A model generated the notes under the pieces. The model did no database searches and was not told the origin of the DNA. It saw nothing but the letters and a program-made list of their open reading frames with translations. Made by a program: the position numbers and the translations under genes. Below, one piece after another: positions 1 through 64,000 of a stretch of DNA of 64,000 bases. This stretch comes from Arthrobacter humicola (GTDB lineage Bacteria; Actinomycetota; Actinomycetes; Actinomycetales; Micrococcaceae): the NCBI RefSeq assembly GCF_022803015.1, contig NZ_JAFKON010000007.1, positions 1 through 64,000 of the forward strand, written 5' to 3'. Position 1 is the first letter of the stretch, and each line of letters opens with the position of its first letter.

Positions 1-130
1 GTCGCATCTCTTTGCACTAGTTATATTGTCGACTGATCGTTGCGTATCTACTGCTTCGCTCGAGCGAATCTTTCCACCCCTCAGCCATTCATGCTGCTCA
101 CGATGTACTGTTGATTTTTTTTTTTTAATG
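1..130. other. Non-native lead sequence at contig end
   Basis: This stretch is much less GC-rich than everything after 165 and ends in a run of twelve or so T residues immediately before a Nextera adapter. It carries no plausible gene. Because it lies on the outer side of a library adapter it cannot be contiguous genomic DNA and is best treated as sequencing or assembly artefact. Its own origin is not recognisable. Confidence 0.85.
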
Positions 131-164
131 GTCTCTTGGGCTCGGAGATGTGTATAAGAGACAG
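131..164 (+). other. Nextera transposase adapter (library contamination)
   Basis: The 34 bases match the Illumina Nextera read-2 adapter with one mismatch (T for G at position six). The last 19 bases (146-164, AGATGTGTATAAGAGACAG) are the exact Tn5 mosaic end. Conceptual translation across it gives peptides such as MCIRDR and SLIHISEP that recur as adapter contaminants in protein databases. True genomic sequence starts at 165. Confidence 0.97.
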
Positions 165-514
165 GGTCTGCCCCCACCGGGCAGGCCCCAGAGCGGCCGG
201 CGCCGGGCAGCGCGGCCGCCGACCCGGCCGCCGATCCACAGTCCGGCACCGCGGTGCCGGCCACGAGCAACGGTGCCGGCGCGCAGACGTCGGCCTCGAA
301 GTCGGCCACACCGCAGCCGTCCCCGACGGGTTCAAACACAGCCGGCTGGACCCAGGCACCGGCTCCGGCCAAGGGCCACTCCGGCAACTCCTCCCTCGAG
401 GCAACCTCGACGTTGGAACCGGCCGGCCTGTCCCCGCTGGTCGGCTGGGGCATCGGCCTGGTGGCGCTCTCGCTCGGCGCCGGCGCCGCGGTCCTCCGGA
501 TGCGCCGGAGCTGA
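165..514 (+). CDS. Membrane-anchored surface protein, C-terminal fragment
   Basis: The reading frame is open from the adapter junction to a TGA at 512-514, so the 5' part of the gene is missing. The visible 115 or so residues are rich in Ala, Pro, Ser, Thr and Gly, typical of an extracellular stalk. They end in a hydrophobic segment followed by an arginine-containing tail (RMRRS). This is the layout of a cell-wall sorting signal or a simple C-terminal anchor. The only sortase-like motif is LEPAG just before the membrane segment, which is not a canonical LPXTG, so sortase attachment is uncertain. The catalytic or binding part is lost and no function can be assigned. A strong terminator follows, separating it from the haem operon. 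Confidence 0.6.
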
Positions 515-568
515 CAGGACCCGCCTCCCACGGACACGCCCCCGCCTCCCGCGCCCCGCATGTGAAAT

Positions 569-603
569 AAAGCACTTCTACGCGTTGTAGAAGTGCTTTT
601 TTT
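569..603 (+). terminator. Rho-independent terminator
   Basis: A perfect 13-bp stem (569-581 with 587-599) has a GCGTT loop and runs directly into a T tract ending at 603. It ends the surface-protein transcript 36 bases before chdC. Confidence 0.93.
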
Positions 604-638
604 CGACTTAGCTGGGGAGAGGAGGCAGACTGGTATGC

Positions 639-1385
639 ATGAGCCACACTTCTGCCGAATCTGTCACTAAAACCGGAATGTCAGCCCCCGGAGAATCAGT
701 CGCCGGGGCATCGGCGCCCGAAGATTCAACTGAGCAGTTCTTCACCCTTTGGACCGTATTCAAGCGGTCAGCGGACATCCTGCGCGGCGCCGATGCCGCT
801 GAGGACTTCGAGGCCCTGATGAATACCCTCGCCGACGCCGGAGTTGTCCACCGCGGCAGCTACGACGTCTCGGCGATGCGGGCCGACGCGGACATCATGG
901 TTTGGCTGCACGGTCCCCGGCCGGAAGCGCTGCAGCGGGCAGTGCGGGACATTCGGCGCAGCAAGCTGTTCGCCGGCACCGAGATCGTCTGGTCCGCCAT
1001 GGGCGTGCACCGGGAGGCCGAGTTCGCCAAGAACCACACCCCGGCGTTTTCCCGCGGCGTGGAACCGGCGGAATGGCTCTGCGTCTACCCCTTCGTCCGC
1101 TCCTACGAGTGGTACCTGCTCCCGGACGCCGAGCGCGGCGCCATGCTCCGCGACCACGGCATGCTGGGCCGCGACTTCCCCCAGGTCATCTCCAACACCG
1201 TCTCCTCCTTCGCCCTCGGCGACTGGGAATGGATCCTCGGACTGGAAGCCCCCGAGCTCGTGGACCTCGTGGACCTGATGCGCCACCTGCGCGCCACCGA
1301 AGCCCGGCACCACGTCCGCGAGGAAATCCCCTTCTACACCGGCCGCCGCGTCACCGCCGCCGAGATCGCCGAGGTCCTGGCATGA
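639..1385 (+). CDS. chdC: Coproheme decarboxylase (HemQ/ChdC)
   Basis: Catalyses the last step of the coproporphyrin-dependent haem pathway: H2O2-dependent double oxidative decarboxylation of coproheme to haem b. It belongs to the chlorite-dismutase-like family. Tyr150 (motif YPFVRSYEW) matches the catalytic tyrosine, His173 in RDHG matches the proximal haem ligand and His133 the distal base of actinobacterial enzymes. The spacings 17 and 23 equal those of the Corynebacterium diphtheriae protein (H118, Y135, H158). The first 30 or so residues are a disordered extension. A GGAGG sequence at 621-625 supports the ATG at 639. It is the first gene visible in the haem operon and its stop overlaps the cpfC start (ATGA). 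The H2O2-requiring decarboxylase implies the Gram-positive, not the protoporphyrin, route. Confidence 0.95.
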   Translation: MSHTSAESVTKTGMSAPGESVAGASAPEDSTEQFFTLWTVFKRSADILRGADAAEDFEALMNTLADAGVVHRGSYDVSAMRADADIMVWLHGPRPEALQRAVRDIRRSKLFAGTEIVWSAMGVHREAEFAKNHTPAFSRGVEPAEWLCVYPFVRSYEWYLLPDAERGAMLRDHGMLGRDFPQVISNTVSSFALGDWEWILGLEAPELVDLVDLMRHLRATEARHHVREEIPFYTGRRVTAAEIAEVLA

Positions 1386-2674
1386 GCCCGATCGATCCGC
1401 AGGAATCCGCCGCTTCGGTAACCGCCGTGAACACCGTCACCGAGGCCGGCCGGATGGCCCCCAAGGAGTACGACGCCGTGCTCCTCGCCTCGTTCGGCGG
1501 GCCTGAAGGCCAGGAGGACGTCATCCCGTTCCTCCGCAACGTCACCCGCGGCCGCGGCATCCCCGACGAACGGCTCGAAGAGGTCTCGCACCACTACCGC
1601 GCCAACGGCGGCATCAGCCCCATCAACGGACAGAACCGTCAGCTCAAGGCCGGCCTCGAGGCCGAACTTGCAGCCCGCGGCATCGCGCTGCCGGTGTTCT
1701 GGGGCAACCGCAACTGGGACCCGTACATCCCGCAGACCCTGCAGGAGATCTACGACGCCGGCCACCGCAAGGTGCTCATGCTCACCACGAGTGCCTACTC
1801 CTGTTACTCCAGCTGCCGCCAGTACCGCGAGGACATCGGCATGGCGCTGACCGAAACCGGGCTCGACGGCAAGCTCGAGGTCGACAAGGTGCGCCAGTAT
1901 TTCGACCACCCCGGGTTCGTGGAGCCCTTCATCGAGGGAACCGCCGCCGGCCTCGCCGACGTCCGTGCCCAGCTGGCCGCGGCCGGCACCCCGGACGCCC
2001 CCGTGCACATCCTGTTCGCGACGCACTCCATCCCGACCCGCGACGCCGAGGCCGCCGGCCGGTCCGAGGGTGAGCCGCGCACTTTTGAGGAAGACTCCGC
2101 CTACGCCGCACAGCACCTGGCCTCCGGCACCGAGATCATCCGCCGGGTGGAAGACGCGACCGGCCTGACCGCACCCTGGTCCCTCGTCTACCAGTCCCGC
2201 TCCGGCGCCCCGCACGTGCCGTGGCTCGAGCCGGACATCAACGACGCCATCGAGGAGCTCGCGCGCCAGGGCGTCAAGGGCATCGTGATTGTGCCGCTGG
2301 GCTTTGTCAGCGACCACATGGAAGTGGTCTGGGACCTGGACACCGAGGCGCTTGAGACCTGCGCCCGGCTGGAACTGGCCGCAACCCGTGTCCCCACGCC
2401 CGGAACGCACCGCAAGTTTGTCGCCGGGCTTGTCGACCTCATCTGCGAGCGGACTGTCGCGAACAACATTGCCGAGCGGCCGCACCTGACCAAGCTCGGC
2501 CCCTGGTACGACGTCTGCCGTCCCGGCTGCTGCGCTAACTTCCGCGGCGAAAAGCCCACCATCGCCGGAGCCGACACCACCGTCGGGACCGGACACGATC
2601 CCTACCCGGCCGCCCCCGCGGCGGCGGGAAGGGCAGCCGCGGCTGCTGCGGCGGCGGGCGAGGGGACCGCATGA
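1382..2674 (+). CDS. cpfC: Coproporphyrin ferrochelatase (HemH/CpfC)
   Basis: Inserts ferrous iron into coproporphyrin III to give coproheme, the substrate of the preceding ChdC. The 430-residue product carries the ferrochelatase fold over roughly residues 28-390. Cysteines at 379, 383 and 384 (CRPGCC), together with Cys141 or Cys145, are plausible ligands of the [2Fe-2S] cluster described in several actinobacterial ferrochelatases. This follows from family knowledge and is not proven by the sequence. The last 30 residues are almost only Ala and Gly and look disordered. The open frame continues far upstream, but the ATG at 1382, four bases inside chdC, fits translational coupling and the start of family similarity. 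The gene in turn overlaps hemC by ATGA. Confidence 0.95.
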   Translation: MSPIDPQESAASVTAVNTVTEAGRMAPKEYDAVLLASFGGPEGQEDVIPFLRNVTRGRGIPDERLEEVSHHYRANGGISPINGQNRQLKAGLEAELAARGIALPVFWGNRNWDPYIPQTLQEIYDAGHRKVLMLTTSAYSCYSSCRQYREDIGMALTETGLDGKLEVDKVRQYFDHPGFVEPFIEGTAAGLADVRAQLAAAGTPDAPVHILFATHSIPTRDAEAAGRSEGEPRTFEEDSAYAAQHLASGTEIIRRVEDATGLTAPWSLVYQSRSGAPHVPWLEPDINDAIEELARQGVKGIVIVPLGFVSDHMEVVWDLDTEALETCARLELAATRVPTPGTHRKFVAGLVDLICERTVANNIAERPHLTKLGPWYDVCRPGCCANFRGEKPTIAGADTTVGTGHDPYPAAPAAAGRAAAAAAAAGEGTA

Positions 2675-3669
2675 GCGTCCGGATCGGCACGCGCGCCAGC
2701 AAACTCGCCCTGACCCAGACCCAGCAGACCGCGGACCAGCTGGCCGCCATCGGCGGGTTCCCCGTGGAGCTGGTCCATATCCGGACCGACGGCGACGTCC
2801 TCAAAGGCTCGCTGTCCCAGATGGGCGGTACCGGCGTCTTCGTCGCCGCGCTCCGCGAGGCCTTGCTGCAGGACACCTGCGATATCGCCGTGCATTCGCT
2901 CAAAGACCTCCCGACCGGTCCGGCCCTCGGCCTGAGCCTCGCGGCCACACCCCAACGCGTCGACGTCCGGGACGTGCTGTGCGCCCGCGACGGACTGAAG
3001 CTCGCGGACCTGCCGAGCGGCGCGAGCGTCGGCACCGGCTCCCCGCGCCGCGCGGCCCAGCTCCGCGCCGTGCGTCCGGACCTGGACATCCGCGACATCC
3101 GCGGCAACGTGGACACCCGGCTGGGACGCGTTCCCGGGCTGCCGGGCAACACGAACGATGCCGTCGTTGACGGCAAGTCGAACGACCTCGACGCCGTCGT
3201 TCTCGCAGCCGCCGGACTGCACCGGATTGGCCGGCTCGACGCGGTCAGCGAATACCTTGAGACGGACATTATGCTGCCGGCCGCCGGGCAGGGTGCCTTG
3301 GCGATCGAATGCCGGACCGCCGACGCTCCCCGCAGGGCCGGGTCCACGGAAGGCTCCCAGGGCGTGCTGGCGCAGGCCCTCGCGGCCCTCGATGATCCGG
3401 ACACCCGGCTCGCCGTCACGGCCGAACGGGCTTTGCTGGCCCGGCTGGAGGCCGGATGCGCCGCCCCGGTGGGCGCCTACGCCTACCGCAAGGGCAGCAT
3501 GCTGTACCTCGAAGCGGTGGTCTGCGCCGTCGACGGCACGGCAACCGTCCGCGACAAGAAAGCCACTGACGGCCTCACCGAGGTCGGGGCAACGCTGCTC
3601 GGGATCGAGCTGGCGGAAGTGCTGCTGGCCCGAGGCGCCGCGGACATCGCGGACCTGGCAGCTTCCTGA
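2671..3669 (+). CDS. hemC: Porphobilinogen deaminase (hydroxymethylbilane synthase)
   Basis: Polymerises four porphobilinogen molecules into hydroxymethylbilane. The N-terminus has the family signature IGTRASKLALTQT, and Cys263 in LEAGCAAPVGA is the attachment point of the dipyrromethane cofactor. At 332 residues it is slightly longer than usual because of a polar insertion around residues 155-170, just before the LDAVVLAAAGLHRIGR segment. ATG 2671 overlaps the cpfC stop. A 19-base gap separates it from hemD, the only break in coupling in this part of the operon. Confidence 0.95.
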   Translation: MSVRIGTRASKLALTQTQQTADQLAAIGGFPVELVHIRTDGDVLKGSLSQMGGTGVFVAALREALLQDTCDIAVHSLKDLPTGPALGLSLAATPQRVDVRDVLCARDGLKLADLPSGASVGTGSPRRAAQLRAVRPDLDIRDIRGNVDTRLGRVPGLPGNTNDAVVDGKSNDLDAVVLAAAGLHRIGRLDAVSEYLETDIMLPAAGQGALAIECRTADAPRRAGSTEGSQGVLAQALAALDDPDTRLAVTAERALLARLEAGCAAPVGAYAYRKGSMLYLEAVVCAVDGTATVRDKKATDGLTEVGATLLGIELAEVLLARGAADIADLAAS

Positions 3670-3688
3670 ACCGCGGATCCACCACTTC

Positions 3689-4654
3689 ATGGCACCCCAC
3701 AGCGACCGCAACCACACGGGCGGCCCAACCGGCATGAGGGTGCCGGAGGGCGCCCGCGTGTTGGTTGCCCGCAGCCCGGACCGCGCGGGGGAACTCGTCA
3801 CGGCCCTCCGCCGTGCCGGCGCCGAGCCGTTGCTGCTCCCGCTGATTGACTTTGAGCAGGCCAACGACCAGCACTCCCTCGACGTCGCCTTCGACGCCCT
3901 CGGCGCCGGGGCCTACACGTGGCTCGTGATCAGCAGCGTGACCACGGTCCAGGCACTGGAGGCGAAAGCCGCCGAACGCGGCGCCTCCCTCAGCAACTGG
4001 CTGCCCGGCAGCATCCTCGTGGCCACGATCGGCCCGGCGACCCGCCGTGAGCTGGAGTCCCGGGGCATCAGCGTCGACCTTGCACCCACGGGCCAGCAAT
4101 CCGGCACGGGCCTGCTCGACATCTGGCCCGCGAACCAGGGCAGCGTGCTCCTGCCCCAGGCGGACATAGCGGACCCGCGGCTGCGCAAGGGCCTCGAGGC
4201 CCGCGGCGCGGCCGTCCAGACCGTCACCGCGTACAACACCGTCGACTATCCTGCCGATCCGCGGCGGGCGCTGCCCGCATTCCCACCGGCCCCGCCGCAG
4301 GCGACCTTGTCGCAGGGGATCAGTCCGGCCGGGCAGGACGCGCCGCCCACCGTGCTCACCACGGCCGAGGCGAAAGCCGAAATCGGGGCCGGTCGGCTGC
4401 ACGCCGTCGTCGCCGCCTCCCCGAGCGCCGCCCGCCGCATCCACGCGGACCTCGGCCCGCTGGGCACCTGCCGTTTCGTCGCCATCGGACGCTCGACGGC
4501 GGCCGAGGCGGCCTCCCTCGGACTCAGCGTCGACGCCGTCGCCGAAGAGCCGACGGCGTCCGGCCTGGTTGCCGCCGTCGTGCGGTCCCTTGACCACCAG
4601 CAGCCCCCATCGCATCCGTCAGCCGCAGAGCCCTCAGCAAAGGACACCATATGA
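3689..4654 (+). CDS. hemD: Uroporphyrinogen-III synthase
   Basis: Cyclises hydroxymethylbilane with inversion of ring D to give uroporphyrinogen III. Similarity is weak, as usual for this family, but the two-lobed pattern is clear: an N-terminal lobe beginning [16 protein letters not shown] and a second lobe with [13 protein letters not shown] followed by [11 protein letters not shown]. Between them is a proline- and alanine-rich linker near residues 190-225. The ATG at 3689 is used here; ATG 3734 is an alternative that starts right before the conserved core. The start has no strong ribosome site and may depend on translation of hemC. The stop overlaps the hemB ATG. Confidence 0.9.
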
Positions 4655-5634
4655 GCTTCCCGACCCACCGCCCCCGCCGGCTCCGCACCACCCCGGCCAT
4701 GCGCCGGCTGACGGCCGAACACCGGCTCTCAGCCTCGGAGCTCATCCTGCCGGCCTTCATCCGCGAAGGCCTGAGTGAGCCCAACCCGATCGCCTCGATG
4801 CCCGGCGTGCAGCAGCACACCACCGATTCGCTCAGGCGTGCGGCGGCCGAGGCTGTCCGGCTGGGCGTCGGCGGCATCATGCTGTTCGGCGTCCCCGCCG
4901 TCCGGGACGCGCGCGGGACGGCGTCGCTGGACCCCGACGGCGTGCTGAACAAAGCCATCCGGGACGTCCGCGCCGAGGTCGGCGACGACCTCGTGGTCAT
5001 GAGCGACGTGTGCCTGGACGAATTCACCGACCACGGCCACTGCGGTGTCCTGGACGCCAACGGCTACGTCGACAACGATGCCACCCTGGAAATCTACGGC
5101 CAGATGGCGGTTGCCCAGGCCGACGCCGGCGCCCACGTCCTGGGCCCGTCGGGCATGATGGACGGCCAGGTCGCCGTGATCCGGCAGGCCCTCGAGGACG
5201 CCGGCCACGCCAACACCGCCATCGTGGCCTACGCCGCGAAATATGCCTCCGCGTTCTACGGCCCGTTCCGCGAGGCCGTCGACTCGCAGCTGACCGGCGA
5301 CCGCCGCACCTACCAGATGGACGCCGCCAACCGCCGGGAGGCCATCCTCGAGGTGGACCTGGACCTGGCCGAAGGCGCCGACATGGTCATGGTGAAGCCT
5401 GCCATGAGCTACCTGGACATCCTCGCCGACGTCGCCGCCATGAGCCCGGTCCCCGTGGCCGCCTACCAGATTTCCGGCGAGTACTCGATGATCGAGGCCG
5501 CCGCCGCAAACGGCTGGATCGACCGCCGGGCCGCCATCACTGAGTCCGTCCTGGGCATCAAGCGCGCCGGCGCCAACATGGTGCTGACCTACTGGGCGAG
5601 CGAGCTCGCCGGCTGGCTGAAGGAAACCCGATGA
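4651..5634 (+). CDS. hemB: Delta-aminolevulinic acid dehydratase (porphobilinogen synthase)
   Basis: Condenses two 5-aminolevulinate molecules to porphobilinogen. The two Schiff-base lysines are Lys197 ([12 protein letters not shown]) and Lys249 ([10 protein letters not shown]). The metal site reads Cys121, Asp123, Cys131 (CLDEF..HGHC). The middle cysteine of the classical zinc triad is aspartate here, so this is an intermediate between the zinc-dependent and magnesium-dependent types. The full length is 327 residues. It is coupled on both sides: ATGA overlap with hemD and with the following oxidoreductase gene. Confidence 0.96.
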
Positions 5635-6731
5635 ACACGGCCCCCGAATCCGCGGACGCCCCGCTCAATTCCATACCCACCGCGCCGGTGGGGCCCAACC
5701 GCATCCTCCTAGGCCTGAACACCTTCGGCGACGTCGGGGTCTTCCCGGACGGCCATCCCGTCCCGCACGCCCAGGTGCTGCGCCAGCTCCTGGAACAGGC
5801 CGAACTCGCGGACCAGATCGGCCTGCACGCCTTCGCGGTGGGGGAGCACCACCGCCGCGACTTCGCGGTCTCCGCCCCGGAGGTATTCCTGGCCGCGGCG
5901 GCCGCCCGCACCAAGAACATCCGGCTCGGCTCGGCTGTGACAGTGCTCAGCTCCGATGACCCGATACGGGTGTTCCAGCGCTTCGCCACCGTGGACGCCA
6001 TCTCCGGGGGCCGGGCAGAGGTCATGCTGGGCCGCGGGTCCTTCATCGAGTCTTTCCCGCTGTTCGGCCTGGACCTGGCGGACTACGAGGTCCTGTTCGA
6101 GGAAAAGCTCGAGCTCTTCGACAAGGTCCGGGCGCAGAAACCGGTCCACTGGGAGGGACGCACCCGGCCGGCCATCAGCGGCCTGAGCGTCTACCCGCCG
6201 CTGGAACACCACCTGCTGCCGACCTGGATCGGCGTCGGCGGCACGCCCGAGTCGGTGCTGCGCTGCGCCGAGTACGGCTACCCGATCATTTTCGCGATCA
6301 TTGGCGGCCAGCCGCGGTCTTTCGCGCCCCTGGCCAACCTCTACCGTGAGGCCATGGCCAAGTACGGGCACCCGATGCAGCAGATGGCCACGCATTCGCC
6401 CGGCCACGTTGCCGCCACGGATGAGGACGCCCGCGAGGAGTTCTTCCCGCACTGGCTAGAGCAGCGGAACCGGATCGGGGCCGAACGCGGCTGGGGTCCG
6501 GCCAGCCGTGGCGAGTTTGACGCGATGTGTACGCCCGAGGGAGCCCTCTATGTCGGGTCACCGGAAACCGTGGCTGCGAAGATTGCCCTGCTCAAAAAGA
6601 ACCTGGGGGTGGACCGCTTTGACCTCAAGTACAGCAACGGCACCCTGCCGCACACGGCCATGATGCGCTCCATTGAACTGTTCGGCACCGAAGTGGCGCC
6701 CCGCGTGGCCGCCTTGCTTAGCGCCAACTGA
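5631..6731 (+). CDS. LLM-class flavin-dependent oxidoreductase
   Basis: A bacterial-luciferase-like TIM-barrel protein of 366 residues. The family pattern is visible: an N-terminal strand with [10 protein letters not shown], then [38 protein letters not shown], and a segment [12 protein letters not shown]. Such enzymes bind FMN or F420 and oxidise small organic substrates; the substrate cannot be read from the sequence. The start overlaps the hemB stop (ATGA) and hemL follows 45 bases later, so it is co-transcribed with haem genes. No direct haem step is known for this family, and the link may be only positional. Confidence 0.85.
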
Positions 6732-6776
6732 ACTGGCCGCGAACTGACCTCGCCGCGAACTGAAAGAATAGGAACC

Positions 6777-8108
6777 ATGACTTCCAGCATGCCTCGCAAC
6801 GAGGAACTCTTTGACCGTGCCCGCCAGCTGATGCCGGGCGGGGTGAACTCGCCCGTGCGCGCCTTCGGCTCTGTGGGCGGGACGCCGCGGTTCATGGTGT
6901 CCGCCAAGGGTGCCTACCTGACCGACGCCGACGGTGCCGACTACGTCGACCTCGTCTGCTCCTGGGGCCCGGCGCTGCTGGGGCACGCCCACCCGGAGGT
7001 CCTGGCAGCCGTGCACGCAGCCGTCGACCGCGGTCTCTCCTTCGGCGCTTCCACACCGGACGAGGCCAACCTTGCCGCAATCGTCAAGGAGCGCGTCCCG
7101 GCTGCCGAGCGCGTCCGGATGGTCTCCACCGGCACCGAGGCGACCATGACGGCCGTCCGGCTCGCCCGCGGCTTCACCGGCCGCAACCTGATCATCAAGT
7201 TCGCCGGCTGCTACCACGGCCACCTCGACGGCCTCCTCGCCGCCGCAGGCTCCGGCCTGGCGACCCTCGCGCTGCCCGGCTCAGCCGGGGTCACCGCCGC
7301 GACCGCCGCCGAGACGCTCGTGCTGCCCTACAACGACCTCGGCGCCGTCGAAGCCGCCTTCGCCAAGCACGGTGACAGCATTGCCGCCGTCATCACCGAA
7401 GCCGCTCCCGCCAACATGGGCGTGGTCACCCCCGGCGACGGCTTCAACGCAGGCCTTTCCCGGATCACCCGCGAACACGGCGCCCTGCTGATCCTCGACG
7501 AGGTCCTGACCGGATTCCGCACCGGCTACTCCGGCTACTGGGGCCTCACCGGCGGCGCCGCCGGTGCCGCCCAGCCGTGGACCCCGGACCTGCTGACGTT
7601 TGGGAAGGTGATTGGTGGAGGCATGCCGACGGCGGCCCTCGCCGGACGCGCGGAGGTCATGGACTACCTGGCGCCCCTGGGCCCCGTCTACCAGGCCGGG
7701 ACGCTGAGCGGTAACCCGGTGGCCATGGCCGCCGGGGTCGCGACCCTCACGCACGCCACCCCCGAGGTCTATTCGTTCGTGGATGCCCGCTCGCTGGAAC
7801 TCTCCGCGGCGCTGTCCTCCGCACTCGATGCGGCCGGTGTGGACCACTCCATCCAGCGCGCAGGCAACCTGTTCTCCGTGGCCTTCGGCACGGGCGCCCG
7901 GGGGGTCCACAACTACGAGGACGCCCAGGGCCAGGAAGTGTTCCGCTACGCCCCGTTCTTCCACTCCATGCTGGACTCCGGCGTCTACCTGCCGCCGTCG
8001 GTCTTCGAAGCCTGGTTCCTCTCCGCCGCGCACGACGACACCGCGATGAACCGGATCTTCGACGCCCTGCCGGCCGCGGCGAAGGCGGCCGCCGGCGCCA
8101 AGCCATAG
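6777..8108 (+). CDS. hemL: Glutamate-1-semialdehyde 2,1-aminomutase
   Basis: Converts glutamate-1-semialdehyde to 5-aminolevulinate, the entry into tetrapyrrole synthesis by the C5 route. It is a class-III PLP aminotransferase: the N-terminus has [13 protein letters not shown], Asp241-Glu-Val binds the PLP ring, and Lys277 in [12 protein letters not shown] is the Schiff-base lysine. The full length is 443 residues. ATG 6777 is preceded by AGGAA. It ends the operon and is followed by a long hairpin terminator. The other C5 gene, hemA (glutamyl-tRNA reductase), and hemE and the coproporphyrinogen oxidase gene are not in this window. Confidence 0.96.
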
Positions 8109-8116
8109 CCTTAGCC

Positions 8117-8166
8117 CTTAAATGACTGATGGCACCCGCCGCTGCGGGTGCCATCAGTCATTTAAG
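8117..8166. terminator. Bidirectional terminator between haem operon and ABC operon
   Basis: A perfect 23-bp stem (8117-8139 with 8144-8166) closed by a CGCT loop, with A/T-rich ends on both strands. It lies between the converging hemL and amino-acid transporter genes and can stop transcripts from either side. Confidence 0.93.
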
Positions 8167-8187
8167 CTGCCGGGACTCTGGCGCGAA

Positions 8188-8925
8188 CTACAGAACGTCC
8201 GCGAGGAACCCCTGCAGCCGCTCGGTCCGCGGGCTGGTAAAGATCTGTTCCGGGGGACCGGACTCGACGACGACGCCGGCGTCCATGAACGTCACGGTGT
8301 CCGAGACATTGCGGGAGAAGCCCATCTCGTGGGTCACCACCACCATGGTCATGCCGCCCTTGGCGAGGTCGGCCATCAGCGCCAGCACACCCTTGACGAG
8401 CTCGGGGTCGAGGGCGGAGGTGGCCTCATCAAAGAACATCACCTCCGGCTTCATGGCCAGGGCGCGGGCAATGGCGACACGCTGCTGCTGGCCGCCGGAG
8501 AGGTTGGCAGGACGGGCGTCGGCCTTGTGCTTGAGCCCCACCAGGTCGAGCTGCTCGAGTGCCTCGGCCCGGGCCTGCTCGGCCGGCAGCTTGCGCAGCT
8601 TCCGCAGCGCCAGCGAGACGTTGTCCACCACGGTCTTGTGCGGGAACAGGTTGAACTGCTGGAACACCATCCCGATCCGCTGGCGCAGCTCGTCCGGGTT
8701 GTCCTTCAGGACCGAGCGGCCATCGAGCAGGATGTCGCCCTGGTCCGGTTCGATCAGGCGGTTCATGACACGCAGCAGCGTGGACTTCCCTGAGCCGGAG
8801 GGCCCGATCACCGAGGCGGTGGTGCCCTTCTCGACATGAAGGTCGATGCCGCGGAGGACATGGTTCGTGCCGAAGGACAAGTGCAGGTTCTTGCCGGTCA
8901 GCGAGCCAGAGGCGAATTCGCTCAT
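8188..8925 (-). CDS. Polar amino-acid ABC transporter, ATP-binding protein
   Basis: A GlnQ/HisP-type ATPase of 245 residues that powers import of polar amino acids. It has Walker [10 protein letters not shown] (41-49), the ABC signature LSGGQQQR (142-149) and Walker B ending in [10 protein letters not shown] (164-173). The start overlaps the permease stop (ATGA), so the two are coupled. The specific amino acid cannot be determined. It is the last gene of a three-gene operon ordered binding protein, permease, ATPase. Confidence 0.93.
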
Positions 8926-9686
8926 GGCTGTGCTCCCTTCCCGATCAAGGCTGCGGCGTCGTCAGGCTGACGCTTCTCCGGACGGCCGGTGCGCAGGCGC
9001 TTGTCGATGTAGTTGACCAAGTGGGTGAGCGGAACCGTCAGGATGAGGTACATGAACGCCGCGGCAACCAGAGGCGAGAGGTTTCCCGTATTGGCGGCGG
9101 CGTCGTTACCGATCCGGAAGATCTCGCGCTGGCTGGCGATCAGGCCCAGCAGATAGATCAGGGACGAGTCCTTGATCAGCGCGATGAACTGGTTGACCAG
9201 GGCCGGGAGCACGCGCCGGACCCCCTGTGGAATCACCACGAGGCGCATAGACGAACCATAGCTGAAGCCCAGGGCCCGGGACGCCTCCAGCTGGCCCTTT
9301 TCCACGCTCTGGATGCCCGAGCGGAAAATCTCGCCGATGTAGGCCGCCGCCATGAGCGTCAGGGCGAAGATGGCCAGCGGGAACGGGTTCGTGGATCCGG
9401 TCGCTACCCGGACTATGGGTCCGAGCCCGAGGCCGATGAGGAGGATGATGACAATAGCCGGAACGCCGCGGAAGATGTCCGTGTAGATCCGGGAGAGCCA
9501 CCGCAGCGGCGTCAGGCGGGACGTGCCCATGACGGCCAGGACCATGCCCAGGATGCACCCGAGCACGCCCGAGGAAACCGCCAGGATCAGGGTGTTGGGC
9601 AGGCCGAACATAATCATGTTCGGCAGGACGGCTGCCATCGCCTCCCAGTCAAAGAAGGTCTTTACGAGTTGATCGAGTGCATCCAT
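8922..9686 (-). CDS. Polar amino-acid ABC transporter, permease
   Basis: An integral membrane subunit of the HisM/GlnP type (254 residues). It contains several hydrophobic segments and the EAA-type cytoplasmic loop ([20 protein letters not shown]) that docks on the ATPase. A single permease gene is present, so the channel is probably a homodimer. It begins three bases after the stop of the binding-protein gene. Confidence 0.93.
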
Positions 9687-9689
9687 GGA

Positions 9690-10625
9690 CTAGGACTTCG
9701 GAACGGTGACGGCCTTGGAGCCCGGGGACCACGTGGCCGGGGTCTCGCGGTCCGGGTACCATTCCTTGGTCAACTTGGACCAGGTGCCGTCAGCAATCAC
9801 GGCGTCGAGGCCGGAGTTCAGCGCGTCAATGAGCGGCTGGTTTTCCTTGTTCACGGCGTACGCGGTGAAGTTCTGGGTGTTCACAACCGACTCGGCAATG
9901 ACCGTGCCGTCGCCTTCCTTGACCTGGCCGGTGGCCTGCTGGGACGGAGCGACCCAGGCGTCAACCTGACCGTTCTTCAAGTTGGCGTAGGCGGTGTTGT
10001 AGTCCTCGAAGCGGACGGGTTCGATCTGGAGGGTGTTGGTGACGTAGTCATCCTGCACCGTGCCCTGGACCACGGCGATGCGGGTGTCCTTGGTCAGGTC
10101 CTTGAACCCCTTGATGTTGGAGTCCTTCTTGGCGACGACGGCCATGTAGCCGAAGTCGTAACCGTTCGTGAAGCCGACGGTCTTACGGCGCGCGTCGGTG
10201 GTGGAGATCGAGGAGGACCCGAGGTCGAACTGCTTATTCTGGACCTGGGCGAGCAGCGAGGCGAAGCCGGTCGCCTTGAACTCCACCTTGAGGCCCAGCT
10301 TGTCCGCAATGGCGCGCAGGAGCTCGTTGTCGTAGCCGGTGAACTTGCCCGACTTATCGATGTAGATGTTCGGCGGGGCGTCCGAAAGGGTGCCCACAGT
10401 CAGGGTTCCCTCGCTGATCAGGCCGAGCTTGGACTTGTCAATCTTGTCCAGGGGAGTGACGTCCTTGGTGGTGTACTTGTCCAAGGACTTCTGGTCGCTG
10501 CCCTGGAGGGCATCCGTCGGTGACGCCGTTGACTGGGCCGAACCGCCGCCGCAGGCTGCAAGGGAAACCGCCACGGCGATGGCCACGGGAACGGTGGTCA
10601 GCCACTTCAAGGCTTTGCTTTTCAT
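9690..10625 (-). CDS. Amino-acid ABC transporter substrate-binding lipoprotein
   Basis: A family-3 extracellular solute-binding protein. The signal sequence ends in the lipobox LAAC with Cys25 as the lipidated residue, followed by a flexible Gly/Ser/Thr-rich stretch. The two lobes start near GTLTVGTLSDAPPNIYID and contain FDLGSSSISTTDARR, typical of polar amino-acid binders. GTG at 10628 directly precedes ATG 10625. The ATG is chosen because GAAAG lies ten bases upstream; either start gives the same mature protein. It is the first gene of the transporter operon, with its promoter somewhere in the 400-base region beyond 10628. Confidence 0.93.
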   Translation of the reverse strand: MKSKALKWLTTVPVAIAVAVSLAACGGGSAQSTASPTDALQGSDQKSLDKYTTKDVTPLDKIDKSKLGLISEGTLTVGTLSDAPPNIYIDKSGKFTGYDNELLRAIADKLGLKVEFKATGFASLLAQVQNKQFDLGSSSISTTDARRKTVGFTNGYDFGYMAVVAKKDSNIKGFKDLTKDTRIAVVQGTVQDDYVTNTLQIEPVRFEDYNTAYANLKNGQVDAWVAPSQQATGQVKEGDGTVIAESVVNTQNFTAYAVNKENQPLIDALNSGLDAVIADGTWSKLTKEWYPDRETPATWSPGSKAVTVPKS

Positions 10626-10628
10626 CAC

Positions 10629-11041
10629 GCAATCACTTTCGTCTGAAATTCAGTGGGTCGCGGGAGGCTCATCGGGCCCCCGGCCCCCGGCCGCTGGCTT
10701 GGGCGCCGGGTGGAGCAGACACGCCGCGAAAGATAATTGTGTCATCCGACGTGGACGCCCATTCAATCCGAACAGATCAGAGCTGACGTGTGCGTTCTGC
10801 GAACTATCTTCAGGTTCATGTGTGATCGGCGGCGATCCTGATAGTGCTGGCGGGGTAGCGCGGAATCATCGGCGCCGGAGCAGGCGGCAAGTGGAAGCCC
10901 CGGGCGGTGTGACCTCCGTCGCAATCACTGGATTTGCGCGCAGCGGCGGACTAGTTAAGCCGTTCCGCCGGCGAACGTTTCGTTTTAAGAAGTGTTCCCG
11001 CGCCGGCGCCCAGGCGTCCGGAATCCCGCCGTTCCGAAATC
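10629..11041. other. Intergenic region, no gene recognised
   Basis: 413 bases between two minus-strand genes. It must contain the promoter of the amino-acid transporter operon on the minus strand. I see a locally A/T-rich patch (10728-10745) but no convincing -35/-10 pair, and no coding frame with recognisable similarity. There is no clear terminator for the exonuclease gene, which ends on the other side of its own start and is transcribed away towards 11042 from 11752. Confidence 0.5.
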
Positions 11042-11752
11042 CTAGAAGTCGCCCCGGCTGGCATCCTCGGGAGGCAGGACGGGCCAGTCGCCTTCGATCA
11101 CGGCGGCCGGCTTCGTCTTGCGCAGGTAGCTTTGGAAGTCCGCGGCCTGGGCAGAGGCCCATTCGACCTGGAGCTGGTGCAGGTTGCCCGCCGGCATCCT
11201 GAGCTTGGGGAATTTTCCGGCCATGGCATCGAGCATCCGAAGGGTTGCCAGGGCATCGGCAGCCGAGGTGTGCGCGTTGTCCAGATTGACGCCGTACTCC
11301 TCGCACAAGGCGGTGAGCGTGCGCTTGCCCTTGCGGTACCGGTCCACCTGTTTGTTCATGACGTACGGATCCAGCACGGGGAAGCGGCTCAACTGCGGGA
11401 CGCCGTAGCGGGCCGACTCGGCGGCGAGCACCGTGAAGTCGTAGCTGGCGTTGAAGGCGATGACCGGAACACCCGTGTCGAAGAGCTCCTGAAGCACGGC
11501 TGCGACCTCCCGCGTCACTTCCGCGGCGGGGCGGCCTTCGCTGCGGGCCTTCTCGGTGGTGACGCCGTGGATGTCGCTGGCCTCGGTGGGAATCTCAACG
11601 CCGGGGTCGGCGAGCCACTCGTGTTCCTGGACGATCCCGCCGTCGGAGTCCACCACGGTGATGGATGCTGTGACAATCCGCGCCGCGCGGGAGTTCCGCC
11701 CGGTCGTTTCGAGGTCGAAGGCTGCGCGGGGGAGGGTGTTCCAAGTGCTCAT
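11042..11752 (-). CDS. DnaQ-like 3'-5' exonuclease (DEDDh family)
   Basis: A 236-residue proofreading-type exonuclease related to the epsilon subunit of DNA polymerase III. All five DEDDh positions are present: Asp13 and Glu15 (FDLETTG), Asp105 (NASYDF), His161 and Asp166 (AHTSAADA). The last 70 residues are outside the nuclease core and unassigned. It could act in repair or RNA processing; the sequence does not decide this. It diverges from the alkyltransferase-like gene. A TACGGT box lies exactly six bases before the ATG with no ribosome-binding site, suggesting a leaderless mRNA. Confidence 0.88.
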   Translation of the reverse strand: MSTWNTLPRAAFDLETTGRNSRAARIVTASITVVDSDGGIVQEHEWLADPGVEIPTEASDIHGVTTEKARSEGRPAAEVTREVAAVLQELFDTGVPVIAFNASYDFTVLAAESARYGVPQLSRFPVLDPYVMNKQVDRYRKGKRTLTALCEEYGVNLDNAHTSAADALATLRMLDAMAGKFPKLRMPAGNLHQLQVEWASAQAADFQSYLRKTKPAAVIEGDWPVLPPEDASRGDF

Positions 11753-11758
11753 GCTTCA

Positions 11759-11764
11759 ACCGTA
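11759..11764 (-). promoter_or_regulatory. Leaderless -10 box of exonuclease gene
   Basis: TACGGT on the minus strand, six bases before ATG 11752. There is no Shine-Dalgarno sequence between them. No good -35 element is visible. Confidence 0.55.
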
Positions 11765-11837
11765 ACTGCTGCCACTGACAGTTCCTGACCGCCGTGCCCG
11801 TGTGCCGCCCGGGCACGGTTCCGGAGTCCGGAACGGC

Positions 11838-11843
11838 TAGGCT
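11838..11843 (+). promoter_or_regulatory. Leaderless -10 box of alkyltransferase-like gene
   Basis: TAGGCT, six bases before ATG 11850, with no Shine-Dalgarno sequence. It should drive the coupled alkyltransferase-like, adnA and adnB genes. Confidence 0.55.
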
Positions 11844-11849
11844 GGACCG

Positions 11850-12266
11850 ATGCGGACGGAGTATGTGGAGGCGGTTCTGGAGCTCGTGGCGTTGATCCCG
11901 GCCGGCACGGCGGTGGCCTATGGCGACGTTGCGGAACTCCTCGGCGCCGGCGGCCCGCGCCAGGTCGGATCGGTCATGAGCCACTATGGCAGCAGCGTGC
12001 CCTGGTGGCGCGTCCTGAAATCCAGCGGGGACGCCCCGCCCGGCCTGGAGCACGAGGCATTGGGCCTTTATCTGCAGGAGGGGACGCCGCTGCTGGGCCG
12101 CTACGAGGACTTCCGCCGGACCGGCGAGGGGCGCTGGCGTGTTGACCTGGCCTCCGGCCGGTGGGCGCCCACCGACGCCGATTTCGACCGGATCGATGCC
12201 ATCGCGGAGCGGCTCGAGCGGGAGTCGCATAAATTGTCGGTACCCGATGATGAAATGACTGTGTGA
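11850..12266 (+). CDS. Alkyltransferase-like protein (ATL, MGMT family without active cysteine)
   Basis: A 138-residue protein with the DNA-binding domain of O6-alkylguanine alkyltransferases. The active-site motif PCHR is replaced by PWWR (51-54), with Trp52 at the position of the alkyl-accepting cysteine. Such ATL proteins bind and flip O6-alkylguanine without repairing it and hand the lesion to nucleotide excision repair. The C-terminal 40 residues are extra to the minimal domain. It is the first gene of an operon with adnAB: its TGA overlaps the adnA GTG. The context agrees with a DNA-damage role. Confidence 0.88.
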   Translation: MRTEYVEAVLELVALIPAGTAVAYGDVAELLGAGGPRQVGSVMSHYGSSVPWWRVLKSSGDAPPGLEHEALGLYLQEGTPLLGRYEDFRRTGEGRWRVDLASGRWAPTDADFDRIDAIAERLERESHKLSVPDDEMTV

Positions 12267-15200
12267 GTACCCCCAGCCACCTCGAACCAAGCCTGCAGCG
12301 GTCCGGGTCCCGTCCCCTTCCCGGGGCGGGGCGCGCAACGGGAGCGGGGCTGCGCCTGTTGCCGCCCCGGACCCAGCACAGCGCGGTGCCGGTGCTGTCA
12401 CCGGACCAGCTCGCCGCCGTCGAGGTCCCGCCCGGCTCCGGCCCCGTCCTGGTGCCCGGCGCGCCCGGCACCGGCAAGTCGACGGTCCTTGTCGAGGCTG
12501 CCGTCCGCCGCACCCTGCGCGATGGCCTGGATCCGGAGCGGATGCTCATCCTGGCTCCCGGGCGGCTCGCCGCGGATACGCTCCGCGACCGGTTCACGGC
12601 CCGCCTGGACCGGAGCCTGAGCACGACGCCGGCACGGACCTGGGCGTCATATGCCTTCGATCTGATCCGCCGTGCCAAGGCCGAAGGCCTCCTGCCGCTT
12701 CCGCGCCAACCGAAGCTGCTCTCCGGCCCGGAACAGGACCTGATCATCAAGGAACTGCTGGAGGGCCATGCGCTGCCCGGCCTCGAGCTGCCCTGGCCCG
12801 AGGACCTGGGCGCCGCCCTGCAGACCCGCGGTTTCCGGCAGGAAGTGCGCCAGCTCTTTGACCGGATCATCGAATCCGGGCGGACCGCCGAGGACCTTGT
12901 AGCCTTGGCCAGGCAGTGCAACCGGCCGGACTGGATTCCGGCGGCCGCCCTGTACTCCGAGTACCGTGATGTCCTGGACCTCCGCATGCCCGAGGCCTTC
13001 GACCCCGCCGGCATCATCACTGCCGCGCGCCAGATCTTCCAGGACTCACCCGATTTCCTCGCCGCCGAACGCGACCGCCTGCAGCTGATTCTCGTGGATG
13101 ACATCCAGGAGGCGAACCCGGCGGTCTTCGAATTGCTCGCCGACATCGCCGCCGGCAAGGATGCCATCATCACCGCCTCGCCGGACACCGTGGTTCAGGG
13201 CTTCCGCGGGGCACGCCCCGATCTCGTGGCGGAGCTTCCCGGCCTCCTGGCCCCTGACGGGACGATCCTGGAACGACCCCTGTGGACGGCGCATCGGCAG
13301 GACCCGGCCGTGGCAGAGGCATGGCTGTCAGTGGCCGGGCGCATCTCCCGCAGGTCCGGAGGGCAGTCCGCCCGCCGGCTTGAACAGCCCGGACCAGTGC
13401 CGGCGCCGGACGGGCGACCAGTCCCGACACCGGACAGAGCCGCCGGCGCCCGCGCGGGGACGGTCGAGGCCCACCTGTTGCCGTCCCCGGTCCACGAGCT
13501 GCGGTATGTGGCCCAGCGGATCCTCGAAGCCCAGCTGAACGACGCCCGGGAACTCGGGGACATCGCCGTGATCGTGCGCAACGGCGGCCAGCTCAGCCAG
13601 TTGCAGCGGTACCTGGCCGGCCAGGGGATCCCGGTCCGGATCCCCGTCGCCGAATCCGCAGTCCGGGACGAGGTCGCGGTCCGTCCGCTGCTCGATGCCT
13701 ATGCGGTGGCCCTGGACCCTGCCGTGCTCACACCCGAGTCAGCGGTGTCCTTGCTGACGTCCCGGATAGGCGGCGCCACCGCGATTGAACTGCGGAGGCT
13801 GCGGCAGTCGCTGCGCCGGGAGGAACTCCTGGGCGGCGGCGGACGCACCAGCGACGCGCTCCTGGTCGAAGCCCTGCTGGAGCCGGGAGCGCTCGCAACG
13901 CTGGGCATCGAGGGTCACTCGGCCCGCCGGATTGCCCGGATGATCGCAGCGGGCCGGGACGCCGCCGGTGCCCCCGGAGGCAACGCCGAGACGGTACTCT
14001 GGGCGCTCTGGCATTCCACCGGCCTGGCCTCGCGCTGGACCGACGCCGCCCTCGCCGGAGGATCAGCCGGTGCCCGGGCCGACCGTGACCTTGATGCCAT
14101 GATGGCGCTGTTCCATACCGCGGAACGCTTTGTGGACCAGCTGCCCGGTTCCGGCCCGGAGCAGTTCCTTGAATACCTGCTCAGCCAGGAACTTCCCATG
14201 GATACCCTGGCCGCCCGGGCGCAGCTGGAAGACGCGGTGGAGCTCATGACCCCTGCCAGCGCGGCCGGCCGCGAATGGCCGGTGGTAATTGTGCCCGGAC
14301 TTCAGGAAGGCGTGTGGCCCAACACCCGGTTGCGCGGCGAGCTGCTCGGCAGCACGTTGTTCGCCGACGCCGTCGAGCACGGCGTGGAGTATGCCCTGCG
14401 ACTGGATCCGCAGAGCCGGCTGCGCGAAATACGCTATGACGAGCTCCGGAGCTTTTCCACGGCAGTGTCCCGCGCCCGGGAGGTGCTGATCTGCACGGCG
14501 GTGTCCTCGGAGGACGAGCAGCCGTCCTCGTTCCTGGACTATGTGGCGCCGTTGCGGCCCGGGCAGGACCGCCGGGGCTTTACCCCGGTCGAGCGTCCGC
14601 TGACCCTCCGGGCGCTGGTCGCGGAACTGCGGCAGTACGCCCAGCTCGACCCGAGGGCGGCCGAATCGGCGGAAGCCGCTGCCGTGCTGGGGGGCCTGGC
14701 CACGGCCCAGCCGCCGGTTCCGGGCGCGCACCCCGCGAGCTGGTGGGGGCTGGCGGAGTTGTCCTCGGAGGAGGCGGTGGTTCCGCCGGGCGGTACCGTG
14801 TTCGTGTCGCCCTCGAAGGTCGAAACCGTGCAGAAATCTCCGCTGGACTGGTTTGTCCAAGCCGCCGGCGGTGAAGCCGCAACCGATTTTGCCCGCAGCC
14901 TCGGAACGCTGGTCCACGCCATTGCGCAGGACCTCCCGGACGCCTCGGGAAGCGAATATGTCGCCGAACTCGTCCGGCGCTGGCCCACGCTGGGGATGAA
15001 GGACAACTGGGAAGGCAAACTGGACTTCCAGCGAGCCGAGTCCATGGTCCGCAAGCTCGCCCAGTATGTCCTCGTGATGCGCAGCGAGGGCCGAAGCCTG
15101 ATCGGCGTCGAACAGGACTTTGAGGTGAAGCTGCCGGACGTTCCGGCGGAGGCCGCTTCCACACAGGCCGGATCCGATCCCGGCGACGGCGGAAGCACCG

Positions 15201-15646
15201 GTCCGGCGCGGCCCGCCGTGCTCAGGGGTCAGGTCGACCGGCTCGAGATCGACGCCGAGGGCAGGCTGGTGATCATCGACCTCAAGACCGGCAAACGCCA
15301 GCCCGGCAAAGCGGATCTGGACCGGCACCCGCAGCTGGGCGCCTATCAGGCCGCCGTGCTGGCCGGCGGCTTCGCGGGTCCCGACGACGGTCCGCCGCCG
15401 CTGCCGGGCGGCGCCGTCCTGGCCCAGCTGGGCACCACCACCAAGAGCCCCGGCATCCAGGCCCAGGCACCGCTGGATCCGCAGGACAACTGGGCACTGG
15501 AGATGGTCGGCGACGCCGCCCGCGTAATGTCCGGGAGCGTTTTCCAGGCCCGCCACGATCCGTCCAAGGGAGGCCACGGCGGCCACGGCTGCCGGCTCCC
15601 TGAAGTGTGCCCGCTGTGCGTGCGGGGAAAGCAGGTTACTGAATGA
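12263..15646 (+). CDS. adnA: ATP-dependent helicase-nuclease AdnA
   Basis: One subunit of the actinobacterial AdnAB motor-nuclease that resects double-strand breaks for recombination, the functional counterpart of RecBCD and AddAB. Its 1127 residues hold an N-terminal UvrD-like motor with Walker A GAPGTGKS (66-73) and a motif II that reads VDDIQEA, not the usual DEXQ form. A C-terminal RecB-type nuclease has Asp1006 and Lys1008 in the DLKTGK motif. In mycobacteria the AdnA motor is the weaker one, which fits the altered motif II. The tail has three cysteines (1110, 1116, 1119). The start is GTG, overlapping the upstream stop. A low-complexity Pro/Ala stretch lies near residues 375-395. Confidence 0.92.
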   Translation: MSTPSHLEPSLQRSGSRPLPGAGRATGAGLRLLPPRTQHSAVPVLSPDQLAAVEVPPGSGPVLVPGAPGTGKSTVLVEAAVRRTLRDGLDPERMLILAPGRLAADTLRDRFTARLDRSLSTTPARTWASYAFDLIRRAKAEGLLPLPRQPKLLSGPEQDLIIKELLEGHALPGLELPWPEDLGAALQTRGFRQEVRQLFDRIIESGRTAEDLVALARQCNRPDWIPAAALYSEYRDVLDLRMPEAFDPAGIITAARQIFQDSPDFLAAERDRLQLILVDDIQEANPAVFELLADIAAGKDAIITASPDTVVQGFRGARPDLVAELPGLLAPDGTILERPLWTAHRQDPAVAEAWLSVAGRISRRSGGQSARRLEQPGPVPAPDGRPVPTPDRAAGARAGTVEAHLLPSPVHELRYVAQRILEAQLNDARELGDIAVIVRNGGQLSQLQRYLAGQGIPVRIPVAESAVRDEVAVRPLLDAYAVALDPAVLTPESAVSLLTSRIGGATAIELRRLRQSLRREELLGGGGRTSDALLVEALLEPGALATLGIEGHSARRIARMIAAGRDAAGAPGGNAETVLWALWHSTGLASRWTDAALAGGSAGARADRDLDAMMALFHTAERFVDQLPGSGPEQFLEYLLSQELPMDTLAARAQLEDAVELMTPASAAGREWPVVIVPGLQEGVWPNTRLRGELLGSTLFADAVEHGVEYALRLDPQSRLREIRYDELRSFSTAVSRAREVLICTAVSSEDEQPSSFLDYVAPLRPGQDRRGFTPVERPLTLRALVAELRQYAQLDPRAAESAEAAAVLGGLATAQPPVPGAHPASWWGLAELSSEEAVVPPGGTVFVSPSKVETVQKSPLDWFVQAAGGEAATDFARSLGTLVHAIAQDLPDASGSEYVAELVRRWPTLGMKDNWEGKLDFQRAESMVRKLAQYVLVMRSEGRSLIGVEQDFEVKLPDVPAEAASTQAGSDPGDGGSTGPARPAVLRGQVDRLEIDAEGRLVIIDLKTGKRQPGKADLDRHPQLGAYQAAVLAGGFAGPDDGPPPLPGGAVLAQLGTTTKSPGIQAQAPLDPQDNWALEMVGDAARVMSGSVFQARHDPSKGGHGGHGCRLPEVCPLCVRGKQVTE

Positions 15647-18600
15647 GCCCCGAGGCGCCGGCAAGCGGCCCGACCGACCCGCATCCGGCACCGGCTCCCC
15701 TTCCCGCGCCCCTTCCCGAGCCACGGTTCAGCCCGGAAGAGCTGTCGGCACTGCTGGGGGAGGGGAACAGCCCCACGGCCGAACAGTCCCTGATCATTTC
15801 CTCGCCCCTCACGCCGCGGCTCGTGATCGCCGGGGCGGGGTCGGGGAAGACCGCAACCATGGCGGACCGGGTGGTGTGGCTCGTCGCCAACGGCTGGGTC
15901 CGGCCGGAGGAAGTCCTCGGCGTCACCTTCACCCGCAAGGCCGCCGGTGAACTCGCCTCGCGGATCCGGGCCAAGCTGGCCGCCCTGGCGCGCATCGCGG
16001 CGGCCGACACCGGGAACACGCTCTTCCCTGCCGGGCTGCTGAGCGCGGATGCGCTTGAACCCAAGGTCTCCACCTACCACTCGTATGCGAGCGGCATTGT
16101 GTCCGACTACGGTCTCCGCCTCGGTGTCGAACGCGACGTCGTGCTGCTCGGCGGCGCCCAGTCGTTCCAGCTCGCCAGCGAGGTGGTGGAAGCCTTTGAC
16201 GGGGACTACGAACACTTCCGGTCCGCCAAATCGACGCTCGTCAAGGCCGTGATCCAGCTGGCGGGAGAGTGCTCCGAGCATTTGCAGGACCCGACCCAGG
16301 TCCGTGGCTGGCTCTTGGAGCGGGTCGCCGAGTTCGAGTCGCTCCCGTATGTCGCAGAAGCCAAGAAGAACCCCACCCAGGCTGCGGGCGAGCTCAGCGC
16401 GATGCTTCGCACGCGGGCCAGCGTCGCGGACATGGTGGGCCGCTATTCCGAGGCGAAGCGCGCCCGCGGCGCCCTGGACTTCGGTGACCTGGTGGCCCTG
16501 GCGGCGCGGGTGGCCAGTGAGATTCCGGTCGCCGCCCAAACGGAGCGCCAGCGTTACAAGGTGGTGCTGCTCGATGAGTTCCAGGACACCTCGCACGCCC
16601 AGTTGGTGCTGTTCTCCCGGCTCTTCGGCGACGGCCATGCGGTTACCGCGGTGGGGGACCCGAACCAGTCCATCTACGGATTCCGGGGAGCGTCCGCCGG
16701 GCAACTCTTCCATTTCGTCCGCGAATTCCCGATCCTCGTCAGCGGCGAAGGCACCGACACCCCCCACGGCGGCGAGGGGGGCCGGGGCAGCGGGCAGGCC
16801 CGGCGCTTTGCCGTGGCGCCCACCTCCTACTTGACTACAGCGTGGCGCAACGGACGCAACATCCTGGCCACGGCCAACCTCATTTCGGCGCCGCTGAGCA
16901 AGGCGGCGGCGAACCTCGGGGCCGCCGGGGCCCGGGAAAGCGCCGACGCCGTCGAGGTCCCGCCACTGCAGCCCAGCCCGGCCGCGGTGGACGGCAGGGT
17001 GGTGATGGGACGGTTCGCCACGGACGAATCCGAGGCTGCGGCGATCGCCGGCGATGTGCTGAAATTTCGCGTAACGGACTTCGACGCCGCGCACTCCGCC
17101 GACCCGGTTCCGCCGGCCATGGCTGTCCTGTGCCGGCGCCGGGCACAGATGGAATGCATTCGCCGCGAGTTCGAAGTCCGGGGCATTCCCTATGAAATCG
17201 TTGGGCTCGGCGGGCTGTTGGACACGCCGGAAATCATCGATCTTGTCGCTACGCTCCGGGTTTTGGCCGACCCGGGCCGCTCGGACTCCCTCATGCGCCT
17301 GCTGGCCGGCGCGCGGTGGCGGATCGGCCCGGCGGACCTGATGGCCCTGCGGGACTGGTCAAGTTTCCTGGCCCGCCGTCGGGGCCACCCCGGCGGCCTG
17401 GACGCCGGCGACGCCGGACAGGGTGCCGGAGACGCCGGGGGTGCCGTAGACGATACTGACGACGCAGTGATTGAAGGCGACATCACGGACGCCGCCAGCC
17501 TGGTCGAGGCCCTGGACTGGCTGCCCCGCGACGGCTGGACCTCGGCGCACGGACGCAGACTGAGCCAGGAGGCCCGGGACCGTCTGCAGCGGCTCTCGGA
17601 CGAGCTCCGGCAGTTGCGCAGCTACATGGGGGACGACCTCACCACTTTGCTCGGCGAGGTCGAACGGGCGATGCTCCTGGACATCGAAGTTGCGGCGCGG
17701 CCGGGGATCAGTATCCATCAGGCCCGCCGCAATCTGGACGCCTTCCAGGACGCGGCGGCCGGGTTCCTGCACACCTCGCAGCGGGTCGACGTCCTGGCGT
17801 TCCTTGCATGGCTGGAAGCCGCGGCGGCCGAGGAAAACGGTCTGGATGCCGCAGCGCCGGAGGTGAACCACGAGGCCGTCCAGCTGCTGACCGTGCATGC
17901 CTCCAAGGGGCTGGAATGGGACGTCGTGTTCGTTCCCGGGCTCAATTCCGGGGCGTTCCCCAGCAGCCGTGACTCGCGGTGGAGCAGCGGCAGTGCGGCA
18001 CTGCCGTGGCCGTTGCGCGGCGATCGCACCGATTTGCCCCAATGGGACCTGGACCAGCCGGACCAAAAAGGCTGGCTCGACGCCGAGAAGGAGTTCAAGT
18101 CTGCCGTCCAGGCGCACGGCGAGGCCGAGGAACGGCGCCTGGCCTACGTGGCGTACACCCGTGCCAAACACGTGCTCTGGCTATCGAGTGCGGCGTGGGT
18201 GGGGTCCCGGGCGGGTTTGGCGGAGATGTCTCCCTTCCTTGCCGGGCTCGAGGGCCTCACCGCCAACGGCTCGGCCGAAATCCATCCGCTGTCCGTCACC
18301 GAGGACGCGCTGCCGGCCGAAAGCCCCCTGACCTCTGAACTCGAAGTCGCCGCCTGGCCCTATGATCCGCTGGAGGGCCCGCATGACCCCCGGACGGGAA
18401 AACGGCTGCGGCTTGTCCCGGGCCGGCGGGCGGCCATGGAATCCGCAGCGGCCCGCGTCCTGCGGGCAATGGACGCCGGCCCGGATGGCGCGGAGGCCGG
18501 AAAACGTCCCGTCCTGCGCGGTCCTGCCGCCGGGTGGGCGCAGGAGGCGGCCACTTTGCTGGAACGCCGGTCCCGGCGTTCGGTGGTACAGGATGTGCAT

Positions 18601-19215
18601 CTGCCCGGGCACATCTCGGCGTCGACTCTCGTGGACCTGGAAGATGACCCAGGCTCCGTTGTGGCCCGGCTGCGCCGGCCGATACCGCGCGAACCGGGGA
18701 TGTCGGCCCGCAAGGGCACGGCCTTCCACGCCTGGGTGGAGGAATACTTCGGCGCCGCCGGGATGCTGGACCTGGGTGAGGCCGCCGGCGCCGACGACCA
18801 CATCGACGAGGCCTACGGCCTGGATTCCATGGTGGAAACTTTCCGTCAGTCCGAGTGGGCCCACCGCGCCCCCGCCCACGTCGAGGTCCCGGTCGAGACA
18901 CGGATCGGCGACGTCGTGGTCCGGGGCAGGATCGACGCCGTGTTCCGCGACGCCGACGGCCGCTGGGATCTTGTGGACTGGAAGACCGGCCGCCGCCCCT
19001 CGGCGGCCCAATTGAAGGTCAAGGCAGTCCAGCTCGCCGTCTACCGGCTGGCCTGGGCCCGGCTCAAGGGGGTCCCGTTGGAGGACGTCCGGGCCGCTTT
19101 CTACTACGTGGCCGACAACCAGGTGGTCCGCCCCCATGACCTCGGATCAGCGGAAAAGCTTGAGGAAATCGTGGCGGCGGCGCTGGGGAGGACGGCGACG
19201 CACAGCGGCGCCTAG
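15643..19215 (+). CDS. adnB: ATP-dependent helicase-nuclease AdnB
   Basis: The second and dominant motor subunit of AdnAB (1190 residues). It has Walker A AGAGSGKT (63-70), motif II LLDEFQDTSHAQ near residue 308, motif III/IV around GDPNQSIYGFRGA, and the late helicase motif TVHASKGLEWDVVFVPG. A C-terminal RecB-type nuclease domain carries VDWKTGRR near residue 1112. A Pro/Ala-rich lead of about 30 residues precedes the motor, and a Gly/Asp/Ala-rich insert occurs near residue 590. ATG overlaps the adnA stop, giving coupled 1:1 synthesis expected for a heterodimer. Confidence 0.94.
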   Translation: MSPEAPASGPTDPHPAPAPLPAPLPEPRFSPEELSALLGEGNSPTAEQSLIISSPLTPRLVIAGAGSGKTATMADRVVWLVANGWVRPEEVLGVTFTRKAAGELASRIRAKLAALARIAAADTGNTLFPAGLLSADALEPKVSTYHSYASGIVSDYGLRLGVERDVVLLGGAQSFQLASEVVEAFDGDYEHFRSAKSTLVKAVIQLAGECSEHLQDPTQVRGWLLERVAEFESLPYVAEAKKNPTQAAGELSAMLRTRASVADMVGRYSEAKRARGALDFGDLVALAARVASEIPVAAQTERQRYKVVLLDEFQDTSHAQLVLFSRLFGDGHAVTAVGDPNQSIYGFRGASAGQLFHFVREFPILVSGEGTDTPHGGEGGRGSGQARRFAVAPTSYLTTAWRNGRNILATANLISAPLSKAAANLGAAGARESADAVEVPPLQPSPAAVDGRVVMGRFATDESEAAAIAGDVLKFRVTDFDAAHSADPVPPAMAVLCRRRAQMECIRREFEVRGIPYEIVGLGGLLDTPEIIDLVATLRVLADPGRSDSLMRLLAGARWRIGPADLMALRDWSSFLARRRGHPGGLDAGDAGQGAGDAGGAVDDTDDAVIEGDITDAASLVEALDWLPRDGWTSAHGRRLSQEARDRLQRLSDELRQLRSYMGDDLTTLLGEVERAMLLDIEVAARPGISIHQARRNLDAFQDAAAGFLHTSQRVDVLAFLAWLEAAAAEENGLDAAAPEVNHEAVQLLTVHASKGLEWDVVFVPGLNSGAFPSSRDSRWSSGSAALPWPLRGDRTDLPQWDLDQPDQKGWLDAEKEFKSAVQAHGEAEERRLAYVAYTRAKHVLWLSSAAWVGSRAGLAEMSPFLAGLEGLTANGSAEIHPLSVTEDALPAESPLTSELEVAAWPYDPLEGPHDPRTGKRLRLVPGRRAAMESAAARVLRAMDAGPDGAEAGKRPVLRGPAAGWAQEAATLLERRSRRSVVQDVHLPGHISASTLVDLEDDPGSVVARLRRPIPREPGMSARKGTAFHAWVEEYFGAAGMLDLGEAAGADDHIDEAYGLDSMVETFRQSEWAHRAPAHVEVPVETRIGDVVVRGRIDAVFRDADGRWDLVDWKTGRRPSAAQLKVKAVQLAVYRLAWARLKGVPLEDVRAAFYYVADNQVVRPHDLGSAEKLEEIVAAALGRTATHSGA

Positions 19216-19291
19216 CGGATGTCATCCGGCCGGAGAAAGCCCGCCGAACGAGCCGGCGGGGCAGTACACCTGAACCGGCCGGCAGCCGGCG

Positions 19292-20929
19292 CTAGCGGGA
19301 CGCGGAGTCGACCACCGTGATCGCGGCGGTTGACGTGTTGTCACCGGATCCGGGCTCCGCAGCGGTCTCGGGCTGTACAGGGGAGTCGCGCTGCACAGCG
19401 GTCTCGGGATGTACGACAGAGCCGGGCTGGACGACGGCGATCGATTGCGTCGACGTGTCGTTACCGGCGGGAACCGCTGCCCCGGCGTCACTGTCACCGG
19501 CCTCACTGACCTTTCCGGCGTCCGTGTCGGGGGCCGCCGCCTGCGGGGCGCCGTCCAGCGCGGCATCAGCGCTGGAGGACTCGGAGGACGTGGAGGACTT
19601 GGCGGCACCGGGGATTGCGGTGATGTCGGCGGGCGCACCTGCGGCCTTACCGGCGCCCGGCTCGGCGCTTGCCGGGTCGCCTGCCCCAGCGGCTGTGGCT
19701 GTTTCTGCGACGGGCTGGGGGACAGCCGCCGGTTCGTCGGCGCCCGTTTCGCGGGGGATAGGCGTGACGTGCACAGCGGGCATGGCACTGATGCCGGCAG
19801 TGGCACCATCAGCCGAAGCGCTGCCCGGGACCGGCTCCATAGGCAGCAGCGTGACCTTGCTGACGGCGGGCGCCGTCCCGTTGGCCGCAGGGGCCGGCGC
19901 GGCCGGGACCGTCGGCGCATCGACATGAGCACCGGCGTCGGCAATGGCTTGTTCTGTGCCGGGGTCGGGTGCCGCGACCGGCTGCGGCAGCGGTTCCACG
20001 CTGATCGGCTGGCCGCCGTGTTCCGCCACGTCCTCCGCCAGTGTGGCGAGCATGGATTCCGCCTCGTCGACCATTTCCTGGTTGCCGGCGGCCATGCCCT
20101 TGACCAGATACTGCGCCAGGGCGAATTCGGCAGAGAGCGCGGCCCGCCGCAACAGGTGCGCATCGGGCGCGTCGCGCCGGCTGGAGGTGTAGTGATCCAG
20201 GACCGCGTTCACAAAGTCCTGTTCGTTGGAGGCGACCAGCCAGGCCATGTCGTCCGCCGGGTCACCGATGCGCAAGTCGGTCCAGCCCGTCACTGCGGTC
20301 ACACGCTCACCCTCGACCAGCAGGTTGTCCTCGTGGAGGTCGCCGTGAACGACGCAGGGATTGAAGCGCCAGAGCGAGACGTCTTCCATGGCGTGTTCCC
20401 AGCGCCGCAGCAGCAGCGGCGGGATTTTTCCGGTCGTGGCCGCCTGGTCCAGTTCGTTAAGGCGCCGCTGGCGGAATTCGTTGGGCGTATAGCTGGGCAG
20501 ATCGGCGTTGCTCACGATTGACCGCGGGAGGTCATGGATCGCTGCCAGGGCCGCCCCGATTTCGCGGGCCAGCGCGGGAGAGCCGTTGCTGAGCTCGTCC
20601 AGGGAGCGGGTGGCGCCGGCCAGGTGCGAATAGACAAAAGTGCTGAGCTGGCCTTGGCGGACCGTTCCCGCCACGGTGGGCATGAGGAACGGGAGCTCGG
20701 CCCGGATGCCGGGAGCGAAGGCCCGCAGTACCAGGAATTCGGTTTCCAGCCGGGCGCTCGCTTCGGCATGCCGGGGGGAGCGGACGCGCCAACGCTTGCC
20801 CTCAGAGTCCAGCAGGAGGGCCGCGTCGAAGTCCGCCGGATCGTCCGGCGCAGAGCTGACGGCGGTCGGGGTCAGGCCGGGTACCGCCGCCGTTGCTACA
20901 GCTGCCAGTTCGATTGGTTTCCTTCTCAC
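19292..20929 (-). CDS. Aminoglycoside-phosphotransferase-fold protein with long disordered tail
   Basis: 545 residues in two parts. Residues 1-305 have the APH/choline-kinase fold with the catalytic loop HGDLHEDN (195-202, Asp197) and a metal-binding segment TDLRIGDP (217-224). Residues 310-545 are low complexity, rich in Ala, Pro, Thr, Ser, Glu and Asp, and look unstructured. The small-molecule or protein substrate is unknown. A neighbour of AdnAB and NudC, it is unlikely to be an antibiotic-resistance gene. GTG 20929 is chosen over upstream starts because similarity begins there and TACCGT lies six bases before it. GGAAGG directly touches the GTG and is too close to act as a ribosome site. 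Confidence 0.8.
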   Translation of the reverse strand: MRRKPIELAAVATAAVPGLTPTAVSSAPDDPADFDAALLLDSEGKRWRVRSPRHAEASARLETEFLVLRAFAPGIRAELPFLMPTVAGTVRQGQLSTFVYSHLAGATRSLDELSNGSPALAREIGAALAAIHDLPRSIVSNADLPSYTPNEFRQRRLNELDQAATTGKIPPLLLRRWEHAMEDVSLWRFNPCVVHGDLHEDNLLVEGERVTAVTGWTDLRIGDPADDMAWLVASNEQDFVNAVLDHYTSSRRDAPDAHLLRRAALSAEFALAQYLVKGMAAGNQEMVDEAESMLATLAEDVAEHGGQPISVEPLPQPVAAPDPGTEQAIADAGAHVDAPTVPAAPAPAANGTAPAVSKVTLLPMEPVPGSASADGATAGISAMPAVHVTPIPRETGADEPAAVPQPVAETATAAGAGDPASAEPGAGKAAGAPADITAIPGAAKSSTSSESSSADAALDGAPQAAAPDTDAGKVSEAGDSDAGAAVPAGNDTSTQSIAVVQPGSVVHPETAVQRDSPVQPETAAEPGSGDNTSTAAITVVDSASR

Positions 20930-20935
20930 CCTTCC

Positions 20936-20941
20936 ACGGTA
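20936..20941 (-). promoter_or_regulatory. Leaderless -10 box of phosphotransferase-fold gene
   Basis: TACCGT on the minus strand, six bases before GTG 20929. This fixes the start choice. Confidence 0.55.
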
Positions 20942-21104
20942 GATTGAGCGGCGCCCAAGTCGGCGATGCACTGCGGCGAGTCTTGAGATCGGGGACAAAT
21001 CGGAGGGAAATAGGCGCTGAATCCGGGGCAAGCGGCCTGTTCCGCACACGCTGTGGAGCGCCCGGCGGCATGGTCGGCAAATGTCAATTGTCTGCCCGAG
21101 TCAG

Positions 21105-21110
21105 TACGGT
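21105..21110 (+). promoter_or_regulatory. Leaderless -10 box of nudC
   Basis: TACGGT, six bases before ATG 21117. The in-frame ATG at 21081 lies upstream of this box and is therefore rejected as a start. Confidence 0.55.
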
Positions 21111-21116
21111 GGGTGT

Positions 21117-22208
21117 ATGAGTCTTGCGGAGTCAGCGGCATCTTCATCGGCATCACAGCAAACACCCTCCGAATCCCCGGCACCCGACGGTGCGGCCCCG
21201 CCGGTGCATCTCCTGCCGGCAAACCACCTCATGGAGACGGTCCTTCCCGTGCGCCCGGCCCTAATCGACCGCGGATCCGCGGCGCGGGCGAAACCCGGAA
21301 TGCTCGCGGAGCTGGTCGGTTCAGGCGCGGCGCAAGCCGTGGTGCTCTCCGGCCGGCAGGCCCTCGTCAGCGGCAACAGCCTCGTGCTCCTCAACGCGGC
21401 CGAGCTCTCCGGGCACCTGGCCGACACCCCGTACGCTCCCGAACACGTGATTTACCTCGGTTCCGCCCTGGCCGGTTCGGACCTCGACGCCGGCACTGAG
21501 CTTGTCCTCTTTGTCCTCCCGCTTCAGTTCGAAGTGCAGGCCGAGGAATTTGAGGCTCACGTGGCCGGCGTTCCCAGCGATGCGCAGTGGGTGGGTTTCC
21601 GCGAAGTCGCGGCACGCCTGAACGCCACGGACACGGCGTTGTTCATCGAAGCCAGCGCCATCGCCAACTGGCACTCCACCCACACGCACTGCCCGCGCTG
21701 TGGCACTCCCACGCAGCCGGAAGCCGGTGGCTGGGTCCGGCGCTGCCCGGCCGATAACTCCGAGCACTTCCCCCGGACGGATCCGGCCATCATCGTCACC
21801 GTGGTGGGCCCCGACGGGAGGCTGCTGTTGGGCGGAGGCGGACCGCTCGACGCCCGGAACTATTCGACCCTCGCCGGCTTCGTCGAACCGGGGGAGTCCC
21901 TCGAACAGGCCGTGCAGCGCGAAATCGGCGAGGAAGTCGGGGTCCGCGTCACCGCGTCCCAGTACCTTGGATCGCAGTCCTGGCCGTTTCCCGCCTCCCT
22001 GATGCTCGGCTTCACGGCCACCACGCCGGACACCGAAGCCCGGCCCGACGGCGTCGAGGTCACCAGGGCACGGTGGTTCAGCCGGAGCGAACTGCAGGAC
22101 GCCGTCCTCAGCGGCGAGATCGTCATTTCCAGCAGGCTCTCCATCGCCCGGTCCCTTATTGAACACTGGTACGGCGGCGTCATTCAGGACGCCGCGGACA
22201 GCGCCTGA
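21117..22208 (+). CDS. nudC: NAD(+) diphosphatase NudC
   Basis: Hydrolyses NADH/NAD+ to NMN(H) and AMP; the family also removes NAD caps from RNA. The Nudix box starts at Gly254 (GFVEPGESLEQAVQ, then REIGEEVG). Downstream is the family motif SQSWPFPASLMLGF, the NADH-specific SQPWPFPxS array. The zinc finger has Cys192, Cys195 and Cys210, but the fourth cysteine of E. coli NudC is absent. The protein is 363 residues with an actinobacterial N-terminal domain. It diverges from the phosphotransferase-fold gene and is followed by uvrD2 after 69 bases, the same neighbours as in Mycobacterium. Confidence 0.94.
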   Translation: MSLAESAASSSASQQTPSESPAPDGAAPPVHLLPANHLMETVLPVRPALIDRGSAARAKPGMLAELVGSGAAQAVVLSGRQALVSGNSLVLLNAAELSGHLADTPYAPEHVIYLGSALAGSDLDAGTELVLFVLPLQFEVQAEEFEAHVAGVPSDAQWVGFREVAARLNATDTALFIEASAIANWHSTHTHCPRCGTPTQPEAGGWVRRCPADNSEHFPRTDPAIIVTVVGPDGRLLLGGGGPLDARNYSTLAGFVEPGESLEQAVQREIGEEVGVRVTASQYLGSQSWPFPASLMLGFTATTPDTEARPDGVEVTRARWFSRSELQDAVLSGEIVISSRLSIARSLIEHWYGGVIQDAADSA

Positions 22209-22277
22209 CACTGCCGTATACAGGCTGACACCGCCTGCCCCTGTCCGCAGGACACCGACTACCGACTGAGCAGCAAA

Positions 22278-24476
22278 GTGACCACAGAGAAATTGAACTT
22301 CAGCACCATCCCCGGCGGGGAACCGTCGGTCGGCACGACGTCGGGCGATGCCCCCGAACCTGACGGCCGTTCGCTGGAGGAACGGATCCTCGGCGGCCTC
22401 GACGCCGAGCAGCGCGAGGTCGCCAGCACCCTCCAGGGGCCCATGTGTGTCCTGGCCGGTGCCGGGACCGGCAAGACCCGCGCCATTACGCACCGGATCG
22501 CCTACGGCGTGCACTCAGGGGTGTACAGCCCACAACGGCTCCTCGCTGTCACCTTCACGGCCCGGGCTGCCGCCGAGATGCGCAGCCGGCTCCGTGACCT
22601 CGGCGTCGGCAATGTTCAGGCCCGCACCTTCCACGCCGCGGCGCTGCGCCAGTTGCAGTTCTTCTGGCCGCAGGCGGTCGGCGGCACCTTGCCCAACCTG
22701 CTGGACCACAAGGCGCAAATGATTGCCGAGGCCGCGCGGCGGCTCCGGCTCAGCACGGACCGCGCCTCCATCCGGGACCTCGCCTCCGAAATCGAGTGGG
22801 CCAAGGTATCCATGCTGACCCCGGCGAACTATCTGGAGAACGCCCAGGGCCGTGGCAATCCGGGCGGCTTCGACCTGACGGCCGTGGCACGGGTCTTCCA
22901 GTCCTATGAGGACGTCAAGACCGACCGCAACGTCATCGACTTCGAGGACGTGCTGCTGATCACCGTGGGGATCCTGCAGGAGGACCCAAAGGTGGCAGCG
23001 ACCGTCCGGGAACAGTACCGGCATTTCGTCGTCGACGAGTACCAGGACGTCTCGCCGCTGCAGCAGCGGCTCCTGGAGCTGTGGCTCGGCGGACGCCACG
23101 AGCTCTGCGTCGTGGGCGACGCCAGCCAGACCATCTACTCCTTCACCGGCGCCTCCCCGAAGCACCTGCTCGGGTTCAAAGCGATGTATCCCGAGGCCCA
23201 CGTCGTTAAGCTGATCCGGGACTACCGGTCCACTCCCCAGGTAGTCAGGCTCGCCAACGACCTCCTCGCCGGCCGGCGCAGCGGCGGACCGGTGGCGGAC
23301 GCCGCCTGGGCCACACCTTTGCAGCTCGTGGCGCAGCGGCCGGCGGGCCCGGTGCCGCGGTTCACCGAATGCTCGGATGACGAGGCGGAGGCCGCCACTG
23401 TCGCCGCGCGGATCCGCGAGCTCCTCGATGCCGGAACTCCGGCGAGCCAGGTCGCCGTGCTCTTCCGCACCAACGGGCAGTCCGAAGCCTACGAACAGGC
23501 GCTGGCCTCGGCGGGGATCGGCTACCAGCTGCGCGGCGGTGAGCGGTTCTTCGCGCGGAAGGAGGTCCGGGACGCCATCCTGCAGCTCCGGGCCGCGACC
23601 CGGGCGGTGGCTGAAACCGCCACGCCCGAGCCGCTCGGGCAGCTGGTCCGGGACATCGTCGCCTCCCTGGGCTACACGGACGCGGCGCCGCACAGCGGCG
23701 GCGCTCTCCGGGAGCGCTGGGAATCGCTGGCCGCCCTCGTGGCGCTGGCCGACGAACTCGTGATCAGCAGGGGCCCGCAGTTCTCGCTCCCGGACTTTGT
23801 CAACGAGCTCCAGGAACGGTCCCTGGCCCAGCACGCACCGACCGTGCAGGGCGTTACCCTGGCATCGCTGCACGCCGCCAAGGGCCTGGAATGGGACGCC
23901 GTGTTCCTGGTCGGGCTGAGTGAGGGCCTCGTGCCGATCTCGTTCGCGGACACTCCGGAAGCGGTGGACGAGGAACGCCGGCTCCTGTACGTCGGGATCA
24001 CCCGCGCCCGCGAACACCTGTCCCTGTCCTGGTCCACTGCCCGGACACCCGGCGGACGCGCCAACCGCAAGCCCTCGCGCTTCCTGGACGGCCTGCGCCC
24101 CGACTCGGTGGCCAGCTCCCACCTGCGGGGCAAGGGCCCGGCGCCGCGCCGGAAGGCGGCCGTTCCGGCGTCGTGCAGGGTCTGCGGCAGCATGCTCTCC
24201 AGCGGCGCGGAGCGCAAGGTGGGCCGCTGCAACCAGTGCCCGCCCAGTTACGAGGAACAGACGTTCGACGCGCTCAGGCAGTGGCGGAAGGACGTGGCCC
24301 TTGAGGCGGACGTCCCGGCATTCGTCGTGTTCACCGATGCCACCCTGACCGCCATCGCCGAGGCACGCCCCGAGTCGCTGGAGCAGTTGGCCAAACTCGC
24401 CGGCGTGGGTCCATCCAAACTGGAGAAGTACGGCGAGGCCGTTCTGACAGTCCTGGCCGAAAGCACGGTTCAGTGA
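22278..24476 (+). CDS. uvrD2: ATP-dependent DNA helicase UvrD2
   Basis: A superfamily-1A 3'-5' DNA helicase of 732 residues. Walker A is AGAGTGKT (60-67), motif II is VVDEYQDVSPLQQ, and the late motif TLASLHAAKGLEWDAVF is present. The C-terminal part is diagnostic: a tetracysteine module with CRVC near 633-636 and CNQC near 651-654, followed by an HRDC domain over the last 70 residues. This combination defines mycobacterial UvrD2, whose tetracysteine region is needed for unwinding. Start GTG 22278. Its stop overlaps the GTG of the metallopeptidase gene. Confidence 0.94.
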   Translation: MTTEKLNFSTIPGGEPSVGTTSGDAPEPDGRSLEERILGGLDAEQREVASTLQGPMCVLAGAGTGKTRAITHRIAYGVHSGVYSPQRLLAVTFTARAAAEMRSRLRDLGVGNVQARTFHAAALRQLQFFWPQAVGGTLPNLLDHKAQMIAEAARRLRLSTDRASIRDLASEIEWAKVSMLTPANYLENAQGRGNPGGFDLTAVARVFQSYEDVKTDRNVIDFEDVLLITVGILQEDPKVAATVREQYRHFVVDEYQDVSPLQQRLLELWLGGRHELCVVGDASQTIYSFTGASPKHLLGFKAMYPEAHVVKLIRDYRSTPQVVRLANDLLAGRRSGGPVADAAWATPLQLVAQRPAGPVPRFTECSDDEAEAATVAARIRELLDAGTPASQVAVLFRTNGQSEAYEQALASAGIGYQLRGGERFFARKEVRDAILQLRAATRAVAETATPEPLGQLVRDIVASLGYTDAAPHSGGALRERWESLAALVALADELVISRGPQFSLPDFVNELQERSLAQHAPTVQGVTLASLHAAKGLEWDAVFLVGLSEGLVPISFADTPEAVDEERRLLYVGITRAREHLSLSWSTARTPGGRANRKPSRFLDGLRPDSVASSHLRGKGPAPRRKAAVPASCRVCGSMLSSGAERKVGRCNQCPPSYEEQTFDALRQWRKDVALEADVPAFVVFTDATLTAIAEARPESLEQLAKLAGVGPSKLEKYGEAVLTVLAESTVQ

Positions 24477-25123
24477 AGCCGGGGAGTTCAGTGACGCCCG
24501 GTTCAGTTCCGGCTGCCATTCCGCTGACCACCGCCGACGGCGCCCCGGTCGTGGTCCGCCGCTCTGCGCGCCGACGCCGCACGGTCGCCGCGTTCTGGGA
24601 GGACGGCACCGCCGTCGTCGCCATCCCCGCGTCCTTCAGCAGGGCGCAGGAACGGGAGTGGGTCCATCGCATGCTGGAAAAACTCCGGCGCCAAGGGGAC
24701 CGGGCGGCGCGGGGTTCCGGCCGGCGCCGCCCCCGCAGCGATGCCGACCTTGCCGCCCACGCCGCGGATCTGTCGGCGAAGTACCTGGGCGGCAGGGCGG
24801 TGCCCTCCTCGGTCCGCTGGGTCACCAACCAGAATTCGCGCTGGGGTTCCGCGACGCCGTCCGAAGGCACCATCCGGCTCTCGGCGAAGCTGCAGCCCAT
24901 GCCGCAGTGGGTGATCGACTACGTGCTGCTTCACGAACTGGCCCACCTCCTGGTGGCCGGCCACGATGCCGCCTTCTGGCGGTTGCTGACGGCGTACCCG
25001 GAGACTGAGCGCGCCAAGGCCTTCCTGGAAGGGGTCTCGTTCGCGACCTCACGCGGCCTGGCGCCCGACGGCGGATACGACGAAGCCCCGGACGGAACCG
25101 AAATCCCGGCCGGGGCCGACTAG
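24473..25123 (+). CDS. YgjP-type M48-like metallopeptidase (DUF45)
   Basis: A 216-residue protein with the zincin motif HELAH at about residue 153, then a downstream His in AGHDAAFW that completes the usual ligand pattern. The segment NQNSRWGSATPSEGTIRLS is characteristic of the YgjP/DUF45 family. Substrates are not established for this family. GTG overlaps the uvrD2 stop (GTGA), so both are made from one mRNA. It converges with the next gene, leaving only seven bases between stops. Confidence 0.87.
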   Translation: MKPGSSVTPGSVPAAIPLTTADGAPVVVRRSARRRRTVAAFWEDGTAVVAIPASFSRAQEREWVHRMLEKLRRQGDRAARGSGRRRPRSDADLAAHAADLSAKYLGGRAVPSSVRWVTNQNSRWGSATPSEGTIRLSAKLQPMPQWVIDYVLLHELAHLLVAGHDAAFWRLLTAYPETERAKAFLEGVSFATSRGLAPDGGYDEAPDGTEIPAGAD

Positions 25124-25130
25124 CGTTCGG

Positions 25131-26639
25131 CTAGGCCTTGGGCGTGCCGCCGTCGTCCGGTCCGCCGTCCTGACGGTCGTCGTCCTTGGCCGCCGGTTCG
25201 TCCGTGCCCTCTGAATCCGCGGTGCCCTCTGAATCCGCCGGGCCCTCTGAATCCGGAGTGCCCTCGGTGTCCGTTGCGTCGGCGCCGGCCGGCTCGTCGA
25301 ACCCTCCGCTAAGCAGTTTCTGCAGGGCGTCATCCACTTCGCTGTCGCTGGCTTCGGCGAGTTTGCGGCGTTCGCTGAAGCCTTGCGGATCTTCCAGGTC
25401 CTCTGCCGTGGGAAGCAGATCGGGATGCTGCCAAACGGCGTCGCGGCCGTCGACCCCACGCTCTTCCTTGAGCAAGGCCCACAGTGTGGCAGCCTCGCGG
25501 AGCCGGCGCGGCCGCAGTTCGAGTCCCACGAGGGAGGAGAACGCGTGCTCCGCGGGGCCCCCGGTGGCCCGGCGCCGCCGGACGGTTTCGCGCAGTGCGG
25601 CGGCGGACGGCAACATCTTCTCGGTCGCACCCCAGGTGAGTTCGTCCACCCAGCCCTCCACCAGGGCCAGCGCGGTCTCCAGCTTTTCGAGGGCCTGCTC
25701 CTGGGCGGGAGTCCGCTGCGGCATGAAGACACCCTGCGAGAGCGCCTCCTGGATGCCCTCGGGGTTGCTGGGATCGATCTCGCGTGCCAGTTCTTCGATC
25801 TTGGACGTGTCGATGTGGATGCCGCGGGCGTAGGCCTCGATAGCGCCGAGCAGGTGCCCGCGCAGCCAGGGGACCTGGACGAAGAGGCGGGCGTGTGCCG
25901 CCTCGCGCACGGCCAGGAACAGGCGGATGTCGTTCTCCGGCAGGCTGAGGCCCTCACCGAATTTCTCCACGTTGGCCGGCAGAAGCGCCATTTCAAGGTC
26001 TGCGAGGGGCACGCCAATGTCCGTCGAGCTGACCACTTCGGCCGAGAGCGCGCCGATCGCCTGGCCGAGCTGCATGCCGAAGATCGCCCCGCCCATGTTC
26101 TGGATCATCGAGGAGGCGCCGCCCATCATGGACTTCATTTCCTCGGGCATCTGCTCGGTCATGGCGGCCGAGAGCGCATTGGCAATGCTGTTGGCCACGG
26201 GCTCGGTCAGCCGCTTCCACGTCCCAAGGGTTTCCTCGACCCATTCGGCGCGGGACCACGCCCGGCCGATCAGTCCCGTGGCCGGAAGCCCGGTGACCTG
26301 GTCGAGCCACAGTTCGGCCAGCCGAAGGGCCTCGTCGACCTCCCGCGACTGATGCGCCGTGACCGAGGGGTCGGATCCGCTGGCGGCGACGCGCCGGGCG
26401 TTGTCATGTGCCAGCTGCCAATTGACGGGCCCCTCCGAGGGGGCGCTCATCATCGCCTGCACCTGGGAGAACATCTGGGCCAGGAGGTTTGGATCGTCCG
26501 GGAGGCCTGCCGCCTTGGCGAGCTCGGCGGGGTCGATATTGCCCATGCCCTGCCCGCCCATCAGGTTTTTGAGCATTTCGGCCAAGGGATCCTTGGGTTC
26601 CTCGTCGCCATTGGACGGATTGAGTGGGTTGGAGGTCAT
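25131..26639 (-). CDS. Zincin_2-family protein (predicted metalloprotease, PF10103)
   Basis: A 502-residue homologue of the Rv3195 group. The N-terminal 60 residues are rich in Gly, Met and Pro. The putative protease region is REAAHARLF, in which the first His of HEXXH is Arg, as in other actinobacterial members, so zinc binding and protease activity are doubtful. A small helical segment IGALSAEVVSS suggests membrane association. The acidic C-terminal 80 residues contain four copies of a six-residue Ser-Glu-Gly-type repeat. It diverges from the PDZ/Lon-type protease gene, a pairing conserved in actinobacteria. Confidence 0.85.
   Translation of the reverse strand: MTSNPLNPSNGDEEPKDPLAEMLKNLMGGQGMGNIDPAELAKAAGLPDDPNLLAQMFSQVQAMMSAPSEGPVNWQLAHDNARRVAASGSDPSVTAHQSREVDEALRLAELWLDQVTGLPATGLIGRAWSRAEWVEETLGTWKRLTEPVANSIANALSAAMTEQMPEEMKSMMGGASSMIQNMGGAIFGMQLGQAIGALSAEVVSSTDIGVPLADLEMALLPANVEKFGEGLSLPENDIRLFLAVREAAHARLFVQVPWLRGHLLGAIEAYARGIHIDTSKIEELAREIDPSNPEGIQEALSQGVFMPQRTPAQEQALEKLETALALVEGWVDELTWGATEKMLPSAAALRETVRRRRATGGPAEHAFSSLVGLELRPRRLREAATLWALLKEERGVDGRDAVWQHPDLLPTAEDLEDPQGFSERRKLAEASDSEVDDALQKLLSGGFDEPAGADATDTEGTPDSEGPADSEGTADSEGTDEPAAKDDDRQDGGPDDGGTPKA
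25204..25275 (-). repeat. 18-bp tandem repeat in the Zincin_2 gene tail
   Basis: Four 18-bp units, the first three nearly identical (GTGCCCTCTGAATCCGCG type on the plus strand), the fourth diverged. In frame they encode the DSEGxA-type repeats of the acidic tail. Copy number may vary between strains. Confidence 0.85.
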
Positions 26640-26896
26640 GATCCCGCCGATCGTCGGTGTGGCTGCTTCTCAACTTCACGGTACCCCTGTGCAAGAGGGG
26701 CTGTCTGCCGAAACCGCGCCACGTTCGCTGTAGGCAAAGAGCCGTCCGGGGTCCCGAGCGCGTAGGCTTGGAAGTTGGAATATTTGCACGCGGCAGCCTC
26801 GGGTTAGGCTGCGGCCCTGGTGCGTGGTCGCGGTGGCCTCTCGGGCTTGTCCTGGCAGGGCCGCAGCCCCTCGTGCCGGCACGGAGAGGTCGTTCA

Positions 26897-28045
26897 ATGA
26901 CAATCACCCACGGTGAGCAGCCCGCCAGCGACCCAGCGGCCGGCCCTGCCCGGGGCAGGAGGGCGCGACTGGCTGGCGCCGGCGTGCGGCGCCCGCGCAA
27001 CAACCGGTCTTCAGCCATGCTTGTCTCGGGGCTGCTTGCCGCCGCGCTGGGCATCACCGCGGTGAGTCTTCCCGTGCCCTACGTGATCGAGTCTCCCGGC
27101 CCCACCTTCAACACCATCGGCCAGGATAACGGCAAACCGGTGATCAGCGTCAGCGGCCATGAGTCGTTTCCCGCCAAGGGCAGCCTGGACCTGACCACTG
27201 TCTATGTCGACGGCGGTCCCAACGGTTCGGTCAGCGTCTTCGAGGCGTTCTCGGCATGGCTGAACGGGACCAAGGCCGTCTACCCCCAGGAACTGCTGTT
27301 CCCCACCGGCGTCACCAAGGAACAGTCCCAGCAGGAGAGCGCCACCGCGATGACCACCTCCCAGGAGAACGCCATCGCCTCGGCACTGAAGGAACTGAAG
27401 ATTCCGTTCGGGCAGAAAATGCAGGTGGCCGGGCTCCCGGACGACTCCGCCTCGAAGGGACTGCTGCAGGCAGGGGACGAACTTGTCTCCATCAATGACA
27501 AGCCCATCACTGCGCTCGGCGTGGTCCAGGCTGAACTGGCCGCCGGCAACGGCAAGCCCGCCAAGGTCATCGTGGAACGCGCCGGCGCCCGGGTGCCAGT
27601 CACCATCACGCCGGCCAAAAACAGTGCGGGCCGCTACATCCTCGGTGTCTTGCTGCAGTACAAGTTCACCTTCCCGTTTGATGTCACCATCTCGCTCGAC
27701 AAGGTCGGTGGCCCCAGTGCGGGCATGATGTTCGCGCTTGGCATCATTGACACCGTCACTCCCGGGGACCTGACCGGCGGCAGGCACATCGCCGGAACCG
27801 GAACCATCACCCCGGACGGTGCCGTAGGACCCATCGGCGGGATCGCCCAGAAGATGCAGGGGGCGCGGTCCGGCGGGGCCACGCTGTTCCTGGCCCCGGC
27901 GGCCAACTGCGAAGACGTCCTGGGCCACATCCCCGACGGCCTGCAGGTGGTCCGGGTCGAGAACCTCACCGAGGCCCGCAAGGCAGTTGAACTGGCGGCG
28001 TCAGGCGGCGACACATCGGGCCTGCCGGTCTGCACCAACAACTAG
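26897..28045 (+). CDS. PDZ-domain Lon-type (S16) serine protease, YlbL-like
   Basis: A 382-residue membrane protease. One transmembrane segment at 41-60 places the rest outside the membrane. A PDZ domain spans about 165-240 (LLQAGDELVSINDKPI), then the Lon proteolytic domain has the Ser-Lys dyad Ser274 (GGPSAGMM) and Lys319 (GIAQKMQGA). No ATPase domain is present, so unlike Lon it works without ATP unfolding. ATG 26897 is preceded by GGAGAGG. Neighbouring UPF0182 and Zincin_2 genes match the mycobacterial arrangement. A role in envelope protein turnover is inferred. Confidence 0.9.
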   Translation: MTITHGEQPASDPAAGPARGRRARLAGAGVRRPRNNRSSAMLVSGLLAAALGITAVSLPVPYVIESPGPTFNTIGQDNGKPVISVSGHESFPAKGSLDLTTVYVDGGPNGSVSVFEAFSAWLNGTKAVYPQELLFPTGVTKEQSQQESATAMTTSQENAIASALKELKIPFGQKMQVAGLPDDSASKGLLQAGDELVSINDKPITALGVVQAELAAGNGKPAKVIVERAGARVPVTITPAKNSAGRYILGVLLQYKFTFPFDVTISLDKVGGPSAGMMFALGIIDTVTPGDLTGGRHIAGTGTITPDGAVGPIGGIAQKMQGARSGGATLFLAPAANCEDVLGHIPDGLQVVRVENLTEARKAVELAASGGDTSGLPVCTNN

Positions 28046-28089
28046 ACTGGCCGCGGAACTAAGCGCCGGCCCCAATCGTGGCACTAATT

Positions 28090-28154
28090 GACGGCCGCGC
28101 CGTCCCGCCGGGACCCTGCTGCAGGGCCCTGACGGAACGGCGGTGACGGCCGTT
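28090..28154 (+). terminator. Possible large hairpin after the S16 protease gene
   Basis: GC-rich imperfect inverted repeat with ACGGCCG at the left end and CGGCCGT at the right, and an inner CCCTG-CTG-CAGGG hairpin. There is no T tract. It could be a terminator or a leader structure for the UPF0182 gene. Confidence 0.35.
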
Positions 28155-28259
28155 AGAATGCATCAACCTGCAACACCGGCACTTGGTCGCCAGACTGAGC
28201 CACAGCAGCGACTGATAACTAAAAACCAGCAGTAGACGACCAGCTATGAGGTACCGAGT

Positions 28260-31256
28260 TTGTCCCGTCCCGCCAGCACTGTCCCGCCCGGAAGACCCCA
28301 GACACGACGCGGCGCCCTGACGCCGACGCTGATCATCGTGGCCCTGATCGTGGTCGGATTCATCTTCTTCGCCAATGTCTGGACGGATGTCCTCTGGTAC
28401 CAGCAGCTCGGCTACTTCGAAGTGTTCCTGACCGAGAACCTGGCCAGGATCGTGATCTTCCTGACAGGTTTCGCTGTCATGTTCCTGGCCGTCTTCTTCG
28501 CCATCAGGATTGCCTACCATGCGCGGCCGGTGTACGCCCCCGATTCGGAAATCCGGGACAACCTCAACCGCTACCAGGCGCAGCTCGAACCGATCCGCCG
28601 CGTCGTGATGGTGGGGCTTCCCATCCTCTTTGGCCTGTTCGCCGGCAGCGCCGCGGCCAGCCAGTGGCAGAAAGTCCTCCTGTTCCTGAACCAGGAGCCA
28701 TTCGGCCAGAACGATCCGCAGTTCGGGCTCGACATCAGCTTCTACCTCATGACCCTTCCCTTCCTCGGCTTCGTCACCGGGTTCCTCATCAGCGTCACGG
28801 TGATCGCTGGCCTTGCCGGCATCCTCACCCACTACCTCTACGGCAGCATCCGGATCATGGAACGCGGGATCTTCACCAGCCGCGCCGCGCAGATCCACCT
28901 GGCTGTCACGGGCGCCGCCTTCCTGGTGCTGATGGGCCTCAACTTTTGGCTGGACCGCTACTCCACGGTGCAGAACAACGGCGGGCGCTGGGCCGGTGCG
29001 CTGTACACGGACGTGAACGCCGTCATTCCGACCAAGGCCATCCTCGCCGTGGCCGCTGCCATCGTCGCCGTGCTGTTCATCGTCGCCGCGGTCATCGGCA
29101 AATGGCGGCTGCCGGTGATCGGCACCGCCATGCTCATCATCACGGCCATCCTGGCCGGCGGCGTCTACCCGTGGGTCATCCAGCAGTTCCAGGTCCGGCC
29201 CTCGGAGCAGACGCTGGAGAACGAATACATCAAGAGGAACATCGCGATGACCCGTGCGGCCTACGGCCTGGATAAGGTCCAGGAAAAGCGGTACAACGCC
29301 ACCACCAACGCCACCACCGGCGCGCTGGCCCCCGATGCGCAGACCACCGCCAACATCCGGCTGCTGGACCCGAACCTGATCTCGGATGCGTTCTCGCAGC
29401 TCGAACAGTACCGGCCCTACTACCAGTTCCCCAGCGCCCTGAACGTGGACCGCTACGAGATCGACGGCAAGATCCAGGACACGGTCATCGCCGTCCGCGA
29501 ACTCAACCCGGACGGGCTCGCCACGAACCAGCAGTCCTGGCTGAACCGGCACGTGGTCTACACCCACGGCTACGGCGTCGTCGCCGCCAAGGGCAACAAG
29601 TTCACCGTGGACGGCAAGCCGGACTTCCTGCAGGCGGGCATCCCGTCCACCGGCGCGCTCGGCAACGATTCGACCTATCAGCCCCGCGTCTACTTCGGCC
29701 AGGACTCGCCCGACTACTCGATCGTAGGCGCCCCGGATGGTGCACCGCACCGTGAGCAGGACCGGCCCGCGGCCAAGGAAGGCGACGGCGAGACGCAGTA
29801 CACCTTCACCGGGAACGGCGGCCCGAATGTGGGCAGCTTCTTCAACAAGATCCTTTACGCGATCAAGTTCCAGTCCTCGGACCTGCTGCTTTCCGACGGC
29901 GTGAACGCCGAGTCCCAGATCCTCTACGACCGCAACCCGCGGGACCGCGTCGAAAAGGTGGCGCCCTACCTGACTGTTGACGGCAATCCGTACCCCGCCG
30001 TCGTCGACGGCAGGGTGAAATGGATCGTGGACGGGTACACCACCAGCCCGTACTTCCCGTACTCCCAGCAGGAGCAGCTCTCGGCCGCCACGGCCGACTC
30101 ACAGACCGCCGCGAACCGGACAGTAGCCCTGCCCAACAGCTCGGTGAACTACATCCGCAACTCGGTCAAGGCCACCGTGGACGCCTATGACGGTTCCGTG
30201 ACGCTGTATGCCTGGGACGACCAGGATCCGGTCCTGAAGGCCTGGCAGAAGATCTTCCCGACGTCGGTGAAGCCGTATTCGGAGATGTCCGGTGCGCTCA
30301 TGAGCCACGTGCGCTACCCGGAGGACCTGTTCAAGGTCCAGCGCGAGCTTCTGGGCCGCTACCACGTGACCAACCCGGACAGCTTCTACACCAACATTGA
30401 CGCCTGGTCCGTTCCCAACGACCCCACCGTCAAGGACGAAGTCAAACAGCCGCCGTACTATATGTCGCTGAAGATGCCCGACCAGGACAAGCCGGCGTTC
30501 CAGCTGACCTCGTCGTTCATCCCGCAGGTGGTCAACGGCAACGCCCGCAACGTGCTCTACGGCTTCCTGGCCGCGGACTCCGACGCCGGCAACCAGAAGG
30601 GCGTCAAAGCGGACAGCTACGGCCAGCTGAGGCTCTTGCAGATCCCGCCGGAGACCCAGGTCCCCGGACCTGGCCAGGCGCAGAACAAATTCAACTCCGA
30701 CCCCACCGTTTCGCAGGCCCTTAACCTGTTGCGCCAGGGTGCGTCGGCGGTGCTCAACGGCAACCTCCTGACCCTGCCGGTCGGTGGCGGCATGGCGTAC
30801 GTCCAGCCCGTCTATCTTCGCTCCACGGGGGAGACCTCCTACCCGACGCTGCAGCGGGTCCTGGTGGCGTTCGGCGACAAGATCGGGTTCGCGCCCACGC
30901 TGGACGAGGCCTTGAACCAGCTCTTCGGCGGAAATTCCGGTGCCGCAGCAGGTGACTCGGCGAACAAGGGACAAACACCGGCCACGCCCGCCACGCCAGG
31001 TGGGGCCACTCCGCCGCCTGGGACTACCGATGCGAAGGCAGACCTGAAGGCCGCGCTGGACGAGGCCAATGCGGCGATCAAGGCCGGCCAGGACGCCCTC
31101 GCGAAGGGCGACTTCGCGACCTATGGAGAGCAGCAAAAGAAGCTGAACGCTGCCTTGCAGAAGGCGCTCGAGGCCGAAGCGAAGCTGGAAACACCTGCGG
31201 CGCCGGCGGGCACCGCCACGCCGTCGCCCTCTCCGTCGGCGACGGCGGGCGGCTAA
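28260..31256 (+). CDS. UPF0182 family membrane protein
   Basis: A 998-residue protein of the COG1615 family. About seven hydrophobic segments fill the first 310 residues (for example 22-41 and 61-82). A large extracytoplasmic domain follows with conserved motifs such as [14 protein letters not shown] and [12 protein letters not shown]. The last 90 residues are low complexity (Pro, Thr, Ala, Lys). The function is unknown in all species. The start is TTG 28260, supported by GAGGT seven bases upstream; the ATG at 28246 is out of frame. It is followed by a perfect terminator hairpin. Confidence 0.9.
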
Positions 31257-31281
31257 CGCTGCGCAGGCTGTGAACGGTGCG

Positions 31282-31323
31282 ACAGGCCGGGTTTGCCCCT
31301 CCGGAGGGGCAAACCCGGCCTGT
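31282..31323. terminator. Perfect inverted-repeat terminator
   Basis: A 42-base palindrome (21-base arms with CCGG at the centre) that folds into a very stable hairpin. No T tract follows. It ends the UPF0182 transcript and separates it from the tRNA genes. Confidence 0.75.
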
Positions 31324-31431
31324 GGCGTAGACGGACCGGATTCGATCCCTGTGCGGCCTTGGCCGGCCGGGCCCGGGAGGCCCGGGCGGACGCTCTCGCG
31401 GACGGCGAGATGCACATCACGTCGCCTCGAT

Positions 31432-31460
31432 TTGGCCTCAAGTTCACCGGCAGGTAGAGT
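31432..31460 (+). promoter_or_regulatory. Candidate promoter of first initiator tRNA gene
   Basis: TTGGCC (31432-31437), 17 bases, then TAGAGT (31455-31460), 11 bases before the tRNA. The -10 part and its flank recur before the second copy (TAGAGT at 31763-31768). Confidence 0.5.
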
Positions 31461-31471
31461 TGATCTTGCGA

Positions 31472-31545
31472 CGCGGGGTGGAGCAGTTCGGTAGCTCGCT
31501 GGGCTCATAACCCAGAGGTCACAGGTTCAAATCCTGTCCCCGCAA
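31472..31545 (+). tRNA. tRNA-fMet (CAT), initiator, copy 1
   Basis: A 74-base cloverleaf with anticodon CAT. The initiator features are clear: position 1 is C facing A at position 72 (no pair), and the anticodon stem ends in three G-C pairs (GGG/CCC). The CCA end is not encoded. It is identical to the second copy 308 bases downstream. Confidence 0.96.
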
Positions 31546-31555
31546 CTGGAGAAAG

Positions 31556-31591
31556 GGTCCGGAACACTGGAAACAGTGTTCCGGACCTTTT
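31556..31591 (+). terminator. Terminator of tRNA-fMet copy 1
   Basis: A 14-bp perfect stem (31556-31569 with 31574-31587) with a GAAA loop and four Ts, ten bases after the tRNA. Confidence 0.93.
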
Positions 31592-31779
31592 GCTTTAAGC
31601 CGCTGGGGACGGTCCGGAAGCCGGAAACCGGGAAACCGGTCATAGGACAAAAGGGGCGCCCCCTCGAGCGGCCCGGCCCGCAGTCCATCGACCTGGATGG
31701 GCCGGACTGGACGCCAGCTGGGCCGGACTGGGCACGTGGTCAGGGCGGTCCGGAAACTAGGGTAGAGTTGATCAAGCGA

Positions 31780-31853
31780 CGCGGGGTGGAGCAGTTCGGT
31801 AGCTCGCTGGGCTCATAACCCAGAGGTCACAGGTTCAAATCCTGTCCCCGCAA
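31780..31853 (+). tRNA. tRNA-fMet (CAT), initiator, copy 2
   Basis: Identical over all 74 bases to copy 1, with the same mismatched first pair and GGG/CCC anticodon stem. The shared sequence also includes about 20 bases upstream and the downstream terminator, so the whole transcription unit was duplicated. The 187 bases between the units are not repeated and hold no gene. Confidence 0.96.
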
Positions 31854-31860
31854 CTGGAGA

Positions 31861-31898
31861 AAAGGTCCGGAACACTGGAAACAGTGTTCCGGACCTTT
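31861..31898 (+). terminator. Terminator of tRNA-fMet copy 2
   Basis: The same 14-bp stem and GAAA loop as in copy 1 (31864-31877 with 31882-31895), here extended by AAA/TTT. It also lies just past the end of the converging photolyase gene. Confidence 0.92.
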
Positions 31899-31950
31899 CG
31901 CTTTAAGTCCGCGGTGGCGGGCAACGCCGGCGGCGCCCCTGTGCCGGCTC

Positions 31951-33375
31951 TCAGCCGTCCTTGAGCCGCTGATAGGTTGCCAGCGCCCGCGCCCGGGACT
32001 CTGCAAGGTCCACGATCGGTGCGGGGTAGCCGGGGGCGGCGCTGTCGGCCTTCCAGGGCTCGTGGACGGTTTTGTCGTCCAGCGCGGCGAGCTCGGGAAT
32101 GTACCCGCGCAGGTAACGACCGGCGGCGTCGAACTTCTTGCTCTGCGTGACCGGGTTGAAGATCCGGAAGTACGGCGACGCGTCGGCACCCGAGCCCGCC
32201 ACCCACTGCCAGTTGGCCGGATTGCTCGCGGCATCGGCGTCCACCAGCGTGTCCCAGAACCAGGCCTCGCCCAGCCGCCAGTCGGCCAGCAGGTTCTTTA
32301 CCAGGAAGGACGCGGCCGCCATCCGCACGCGGTTGTGCATCCAGCCCGTCTGCCAGAGCTGGCGCATGCCCGCGTCCACCATCGGGTAGCCCGTACGGCC
32401 CTGCTGCCAGGCCTGGAGCTCGTCGCCCGACGCCGGCTGCCATTGAAAGCGGTCGAACTCCGGCCGGTAGTTCCGTGTCGCCAGATCCGGATTCTCGTAC
32501 AGCAGCTGCCAGCAGAATTCCCGCCAGCCAAGTTCGGAACGGAAGATCCCGACGTCGGCCGGCGCCCCCGCCGCAAAGCTGTGGCGCAGCGTGTGCCAGA
32601 TCCGGAAAGGGCTGATTTCGCCAAAGCGCAGATGCGGGGAGAGCCGGCTGGTGCCCTCGACGCCCGGGACGTCGCGGCCGGTGCCGTACTCTGCGGCCGG
32701 GCCGTCCACGAAGTCCTCGAGGCGGCTGAGGGCGCCGGCTTCTCCTGGCGTCCAGGTGTCGGCCAGCCCCGGGCTCCAGTCCGGGCTCCGGGGGAGCAGG
32801 CCCCAGCTTTCGAGCGTTTCGCTCGCCGGCAGGCCGCCGCTGCGGGTGCGTGCAGGGCCCGGCAGCTGGTCCGGAGCCGCCAGCGGCTGCCGGGGCTCGG
32901 CACCGGCCAGGCAGGCCTTCCAGAACGGCGTGAAGACCTTGTAGGGGCCCCCGCTGCCGGTGCGCACGGTCCACGGCTCGAACATGAGGTTCGCCTGGAA
33001 GCTCGTGGCGTTGAGGCCCTCCCCGCCGGCCCAGCTCTTTAGGCCGGCGTCGACGGCGCGTTCAGGGCCGCCGTAGCGGCGGTTCCACAGCAGGGCGTCT
33101 GCCGACGTTTCCACCGCGAGGTCCTGGATGACCCGGGCGGCGGGGCCTCGGCGGAGCACCAGCCGCGAGCCAGTGGCCTCCAGCGCGGCGGCCAGGCCGG
33201 CCAGGGAATGGTGGAGCCACCACTTCACCGCGCCGCCCAGCGGCCGGATGCCGGGTGACTCCTCATCCAGGACATAGACGACGGTCAGGGGTTGGTGCAG
33301 GGCAGCGGCCTCCGCCAGAGCAGGATTGTCATCCAGCCGGAGGTCATCACGGAGCCACACAAGGGTCGCAGACAT
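31951..33375 (-). CDS. phr: Deoxyribodipyrimidine photo-lyase
   Basis: Repairs UV-induced cyclobutane pyrimidine dimers using blue light. The 474-residue protein has the N-terminal antenna-binding Rossmann domain (ATLVWLRDDLRLDDNPAL at the start) and the C-terminal helical FAD-binding domain. That domain includes the conserved FWDTLVDADAASNPANWQWV segment near residues 372-392 and the RYLRGYIPEL motif. It resembles class-I CPD photolyases; a cryptochrome role cannot be excluded but the bacterial context favours repair. ATG 33375 is chosen because TACCGT lies six bases upstream and similarity begins there. Confidence 0.92.
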   Translation of the reverse strand: MSATLVWLRDDLRLDDNPALAEAAALHQPLTVVYVLDEESPGIRPLGGAVKWWLHHSLAGLAAALEATGSRLVLRRGPAARVIQDLAVETSADALLWNRRYGGPERAVDAGLKSWAGGEGLNATSFQANLMFEPWTVRTGSGGPYKVFTPFWKACLAGAEPRQPLAAPDQLPGPARTRSGGLPASETLESWGLLPRSPDWSPGLADTWTPGEAGALSRLEDFVDGPAAEYGTGRDVPGVEGTSRLSPHLRFGEISPFRIWHTLRHSFAAGAPADVGIFRSELGWREFCWQLLYENPDLATRNYRPEFDRFQWQPASGDELQAWQQGRTGYPMVDAGMRQLWQTGWMHNRVRMAAASFLVKNLLADWRLGEAWFWDTLVDADAASNPANWQWVAGSGADASPYFRIFNPVTQSKKFDAAGRYLRGYIPELAALDDKTVHEPWKADSAAPGYPAPIVDLAESRARALATYQRLKDG

Positions 33376-33381
33376 GGATCC

Positions 33382-33387
33382 ACGGTA
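33382..33387 (-). promoter_or_regulatory. Leaderless -10 box of photolyase gene
   Basis: TACCGT on the minus strand, six bases before ATG 33375, with no ribosome-binding site between. Confidence 0.55.
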
Positions 33388-33552
33388 CACGCGCGCCCGC
33401 CGGAGGCGTCGGTGCGGTGAGACATGGGGCCATGCAGGGCACAACGAAGGCCGGGCCCCGGCGGGCGATCCTGAGGTGTCAGGTTCGGCCGCCGGGGCCC
33501 GGACCCGGACGTGAAGCGTGCAGCAGTCCCGCGGAAGCGCCGGACCGGTGCG

Positions 33553-34344
33553 TCAGAGCTTGTCGAAGTCGGCCTCCTCGACCGTGGAACCGGACTCGGC
33601 GCTCTTTTCGCCGGTGCCGATGGCAGCGGGGGAGCCGCCGGACTTCAGCGCTGCCAGCCGGGCTTCGATCTCGGTCTGCTCGCCAAGATCTTCCAGCGAA
33701 TTGAACTGGGCGTCCAGGCTCGACTCGGCGAGCTCCTGCTGGCCGCGGACCTTGGCTTCCTCGCGGCGGATCTTCTGTTCGAAGCGGCCCACCTCGGAGG
33801 TGGGGTCCATAATGTTGATGCTCTTGAGGGCGTCGTGGACCTGGCTCTGGGCCTGCACGGTCTTGGACCGGGCCACCAGCTCATTGCGCTTGCTGGTCAG
33901 GTCGTTGAGCTTGCCCTTCATCTGGTCCAGGCCGTGCTTGAGCTTGTCCACCACCTCGGTCTGGGACGCGATGCTCGGCTCCGCGGCCTTGGCCTCGTTC
34001 TCGGAACCCATCTGGCGCTGCAGGGCCACCTTGGCCAGGTTGTCGAACTTCTCGGCATCGCCGACGTCACCCTTCGCCCGGTATTCGTCGGCCTTGCGCG
34101 AGGCTGCGAGGGCCTTTCTGCCCCAGTCCTGGGCGTTGCGGACGTCCTCGTTGTAGTCGTCCTGGAGCATCCGCAGGTTGCCGATGGTCTGGGCCACGGC
34201 GGACTCCGCCTCCGCGATGTTGTTCGTGTAGTCACGGACCATCTGGTCCAGCATTTTCTGCGGATCTTCGGCCTGGTCCAGCAGCGAATTGATGTTTGCC
34301 TTCGCCAGCTGCGCCATGCGGCCGAAAATGGACTGCTTAACCAT
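33553..34344 (-). CDS. pspA: PspA/IM30 family envelope-stress protein
   Basis: A 263-residue, almost wholly alpha-helical coiled-coil protein of the PspA/Vipp1 family, which forms ESCRT-III-like assemblies on the inner membrane surface and stabilises damaged membrane. The N-terminus (MVKQSIFGRMAQLAKANIN) is the amphipathic membrane-binding helix, followed by the conserved DPQKMLDQMVRDY. The C-terminal 35 residues are flexible. GAAAGG six to nine bases before ATG 34344 supports the start. The TPM-domain gene lies upstream on the same strand, 156 bases away, so the two may be co-expressed. Confidence 0.93.
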   Translation of the reverse strand: MVKQSIFGRMAQLAKANINSLLDQAEDPQKMLDQMVRDYTNNIAEAESAVAQTIGNLRMLQDDYNEDVRNAQDWGRKALAASRKADEYRAKGDVGDAEKFDNLAKVALQRQMGSENEAKAAEPSIASQTEVVDKLKHGLDQMKGKLNDLTSKRNELVARSKTVQAQSQVHDALKSINIMDPTSEVGRFEQKIRREEAKVRGQQELAESSLDAQFNSLEDLGEQTEIEARLAALKSGGSPAAIGTGEKSAESGSTVEEADFDKL

Positions 34345-34500
34345 GGTGTTACCTTTCGTCCTGCTCCGTTGTCTCACTGATTCCAGTGATCGATGATGTA
34401 TCGCATCTATCCGCTGTCCGGGTCCTTGCGGCCGGCGCGTGGTCTGTAAAGTTTCCTGCTGCTGCTTCCCACTTTGTCCCCTGCGGGGGTGGCGAACAGG

Positions 34501-36564
34501 CTAGAAACTGCCGGAGTCCCCGCCGCCGAAGTCTCCGCCGCCGCCAAAGTCGCCGCCGCCCCAGCCGCCGCCGGAGTCATCCCCGCCTCCGCCGCCCCAG
34601 CCGCCTCCGCCGCCGCCCCAGCCTCCGCCGCCTCCGCCGTGGAGGATCGAATTGATGAGGATTCCGCCGAGGATCGCGCCGCCGAGGCCGCCCCCGCCGC
34701 TGCCGCCGAACATGCCGCCCCGGCCGTAGCCTTGGCCCTGGTTGGCGTAGCCGCCGAATTGGTCGACGTCGGACTGGGCCAGCTGCGCGGCCTGTGCCGC
34801 CAGCGCGTAGGCCTGCTGTGCGTACTGCAAGGCCGTGACGGGGTCGGTGCGGGAAATGGAGAGCGCATAGTCCAGGTTCCGCTGGGCTTCCGCCAGGCGT
34901 GTGCGCGCATCGGTGCCTACGCCGCCGCGGCGGGCGGTGATGTAGTCCGACGTCGCGCTGATCTGGGCCTGGGCCGACATGATGCTCTGCTGCAGTGAGG
35001 CTTGGGCCCGGCGCGCCTGGTCCTGCTGGTCGCGGATTCCGGCCAGGGACTGGTCGAGTGCCTGGTGGGCCGTGACGACCCGTTCCAGCGTCGCGATCGG
35101 ATCAATCTTGCCGCCCTGGATTTCCGTTTTGACCTGGGCGAGCGCGGCTTCCGCCGCAGCCACGGGGCCGGCAAGTTCCGGATGGGCGCCGGACTGGATC
35201 ATCGCCTTCGCCTGGGCCAGGTCCTGCGCGGTATCGACGACGGCGGCTTCCAGGCTGTTGCGTGCCTCGTCGAGGCTGCCGGCCACCTTGGTGATGGCGC
35301 CGATCAGCACGTTCGTCTGGTGCAGGCTTTCCTCGGCGGCGCGGACGGCGACCGCGGCGAGGCTGCTTTCACCCGCGGCGAGCTTTTCCTGCGCCGCCGT
35401 GGAGGCATTCTGCACGAAGTCGAGACGTTCCTTGGCCTGTTTGATGTTGTCCGCGACCTGGACCAGGGCGCTCTCGGCGTACTTGGCCCGCAGATCGGTC
35501 AGCGACTGTTCGGCGGCGGCAAGCTTTGCCTGGGCGTCCGCGGCGCCGGCGCCGACGGCGGCGAGGGCCTGCGGGGCGTTCTTTTCCAGCTCCCGGAGGG
35601 AGTCGAAATCGGCTTTCTGTTCCTGCAGCGATGCCAGCGCGGCTTCGGAGCGGCCGATGATTTCAACGAGCCAGCTCCGTTGCTGCTCCTCGGTGTCGGG
35701 AATGTGGTCGTCAAGTTGCTGCTGCAGCTTGAACGATTCCGTCATGTGGCCCTTGGCCTCCTGCAAAGCCTTGGTGAAATTGCCCACCGCGGCGTCCCCG
35801 TATTGGGCCTGGGCGAATCCCAGCTCCTGCTCGCTGGACTTGATGGCGTCATCGGCCTCGATCAGCAGCGAATCGCTCTTCCGGCGCAGCTCGGCCACGC
35901 TGAGCCCTGCCAGCGGGTCCGGCTGCCCGCCCTGGGCCCCGGCTGACGCCCCCGAACTTTGCAGGGCCTTCTTCCGGCGGCTGCGCAGGTACAGGTACGT
36001 TCCCGCACCGCCCACGGCCACGACGCCGACTCCGACGAGGACGGCGCTGCCCGCCCCGGCGCCGGAGGGCACCGTTCCGCTGCCGCCGCCGGCCGCGTCG
36101 CCCACCGCAGCGGCCGTATCAATGGCGGCCTGGGCGAAGTCGCGCTTTCCGCCGGCCAGGTTCGGCACGATGGCGTTCTGGACGATGCTGTCGGTCTTGG
36201 GATAGATCGCGCTGGCCCTGGCAGGGGAGAAGTAGTACTTGCCGTCGTCGGACATGGTCAGGATGACGTCGGCCTTGCCCATACCCTTGTTGGTCGCGAC
36301 GGCCTGGGCCCACCCCGCGGGGTCGGCAGGATTCTCGAACGTCTTTGCCGTGATGACGTAGAGGTTGTACTTGTGGTCCTTGAGGAGCTTCTGGATGGCG
36401 TCCTGGACTTCGGCCTTGCGGCTGCCGAGCACGTTCGCGCTGTCCACGATGTTCTGCCCGGACGGAATGGCCACCGGATCTTCGGCCAGGGCCGGAGCGG
36501 CGGGGAGCGCCAGCAATCCAGCGACGCCAAAGACGGCGAGGAAACGATTCAACTTAGACCGCAT
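34501..36564 (-). CDS. TPM-domain secreted/membrane protein with glycine-rich tail
   Basis: 687 residues. A signal peptide ends at about residue 27 (ALPAAPALA), then a TPM domain covers 30-155 (the fold of Psb32 and MOLO1-type proteins). A transmembrane segment at 172-193 is followed by an Arg/Lys stop-transfer (RSRRKK). A long helical, probably coiled-coil region covers 210-600 inside the cell. The last 75 residues are nearly all Gly with Trp, Asp and Ser, including a HGGGGGGW-type run. The cytoplasmic coiled coil next to pspA suggests a partnership in membrane stress, which is inference. ATG 36564 has GAAGGG upstream. Confidence 0.85.
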   Translation of the reverse strand: MRSKLNRFLAVFGVAGLLALPAAPALAEDPVAIPSGQNIVDSANVLGSRKAEVQDAIQKLLKDHKYNLYVITAKTFENPADPAGWAQAVATNKGMGKADVILTMSDDGKYYFSPARASAIYPKTDSIVQNAIVPNLAGGKRDFAQAAIDTAAAVGDAAGGGSGTVPSGAGAGSAVLVGVGVVAVGGAGTYLYLRSRRKKALQSSGASAGAQGGQPDPLAGLSVAELRRKSDSLLIEADDAIKSSEQELGFAQAQYGDAAVGNFTKALQEAKGHMTESFKLQQQLDDHIPDTEEQQRSWLVEIIGRSEAALASLQEQKADFDSLRELEKNAPQALAAVGAGAADAQAKLAAAEQSLTDLRAKYAESALVQVADNIKQAKERLDFVQNASTAAQEKLAAGESSLAAVAVRAAEESLHQTNVLIGAITKVAGSLDEARNSLEAAVVDTAQDLAQAKAMIQSGAHPELAGPVAAAEAALAQVKTEIQGGKIDPIATLERVVTAHQALDQSLAGIRDQQDQARRAQASLQQSIMSAQAQISATSDYITARRGGVGTDARTRLAEAQRNLDYALSISRTDPVTALQYAQQAYALAAQAAQLAQSDVDQFGGYANQGQGYGRGGMFGGSGGGGLGGAILGGILINSILHGGGGGGWGGGGGGWGGGGGDDSGGGWGGGDFGGGGDFGGGDSGSF

Positions 36565-36860
36565 GTGCAACCCTTCAGCACTTCTGGGACCGGTTCGGTC
36601 GAACCAGCCGTCACAGAAAGCAGCAGCGCCCCCACGCAGATGTAAAGCCGCAGGTCGCTGTGGCATTTCCATTTGATTCTATGGTGCACCCAAAAGGCAG
36701 TCCACCTAGGGGAATATGCCACCAGCGAAACGGGCTTAAACTGGGAAACACGGGCCCGCAGGCCGCAAACTGTCCGTTCAGGAACCTCCCAGCAAATGTC
36801 CGCTCTAGTGTCAGCCTGAGCGTTCATAGTTATAGGCAGACGAGGACGAAAGGAAGTCTC

Positions 36861-38591
36861 ATGACTGAGAACCCAGTGCCGGGTGTGTCACCGGAGCCGA
36901 CACAACAGAACCAGGAACCGGCGGGAGTGCGGGAGGGCTCGCCGGAGCAGCCGCATGCCGGCCGCGCGCCTGAGGCGGCACCGGGAAATCCGGCATCCGA
37001 AAGCACGACGTCCGAAACCTCAGCAGTCGGAAGCCCGGCGCCCGAGAGCCCGACCCTCCGGCTGGACCGCGCCGAGGACGGCGCACCGCGTCCGGTGTAC
37101 CAGCAGCACCAGCCCTCCGCCGCGGATACCCAGCAGATCGGCGCCCCGGCCCAGCAGACCGGCCCGTACGGCGGGTTCTCCCAGGCCGGCCAGGGCCAGC
37201 CCGCCCAGCCCGGCCACCCGCCCTATGGCCAGTCCCAGCAAACCCCGTACGGCCAGTCGCAGCAAACCCAGTACGGCCAGTCCCACTACGGCGCCAACCC
37301 TTACGGCGGCCAGCCGCAGCCGGGCCCGTCCTACCCTTCCGGCCCCGGCTTTGCGAACGACCCGGCGCACGCCCCCAAGCGCAAGGCGGCATTCGGCGTC
37401 CCCACCCTCGTGGCCAGCATCGTGGCCGCCGGCCTGATCGGCGGCGGCGTGGTGGCCGGCAGCAACGCACTGCTGGGCGACCGCCTTTCCCCGTCCGCCG
37501 CGAGCAACACGAGCCAGGCCGGTCCGGTGATCGTCAACAACAGGGAAGATGTCAACGCCATCAGCGCCGCCGCCCTCAAGGCTTCCCCCAGTGTGGTGAC
37601 CATCAAAGCGACCAGCGGCAGCGACGGCGGCACCGGCAGCGGGATCATCCTCGACACCCAGGGCCATGTGCTGACCAACACCCACGTGGTGACGCTCGAC
37701 GGCAAGGCCGCGAACGCCACCATGGAGGTTCGGACGAGCGACGGCAAGGTCTACTCCGCGAAGATCGTCGGTACCGACCCGCTTTCCGACCTCGCCGTGA
37801 TCAAGATCGACAACCCCTCGGGACTGGTCCCGGCAACTCTCGGTGACTCGGGCAAGCTGAACGTCGGTGACACTGCCGTCGCCATTGGATCGCCGCTGGG
37901 ACTCACCGGCACAGTCACCGACGGCATCGTCTCAACCCTGAACCGGACCATCAGCGTGGCATCCTCGGCTGCGCCGAAGGGCGGTGCGGACAACTCCCAG
38001 GGCGGTGACCAGGGCTTCCAGTTCGCGCCCCCCGGCGGCGGCGAGACTCCGAGCACCGCGGATCAGGGATCCATCTCGATCAACGTCATCCAGACGGACG
38101 CGGCCATCAACCCGGGTAACTCCGGCGGCGCGCTGGTGAACACCAAGGGCGAAATCATCGGCGTCAACGTCGCGATCGCCTCCGCCGGCGGCGACGCGGC
38201 CAGCGGAAGCAGCAGCGGCAACATCGGCGTGGGCTTCAGCATCCCCATCAACAACGCCAAGCGCGTGGCCCAGGAGATCATCAGCGCCGGCAAAGCCACC
38301 CACGGGCAGTTCGGCGTCAGCGTGAAGCCCAAGGCCGCAGGCTCGTCCTCCTCCGGGTTCTCGGTGGGCGCGGAGGTCGCGACCGTCGAGTCCGGCTCGG
38401 CCGCAGACAAGGCCGGCATCAAGGTCGGCGACGTCGTGACGAAGTTCCAGAACCTGACCATCAGCGATCCCAACCAGCTCACCGCGGCGGTGCGGGAACA
38501 GGCCGCCGGGGCCACGGTCAAGGTGACGGTGCTGCGCGGCGGCCAGCTCAAGGACGTCGACGTGACGCTCGGGGCCGCAGCCGAGCAGTAG
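36861..38591 (+). CDS. HtrA/DegP-like membrane-anchored serine protease
   Basis: 576 residues. A disordered cytoplasmic region rich in Pro, Gln, Glu and Ser occupies 1-175, with three 8-residue PYGQSQQT-type repeats at 121-144. One membrane segment at about 178-200 exports the rest. The trypsin-like domain has the triad His275 (NTHVV), Asp310 (SDLAVI) and Ser421 (GNSGGAL). A PDZ domain covers about 470-575. Proteins of this type degrade or refold damaged envelope proteins. AAAGGAAG is seven bases before ATG 36861. It diverges from the TPM-domain gene across 296 bases that carry no other gene. Confidence 0.93.
   Translation: MTENPVPGVSPEPTQQNQEPAGVREGSPEQPHAGRAPEAAPGNPASESTTSETSAVGSPAPESPTLRLDRAEDGAPRPVYQQHQPSAADTQQIGAPAQQTGPYGGFSQAGQGQPAQPGHPPYGQSQQTPYGQSQQTQYGQSHYGANPYGGQPQPGPSYPSGPGFANDPAHAPKRKAAFGVPTLVASIVAAGLIGGGVVAGSNALLGDRLSPSAASNTSQAGPVIVNNREDVNAISAAALKASPSVVTIKATSGSDGGTGSGIILDTQGHVLTNTHVVTLDGKAANATMEVRTSDGKVYSAKIVGTDPLSDLAVIKIDNPSGLVPATLGDSGKLNVGDTAVAIGSPLGLTGTVTDGIVSTLNRTISVASSAAPKGGADNSQGGDQGFQFAPPGGGETPSTADQGSISINVIQTDAAINPGNSGGALVNTKGEIIGVNVAIASAGGDAASGSSSGNIGVGFSIPINNAKRVAQEIISAGKATHGQFGVSVKPKAAGSSSSGFSVGAEVATVESGSAADKAGIKVGDVVTKFQNLTISDPNQLTAAVREQAAGATVKVTVLRGGQLKDVDVTLGAAAEQ
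37221..37292 (+). repeat. 24-bp tandem repeat in the HtrA-like gene
   Basis: Three units of 24 bp encoding PYGQSQQT, PYGQSQQT and QYGQSHYG in the cytoplasmic N-terminal region. Part of a longer Gly/Gln/Pro/Tyr low-complexity stretch. Confidence 0.8.
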
Positions 38592-38640
38592 AGCTGGGCG
38601 AAAGCAAACAGCGCAGCTGTAAATCAAGGCAGCAGCAAAC

Positions 38641-38678
38641 AGGCCGGGCGGCACCGCAAAGGTGCGGCCCGGCCTTTG
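38641..38678 (+). terminator. Terminator after HtrA-like gene
   Basis: Imperfect 15-bp hairpin (AGGCCGGGC arm pairing with GGCCCGGCCT) with a short GCAAA loop region and TTT after it. One mismatch in the stem. Confidence 0.75.
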
Positions 38679-38834
38679 CCGTCCCGGGCCAGTTCACTGA
38701 CACAGACCTTAACCCTGGCCGCGCTGCCCGGCGGCTATATGGTTAGCTAGGAACAGCCCGGCTGCCGGGCATTCCGTGGCCATGACCCCGTCAGGGGCGG
38801 CTGTCCACCCGCATGGAAGGCTGCTGTAGACACA

Positions 38835-39647
38835 GTGGAAGAAACTCTGAAAATCATTGTGCTGGTCAAGCACGTCCCGGATGCGCAGTTCGACCGCCAC
38901 CTCACAGGTGAGGCCAACACGGTGGACCGCTCCGAAAGCATCCTGTCCGAACTGGATGAATACGCACTGGAAGCTGCGCTGCAGCTGACCGAGGCCCGCG
39001 GCGGAGAGGCGGCCGGCAACAAGGTCATTGCGCTGAGCATGGGTCCGGCCGGGGCAGTAAATGCGGTGAAGAAGTCCCTCCAGATCGGCGCCACGGAAGG
39101 CGTGCACCTCAGCGATGAGGCCCTGGCCGGTTCGGATGCCGCGGCCACGTCGCTGGCGCTGTCCGCCGCGATCCGCCACCTGGGCGCGGACGTCCCCGCG
39201 GACCTCATCCTCACCGGGATGGCCTCCACGGACGGCGAGACCTCGCTGGTCCCGGCACAGCTCGCCGAGCGGCTGGGCCTCCCACAGGTAACCTTCGCCG
39301 CGTCCCTGGAGCTCGACGCCGGCAAGCTCACCGCCCGCCGCGACGGCGACACCCACGCGGACACCATCGAGGCCACACTGCCGGCCGTCGTTTCCGTCAC
39401 CGACCAGATCAATGATCCGCGGTACCCGAACTTCAAGGGCATCATGGCGGCGAAGAAGAAAACCATCACCACCTTGAGCCTTGCCGACATCGGCGTGGAC
39501 GCGGCCCAGGTGGGCCAGTCCGGTTCCTGGACCGCCGTCGAGACCGCAGAGGCCCGGCCGCCGCGGACGGCCGGCACCATCATCACCGACGAAGGCGACG
39601 CCGGCATCCAGCTGGTCGAGTTCCTGGCCGCCCAGAAGCTGCTCTAA
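38835..39647 (+). CDS. etfB: Electron transfer flavoprotein, beta subunit
   Basis: Small subunit (270 residues) of the ETF heterodimer, which collects electrons from acyl-CoA and other dehydrogenases. It begins LKIIVLVKHVPDAQF and contains the family segment DLILTGMASTDGETSLVP and the C-terminal YPNFKGIMAAKKK. Start GTG 38835; no clear ribosome-binding site is seen, so the exact start is less certain. The alpha subunit follows after 16 bases. Confidence 0.94.
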   Translation: MEETLKIIVLVKHVPDAQFDRHLTGEANTVDRSESILSELDEYALEAALQLTEARGGEAAGNKVIALSMGPAGAVNAVKKSLQIGATEGVHLSDEALAGSDAAATSLALSAAIRHLGADVPADLILTGMASTDGETSLVPAQLAERLGLPQVTFAASLELDAGKLTARRDGDTHADTIEATLPAVVSVTDQINDPRYPNFKGIMAAKKKTITTLSLADIGVDAAQVGQSGSWTAVETAEARPPRTAGTIITDEGDAGIQLVEFLAAQKLL

Positions 39648-39663
39648 AGGGGATTATCCGAAC

Positions 39664-40614
39664 ATGGCAAAAGTACTCGTTTTCATCGACAACCCCGGTG
39701 CGGCGCTGAAGAAGTCGAGCCTGGAACTGCTCACCATCGCCCGGTCCCTGGGCGAGACTGTCGCCGCCGTCAACGGCGAACTGCACGACGACGCCGCCTC
39801 GACCCTGGCCGCGTACGGCGCCCAGGCACTGTACCGCCCGTCCGCCACGGACCTCGACGACTACCTCGTCGGACCCAAGGCGGCGTTCCTGGCCGCGGCC
39901 GCGGCCGCCGCCGGTGCGGGCGTGGTCCTGGCCGAGAACTCGGCCGAGGGCAAGGAAATTGCCGCCCGGCTCGGCATCAGGCTCGGCGCCGGCGTCATCA
40001 CCGACGTCGTGGCCGTGGACCCCGACGGAACGGCGCACAAGTCGGTCCTGGCCGGGTCCTACACCAGCGCCGCGAAGGCGGTGACACCCGTTTCCGTGCT
40101 GACCGTGAAGCCCAACAGCATCACGCCCGAGCCCGCGGTCACCGGCACGGCGCCGGAGAGCATCACTGTCCAGGTCCCTGACGTGACCGCGGCTGCCGCC
40201 CGGGTTACGGCGCGCACCGATAAGCCTGCCAGCGGACGCCCCGATCTGTCCGAGGCGCGGATCGTCGTGGCCGGCGGCCGTGGCGTGGACGGCAACTTTG
40301 GTCCCCTGGAGGAACTCGCCGACGCCCTCGGCGCGGCCATCGGAGCCTCGCGGGCTGCCACGGACGCCGGCTGGATCGGCCACGACGCGCAGATCGGCCA
40401 GACAGGCAAGACCGTCGCCCCGCAGCTCTACATCTCCGCGGGCATTTCCGGCGCCATCCAGCAGAAGGCAGGCATGCAGACCGCGAAGGTGATCGTGGCC
40501 GTGAACAAGGACGCCGAATCGCCGGTTTTCGAGATCGCGGACTTCGGCATTGTAGGCGACCTCTTCCAGGTCCTGCCGCAGGCCACCGCCGAAATCAAGA
40601 AGCGCAGAGGCTGA
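39664..40614 (+). CDS. etfA: Electron transfer flavoprotein, alpha subunit
   Basis: Large ETF subunit (316 residues) that holds the redox-active FAD. The C-terminal FAD-binding domain is recognised by GGRGVDG, then [18 protein letters not shown] and [10 protein letters not shown]. Short AGGGGATTA precedes ATG 39664. The gene pair order beta-alpha is the standard one. Dehydrogenase and quinone oxidoreductase partners are not in the window. Confidence 0.95.
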
Positions 40615-40618
40615 CCGC

Positions 40619-41398
40619 ATGAGCACCACCGCCGTCCCGGCACAAAGCCCGTTCGACCCGGAGACCACCCGGATTGAACGGGTGCTTTGTTTCACGGCCC
40701 ACCCGGACGACATCGATTTCGGCGCAGCCGGCACGGTTGCAGCCTGGACCGCCGCCGGAGTTCAGGTCAGCTACTGCATCATGACCGACGGCGACGCCGG
40801 CGGCTTTGATCCGGAGCAGCGCGAGGAAATTGTGCGGCTGCGGGTCGCGGAGCAGCAGCGCGCCGCCGCCCTGGTCGGCGTCACGGACATCCATTACCTG
40901 CACCAGCGTGACGGCTACCTCGGACCCTCGCATGAGGTGATGCGCGAGGTGGTGCGCCTGATCCGGCAGCTCCGGCCCGACGTCGTGCTCTCCATGCATC
41001 CGGAGCGCAACTGGAACCGGATCCAGAAGAGCCATCCGGATCATCTGGCCGTGGGTGAGGCGGTGACCCGTGCCGTGTACCCCGCGCTGGAAAACCCGTT
41101 CGCGTACCCGGAACTGGCCGAATCCGGGCTGGAGGCCTACAAATTGCCCTGGCTGTGGCTCTTCGCCGGGCCGGAAGAGCGCGAAAACCACTTCGTGGAC
41201 GTCACCGGGCATGTGGAGAGCAAGCTGGCCGCCATCCACATCCACGTCAGCCAGCATCCCGACGTCGACGCCATGGAGCGCACGGTCCGCGGCCTCATGC
41301 TCGGCACCGGGGCCCGCGCCGGACTTCCCGCCGGCCGCAGCGCCGAGGCCTTCCATGTCGTAACAGTCAACGGCCAGGGGACCATCGCCGGTTTCTAG
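40619..41398 (+). CDS. PIG-L family deacetylase (LmbE-like)
   Basis: A 259-residue zinc deacetylase. The metal motif AHPDDIDFGAAGT gives His, Asp and Asp ligands, and HPDH further on supplies the third metal ligand region. The family removes acetyl groups from N-acetylglucosaminyl compounds, including mycothiol precursors (MshB) and mycothiol conjugates (Mca). This protein is clearly a member but does not carry enough distinctive sequence for me to choose a substrate. It starts four bases after the etfA stop and is presumably in the same operon. Confidence 0.88.
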   Translation: MSTTAVPAQSPFDPETTRIERVLCFTAHPDDIDFGAAGTVAAWTAAGVQVSYCIMTDGDAGGFDPEQREEIVRLRVAEQQRAAALVGVTDIHYLHQRDGYLGPSHEVMREVVRLIRQLRPDVVLSMHPERNWNRIQKSHPDHLAVGEAVTRAVYPALENPFAYPELAESGLEAYKLPWLWLFAGPEERENHFVDVTGHVESKLAAIHIHVSQHPDVDAMERTVRGLMLGTGARAGLPAGRSAEAFHVVTVNGQGTIAGF

Positions 41399-41473
41399 TG
41401 TTGCTGCAGCACAACCTCTGCCATATGCTGGCCTCTGTTTAAATCATATTTATTTGACGGAAGGCAGACTTTG

Positions 41474-42004
41474 ATGGCGAAGACTGCGCAACACCCCGTT
41501 CTTGTGATCATGGGCGTCTCCGGATCCGGCAAATCAACTGTCGCGGGACTTCTGGCCGGCAGGCTGGGCTGGGACCTCGCCGAAGGCGACGACCTGCACC
41601 CCGAATCAAACGTGGCAAAGATGCACGCAGGACAGCCGCTGACCGACGAGGACCGGTGGCCCTGGCTCGAAAGCATTGCCGACTGGATCCGGGCCCACAC
41701 CGGCGCCGGGAATCCCGGCGTCGTGACCTGTTCGGCGCTGAAGAAGCGCTACCGGGACGTCCTGCGCGGCGAAGGGGTGGTTTTCGTGTTCCTCGAGGGA
41801 TCACGGGACAAGATCTCCGACCGGCTGGCCTCCCGCCACGGGCACTTCATGCCCCCGGCCCTGCTGGAGTCCCAGTTCGACGCGCTCGAAGCCCCCACGG
41901 CAGACGAAAACTTCATCTCCCTGTCCGTCTCCGCAACGCCGGCGGAAGAAGCACAGGAAATCATCACCCGACTTAATCTCGACGCCGCCGACGCCAGGCC
42001 CTGA
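41474..42004 (+). CDS. gntK: Gluconokinase
   Basis: Phosphorylates D-gluconate to 6-phosphogluconate for the pentose phosphate pathway. A 176-residue P-loop kinase with Walker A GVSGSGKST (14-22) and the gluconate-kinase motif EGDDLHPESNVAKMHAGQPL, plus CSALKKRYRDVLR. TTG at 41471 directly precedes the ATG; the ATG at 41474 with GGAAGG upstream is preferred. An unusually A/T-rich stretch at 41438-41456 just upstream is the likely promoter region. Gluconate permease follows, forming a two-gene gluconate operon. Confidence 0.94.
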   Translation: MAKTAQHPVLVIMGVSGSGKSTVAGLLAGRLGWDLAEGDDLHPESNVAKMHAGQPLTDEDRWPWLESIADWIRAHTGAGNPGVVTCSALKKRYRDVLRGEGVVFVFLEGSRDKISDRLASRHGHFMPPALLESQFDALEAPTADENFISLSVSATPAEEAQEIITRLNLDAADARP

Positions 42005-42040
42005 GCCTTCCCGCGTTTCGCCGCGACCAAGGAATTTTTT

Positions 42041-43453
42041 GTGAAATCACTGATAGCAATGCAGCTTCCGGCTGCCGTTGAGGCCGGGACCGGCGTCAAT
42101 ACCCAACTACTGATCATCGCGGGTCTGGGCATCGCCCTGCTCGTGGTCCTGATCGCCAAATTCAAGTTCCACCCCTTCCTGGCCCTGATTCTGGGGTCAG
42201 GATTCGTCGGCCTCGCCGCCGGTGTGGAACCGGCCAAGGTGATCATCAACTTCGAGGACGGCGTGGGCGGCGTCCTGAAGGAAGTCGGTCTGCTGGTCGC
42301 CCTCGGCGCGATGCTGGGCAAGCTGCTCGCGGACTCCGGCGGCGCCAACCGAGTGGTCGACACCCTCCTGGCAAAGGCCACCGGAAACAAGCTGGTCTGG
42401 TCCATCACGCTCGTAGCCGTGATCATCGGCCTGCCGATGTTCTTCGAGATCGGGCTCGTCCTGCTGCTGCCGGTGATCGTCCTGGTCACGCAGCGCTCCA
42501 AGATGCCCCTGATGCGCATCGCCATCCCGGCGCTGGCCGGCCTGTCCGTGCTGCACGGGCTGGTGCCGCCGCACCCGGGACCGCTGATCGCAATCAGCGC
42601 CGTCAAGGCTGAACTGGGCACCACCCTGGCCCTCGGCATCCTCATCGCCGTCCCCACGGTGATTATCTGCGGCCCGCTCTTCTCCCGTTTGGCGGCCCGG
42701 TGGGTCCCGGTGGGTGCCCCCGCCGTCGCCGGCGGCGTCGACACCGTGCACGGCGCGGACATGGAGGGCGTCAAGCGCCCGCCGAACTTCACCGTCACGC
42801 TGATGACCATCCTCTTCCCGGTGGTCCTCATGCTGCTCAGGGCAGTTGTGGACATCATCTGGCCGGACCCCAAGACGGCCCCCGCGATCCGGATGTTCTT
42901 CGACTTCGTCGGGCAGCCGCTGGTGGCGATGACCCTGGCCGTCCTGCTGGCCATGGTGACCTTCGGCTACGCCGTGGGCCTCAACGGCGCCAAGATTACG
43001 AGCAAGATCGCTGCCAGCCTGGGCCCGATCGCGGGGATCATCCTGATTGTCGGCGCAGGCGGCGGCTTCAAGCAGACGCTGATTGGTGCCGGCGTGGGAG
43101 ACTCCGTGAAGGCCTGGGCCGAGGGGACCAACATGTCCGTGCTGGTGCTCGGCTTCATCGTGGCCGTTGCCCTGCGCCTGGCGACAGGCTCGGCCACCGT
43201 CGCCACCGTGACGGCCGCCGGCATCGTGGCACCGCTGGCCAGTTCGCTGTCGCCGACGCACGCCGCCCTCCTGGCCCTCGCGATCGGGGCGGGCTCGCTG
43301 TTCTTCTCGCACGTGAACGACGCCGGGTTCTGGCTGGTCAAGGAGCTGTTCGGACTCACGGTGGGCCAGACCTTCAAGACCTGGTCCGTCATGGAAACGC
43401 TGATCTCCGTGGTGAGCTTCGGCCTGGTCATGCTGCTCTCGCTGGTCATTTAG
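42041..43453 (+). CDS. gntP: Gluconate:H+ symporter, GntP family
   Basis: Imports gluconate for the kinase encoded just upstream. A 470-residue polytopic membrane protein with about 12 hydrophobic segments. Family motifs include HPFLALILGS near the start, PPHPGPLIAI in the middle and SHVNDAGFWLVKE near the end. GTG 42041 is preceded by AAGGA. No GntR-type regulator gene is in the window. A bidirectional terminator follows. Confidence 0.94.
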   Translation: MKSLIAMQLPAAVEAGTGVNTQLLIIAGLGIALLVVLIAKFKFHPFLALILGSGFVGLAAGVEPAKVIINFEDGVGGVLKEVGLLVALGAMLGKLLADSGGANRVVDTLLAKATGNKLVWSITLVAVIIGLPMFFEIGLVLLLPVIVLVTQRSKMPLMRIAIPALAGLSVLHGLVPPHPGPLIAISAVKAELGTTLALGILIAVPTVIICGPLFSRLAARWVPVGAPAVAGGVDTVHGADMEGVKRPPNFTVTLMTILFPVVLMLLRAVVDIIWPDPKTAPAIRMFFDFVGQPLVAMTLAVLLAMVTFGYAVGLNGAKITSKIAASLGPIAGIILIVGAGGGFKQTLIGAGVGDSVKAWAEGTNMSVLVLGFIVAVALRLATGSATVATVTAAGIVAPLASSLSPTHAALLALAIGAGSLFFSHVNDAGFWLVKELFGLTVGQTFKTWSVMETLISVVSFGLVMLLSLVI

Positions 43454-43514
43454 CCGGGCGGGAAGCCGGCCCGGCGGGACGTCCGCCGGTCGGTCCGTCC
43501 GCCGGTCACAACAC

Positions 43515-43570
43515 AAAGCCGCCCGGGCCTTGAGTCCTTCTACGGAAGGAGCCAAGGCCCGGGCGGCTTT
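43515..43570. terminator. Bidirectional terminator after gntP and after anti-sigma gene
   Basis: A perfect 18-bp outer stem (43515-43532 with 43553-43570) starting with AAA and ending with TTT, enclosing a small inner hairpin TCCTTC/GAAGGA. It serves the converging gntP and anti-sigma-factor genes. Confidence 0.92.
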
Positions 43571-43605
43571 GCGCGTGCGGGTGGCCTGCTGTGTCCTGCG
43601 GGTGG

Positions 43606-44514
43606 CTAGGCGTCCAGCGGTGCGGCGGCGACGGTCGGCAGGGTAGGTGACGCGGATCCGCCTTCGGGCTCCACGGTGATGCCCAGCGCGGCCGCGGAAC
43701 CGATGCCCTTGACCACCGCGGGCTTGGACAGGGCTTCAGCGTCCATGAGGCCCTGCGAGACCGGGGCCGAGCCGTCCTTGGGGATCAGCCACATCTGGTA
43801 GACCTTGCCCACGGGCGGGGCCGGGACGCCGTTCATTTTGACGACGGCGGCATCCTTGGACGGGGAAATCGACACGGTGGCGGTGCCGCCGCCGTTGACG
43901 TCGACGGTGGCCTGGCGGACGTCGCTGGCCTGCATTACCTGATTTAGGGGATCGTTCTGGTTGGCCACGTAGGCTCCGACGCCCACACCGCCCAGGGCGA
44001 TCACGGCTGCTGCGGCGACGCCAATAAGCCAGTTCCGCATGCCCTGCGGCCGCCGGCGCTCTTCCCTGCGCTGGCGGGCCGCGCCGAGTTCGTCGGTGGC
44101 GGGCAGCGCGGAGCCGTCGCGTACCGGATGCGGCAGCACCGGCGTCGCCTGCGGACCCGTGCCGGGAAGCGGCACTGCGGCGGGGGACTGCGCTGCGGCC
44201 TGCGCTGCGGCCTGCGCAGGCAAGGATGACATGATCCGGTCCAGCAGCCCGGGCGGAGGCTCTTCCTCTGCGGTGAAGCTGGTGGCCAGGGTCTCCCGGG
44301 CCTGCCGGACCCGCTCGTTGAAGGCAGCCCTGTCTGCTGCCGGTGCGGAGGCGAGGAACTGCTCGATTGAGGCACGTTCGGCGTCGTCCACGGCGTTGAG
44401 GGCATAGACCTCGGCAAGGTCCACCACGCGGCCGGACGACAGGTCGGTGGCGATCTCGGCGGTGAAGCCGCCGGGGAGGCGGTTGTTGTTCTCATGTGCG
44501 TTCATATCGGTCAA
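43606..44514 (-). CDS. rskA: RskA-type anti-sigma factor
   Basis: A 302-residue membrane-spanning anti-sigma factor. The N-terminal cytoplasmic domain (about 15-90) has the RskA pattern LAEVYALNAVDDAERASIEQ with no zinc-binding HXXXCXXC motif. A Pro/Ala linker precedes one transmembrane segment near 160-185 (WLIGVAAAAVIALGG). The external domain has the anti-sigma-K signature KVYQMWLIPKDG. TTG 44514 is favoured by a GGGGGTGAG ribosome site five bases before it; ATG 44505 is the alternative. The gene starts one base after the sigma gene stop, so the regulator pair is coupled. Confidence 0.9.
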   Translation of the reverse strand: MTDMNAHENNNRLPGGFTAEIATDLSSGRVVDLAEVYALNAVDDAERASIEQFLASAPAADRAAFNERVRQARETLATSFTAEEEPPPGLLDRIMSSLPAQAAAQAAAQSPAAVPLPGTGPQATPVLPHPVRDGSALPATDELGAARQRREERRRPQGMRNWLIGVAAAAVIALGGVGVGAYVANQNDPLNQVMQASDVRQATVDVNGGGTATVSISPSKDAAVVKMNGVPAPPVGKVYQMWLIPKDGSAPVSQGLMDAEALSKPAVVKGIGSAAALGITVEPEGGSASPTLPTVAAAPLDA

Positions 44515-44515
44515 T

Positions 44516-45121
44516 TCAGCTCACCCCCAAGCAGGTCTTCAGTCGGATGAGTCCATCGCGGATGCGGGACTTGATGGTAGGTACCGCGGCATTCAGCCGC
44601 TCGGCCACTTCCCGGTAGGTGAGGCCGCCGTAGTACGCCAGCCGGACGGACTCCTGCTGCGTATCGGTCAGCGTCTCCATGCACCGGACCACGGCCTCGG
44701 CCTCGAGCCGGCTGCCGACTTCGTCCGAGACGGAATCGTGGTCGATCTCCTGGCTGCTGGCACCGTATCTGGCTTCGCGGTCGGTGGCGGACTGCGAGGA
44801 CCGTACCTTGTCAACGGCGCGCCGGTGCGAGATCGTCATGAGCCAGGCGAGCGGACTGCCGGCGGCGGGATTGAATTTGGCGGCGTTCTGCCACACCTGG
44901 AGGAAGACTTCCTGGGTGGTGTCCTCACTGAGTTCGGTATCGATCAGGACCCGGCGTGCCATGCCGAAGACGCGCCTGGAGGTGAGGCTGTAAAATTCCG
45001 CGAACGCCGTCTGGTCGCCCTGGGCAATCAGTGCCAGCAGGCTGCTGAGCCGGCCGTTGATGTCGGCTGAGGTGTCCGCCGGTGCGGCGGCCTCGGGGTT
45101 CGGGGCATTCGGAGTTTCCAT
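44516..45121 (-). CDS. sigK: ECF RNA polymerase sigma factor, SigK type
   Basis: A 201-residue sigma-70 factor of the extracytoplasmic-function class. Region 2 covers about 35-105 (AFAEFYSLTSRRVFGMARR, then EDTTQEVFLQVWQ and WLMTISHRRAVDKVR). Region 4 covers 145-195 (LAYYGGLTYREVAERLN). Its partner anti-sigma factor is encoded immediately downstream. The upstream open frame is longer, but similarity starts near ATG 45121. A TATGCT box at 45130-45135 lies eight bases before it (five before GTG 45124), so the mRNA could be leaderless. The regulon is unknown. Confidence 0.92.
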   Translation of the reverse strand: METPNAPNPEAAAPADTSADINGRLSSLLALIAQGDQTAFAEFYSLTSRRVFGMARRVLIDTELSEDTTQEVFLQVWQNAAKFNPAAGSPLAWLMTISHRRAVDKVRSSQSATDREARYGASSQEIDHDSVSDEVGSRLEAEAVVRCMETLTDTQQESVRLAYYGGLTYREVAERLNAAVPTIKSRIRDGLIRLKTCLGVS

Positions 45122-45428
45122 CACTCCCAAGCATAGGGCGCTTGCAGCCCAACGCGGGCCAATCGGTGCGGCATGCGGCGAGGGGCCGGCCCCTGCTAAG
45201 CGGACAGAGGATCTGTCCAGATGTACTGTTTTCACCTGCCGCTCCTCGCTCCCTTCCGTTTCTCCGCACAATGCCCGGTAGACACAATGTGAGTGGGCGG
45301 ATTGGTGTCCGCCTTCAGAAGTGATTCGGTGCGGCCCGGCACCTGGATGGGCGCGCTGCGCGGGAATTCTTTCCCGCGGGCCGCCCAGGTGGCCAACGCA
45401 CGTCCTGGCGGGCCTGCGCGGCGGACCG
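45122..45428. other. Intergenic region upstream of sigK
   Basis: 307 bases between the end of trmL and the start of sigK, both minus strand. It holds a perfect 8-bp hairpin (45359-45366 with 45371-45378, loop TTCT), possibly a weak terminator for trmL, and the candidate sigK -10 element at 45130-45135. I see no gene in it. Confidence 0.5.
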
Positions 45429-45896
45429 CTACAACTCGGCCCCGGCGAACCCGTTCTGGCGCCACGCCTCGTAGACGGCGATGGATGCCGCGTTGGCCAG
45501 GTTCAGTGACCGGAGGGCTGGGAGCATCGGCAGGCGCAACCGGGACGTCACCCGGGGACTGTTTTTGACTTCCTCGGGCAGGCCTACGGATTCAGGCCCA
45601 AACAGGAGGACGTCGCCGGCACGGTAGCGGATGTCTGTGTACGTGGTCTCGCCGTCGGAGGTAAAGGCAAATACCCGTTCCGGCTCGAGAGCGGCCCACG
45701 CCGCGTCGATGTCCGGGTGGACGGTCACGACGGCGAGGTCGTGGTAGTCAAGGCCCGCCCGCCGGAGTTTGGCGTCGGAAAAGTCAAAGCCCAGGGGCTC
45801 CACCAGATGCAGTTCGGCCCCCGTGATGGCAGCCAGCCTGATGGCGTTTCCCGTATTGCCGGGGATTTCTGGGGTGTGGAAGAGGATGCGGAACAC
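45429..45896 (-). CDS. trmL: tRNA (cytidine(34)-2'-O)-methyltransferase TrmL
   Basis: A 155-residue SPOUT-class methyltransferase that 2'-O-methylates the wobble base of certain leucine tRNAs. The N-terminus has HTPEIPGNTGNAIRLAA, and the knotted SAM-binding region reads LLFGPESVGLPEEV followed by LNLANAASIAVYEAWRQ. The length matches the minimal family. Start GTG 45896 has TAGGAT six bases upstream and no ribosome site. Confidence 0.92.
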   Translation of the reverse strand: MFRILFHTPEIPGNTGNAIRLAAITGAELHLVEPLGFDFSDAKLRRAGLDYHDLAVVTVHPDIDAAWAALEPERVFAFTSDGETTYTDIRYRAGDVLLFGPESVGLPEEVKNSPRVTSRLRLPMLPALRSLNLANAASIAVYEAWRQNGFAGAEL

Positions 45897-45902
45897 CGTC
45901 CC

Positions 45903-45908
45903 ATCCTA
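45903..45908 (-). promoter_or_regulatory. Leaderless -10 box of trmL
   Basis: TAGGAT on the minus strand, six bases before GTG 45896. Confidence 0.55.
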
Positions 45909-45978
45909 GCGAGCCGCCGGCGTCGAACGCGCCTCGGGCCTTCCGTCCCCGGGGCGCAGGGGAGCGCCCGGGCGGAAT

Positions 45979-46965
45979 CTAGTGCATTCCGCGCAGCAGG
46001 CGGGCCAGTACGGGAACGTTGACGGTGTTGGGCGCCGGTCCCGAGCCGAGGAACAACTTCAGGCCGCGGGCCAGGCCCGCGGCGTTGACCACCTCGACAA
46101 GGCCCGAGCCTTCCCCGTACCCGCTTCCCTGGCCGCCGGGGGCGCGGCGGTGCCGGTCGATGACCGGTTGATGCAGATTGCCGTCCGTGCTGTGGACGAC
46201 AATCCAGCCGGTGACATTGAGCTCGGGAAATATGTCCTGCATCCGGCGCACGATGTGGCCCAGCTGAGGCGGGGCGACGGAGCGTCCGCCGTGGGTCAAC
46301 GTGCTGCCGTTCCATGCATAGGCACCCGGCGGCAGGAGCATGGATCCGACGATCGCTAGACGGTACCCGGCAAGGACCGCGTGGTCGATGTGGCTGTTGT
46401 CCGCCGGGGACTGCAGCCCGTTGACAAGGCGCGCCGCCGGGATGGTGGTCAGGATCTGCCTGCTGATCAGCTGCACGGTGCGCATCTCGCGTTGGATCCG
46501 GGCTTCGGCGCCGAAGATGCCGCGCTTGCGGGGCATACCGTGGACCTGCTGCCGGGCCACGCTGGCGGGAATCAGCGGCACCGCCGACCCACCGTCAAAC
46601 TGCTCGAACGGGGGAACGTAGACGGGTGGATCTGCGGCCGTATTCCGCGGCGTGTTCGGCCGGCGCACGTTGGCGGAGGCCCGGCTGCCCGCGGCGGGCG
46701 CGTCGAAGTGGGCGCCCTCATCGCCGGCGGGAGACGAATACACGCCGCCGGATGCACTGCCGTAGGAGCGGTCGTAGTCCGCGCGGCGCTTGGTGTCGAT
46801 GAGGGTCTCGTAGGCGAGCGTGACGCGCCTAAACGCTGCAGGGTCGCCGCCGTGGTCCGGGTGGGCGGTCCGGGCGGCCTTGCGGTACGCGACTTTGATG
46901 TCTTTCTCCGTCGCCGTCACGGGGATCCCGAGGACCTGGTAATGCGAGCTGCTGCCCTGCGTCAA
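45979..46965 (-). CDS. J-domain protein with NERD-like C-terminal region
   Basis: 328 residues in three parts. A J domain at about 7-68 contains the HPD tripeptide (35-37) needed to stimulate DnaK ATPase. A disordered linker covers 70-160. The remaining region, about 165-285, reads like a nuclease-related (NERD) domain: RKRGIFGAEARIQREM, then SHIDHAVLAGYRLAIVGSMLL with the expected Asp, followed by a tryptophan-containing strand. The glycine/zinc regions of DnaJ are absent, so it is not the general chaperone. TTG 46965 is chosen because AAGGATC lies eight bases upstream; the frame stays open to 47166. The substrate is unknown. Confidence 0.75.
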   Translation of the reverse strand: MTQGSSSHYQVLGIPVTATEKDIKVAYRKAARTAHPDHGGDPAAFRRVTLAYETLIDTKRRADYDRSYGSASGGVYSSPAGDEGAHFDAPAAGSRASANVRRPNTPRNTAADPPVYVPPFEQFDGGSAVPLIPASVARQQVHGMPRKRGIFGAEARIQREMRTVQLISRQILTTIPAARLVNGLQSPADNSHIDHAVLAGYRLAIVGSMLLPPGAYAWNGSTLTHGGRSVAPPQLGHIVRRMQDIFPELNVTGWIVVHSTDGNLHQPVIDRHRRAPGGQGSGYGEGSGLVEVVNAAGLARGLKLFLGSGPAPNTVNVPVLARLLRGMH

Positions 46966-47106
46966 ACAGAGATCCTTTTCGTTGATGGTACCGGCGGTGG
47001 GAATGCCGGACCGTTCGTGGGCGTCCGGCGTGCCCAGTTTAACCGGCTGGAGGAATAACGAGTGCGTACACAGGGATGGTTCCCGCCGGCTGGCATAATT
47101 CAGCGC

Positions 47107-47789
47107 ATGCTGATCGCCGTCGCCGTCGCCGTCAACCCGCGCGCATCCTTTGGCCGGGCGCGGCACGCCGGCAAGGACGCGGCGGCGTACTTCCGCGCAG
47201 CCGGGGTGCAGGTGCAGGTCCCGGCGCCCGCCGTCGGGTTCCGCTGGGCATCATTCCCGCCGGGACGATTGACGCCGGCAGGATCACCGCCGGAGGATCC
47301 TCCCGCTTGTTTGCGGGCGTGGTCTCGGCCGGGTTCGATGCCGCCGTCAATGAGCGGGCCAATGGCTGGCGCTGGCCGAGCGGCAAGATCCGCTACCAGC
47401 TCCCCATGCTTCGGGAACTGGCGTCGTTCTGGGCCATCGATTACACGGTGACGGCCGACGGCGAGCAGTGGCAGCAGGGCGCCATGCTGATTTCCGTCGC
47501 CAACGGCCAGTCGATCGGCGGCGGGATGAGGATCGTCCCGGGAGCCGCCCTTGATGACGGCTACCTGGACCTCTTCATTGTCAACCGGCTGTCCCGGACC
47601 CGGCTGCTGGCCGTGTTCCCGAAGGTCTTTGCCGGCAAGCACGTGGGCCACCCCGCTGTGCGGCTTCGCCGGGTCCGCACCGTGGAACTGTCCGCCGGCA
47701 ATATCGTGGCCTACGCCGACGGCGAGCGGATCGGGGCGCTCCCGATGACCATTGAAGTCGTTCCGCGGGCCGTCTGCGTTCTGGCGTAG
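47107..47789 (+). pseudogene. Diacylglycerol/lipid kinase remnant with two internal deletions
   Basis: The start (MLIAVAVAVNPRASFGRARH) and the C-terminal two thirds (RLFAGVVSAGFDAAVNERAN, then VANGQSIGGGMRIVPGA and GYLDLFIVNRLSR) are clear DagK-type lipid kinase sequence. The N-terminal part is in one frame to about 47235, the rest in another. At the junction the catalytic GGDG segment is missing. A second gap follows PLGIIPAGT, where GND and about 35 residues normally intervene before IDAGRI. A CATAAT box lies seven bases before ATG 47107. With the nucleotide-binding loop lost and the frame broken, the gene should be inactive unless the assembly is wrong here. Confidence 0.78.
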
Positions 47790-47850
47790 TGGCGTGGCCT
47801 GGCGTCTTCGCCCAGTTGCCGGGACCAGCTGCCGGGACCCGCCGTCTGGC

Positions 47851-48279
47851 CTAGCTGCCTGGCGTAGCGGCCGGCACGGCCCTGCGCGGGGACAGCCTGT
47901 TCAGTGCCAGGGCACCCACGAGCAGCCCGAAGTCACGCAGAGCGACATCGTAGAAGCCGCCGAGGATGATCAGGTTGATGATGATGCCCAGCAGCCAGGC
48001 GGCCACGAGCGCCGATCCGAAGCGCGGACGCAGCGCCACCGCCACGCCGGCGACGATTTCCACCACGCCAACGATGTACATGATCGTCTGGGCCGGCAGC
48101 GGGACCACCTGGGTCACCACGGGCGCCAGATACATCGTCCAGTCGGTCAAGAGGTTTGTGAACTTGTCCAGGCCGAACAGGATCGGCGCAACGGTAAAGA
48201 CGGTCCGCAGCAGCAGGAAGGCCTGACGGTCCGCCGTGAGCTGCTGTGCGGGAGTGGCGGGGGCTGGGGAAACTTTCAT
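47851..48279 (-). CDS. DoxX family membrane protein
   Basis: A 142-residue protein with four hydrophobic segments typical of the DoxX/DoxD family (LLRTVFTVAPILFGLDKFTN at the start, then a segment with YIVGVVEIVAGVAVALRPRFG). Members often protect against oxidative or thiol stress, but the biochemical role is unsettled. ATG 48279 has AAGGAG eight bases upstream. It diverges from a cysteine-rich HTH regulator, and shared repeat elements lie between them. Confidence 0.87.
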   Translation of the reverse strand: MKVSPAPATPAQQLTADRQAFLLLRTVFTVAPILFGLDKFTNLLTDWTMYLAPVVTQVVPLPAQTIMYIVGVVEIVAGVAVALRPRFGSALVAAWLLGIIINLIILGGFYDVALRDFGLLVGALALNRLSPRRAVPAATPGS

Positions 48280-48300
48280 GGCATCGCTCCTTCTAAAAGT

Positions 48301-48364
48301 GGATATCTCGATTTTAGAGGGCCCCACGGGGATTAAGCAATGATTCTTGTTTTTAGAGATATTC
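48301..48364. promoter_or_regulatory. Paired inverted GAGATAT sites between doxX and its regulator
   Basis: GGATATCTC at 48301-48309 and GAGATATTC at 48356-48364 are inverted copies of one 9-base element. TTTTAGAG occurs beside each (48312-48319 and 48351-48358). One copy overlaps the -10 box of the regulator gene, the other sits next to the doxX ribosome-binding region. This is the layout expected of an autoregulated divergent operator. Confidence 0.6.
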
Positions 48365-48365
48365 T
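48360..48365 (+). promoter_or_regulatory. Leaderless -10 box of HTH regulator gene
   Basis: TATTCT, six bases before ATG 48372, overlapping the right-hand GAGATATTC site. Confidence 0.55.
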
Positions 48366-48371
48366 TGTGTC

Positions 48372-49142
48372 ATGACCAAGCTTCCGTGGAACCACAGGCT
48401 GGCGGCGGTCGCGTCGCTGGGAGACGAGAGCCGCAGGAGGCTGTTTGATTTCGTCGCCTCAGCGGCAGATGCCGTTGGCCGGGACGATGCCGCGCAGGCT
48501 GTGGGCCTGGCGCGGAGCACTGCCTCGTTCCATCTGGACCGGCTCGTGAAAGACGGGCTGCTGGCCGTGGAGTTCCGCAAGCTCGGAGGGCGGGAGGGGC
48601 CGGGGTCCGGCCGGCCCGCCAAGCTGTACCGGGCCGCCGTGGATGAGGTCGCGGCCTCGGTGCCCGACCGCCACTATGATCTCGCCGCCGAGCTGCTGGT
48701 GTCCGCGATCGAGGACGCAACCAGCGGCGGCGGTTCGCCGCGGGAGGCCCTTCTTCGGGCTGCCCGCGCCAGGGGGCAGTCAGCGGGTGAGTCGGCAGCC
48801 CGCGCAGCCGGCCGCGAGCCGGCGGGGGCCACCGGGGCGGGGCCTGCGGACTCCGCCGGCAGCCCCGATGGCGCCGGCCCGTTCGCGGACTTCCTGGCGG
48901 GGCAGGGCTACTGCCCGGCGGACGACGGCGGCGGGGGACTGGTGCTGCTGAACTGCCCGTTCCATCGCCTCGCCGCCGGGCACGCAGACGTGGTGTGTGC
49001 CATGAACGGAGCTTTTCTCGGCGGGGCCTCAATGGCCCTGGGGATCGAACCGGGCCGGATCGAAGCGCTCGCCATTGAAGATCTCAGGGAGCACGGCGGC
49101 GCGCGGCCCGGGCAGTGCTGTGCCCGTATTCTTCCATCGTGA
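48372..49142 (+). CDS. Cysteine-rich winged-helix transcriptional regulator
   Basis: 256 residues. An ArsR/SufR-like winged helix fills about 10-95 (GDESRRRLFDFV, then AVGLARSTASFHLDRLVKDGLL). A middle Ala/Gly-rich linker follows. The C-terminal domain has Cys181, Cys195 (NCPFH), Cys209 and the pair Cys249-Cys250. The 13-residue gaps between the first three suggest an iron-sulfur cluster or another metal site and hence redox or metal sensing; no ligand can be named from sequence. It diverges from doxX, which it probably controls. The last 59 bases overlap the converging DMT transporter gene. Confidence 0.82.
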   Translation: MTKLPWNHRLAAVASLGDESRRRLFDFVASAADAVGRDDAAQAVGLARSTASFHLDRLVKDGLLAVEFRKLGGREGPGSGRPAKLYRAAVDEVAASVPDRHYDLAAELLVSAIEDATSGGGSPREALLRAARARGQSAGESAARAAGREPAGATGAGPADSAGSPDGAGPFADFLAGQGYCPADDGGGGLVLLNCPFHRLAAGHADVVCAMNGAFLGGASMALGIEPGRIEALAIEDLREHGGARPGQCCARILPS

Positions 49143-50130
49143 CCGGGCTGCCTGAGTGACCCTGCCTGCCTGAAGCGGCGGCGGCCGGTCCGGTTTGGGC
49201 CCTGCCGCTGGGGTGGCCGGCGTTGCGGGCCTGGCCCTTGATTCCGGTCAGCAGCACGCCGGCGATCACCAGGAGGCCGCCCAGGATCTGCACGAGGGTG
49301 AGCGGGGTCCCGAGCAGCACGGTGATGATCGCGGTGAAGACCACCATCAGGTTGAGGTAGTTTCCGGCGGTCCCGGACGGGGTGGTTTTCAGCGCCAGAT
49401 TCCAGAGGAGATAGGAACCAAGGGACGGGAACAGGGCGATATACGCCATCGACCAGCCTTCGGCCGCGGTGTCGGGAAAACGCACGTTCATGGCGAGTGC
49501 AAACGGCGCCAGCGTCACGGTTGCGATCACCACCTGCACCGCTGTGGCCGCGATGGGCGGCACGGCCAGCCGGCGGGCAACGATGGTGTAGAAGCCCCAG
49601 ACGATGATCGCGCCGATCATCATGAGCTCACCGGTGTTGATGGCGAGGCTGACCACGCGGGCCAGCTCGCCCTGGGTCAGGACCAGCAGCACACCCAGCA
49701 GGCCCAGGCAGATGCCGAGCCAGCCCAGCCGTGTGGTCTTCTCACCGAGCAGGACGATCGCCATGACCACAATGAGGGCCGGGTTTGCGGCCGTCACCAG
49801 CGAGGCGTTCATCGCGGACGTGAATCCGAGCGCGCCGTAGAGCAGCAGCGTGTAGCCGCTCATGCCCAGGACACTCAGCAGCAGAAGCACGGGCCAGCGG
49901 CGCAGCACCGCACCCCAGTCGGGCCGTTCGATGAGGTGGGCCAGGACCAGCAGCGGCACGGCGGCCAGGCTCCAGCGCCAGAAGGTCAGGTCCAACGGGG
50001 TCATGGAGGCTCTGGCGGCCTGTCCGACGACGAAATTGCCGGACCAGAACAAGGTGGCCAGCACAAGGCAGAGGGGCGCTTTCACCGCTTGAATGTACAC
50101 CAGCCCCGTGCCCGTCACCGGGCTCTTCAC
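49084..50130 (-). CDS. DMT superfamily transporter (EamA family)
   Basis: A 348-residue exporter-type permease with two EamA repeats and about ten membrane segments (for example LCLVLATLFWSGNFVVGQAA at the start and TAGNYLNLMVVFTAIITVLL late). The C-terminal 55 residues are hydrophilic and poorly conserved. The 3' end overlaps the regulator gene on the other strand by 59 bases. GTG 50130 has GAGG upstream; internal GTG codons just before the first membrane segment are possible alternatives. The transported solute is unknown. Confidence 0.85.
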   Translation of the reverse strand: MKSPVTGTGLVYIQAVKAPLCLVLATLFWSGNFVVGQAARASMTPLDLTFWRWSLAAVPLLVLAHLIERPDWGAVLRRWPVLLLLSVLGMSGYTLLLYGALGFTSAMNASLVTAANPALIVVMAIVLLGEKTTRLGWLGICLGLLGVLLVLTQGELARVVSLAINTGELMMIGAIIVWGFYTIVARRLAVPPIAATAVQVVIATVTLAPFALAMNVRFPDTAAEGWSMAYIALFPSLGSYLLWNLALKTTPSGTAGNYLNLMVVFTAIITVLLGTPLTLVQILGGLLVIAGVLLTGIKGQARNAGHPSGRAQTGPAAAASGRQGHSGSPVTMEEYGHSTARAARRRAP

Positions 50131-50224
50131 TGTGCCTCAGGCTGGTGCCTTCGCCCTGACACCGTGCCTTTGCCCTGACACTGTGCCTTCGCCCTGGCGC
50201 CGCGGCGGCCCGGGCGCGCGCAGG

Positions 50225-50230
50225 TAGAAT
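50225..50230 (+). promoter_or_regulatory. Leaderless -10 box of cysteine desulfurase gene
   Basis: TAGAAT, six bases before GTG 50237, with no ribosome-binding site. The best match to the sigma-70 consensus among the boxes of this type in the window. Confidence 0.6.
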
Positions 50231-50236
50231 TGGGCT

Positions 50237-51478
50237 GTGCCTGCCTACCTCGATCACGCCGCCACCACCACCCTCGCCCCGGAAGCGCTGGCCGCACTGA
50301 CGCGCGAACTGGCCCGGACCGGCAACCCGTCCTCGCTGCATGGATCGGGCCGCCGTGCCCGGCGCTCCGTGGAGGACGCGCGGGAAGTGCTCGCTGCGGC
50401 CGCCGGCGCCCATCCCTCGGAGGTCATCTTCACCTCCGGCGGGACCGAGGCGGACAACCTGGCGGTCAAGGGCCTGTACTGGGCCCGCCGTGCCGAGGAC
50501 CCGGCGCGGACCCGTATCCTCTGTTCCGCCGTCGAACACCACGCGGTGCTGGACACCGTCGAATGGCTCGAACGGCATGAAGGCGCCGAAGTGTGCTGGC
50601 TCCCCGTGGATGACGCGGGCGTCGTGGACCTGGCCGTGCTCGAAGCCGAGCTGTCCCGGGATCCGGGCTCGATCGCACTGGTGAGCCTCATGTGGGCCAA
50701 CAACGAGGTCGGCACCATCCAGCCCGTCGCCCGGGTTGTGGAACTGGCACACGCCGCCGGCGTACCCGTCCACTCCGACGCCGTCCAGGCCTTCGGCTCC
50801 CTGCCCGTTGACTTCCGCGGGACGGGCCTGGACGCCATGTCCGTCTCCGGGCACAAGATCGGCGGACCGGTCGGCGTGGGCGCGCTGATCCTGGGCCGGG
50901 CGGTGAAGCTGACCCCGGTCCAGCATGGCGGCGGGCAGGAACGCGACGTCCGCTCCGGGACGCTGGACACCGCCTCGATCGCCGCGTTTGCCGCGGCCGC
51001 CGACGCCGTTGCCGCGGGACTCCCCAAGGAAGCCGCCAGGATCGCGGCCCTTCGCGACCGGCTGATCGAGGGGGTCCGTGCGGCCGTCCCCGAAGCCGTC
51101 CTGCGGGGCGCCCCGGGCCCCGGGCGGTTGCCCGGCAATGCGCATTTCACGTTCCCCGGCTGCGAAGGGGACTCGCTGCTGTTCCTGCTGGACCTCGCCG
51201 GCGTCGAATCCTCCACGGGCTCCGCCTGCACCGCAGGTGTTCCGAGGCCCTCCCATGTGCTGCTGGCGATGGGCCTGGACGAGGACACGGCGAGGGGGGC
51301 GCAGCGCTTTACGCTCGGGCATTCCTCAACCGACGCCGACGTCGATGCCCTCCTCGCGGCGTTGCCGGGCGCCTACGCCCGGGCCCGACAGGCCGGCATG
51401 GCCGGGCACGAGTCCAGCATCCAGACCGCCGGAACGGTCGCGCGCGAGGCCGCCCGTCAAGCCCCCGCAGGGAGCTAA
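50237..51478 (+). CDS. iscS: Cysteine desulfurase
   Basis: A PLP-dependent NifS/IscS-class enzyme (413 residues) that releases sulfur from cysteine as a persulfide. Lys207 in SVSGHKIGG is the PLP lysine, and Cys331 in [10 protein letters not shown] is the persulfide cysteine on the mobile loop. MnmA, which needs this sulfur, is encoded 1.5 kb downstream on the same strand, with an oxidoreductase gene inserted in the opposite direction. No scaffold protein gene is adjacent, which points to tRNA thiolation more than Fe-S assembly. The stop codon lies inside a 12-bp tandem repeat. Confidence 0.94.
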
Positions 51479-51520
51479 TCCAGGAGCTGATCCAGTAGCT
51501 AATCCAGGAGCTGATCCAGG
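51473..51520. repeat. 12-bp tandem repeat at converging gene ends
   Basis: Four 12-bp units alternating AGCTAATCCAGG and AGCTGATCCAG(T/G). The iscS stop (51476-51478) falls in the first unit and the oxidoreductase stop (minus strand, 51499-51501) in the third. The repeat extends the minus-strand coding end as LDQLLD. Confidence 0.9.
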
Positions 51521-52737
51521 GGTACCGAGGAGTCGGCAAGCAGGCCCGGGCTCACGGCGGTGCGGGCATTGATGAGCGCCTTGATCGCCTTCTGCGGCTT
51601 GGCGGCCCGGGGCCAGTTGACATTCATTCCGGCGATCACCTGGCCTTCTCGCTGCCAGAAGGCAATGAACTCCTTGTCCGCAAGCGAGCCGCGGATGACC
51701 GGCGGGCCGGCAACGAGCGTCGGGAAGCCCGAGTACTCCATGCTGACGTCGTACTGGTCCGTGTAGAAGTACGGGATGCTGTCCAGCGTGGCGTCGAGGC
51801 CGAGCATCGCCTTGGCTGCCACCTTGCCGCCATTCAGGGCATTGGACCAATGCTCGCTGCGGTGGTGTTCCCCGGTGAACGGGTGCAGGGCGTTGGCGAC
51901 GTCGCCGGCGGCGAAGATCCCGGGCGCCGAGGTCCGCAGCGACGCGTCGGTGAGGATGCCGTTGCGGATCCCGAGCCCGGCCGCCTCGGCCAGACCGACC
52001 TCCGGCACAACGCCGACGGCGATGACCACGAGGTCGGCGGGCAGGACTTCGCCCGAGTCGGTGACCACCGCCGTCGCCCGTCCAAACCACCCCTGAATCT
52101 CGGCAGCGGACGCCGGAAGCCTGAACCGTACCCCGTGGGCCTCGTGCAGCCCGCGGAAGAAGCCGCCCAGGTCCGGGCCAATCGCCGCGCCCAGCGGCAC
52201 GTCCTCCAGCCCCATCAGGGTGACGGTGTTTCCAAAGGTGCTGGCGGCAGCGGCCAGTTCCATCCCGATCCAGCCGGACCCGACCATGACCACGTGCAAA
52301 CCGCCGCCGGCGAGGCGGGCGTGCAGACGCCGGCTGTCTTCGACCGTCCGGAACGTGCTGACGCCCTCGAGCCCGCTGCCGGGCAGCGGGATGGTCCTGG
52401 GCCGCGCTCCCGTGGCAAGCAGGAGTGAGCCGTACTCCAGCCGCCGCCCGTCATCCAGAACCACGGCGCGGGCAGCCGGGTCCAGCGCCGTGACCTGGAC
52501 GCCGAGCCGGAGGTCGACGTCGTTCGCGTCGTACCAGTCCTCGGGCACCACCGGCAGGGCGTCGTCGCCGGCCTTGCCCAGCAGGTACTCCTTGGACAGC
52601 GGCGGGCGCAGGTACGGCTGGTGGGACTCGGCGGCCACCAGCACCACCGGACCGCTGAAACCCTCCGCCCGCAATGTTTTGGCGGCGGTGGCGCCGGCCA
52701 GCCCGCCGCCCACGATCACGATGTTCCCGACAGCCAT
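51499..52737 (-). CDS. FAD-dependent ferredoxin/rhodocoxin reductase-like protein
   Basis: A 412-residue pyridine-nucleotide-disulphide-family flavoprotein. The FAD-binding Rossmann motif is at the N-terminus (IVIVGGGLAGATAA), the NAD(P)H-binding motif in the middle (VVMVGSGWIGMELA), and the second FAD contact later (APGIFAAGDVA). The segment PYLRPPLSKEYL is typical of rhodocoxin, putidaredoxin and related ferredoxin reductases. No redox-active disulfide is present. It passes electrons from NAD(P)H to a ferredoxin, perhaps for a P450 or dioxygenase not in this window. It converges with iscS. Confidence 0.9.
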   Translation of the reverse strand: MAVGNIVIVGGGLAGATAAKTLRAEGFSGPVVLVAAESHQPYLRPPLSKEYLLGKAGDDALPVVPEDWYDANDVDLRLGVQVTALDPAARAVVLDDGRRLEYGSLLLATGARPRTIPLPGSGLEGVSTFRTVEDSRRLHARLAGGGLHVVMVGSGWIGMELAAAASTFGNTVTLMGLEDVPLGAAIGPDLGGFFRGLHEAHGVRFRLPASAAEIQGWFGRATAVVTDSGEVLPADLVVIAVGVVPEVGLAEAAGLGIRNGILTDASLRTSAPGIFAAGDVANALHPFTGEHHRSEHWSNALNGGKVAAKAMLGLDATLDSIPYFYTDQYDVSMEYSGFPTLVAGPPVIRGSLADKEFIAFWQREGQVIAGMNVNWPRAAKPQKAIKALINARTAVSPGLLADSSVPLDQLLD

Positions 52738-52826
52738 GTCCGCTCGATTCCCGCGTCGGCGCGCTTCCGTTTTCTAAAACCGCTTGTCCTGACGCTAGAA
52801 GGGGGAGGCGGTCCCGTCAAGGCCTT

Positions 52827-52855
52827 TTGGGGAGGAATCGGCGTGGCGATAGAAT
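52827..52855 (+). promoter_or_regulatory. Candidate promoter of mnmA
   Basis: TTGGGG (52827-52832), a 17-base spacer and TAGAAT (52850-52855), about 138 bases before ATG 52994. The leader in between shows no recognisable riboswitch. Confidence 0.45.
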
Positions 52856-52993
52856 GGCGGGGCAGGCATTGTGCTATTTCCAGGGACCAGCAGTAGCACT
52901 GCGGTTCAACCCAGCAGTGAAAGCCCGGCAGCACCGCAGCTGCGAACAGCAGCCCTGGAGCCTGTGACCCCCCGAACCCTAGAGAAAGCCAGT

Positions 52994-54106
52994 ATGCGAG
53001 TTCTTGCAGCCATGAGTGGCGGCGTCGATTCCGCCGTTGCCGCCGCCCGCGCCGTCGAGGCGGGGCACGACGTCGTCGGCGTCCACCTCGCGCTGTCCCG
53101 GATGCCGGGCACCCTGCGAACCGGCAGCCGCGGCTGCTGCACGATCGAGGACTCCCGCGACGCCTGGCGTGCGTGCGACATCCTCGGGATCCCGTACTAC
53201 GTCTGGGACTTTTCCGAACGGTTCAAGGAAGATGTCGTCCAGGACTTCATCGATGAGTACGCCGCAGGCCGCACCCCCAATCCCTGCATGCGCTGCAACG
53301 AGCGGATCAAGTTCGCCGCCCTGCTGGAGAAGGCCATCGCCCTGGGCTTCGATGCCGTGTGCACCGGCCACTACGCGAAGGTCATCACGGACGCGGACGG
53401 CAACCCCGAACTGCACCGCGCTGCGGACTGGGCCAAGGACCAGAGCTATGTGCTGGGGGTGCTGACCCACGAACAGCTCAAGCACTCGATGTTCCCGCTG
53501 GCCGAGACGCCGTCCAAGGCCGAGGTCCGCGCGGAGGCGGAGCGCCGCGGCCTCTCAGTGGCGAACAAGCCGGACAGCCACGACATCTGTTTCATTCCCG
53601 ACGGCGACACCGCCGGCTGGCTCGCCGAGAAGATTGAAATGACCACGGGGGACATCGTGGACGAATCCGGCGCGAAGGTCGGCGAGCACCCGGGCGCCAA
53701 CGCGTTCACCGTGGGCCAGCGCCGCGGGCTGAAGCTCGGCACCCCGGCCGCGGACGGCAAGCCGAGGTTCGTGCTGGAGATCCGGCCCAAGGAGAACAAG
53801 GTGGTGGTGGGACCGGAGGCCCTGCTCGCCATCGACGAAATCCGAGGCATCAAGGTCTCCTGGGCGGGGCTGCCCATCGCCGAGGTGGCGACCGGCGAAG
53901 AGTTTGACTGCTACGCCCAGGTCCGCGCCCACGGCGACCCCGTCCCTGCCCGCGCACACATGGCGGACAACGAGCTTGTGGTCACCCTCACCGAGCCCCT
54001 GCGCGGCGTGGCCCCCGGCCAGACGGTGGTGCTCTACCAGGGCAGCCGCGTGCTCGGCCAGGCCACGATCGATGCCGCGCGCTCGCTGCAGAGGGCCGCG
54101 CTCTAG
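52994..54106 (+). CDS. mnmA: tRNA-specific 2-thiouridylase MnmA
   Basis: Places sulfur on C2 of wobble uridine 34 in Lys, Glu and Gln tRNAs. The PP-loop AMSGGVDS (6-13) activates the tRNA with ATP. Cys98 in PNPCMRC and Cys199 in DICFIP are the sulfur-carrying and catalytic cysteines. Residue count 370 matches the family. The open frame extends upstream, but similarity begins at ATG 52994, which has GAGAAAG before it. The partner IscS is encoded upstream. Confidence 0.95.
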
Positions 54107-54130
54107 CCGCCCGCCCCACCGACTCCAGCA

Positions 54131-54158
54131 AAGGGTCCCGCCAGTTGGCGGGGCCCTT
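54131..54158 (+). terminator. Terminator after mnmA
   Basis: A 12-bp stem (54131-54142 with 54147-54158) with one G-T pair and an AGTT loop. Only two Ts follow within the stem end. Confidence 0.8.
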
Positions 54159-54282
54159 CGTCGTCTGTACCCTCCGTCGTCGTCAGACTACCCGGCCGTC
54201 CACGGCGCCCGGATGCGCAGGACCCTGCCGAAGATCCGGGCGGAATCCTGCAGAAAATGAGAGAAACCTTCGAATCGTGTAA

Positions 54283-54306
54283 ATTTTGTGTCTCAACTCA
54301 CAAAAT
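54283..54306. promoter_or_regulatory. Inverted repeat upstream of the peptide ABC operon
   Basis: ATTTTGTG (54283-54290), an 8-base spacer and CACAAAAT (54299-54306): a perfect 8-bp inverted repeat in an A/T-rich patch about 120 bases before the binding-protein gene. It has the size and symmetry of a dimeric repressor site. No regulator gene is adjacent. Confidence 0.5.
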
Positions 54307-54424
54307 GCAACGTTTCACCGAATGATCGTCTGGTTGAATCTAGGAATCAGCAAAGCGTGCCGCCCGACGAGTCAGTCGTTTCACTTCGGGCTGCGCTAGA
54401 ACGCATCGAACAGAAAGTTCACAG

Positions 54425-56053
54425 ATGGCAATGAACAAAAAGGCCTGGCACAGCGTCATCGCGCTGGCCGGGGTTTCCGCCTTTGCACTGACGGCCTGCA
54501 CAGGGCCGACCGGGGGCGCTGGCGGGTCATCAGCCGCAGCGAGCGGTCCGATCGCCTACGGCACCACGGACAAGGTCACTGCCTTGGATCCGGCGGGCGC
54601 GTATGACAACGGTTCGTTCATGGTGATGAACCAGATCTACTCCTTCCTCCTCAACTCGAAGCCCGGCAGCGCAGATCCCGTGCCGGACCTGGCCGAGTCC
54701 GCGTCCTTCACCTCGCCGAACGAGTACACGGTCAAGCTCAAGCCGGGCCTCAAGTGGGCCAACGGCCACACGCTCGACTCCAAGGACGTCAAGTTCTCCT
54801 TCGACCGGCAGACCAAGATCAACGATCCCGCCGGTCCCGCGAGCCTGCTGACCAACATCGAAAGCATCACCGCCCCCGATGCCAACACCGTGGTCTTCAA
54901 GCTGAAGCAGGCGAACGACCAGACCTTCGCTCAGATCCTCAGCAGCCCCGCCGCGCCGATCGTAGACGATGAAGTCTTCCCGGCCGACAAACTGCTTGAC
55001 GACGACTCGATCGTCAAGGCCAAGGCGTTCTACGGCCAGTACGTGATCGACACGTACAAGAAGAACGAGCTGGTCAGCTTCAAGGCATTCCCTGACTACC
55101 AGGGGGTTCTCGGCAAGCCGGCCAACGACGCCGCCACGATCAAGTACTACGCCGACCCCACCAACATGAAGCTGGACATCCAGCAGGGCAACATCGACGT
55201 CGCGAACCGCAGCCTGAGCGCCACCGACGTCGATGACCTCAAGAAGGACTCCAAGGTCAAGGTCAACGTTGGCCCCGGCGGCGAAATCCGCTACATCACG
55301 TTCAACTTCGACACGATGCCGTTCGGTGCCAAGGCTGCCGACGCCGATCCGGCCAAGGCGCTCGCCGTCCGCCAGGCCATCGCGAACCTCGTTGACCGGC
55401 GGTCCATCGCGGACCAGGTCTACAAGGGCACCTACCTGCCGCTGTACTCCAACGTTCCCAACGGCTTCCTGGGCGCCAACGAATCGTTCAAGGACGCTTA
55501 CGGCGACGCCGGCAAGCCGAGCCTGGACAAGGCCAAGAAGGTCCTGGCCGACGCCGGTGTGACGACCCCTGTCTCGATGAACCTTCAGTACAACCCGGAC
55601 CACTACGGCAAGTCCTCCGGCGATGAGTACGCCATGATCAAGGACCAGCTGGAGAAGTCCGGTTTGTTCAAGGTCAACCTGCAGTCCACGGAATGGGTCA
55701 CCTACAGCAAGGCCAGCCGCGCCGACGAATACCCGCTGTTCCAGTTTGGCTGGTTCCCCGACTTCAGTGACGCCGACAACTACCTGACCCCGTTCTTCCC
55801 GGAGGGCGGCTTCCTGAAGAACCACTACAACAACCCCACCGTCAACGACCTGATCAGCAAGCAGCTCACCACCGTCGATAAGACTGAACGCGAGTCCACG
55901 ATCAAGGATGCGCAGAATGCCCTCGCCAAGGACATCTCCACGCTTCCGTTGCTCCAGGGCGCGCAGGTTGCCATTTCCGGCAGCGGTGTCAAGGGTGTCG
56001 ATTCCACCCTCGATGCCTCCTTCAAGTTCCGTTTGGGAACTATTTCCAAGTAA
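54425..56053 (+). CDS. Dipeptide/oligopeptide ABC transporter substrate-binding lipoprotein
   Basis: A family-5 extracellular solute-binding protein of 542 residues. The signal peptide ends with the lipobox LTAC, Cys25 being lipidated. The family core is visible in GLKWANGHTLDSKDVKFSFDR and in VRQAIANLVDRRSIAD. It delivers peptides or a similar solute (nickel and sugars are alternatives in this family) to the permeases encoded downstream. AGAAAG lies upstream of ATG 54425; ATG 54431 is an equal alternative. A hairpin after the gene probably keeps its level above that of the membrane subunits. Confidence 0.93.
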   Translation: MAMNKKAWHSVIALAGVSAFALTACTGPTGGAGGSSAAASGPIAYGTTDKVTALDPAGAYDNGSFMVMNQIYSFLLNSKPGSADPVPDLAESASFTSPNEYTVKLKPGLKWANGHTLDSKDVKFSFDRQTKINDPAGPASLLTNIESITAPDANTVVFKLKQANDQTFAQILSSPAAPIVDDEVFPADKLLDDDSIVKAKAFYGQYVIDTYKKNELVSFKAFPDYQGVLGKPANDAATIKYYADPTNMKLDIQQGNIDVANRSLSATDVDDLKKDSKVKVNVGPGGEIRYITFNFDTMPFGAKAADADPAKALAVRQAIANLVDRRSIADQVYKGTYLPLYSNVPNGFLGANESFKDAYGDAGKPSLDKAKKVLADAGVTTPVSMNLQYNPDHYGKSSGDEYAMIKDQLEKSGLFKVNLQSTEWVTYSKASRADEYPLFQFGWFPDFSDADNYLTPFFPEGGFLKNHYNNPTVNDLISKQLTTVDKTERESTIKDAQNALAKDISTLPLLQGAQVAISGSGVKGVDSTLDASFKFRLGTISK

Positions 56054-56085
56054 GGCTGCAGCCCTGCTGTCCTGACCAGCCTGCG

Positions 56086-56117
56086 AGGCGGGGCGCCCTC
56101 GAGGCGCCCCGCCTTTG
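56086..56117 (+). terminator. Intra-operon hairpin (attenuating terminator)
   Basis: A perfect 12-bp GC-rich stem (56086-56097 with 56103-56114) with loop CTCGA and TT after it, flanked by an outer 7-bp arm (GACCAGC at 56074, GCTGGTC at 56117). It sits between the binding-protein and permease genes. Confidence 0.85.
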
Positions 56118-56187
56118 CTGGTCATTGCCGCATCCTGCAGTTCACGCCGGCCCGCCCAAGGCCGCGACAGCACAATCTTAGGTACCA

Positions 56188-57279
56188 ATGACAACATTGA
56201 CTGAGGCGCCGCTAAACGACGCCGACGGACTTCTTCCGTCCAAGAAAAAATCCTCGGGTGGGGGCTTGGGGACCTACATCCTGATCCGGTTCTTCCTGAT
56301 CATTCCGACCATTTTCATTCTGGTGACTTTGGTCTTCTTCCTGATGCGGGTCATCGGCGACCCCATCACTGCAGCCCAGGGCGGCAGGCTTCCGCCGGAG
56401 GCGCTCGCGCAGCGCATCCACGACGCCGGCTACGACCGCCCGATCCTCGTGCAGTACCTCGAATACGTTGGCCAGGTGGCGACCGGCAACTTCGGCACCA
56501 CCATCACGGACCGCCGCCCTGTGGTCGAAATGATCATCACGTTTGGCACGGCAACCCTGGAACTGGCCATCAATGCCCTTATCGTGGCGCTGTTGGTCGG
56601 CATCCCGCTCGGGCTGATCGCGGCCTACCGGCGCGACAAGGCCCCGGACGCATTCCTGCGGTTCTTCGCCATCCTCTGCTACGCGACCCCGGTGTTCTTC
56701 GCCGGCCTGCTGATGAAGCTGGCCTTCTCCGTCTGGCTGGGCTGGCTGCCCGTCGCAGGACGGGCCTCCACCAGGACCGAACTGGCCATGGGAAGCCTGG
56801 CCGCACCGACCGGGATCTACTGGCTCGATGCCTTGCGCAGCGGCAACATGGCCGCGTTCGGCGATGTCGCGGCCCATTCGGTTCTCCCCGCACTCACCCT
56901 CGGGCTGCTGACGGCAGGGGTCTTCCTGCGGCTGGTCCGCACCAACGTCATCGGCACGCTCGGCAAGGATTACGTCGAGGCCGGCAGGTCCCGTGGCGTC
57001 AGTAATTACCGGCTCGTGACCAAGCATGCCTACAAGCCTGCCCTCATCCCGATCATCACTGTCATGGGGCTCCAGATTGCCCTCCTGCTCGGCGGCGCCG
57101 TCCTCACGGAGTCCACCTTCGAGTGGAAGGGCCTCGGCTACCAGCTGGTGCAATACCTGAACGCCCGCGACTTCGTCGCCGTCCAGGGAATCGTCGTGAT
57201 GCTGGCGGTCATCGTTGCCGTCACGAACTTCATCGTGGACGTCGTCGCAGCCCTGATCGACCCGCGAGTGAGGTACTAG
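56188..57279 (+). CDS. Peptide ABC transporter permease, DppB type
   Basis: A 363-residue inner-membrane subunit with about six membrane segments. The first segment (YILIRFFLIIPTIFILVTLV) and the conserved EAGRSRGVSNYRLVTKHAYKPA, the EAA loop that contacts the ATPase, identify it as DppB/OppB type. A polar N-terminal extension of 25 residues precedes the first segment. The second permease starts three bases after its stop. Confidence 0.93.
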   Translation: MTTLTEAPLNDADGLLPSKKKSSGGGLGTYILIRFFLIIPTIFILVTLVFFLMRVIGDPITAAQGGRLPPEALAQRIHDAGYDRPILVQYLEYVGQVATGNFGTTITDRRPVVEMIITFGTATLELAINALIVALLVGIPLGLIAAYRRDKAPDAFLRFFAILCYATPVFFAGLLMKLAFSVWLGWLPVAGRASTRTELAMGSLAAPTGIYWLDALRSGNMAAFGDVAAHSVLPALTLGLLTAGVFLRLVRTNVIGTLGKDYVEAGRSRGVSNYRLVTKHAYKPALIPIITVMGLQIALLLGGAVLTESTFEWKGLGYQLVQYLNARDFVAVQGIVVMLAVIVAVTNFIVDVVAALIDPRVRY

Positions 57280-57281
57280 CC

Positions 57282-58301
57282 ATGAATGCAACCAAAGTAA
57301 GCGGGCGCAAGCAGCCCCTCATTTACCGGCTGCCGGTGATCTCGCATTTCCGCTCGAGCGTCGGGCTGCAACGCGGCATGCTCGTCACGGGCATGGTGCT
57401 GGCCGCCCTCTTCCTGCTCGTCGCCGTGTTTGCGCCGTGGATCGCGCCCTACGGGTTTGCCCAGCTCAGCGACGCCGCCGGTCCCTTCCCGACACAGCAG
57501 CCCCCCAGCCCGGCCCACATCTGGGGCACCACGGTTGGTGGCTATGACGTCTATTCCCGGGTGCTCTGGGGTGCCCAGACGGCCGCCGTGGTGATCATCG
57601 TGGCCGTCGCGATGTCGATCTTCCTCGGCGTAGCCCTCGGCCTCGTCAGCGGCTACTTCGGCGGCTGGCTGGACCGGGTGTTCGTGGTGATCGCCGATGC
57701 GATCTACGCTTTCCCGTCACTGCTCCTGGCCATCGTGATGTCAATCGTCATCAGCCACGGGCAGTCCAGTTTCTGGGGAGGCATTGTCGCCTGCTCCATC
57801 TCCATCTCGGTGGTGTTCGTCCCGCAGTACTTCCGGGTCATCCGTGCCGAAACCATCCGGCTGAAGGCGGAGCCGTACGTCGAATCAGCCAAGGTGGTGG
57901 GTGCCTCCAGCATCCGCATCATGGGCCGGCACATCTTCAAGAACGCAACCCGCACGCTGCCGCTGATTTTCACACTGAACGCGTCCGAGGCCATCCTGAC
58001 CCTGGCGGGCCTCGGCTTCCTGGGGTTCGGCATCGAACCGACCTCCGCCGCCGAGTGGGGCTATGACCTGAACAAGGCCATTGCAGATGCCTCCTCGGGC
58101 ATCTGGTGGACCGGTGTCTACCCCGGTACGGCGATCGTCCTGACCGTGCTTGGGCTGACCCTCGTCGGTGAGAGCATCAACGACCTCAACGATCCCCGCC
58201 TGCGGGGCCGCAAGAAGGCCGTGGCAGGCAAGGGCGGACCAGACTCCACCGCCGGCACCCAAGCCGCACCCGAAGCAGAAGCAGAAGTGAGACTTCCATG
58301 A
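57282..58301 (+). CDS. Peptide ABC transporter permease, DppC type
   Basis: A 339-residue inner-membrane subunit paired with the preceding permease. It has the typical long extracytoplasmic loop after the first segment (HIWGTTVGGYDVYSRVLWGA) and the EAA loop YVESAKVVGASSIRIMGRHI. The C-terminal 35 residues are polar. ATG 57282 is close to the upstream stop. Its own stop overlaps the ATPase ATG (ATGA). Confidence 0.93.
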   Translation: MNATKVSGRKQPLIYRLPVISHFRSSVGLQRGMLVTGMVLAALFLLVAVFAPWIAPYGFAQLSDAAGPFPTQQPPSPAHIWGTTVGGYDVYSRVLWGAQTAAVVIIVAVAMSIFLGVALGLVSGYFGGWLDRVFVVIADAIYAFPSLLLAIVMSIVISHGQSSFWGGIVACSISISVVFVPQYFRVIRAETIRLKAEPYVESAKVVGASSIRIMGRHIFKNATRTLPLIFTLNASEAILTLAGLGFLGFGIEPTSAAEWGYDLNKAIADASSGIWWTGVYPGTAIVLTVLGLTLVGESINDLNDPRLRGRKKAVAGKGGPDSTAGTQAAPEAEAEVRLP

Positions 58302-60001
58302 CCACCAACATCGACAAGCCCGGCGCAGGCGCAGGCCCGGTCCTTGACATCGACCGGCTCAAAGTCACCTTCGCCACCGACGCCGGGGATGTGTATGCCG
58401 TCAAGGACGTGAGCCTCCAGGTCAACCCCGGCGAAGTCGTCGCCATTGTTGGCGAGTCGGGATCCGGCAAGACCGTGACGGCCAAGACCATCCTGGGACT
58501 TCTGCCGGAGACTGCCATCAGCCAAGGCGCTGTCCTGATCAACGGCAACAACGTCATCAGCGTCAGCGAAGCCAAGCTGCGGGAGATCCGGGGCCGCGAC
58601 GTGGCCATGGTGTTCCAGGAGCCATCCACCGCCCTCAACCCGGTCTTCACCGTGGGGTGGCAGATTGCCGAGGGCATCCGCGCACACGCCGGCAGCGGCG
58701 GCCGCAGCAAGGTCTCGGCCAAGGAGGCCAAGGTGCGGGCAATTGACGCCCTCCGCAAAGTTGGCATCCCGGACCCGGAAACGCGGGTCAACTACTATCC
58801 GCACCAGTTCTCGGGCGGCCAGAAACAGCGCGTCGTGATTGCCGCGGCGCTGGCCCTGAACCCTGGCCTCATCGTGGCCGACGAGCCCACGACCGCCCTG
58901 GATGTCACCGTGCAGGCCGAGATCCTTGAACTGCTGCGGGACTTGCGCGACAACTACGGGACCTCCATCGTGCTGATTACGCACAACATGGGCGTCGTCG
59001 CCGACCTCGCCGACCGCGTCGTGGTCATGTACCAGGGCGACGTCGTGGAGGAGGCATCCTCAAGGGTGCTGTTCGCCGAGCCCAGGGAGGACTACACCAA
59101 GAAGCTCCTCGCCGCCGTCCCGCACCTGGGCCGCAACTCCGCCTCGGAGGGCATGGTCGAACGCGCCCACCAGGGCGGCAAAGTGCTGGTCGAGGCAAAG
59201 AACCTGACCATCGAGTATCCGGGGCGGCTCGGCAGCCCGGCGTTCAAGGCCGTCGACGGCGTCAGCTTCACCGTGTCCGAAGGCGAAGTCTTCGGCCTCG
59301 TGGGGGAGTCCGGCTCCGGCAAAACCACCATCGGCCGGGCAATCGCCGGCCTGAACCGCACCACGGGCGGCAGCCTGAATGTGCTGGGCTACGAGATGCT
59401 GAACTTCAAGGAGCGCACCTTCAAGCCGCTCCGCAAGGAGATCGGCTTCGTGTTCCAGGACCCGGCGGCCTCGTTCAACCCGCAGCTGACCATCGGCGAC
59501 TGCGTGGCGGAACCGCTGATCATCCACTCCAACCCGACCGCGGCCGAGGCACGCAAGAAGGTCGGCGAACTGCTCGAGTCCGTGCAGCTGCCGGCGTCGT
59601 ACGCTGACCGGTTCCCGCACGAACTCTCCGGCGGGCAGCGCCAGCGCGCCTCGCTGGCGCGGGCGCTCATCCTGAACCCGAAGCTGCTCATCGCCGACGA
59701 GCCGACCTCGGCCCTGGACGTGTCCGTGCAGGCCGTTGTGCTGGAGCTGTTCAAGGAGATCCAGCAGGAGTTCGGCTTCGCGTGCCTGTTCATCAGCCAC
59801 GACCTCGCCGTGGTGGACATGCTCGCCCACTGGGTCGGCGTGCTCTACAAGGGCAAGATGGTGGAGCAGGGCCTCGGCAACCAGGTGATGGGCAACCCGC
59901 AGCACGACTACACGAAGAAACTCATCGCCTCCCTGCCTGTTCCCGACCCCGACGAACAGGCCAGGCGCCGCGAGGCGTTCAAGGCCGTGCTCCACAGCTA
60001 A
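58298..60001 (+). CDS. Fused double ATP-binding protein of the peptide ABC transporter
   Basis: A 567-residue protein that joins DppD- and DppF-type ATPases in one chain. The first domain has Walker A GESGSGKT (52-59) and signature FSGGQKQR; the second has Walker A GESGSGKT (about 337-344) and signature LSGGQRQR. Both Walker B motifs are complete ([11 protein letters not shown] and [11 protein letters not shown]), so both sites should hydrolyse ATP. Each half also carries the C-terminal oligopeptide/dipeptide transporter extension. The fusion is common in actinobacteria. It completes a full importer operon. Confidence 0.94.
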
Positions 60002-60074
60002 CCGCCGGAACGGGCACCTGCCCGATGCGGCGCGGCCCGATCCTGCGCCGGCCTGGGCTCCGGCAGGGCCACAG

Positions 60075-60123
60075 CCAATGGGCATGCCCACCGTTCACCA
60101 CGAACGGTGTGCATGCCCATTGG
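60075..60123. terminator. Long hairpin between peptide transporter and chorismate mutase
   Basis: Arms of 22 bases (60075-60096 and 60102-60123) pair with one mismatch around a five-base loop. No T tract. It is the likely end of the peptide transporter mRNA. Confidence 0.7.
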
Positions 60124-60182
60124 TGTCTCCGCGGGTGCCTGCAACGGTGCTTAACAGCGGAAGGCATTGGCCGCCGAACCCC

Positions 60183-60188
60183 TAGACT
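60183..60188 (+). promoter_or_regulatory. Leaderless -10 box of chorismate mutase gene
   Basis: TAGACT, six bases before ATG 60195, no ribosome-binding site. Confidence 0.55.
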
Positions 60189-60194
60189 GGGTCA

Positions 60195-60611
60195 ATGACC
60201 GAGCAGAACCCCACTCTTCCCGAAACCGATTCCTACGACCCGGCGGCAAGCTCCCTGGCCGGTTCCGTGGATCCCGCGGTCATGGCGGAGTTGCTGTCAA
60301 TCCGCTCCAGCATCGACAACATCGATGCCACCTTGGTCTTCCTCCTCGCCGAACGCTTCAAAGCCACCCAGAAGGTCGGCTTCCTCAAGGCCGCGCACCA
60401 ACTTCCCGCCGGGGACCCGGGCCGCGAAACGGCGCAGATCGCCCGGCTGCGGCACCTCGCCGCCGAAGCCCACTTGGACCCGGCCTTCGCGGAGAAATTC
60501 CTGAACTTCATCATCGGCGAGGTCATCCGCCACCACGAGGCCATCGCCGAGGACCACCAGGCCGCCCAGGCCTCCGGCTCCGCGGACGCCGCCCGCGCCG
60601 CAGACGCCTAG
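60195..60611 (+). CDS. Chorismate mutase (AroQ class)
   Basis: Converts chorismate to prephenate in phenylalanine and tyrosine synthesis. A 138-residue all-helical AroQ-type protein: the first helix has IRSSIDNIDATLVFLLAERF, then the KVGFLKA segment with the substrate-binding Lys, and RETAQIARLRHLA. Both ends are disordered Ala-rich stretches. No signal peptide is present, so it acts in the cytoplasm. The following gene starts two bases after its stop. Confidence 0.92.
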   Translation: MTEQNPTLPETDSYDPAASSLAGSVDPAVMAELLSIRSSIDNIDATLVFLLAERFKATQKVGFLKAAHQLPAGDPGRETAQIARLRHLAAEAHLDPAFAEKFLNFIIGEVIRHHEAIAEDHQAAQASGSADAARAADA

Positions 60612-60613
60612 CC

Positions 60614-61657
60614 ATGGCAGCACCAGACGCGCCCGCACCGGGCCAGGTGACCGCGACCGCCCTTGGCCCCTGGCCGGGCGAGGACCCGGCCGAGGCCGCC
60701 CGGATCATCCGCGGTGAACTGGGCAGCCCGCACCTGCCGTTCCTCGCCGAGCTTCCCGATCGCGGCGTCGGCTCCGATTCCCTGGGCCGGACCGCCTCTT
60801 TGCTCGTGGAACTAGCTGTCGACGTCCAGCCGCATGGATGGCGGTTCGTGGACCGGCCCGGCAAGGACCTGCAGCGGGCCAAGTCGGCCCTGTCCACCGA
60901 CATCAACATCCTGGCGGACGTGATCGGCGTCGAGGAAGTACCGTCGGACGATATCAAGATCCAGCTGCGCGGGCCGCTCAGCCTTGCCGCCGGGCTGCAC
61001 CTGCACAACGGCGAGCGGGCCCTGATCGACTACGGTGCCCGCCGGGACATCGCGGATTCGCTCGCAGCGGGCGTGGAAGGCTACCTCAAGCGGGTGGCGG
61101 CGGCTGCCCCCGGTGCCCGGATCGTCGTCCAGATTGATGAACCTGAAATTGCGTCGGTGCTGGCCGGCACCATTCCCACCGCCAGCGGTTACCGGACCCT
61201 GCGTTCGGTGCCGGGCCGGGAAGTGACCGAGTCCTGGCAATTGGTGATCGACGCGCTCCGGGCCGCGGGCGCCGTCGAGACCGTTGTGGCCGTCTCCGAG
61301 GTCGAGGCGCCGTTCGAGCGGATCCTGGCGGCAGGCGCGGATGGAATCGCCGTGCCGCTTCGGGCCCTGACCTCGCGCCAGTGGGAACAACTCGCCGGCG
61401 CGGTGGAGGCCGGCAAGCGGCTCTGGGCCGGCGCGCTGGACGTGGCTGATCCTGCCGCGTCGCTGCCAAGGGTCCGCGACGTCGTGGAAAACGTCTGGCG
61501 CCCATGGCGGCAGCTGGGTCTGCCCGCGTCCACGCTGGGGGCGCTCCGGGTCACGCCGTCGGAGGGCCTGGCGCGGCACTCACCCGCGACTGCGGCGGCG
61601 GTCCTGACCCGGCTGACCCAGGTGGCGGACGGGCTCAACCAGCTCGCCCTCGGCTAG
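60614..61657 (+). CDS. MetE-like protein without cysteines (cobalamin-independent methionine synthase family)
   Basis: A 347-residue TIM-barrel protein related to the C-terminal catalytic domain of MetE, as in the Rv3015c group of actinobacteria. Strands such as IKIQLRGPLSLAAGLHLHNG and IVVQIDEPEI match the fold, the latter at the position of the substrate-binding Asp-Glu-Pro. The protein has no cysteine anywhere, whereas MetE uses two cysteines, His and Glu to bind the catalytic zinc. It therefore cannot use the standard mechanism. It is probably co-transcribed with chorismate mutase. Confidence 0.85.
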   Translation: MAAPDAPAPGQVTATALGPWPGEDPAEAARIIRGELGSPHLPFLAELPDRGVGSDSLGRTASLLVELAVDVQPHGWRFVDRPGKDLQRAKSALSTDINILADVIGVEEVPSDDIKIQLRGPLSLAAGLHLHNGERALIDYGARRDIADSLAAGVEGYLKRVAAAAPGARIVVQIDEPEIASVLAGTIPTASGYRTLRSVPGREVTESWQLVIDALRAAGAVETVVAVSEVEAPFERILAAGADGIAVPLRALTSRQWEQLAGAVEAGKRLWAGALDVADPAASLPRVRDVVENVWRPWRQLGLPASTLGALRVTPSEGLARHSPATAAAVLTRLTQVADGLNQLALG

Positions 61658-61733
61658 CGCGGCACCTTCGGCCGCCGGCGGCCGGGGCGCAACCGGGCCC
61701 GCGGTGCCCCCGCTGTGCCCCTGCGGGCCCCGG

Positions 61734-62456
61734 TCAGACCCTGCTTTCCCAGGCGTCCGGTCGGGCGTGCCCTGGCAGGTAGCCCGGCGCCGCAATACCG
61801 CCGGGGTAGGGCTCGAGCCGGTAGTCGAAATGGCCGGCGTAGACCAGCACCAGACCAAGCTGGGGCTGGATCACCTTGACCTGGATCCGGTGCCTGCCGC
61901 CGTGCTGCGGCTCCCACCACTGCTCGGCGTAGGCCTTGGCGTCGAGGGCCGCCGGCAGCGGAACCCGGAGCGGTCCCAGGAACAGCCGCGACGCCTCGGA
62001 CACGCCGCGCAGCCGGCCCTCCGGCGTGACGCTGAGATTGAGGTCGGTGACGAGCCGCCGGTGCCGGCCCACGTAATCCACGAGCCCGGGCCCACGCCCG
62101 CCGTTATCAGGCCCGCCGTCATCAAAGCTGGTCGTGTCCTGGAACAGCCGGGTGGTGCCCGGGAAGAAGATTTCCCGGCGGGCCGTCAGGCTGGACCTGC
62201 CGAACGGGTCCAGGTGGGCGTGGTTCTCGATCCGGAAGCGGACGCCCTCGCCGTACTCGGGGAAGAAGGCCTGCTCGCCGGTGGTGAGCCGCAGCAGGGG
62301 ACGCAGCCAGGCCTGCCGGCAGCCGACGACGTCGAACACCCCCTCGCCGACGCCGTAGTGGCCGGATCCCGGTGCCAAAGCAAAGTATTCTTGAAGCTCC
62401 GGCTGCAGTCGGGCAAAGTCGCTGCCCAGGGCTCGCTGGTAGATCGGGGTGTTCAC
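61734..62456 (-). CDS. DUF4166 domain-containing protein
   Basis: A 240-residue protein that begins IYQRALGSDFARLQPELQEYF and includes GSGHYGVGEGVFDVVGCR and a repeated beta-rich pattern with HFDYRLEPYPGG near the end; these mark the DUF4166 family. Members are found alone or fused to oxidoreductases, and no activity is established. GTG 62456 is supported by GGAGGA six to eight bases upstream; the longer open frame beyond it is not supported. It converges with the MetE-like gene. Confidence 0.82.
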   Translation of the reverse strand: MNTPIYQRALGSDFARLQPELQEYFALAPGSGHYGVGEGVFDVVGCRQAWLRPLLRLTTGEQAFFPEYGEGVRFRIENHAHLDPFGRSSLTARREIFFPGTTRLFQDTTSFDDGGPDNGGRGPGLVDYVGRHRRLVTDLNLSVTPEGRLRGVSEASRLFLGPLRVPLPAALDAKAYAEQWWEPQHGGRHRIQVKVIQPQLGLVLVYAGHFDYRLEPYPGGIAAPGYLPGHARPDAWESRV

Positions 62457-62658
62457 GGGTTCCTCCTGCGGTCCGGGCCGGTTCACTGGGCCTGTCCACA
62501 GCATGCAGGACAACGCGGCAATTGTCACAGCGTCCCATGCATCGGCGCGGTTCCGGGCCGGTTCCGGGCCGGTTCCGGCGGCGGTGGCAGGCCCGGTTCC
62601 ACCATGCCGGTGGGCCGCCCGATACGACAAAGCCAATTCAATGGGGGAATATATAACT

Positions 62659-63333
62659 ATGAAGGCACGCATTCTGGTAGTGGATGATGACGAGGCTCTG
62701 GCCGAGATGATCGGTATTGTGCTGCGCAATGACGGCTTCGAACCCGTCTTCTGCGCGGACGGCGCACAGGCGCTGGACGTGTTCCGCTCCTCCAAGCCCG
62801 ACCTCGTCCTGCTCGACCTCATGCTTCCGGGGATGGACGGCATTGAGGTCTGCCGCCAGGTCCGTGCCGAGTCCGACGTCCCGATCGTGATGCTCACGGC
62901 CAAGGCGGATACTTCGGATGTGGTCCGCGGCCTCGAGTCCGGTGCCGATGACTATGTGCCCAAGCCGTTCAAACCCGCCGAGCTCGTCGCCCGGGTCCGG
63001 GCCAGGCTCCGCCCGGGTGACCAAAAGGCACCGGAAACCCTGCGGATCGCCGATGTCACGATCGACGTGGCCGGCCACCTGGTCAGCCGCGGCAACGACC
63101 GGATCTCCTTGACGCCGCTGGAATTCGACCTCCTCGTCGCCCTGGCCCGCAAGCCGTGGCAGGTGTTCACGCGCGAACTGCTCCTGGAGCAGGTCTGGGG
63201 CTACCGGCACGCCGCCGACACCCGGCTGGTCAATGTCCATGTCCAGCGGTTGAGGTCCAAGATCGAACGCGACCCGGAAGCCCCCGAAGTTGTATTGACG
63301 GTCCGTGGTGTCGGCTATAAAGCAGGTTCCTGA
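62659..63333 (+). CDS. mtrA: Response regulator MtrA
   Basis: An OmpR/PhoB-type regulator of 224 residues controlling cell division and cell-wall genes in actinobacteria. Receiver domain 1-115 has the acidic pair at Asp10-Asp11, phosphoacceptor Asp53, Thr80 and Lys102. The C-terminal winged helix ends in RLRSKIERDPEAPEVVLTVR followed by the typical GVGYK. GGGGGAA is 9-15 bases before ATG 62659, which supports it over the in-frame ATG 62641. The kinase gene follows, overlapping its end. Confidence 0.95.
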   Translation: MKARILVVDDDEALAEMIGIVLRNDGFEPVFCADGAQALDVFRSSKPDLVLLDLMLPGMDGIEVCRQVRAESDVPIVMLTAKADTSDVVRGLESGADDYVPKPFKPAELVARVRARLRPGDQKAPETLRIADVTIDVAGHLVSRGNDRISLTPLEFDLLVALARKPWQVFTRELLLEQVWGYRHAADTRLVNVHVQRLRSKIERDPEAPEVVLTVRGVGYKAGS

Positions 63334-64000
63334 GCCTGCGGACCGCAGTGTCCGGCAGTCCATAGCAACGGATACCGCGGCACCGGCCGAGTCAGCCGCA
63401 CCATCGGCCGAGTCAGCCGCGTCGCCGGCTGAGTCGTCCGTGGCGTCATCGGCCGAGTTATCCGCGTCGCCGGCCGAGTCATCTGCGGCGTCATCGCCAG
63501 AGACGTCCGTGCCCCGCGCGCCCGAAACGCCCCGCGGCGGGCCGGGCCCGTGGCGGCGTCTGGCCTTCCGGACCCGCTTGTGGGCCAAACGCGCGAGGAT
63601 CGTTGGCGTCCGGGTCGCGCGGCTGGTCCGCACGGGGATGCAGCGCCTGTGGCCCGGCATCCTGTACCTGCTCCGGGCTGTACAGCGGAAGTGGCGGCGT
63701 TCGCTGCAGTTCCGGACGGTCCTGACCACGCTGATGCTTGCCATGGGCTCGTTCGCGGTGGTGGGCGCCTACCTGTCCAACCAGATCGCCAACAACCTGT
63801 TCCAGGAGCGGCTCGCCCAGGCCGAATCGGAGACGCGGTACAACGTCAAGCAGGTCCAGGACACGTTCGACGGTGCCCAGGTCACCGACCAGTCGAGCGT
63901 CATCACCCTGGTCTATGACACCCTGAACGCGGTCGAAGGCCGCGGATCCGTGATCCAGCGGCGCTACGTCTTCGAGGCCATGCCGGAGCAGACCAAGCCC
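63305..64000 (+). CDS. mtrB: Sensor histidine kinase MtrB, N-terminal part (cut by window end)
   Basis: The reading frame is open from inside mtrA to the end of the window with no stop. About 232 residues are visible. Residues 25-65 form an Ala/Glu/Ser/Pro repeat. Then come an arginine-rich cytoplasmic region with FRTRLWAKRARIVGV and a membrane segment (VLTTLMLAMGSFAVVGAYLS). The start of the extracellular sensor domain follows (QIANNLFQERLAQAESETRYNV). This matches MtrB; the second membrane segment, HAMP and kinase domains lie beyond the window. The start is uncertain: GTG 63305 or 63308 inside mtrA are the first possible codons, and later GTGs near 63439 or 63510 are alternatives. Confidence 0.85.
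   Translation, partial: MVSAIKQVPEPADRSVRQSIATDTAAPAESAAPSAESAASPAESSVASSAELSASPAESSAASSPETSVPRAPETPRGGPGPWRRLAFRTRLWAKRARIVGVRVARLVRTGMQRLWPGILYLLRAVQRKWRRSLQFRTVLTTLMLAMGSFAVVGAYLSNQIANNLFQERLAQAESETRYNVKQVQDTFDGAQVTDQSSVITLVYDTLNAVEGRGSVIQRRYVFEAMPEQTKP
63386..63496 (+). repeat. 21-24-bp imperfect tandem repeat in mtrB
   Basis: Five units beginning GCCGAGTCA or a close variant, encoding AESAAPS, AESAASP, AESSVASS, AELSASP and AESSAASS. It lies in the predicted cytoplasmic N-terminal tail of the kinase. Confidence 0.8.

Follow-up and report, generated by a model that had tools for sequence, protein, structure and literature searches.

We consider it likely that a SufR-related, probably iron-sulfur (Fe-S), autorepressor of Arthrobacter humicola also represses the genes for a DoxX-like membrane protein and a ferredoxin reductase, acting through copies of the dyad TCTAAA-N15-TTTAGA. 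The DNA side of this proposal is well supported by sequence comparison, and from it and from homology to SufR we infer the binding, the cofactor and the signal. The window, i.e., the whole 64,000-nucleotide stretch of DNA that was analysed, is the start of contig C77 in a genome of 4.7 Mb, and the features discussed here are collected in Table 1.

From 47.8 kb onwards the gene order is a doxX-like gene (-), the regulator (+), a transporter (-), a cysteine desulfurase (+), a ferredoxin reductase (-) and mnmA (+). When ranked by the regulator, the closest named loci belong to Arthrobacter strains with 81-95% identity, among the best 80 of 425 relatives. The name doxX serves here as a working label; against the Pfam DoxX model the protein gives 19.3 bits (E 0.0018), which does not reach the gathering score of 23.6. 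The reductase exceeds the gathering scores of both Pyr_redox_2 (211.3 bits, gathering 26.1) and Reductase_C (48.3 bits, gathering 25), and reaches no NCBIfam equivalog cut-off among the models listed. The transporter beside the regulator looks EamA-like on a by-eye reading. At the far end of this group, the real start of mnmA seems to lie at about 52994, the upstream GTG not being the start, and a TAGAAT box at 52850-52855, similar versions of which are mostly kept in the relatives viewed, would imply a leader of about 130 nt.

Table 1. Genes, candidate operators and promoter boxes of the doxX-regulator-reductase region, in window coordinates.
Feature	Position	Strand	Remarks
Regulator, 256 aa, winged helix and Cys-rich C-terminal part	48372-49142	+	Distant SufR homologue
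DoxX-like membrane protein, 142 aa	47851-48279	-	Pfam DoxX below gathering score; match in 75/81 loci
Ferredoxin reductase-like flavoprotein	51499-52737	-	Pyr_redox_2 and Reductase_C
OL, dyad over doxX -10 and start	48292-48318		At most 1 mismatch in 73/81 loci; top window score, 41.4
OR, degenerate dyad in regulator promoter, also over doxX -35	48331-48357		Third window score, 10.4
O3, dyad (2 mismatches) over reductase -10	52773-52799		Second window score, 18.9
CAA-N6-TTG inside OR	48338-48349		67/81 loci; reminiscent of SufR site CAAC-N6-GTTG
doxX -10, TAAAAT, in right OL arm	48311-48316	-	TAAAAT in 73/73 loci with OL
doxX -35, TTGCTT, 18 nt from -10, in OR	48335-48340	-	TTG box at 16-18 nt in 71/73 loci
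Regulator -10, TATTCT, 6 nt before ATG 48372	48360-48365	+	TAnnnT with gap 6 in 36/68 loci
Reductase -10, TAGCGT, in O3	52792-52797	-	TAnnnT with TTGAC 17-18 nt upstream in 62/62 O3 loci
Reductase -35, TTGACG, 17 nt from -10	52815-52820	-	TTGAC box in 62/62 O3 loci
Left 9-mer of the original prediction, GGATATCTC	48301-48309	+	Variable centre of OL, at predicted doxX start
Right 9-mer of the original prediction, GAGATATTC	48356-48364	+	End of OR and part of regulator -10

The original prediction took the operator to be an inverted pair of 9-mers bearing GAGATAT, GGATATCTC and GAGATATTC, each with TTTTAGAG next to it. Both 9-mers exist in the window and are adjoined by TTTTAGAG (48312-48319 and 48351-48358), and the genome has 13 copies of GGATATCTC. 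A search for the paired site in related doxX-regulator loci, set in advance as a test able to refute this reading, found it not to be conserved. Among 81 loci (the window plus the best 80 of 425 relatives, which as a result of this choice are close and non-independent), GATATCTC is present in one, the window itself, GAGATAT in 10, and both in one. Conservation thus rules out the inverted GAGATAT pair as the operator; the presence of both copies in the window speaks for this reading, to which we give virtually no credence. The conserved signal in the compared loci is instead the TTTTAGA beside the 9-mers, within the 27-bp dyad TCTAAA-N15-TTTAGA. The idea of inverted sites that are common to the two divergent promoters and overlap them was borne out, as was the proposal of a Cys-rich, possibly redox-cofactor-binding regulator, encoded alongside, as the likely binder; what had been missed is the third copy of the dyad, at the promoter of the reductase, and that the regulator is related to SufR. 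Overall, the observation was partly confirmed and its interpretation partly supported, with the motif corrected and the regulon enlarged.

The heptamer TTTTAGA occurs four times in the window, versus 0.44 expected and with none of 100 shuffles reaching four; three copies lie in the doxX-regulator intergenic region and one at the reductase promoter, 4.4 kb away. Across the 1,005,508 bases of the 81 loci the exact dyad is found 116 times with a spacing of 15, and never with spacings of 8-14 or 16-22. The reductase copy, O3, sits about 4 kb from the doxX-regulator region, and in the 63 loci that hold a reductase it carries zero, one, two or three mismatches in 45, 8, 9 and 1 cases, respectively. 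When a symmetrised matrix built from OL and O3 was applied to the remaining positions of each locus, OR ranked first in 71/81 and among the top three in 80/81; since it was picked as the best among no more than 38 positions, we estimate the chance of this at well under 1% per locus, and somewhat more given that the region is AT-rich. With the window's own clade omitted from training (8 loci), the best three 27-mers in the 64 kb were OL, O3 and OR, in that order, and the fourth-best score was -2.8. Two of 200 shuffles reached the score of OR, and the best shuffle, at 18.9, about equalled O3. A plain pattern scan allowing three mismatches returned the same three sites against 1.32 expected, with at least three sites in 14 of 100 shuffles. 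On the evidence of the window by itself, both O3 and OR are modest candidates, to which the relatives lend credibility.

Comparison by eye of the regions upstream of the regulators in 109 of 110 loci (L024 is without an N-terminus), including distant paralogues of the same genomes, gave mostly TTCTAAAA-N13-TTTTAGAA towards doxX and TTAAGCAATG-N4-TTGTTTTTAGAG towards the regulator. Several listed genomes have a second dyad where the reductase gene begins, some 3-4 kb away from the regulator; this was noticed by eye and then tested. The shorter CAA-N6-TTG, at first favoured as the operator via SufR, was demoted as a stand-alone candidate, given the longer dyad common to OL and O3 and the fit of OR to the matrix. 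A scan of the window's own genome allowing two mismatches returned 14 sites, versus 25 for a reversed control; as OL and O3 alone among these 14 exceed a matrix score of 0, no further target is claimed in this genome.

Two other observations were made during these scans. A palindrome of another kind, CCTAAATAGGAAT-N-ATTCCTATTTAGG or near variants of it, is found in the same genome (C77:145275-145301) as well as in L271 and L273, and is probably the site of another regulator. Extra copies of the dyad lie near locus position 1500 in L161, L176 and L270; those of L161 and L176 precede first a frame of some 16 codons and then one for a membrane protein that starts MDWQGW, and in L270 an MDWQGW start is likewise found downstream.

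The geometry of the promoter boxes was assessed in 73/81 loci for doxX, in 62/63 for the reductase and, for the regulator, in the 68/81 loci in which the mapped N-terminus is a start codon. The conserved spacing places OL and O3 over the -10 box and the predicted transcription start, and the doxX -35 box inside OR. We would expect transcripts to begin near 48304 for doxX (-), 52785 for the reductase (-) and 48372 for the regulator (+). The right-hand site had been thought to cover the regulator -10 box; OR ends 2 bp before that box, and covers the doxX -35 instead. The same -10 box had been read as the signal of a leaderless transcript, which is supported in part. A TAnnnT box close to the start is indeed favoured among the 68 loci, with a gap of 6 nt (36 loci) or 5 nt (5 loci); the other gaps up to 44 nt account for 0-3 loci each, except for gaps of 12 (22), 31 (6), 11 (5) and 36 (4). 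With other in-frame starts allowed, a near-start TAnnnT is present in 55/81 loci and absent in 26/81, and a Shine-Dalgarno-like stretch precedes some candidate regulator start in 33/81. In M. tuberculosis the principal -10 motif is TANNNT (PMC3898074), and to take the distance between -10 and start codon as meaning a leaderless start is a plausible inference of our own. On these grounds the regulator mRNA of the window's clade probably begins at the ATG, and leaderlessness, considering the 26 loci without the box and the 33 with a Shine-Dalgarno-like stretch, would be limited to a part of the group that includes this clade. In one subgroup (L247, L249, L255, L258, L265, L267, L268 and L269), OR reads TCTATAATCAAGAGATCTTGACTTTGG or close to it, with a perfect TATAAT inside, and a Shine-Dalgarno-like stretch lies before the start; we read this as a switch from a leaderless to a leadered transcript at the same operator position.

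Copies of the dyad appear to be mostly retained or lost together with their genes. None of the 6/81 loci that are without a doxX match has an intact OL (L203 has a decayed OL, the other five none). A doxX match is kept in L202 and L213, which have no intact OL; in both, extrapolation of the match places its start within the regulator, and the 5' end of doxX thus seems to be gone. A second exact dyad was found in none of the 18/81 loci without a reductase (one of which is a 3-kb contig), and as 13 of these 18 still hold mnmA, O3 belongs to the reductase and not to mnmA. An exception is L224, which keeps the regulator and O3 and has lost OL and OR. At the level of the genus, the dyad is present in 124 of 150 genomes, mostly as one or two sites each, compared with one of 150 for the reversed control. 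Of the 150 genomes, 120 have both the regulator and the dyad and 24 have neither, with the regulator alone in two and the dyad alone in four, the absence of the regulator having been inferred from the list for eight genomes. For two of the four dyad-only genomes (G080 and G107) the site is another, unrelated palindrome; in the other two (G027 and G118), whose assemblies are 68% and 63% complete, the sites look right by eye, and no regulator was found in the genomes or within 3 kb around the sites. The doxX-like protein was detected in none of the 28 regulator-less genomes, with positive controls recovered in 2/2, and a displaced doxX in none of the 14 genomes that lack one beside the regulator, with 2/2 controls found in a separate search. 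Adjacency makes the co-occurrence of doxX and regulator partly trivial, and it is the reductase site and the co-losses that carry weight.

A profile search of the order at E 1e-15 gave matches in 32/297 genomes, six of them from the same genus and the weakest possibly from another family. Of the 30 loci, 18 were used outside the genus, omitting the window's own, five of the same genus and six with weaker matches. Allowing spacings of 13-17, and with some matches carrying 3-4 mismatches, the best dyad upstream of the regulator beats all 172-184 control windows in 17/18 loci, a test that is flattered by control windows that are largely coding and GC-rich. In L129-L133 this dyad lies at the place expected for OR. 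The spacing is 16 in 13/18 of these loci (L128-L144) versus 15 within the genus, and seems to have shifted once with lineage. A doxX match lies nearby in 8/18 and a reductase match in 10/18, reductases being a large family. In L099 and L102-L105, where the regulator has distant paralogues of about 40% identity, a similar dyad with TTGAATTTAGA or a near variant lies upstream of the paralogue, which suggests a sister regulon.

The regulator itself has a winged helix at about residues 19-88, which scores 26.1 bits with HTH_20, just under the cut-off of 27. Five C-terminal cysteines had been pointed out and are present (C181, C195, C209, C249 and C250), of which C195, C209, C249 and C250 are kept in 105-107 of 108 homologues (108 of 109 loci, L106 being too short), and C181 in just six. 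A further cysteine occupies the column of residue 223 in 77/108 homologues, where the window's regulator has leucine. An AlphaFold model reached a mean pLDDT of 79.6 and a pTM of 0.59, and the Foldseek matches were for the most part winged-helix proteins, all of them weaker than E 0.001. Comparison by hhalign of 44 homologues with 12 actinobacterial SufR-like proteins gave a probability of 97.4 and an E of 1.2e-11 over 187 columns, spanning both the winged helix and the C-terminal part. The alignment pairs NCPFHRL with HCPIQHL and GQCC with GHVC; C195 and C250 align with SufR cysteines, and C209 is one residue off register (C-x13-C versus C-x12-C). When searched against the genome at E 0.001, the SufR model TIGR02702 gave three matches, the window's regulator not among them, which is a weak test of this protein since the model is cyanobacterial and none of 59 genomes of the order passes its cut-off. 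Another SufR-like protein is encoded elsewhere in the same genome (TIGR02702 E 5.3e-20, below the cut-off of the model), and the gene that follows it reads as sufB by eye. The window's regulator is a relative of SufR, and not SufR itself.

In the mechanism we propose, a dimer of the regulator would bind the dyads through its winged helix and block RNA polymerase, with repression expected to be strong at doxX and at the reductase and weaker at the regulator's own gene. The positions of the sites argue for repression, OL and O3 lying over the -10 box and start, and OR over the upstream half of the regulator promoter and the doxX -35, so that OL and OR would both act on doxX. The conserved C-terminal cysteines may hold a [4Fe-4S] cluster, as homology to SufR suggests, and loss or oxidation of the cluster, e.g., under oxidative or nitrosative stress or iron shortage, would free the DNA, as carried over from SufR. 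DoxX and the reductase would then rise together as a redox response. Ferredoxin reductases move electrons. In M. tuberculosis, DoxX belongs to a membrane-associated oxidoreductase complex that has a link to mycothiol redox buffering (PMC10501769). Such a complex and an electron-moving reductase together make a redox-stress output plausible.

Several other explanations were considered. One keeps the dyad as the regulator's operator and has bare cysteines sense metals or thiol oxidation in an ArsR-like manner, with no Fe-S cluster. We hold it to be unlikely: the match to the SufR profile is full-length and includes the Cys-rich end, the ArsR/SmtB model gives 22 bits versus a cut-off of 55, and the winged helix contains none of the conserved cysteines, even though this helix is ArsR-like in sequence and fold, 106-107 of 108 homologues retain the CC pair, and the extra cysteine of the LCQGHC motif of SufR is absent here.

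Less likely again, and in our judgement clearly improbable, is that the dyad is the site of another transcription factor, or a special promoter class, with the regulator a mere neighbour or co-target. Some conservation would follow from promoters alone, as the arms contain -10 boxes, and no regulator was detected in G027 and G118, which have sites. However, just one arm of the two overlaps the -10, and the other arm and the exact N15 are not promoter features; moreover, the site is absent in 24/28 regulator-less genomes (two of the other four having another palindrome), a copy lies in the regulator's own promoter, and outside the genus the best dyad is again upstream of the regulator in 17/18 loci. 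A third alternative sees the dyad beside doxX as a hairpin in the leader RNA of that gene, masking the Shine-Dalgarno sequence. It draws on the last arm abutting the GGAG of doxX, and was rejected on promoter geometry as extremely unlikely: going by the conserved promoter, transcription starts within the dyad and would leave out the first arm, and at the reductase 35 nt separate the end of the dyad from the start codon.

Beyond the SufR-related autorepressor with its three sites, a wider reading seems to us evenly balanced, namely that in actinobacteria of this order a non-suf branch of SufR serves as a dedicated Fe-S redox sensor with its own type of operator, driving a membrane DoxX/ferredoxin-reductase electron-transfer module, joined in some genomes by a further membrane protein, with the SufR of the suf operon in the same cell. 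If this holds, SufR-like sensing through an Fe-S cluster has been put to use for genes other than those of Fe-S cluster assembly. The regulon would also connect a ferredoxin reductase with a DoxX-type protein, a kind of protein that is poorly understood, and so give a handle on what such proteins do. We noticed no paper on this regulon among the matches listed from open-licence PubMed Central papers.

Among known systems, the ArsR/SmtB family has a similar winged helix, and SmtB, CzrA and ArsR are among the top Foldseek matches, all of which are weaker than E 0.001; the window's regulator differs in scoring 22 bits with NF033788 versus a cut-off of 55, and in its long extra C-terminal part, which bears the conserved cysteines. 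SufR is the repressor of the suf operon in cyanobacteria, Mycobacterium, Streptomyces and Corynebacterium. It is a [4Fe-4S] repressor with the site CAAC-N6-GTTG and the cysteine pattern C-X12-C-X13-C-X14-C (PMC8593673), the M. tuberculosis protein requires the three cysteines C203, C216 and C244 (PMC6034842), and the site overlaps the -10 region in Streptomyces avermitilis and is almost conserved in Corynebacterium glutamicum (PMC11995493). The window's regulator shares with SufR the N-terminal winged helix and the Cys-rich C-terminal part (NCP...C...CC here, HCP...C...HVC in SufR), and a site at its own promoter, with autoregulation predicted here. The CAA-N6-TTG of OR, found in 67/81 loci, also resembles the SufR site CAAC-N6-GTTG (PMC8593673, PMC11995493). 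On the other hand, the LCQGH cysteine of actinobacterial SufR is missing here and a CC pair is present, there are no suf genes among the neighbours (doxX-like, transporter, cysteine desulfurase, reductase and mnmA), the OL/O3 operator is the longer TCTAAA-N15-TTTAGA and not CAAC-N6-GTTG, and the predicted targets are doxX and the ferredoxin reductase.
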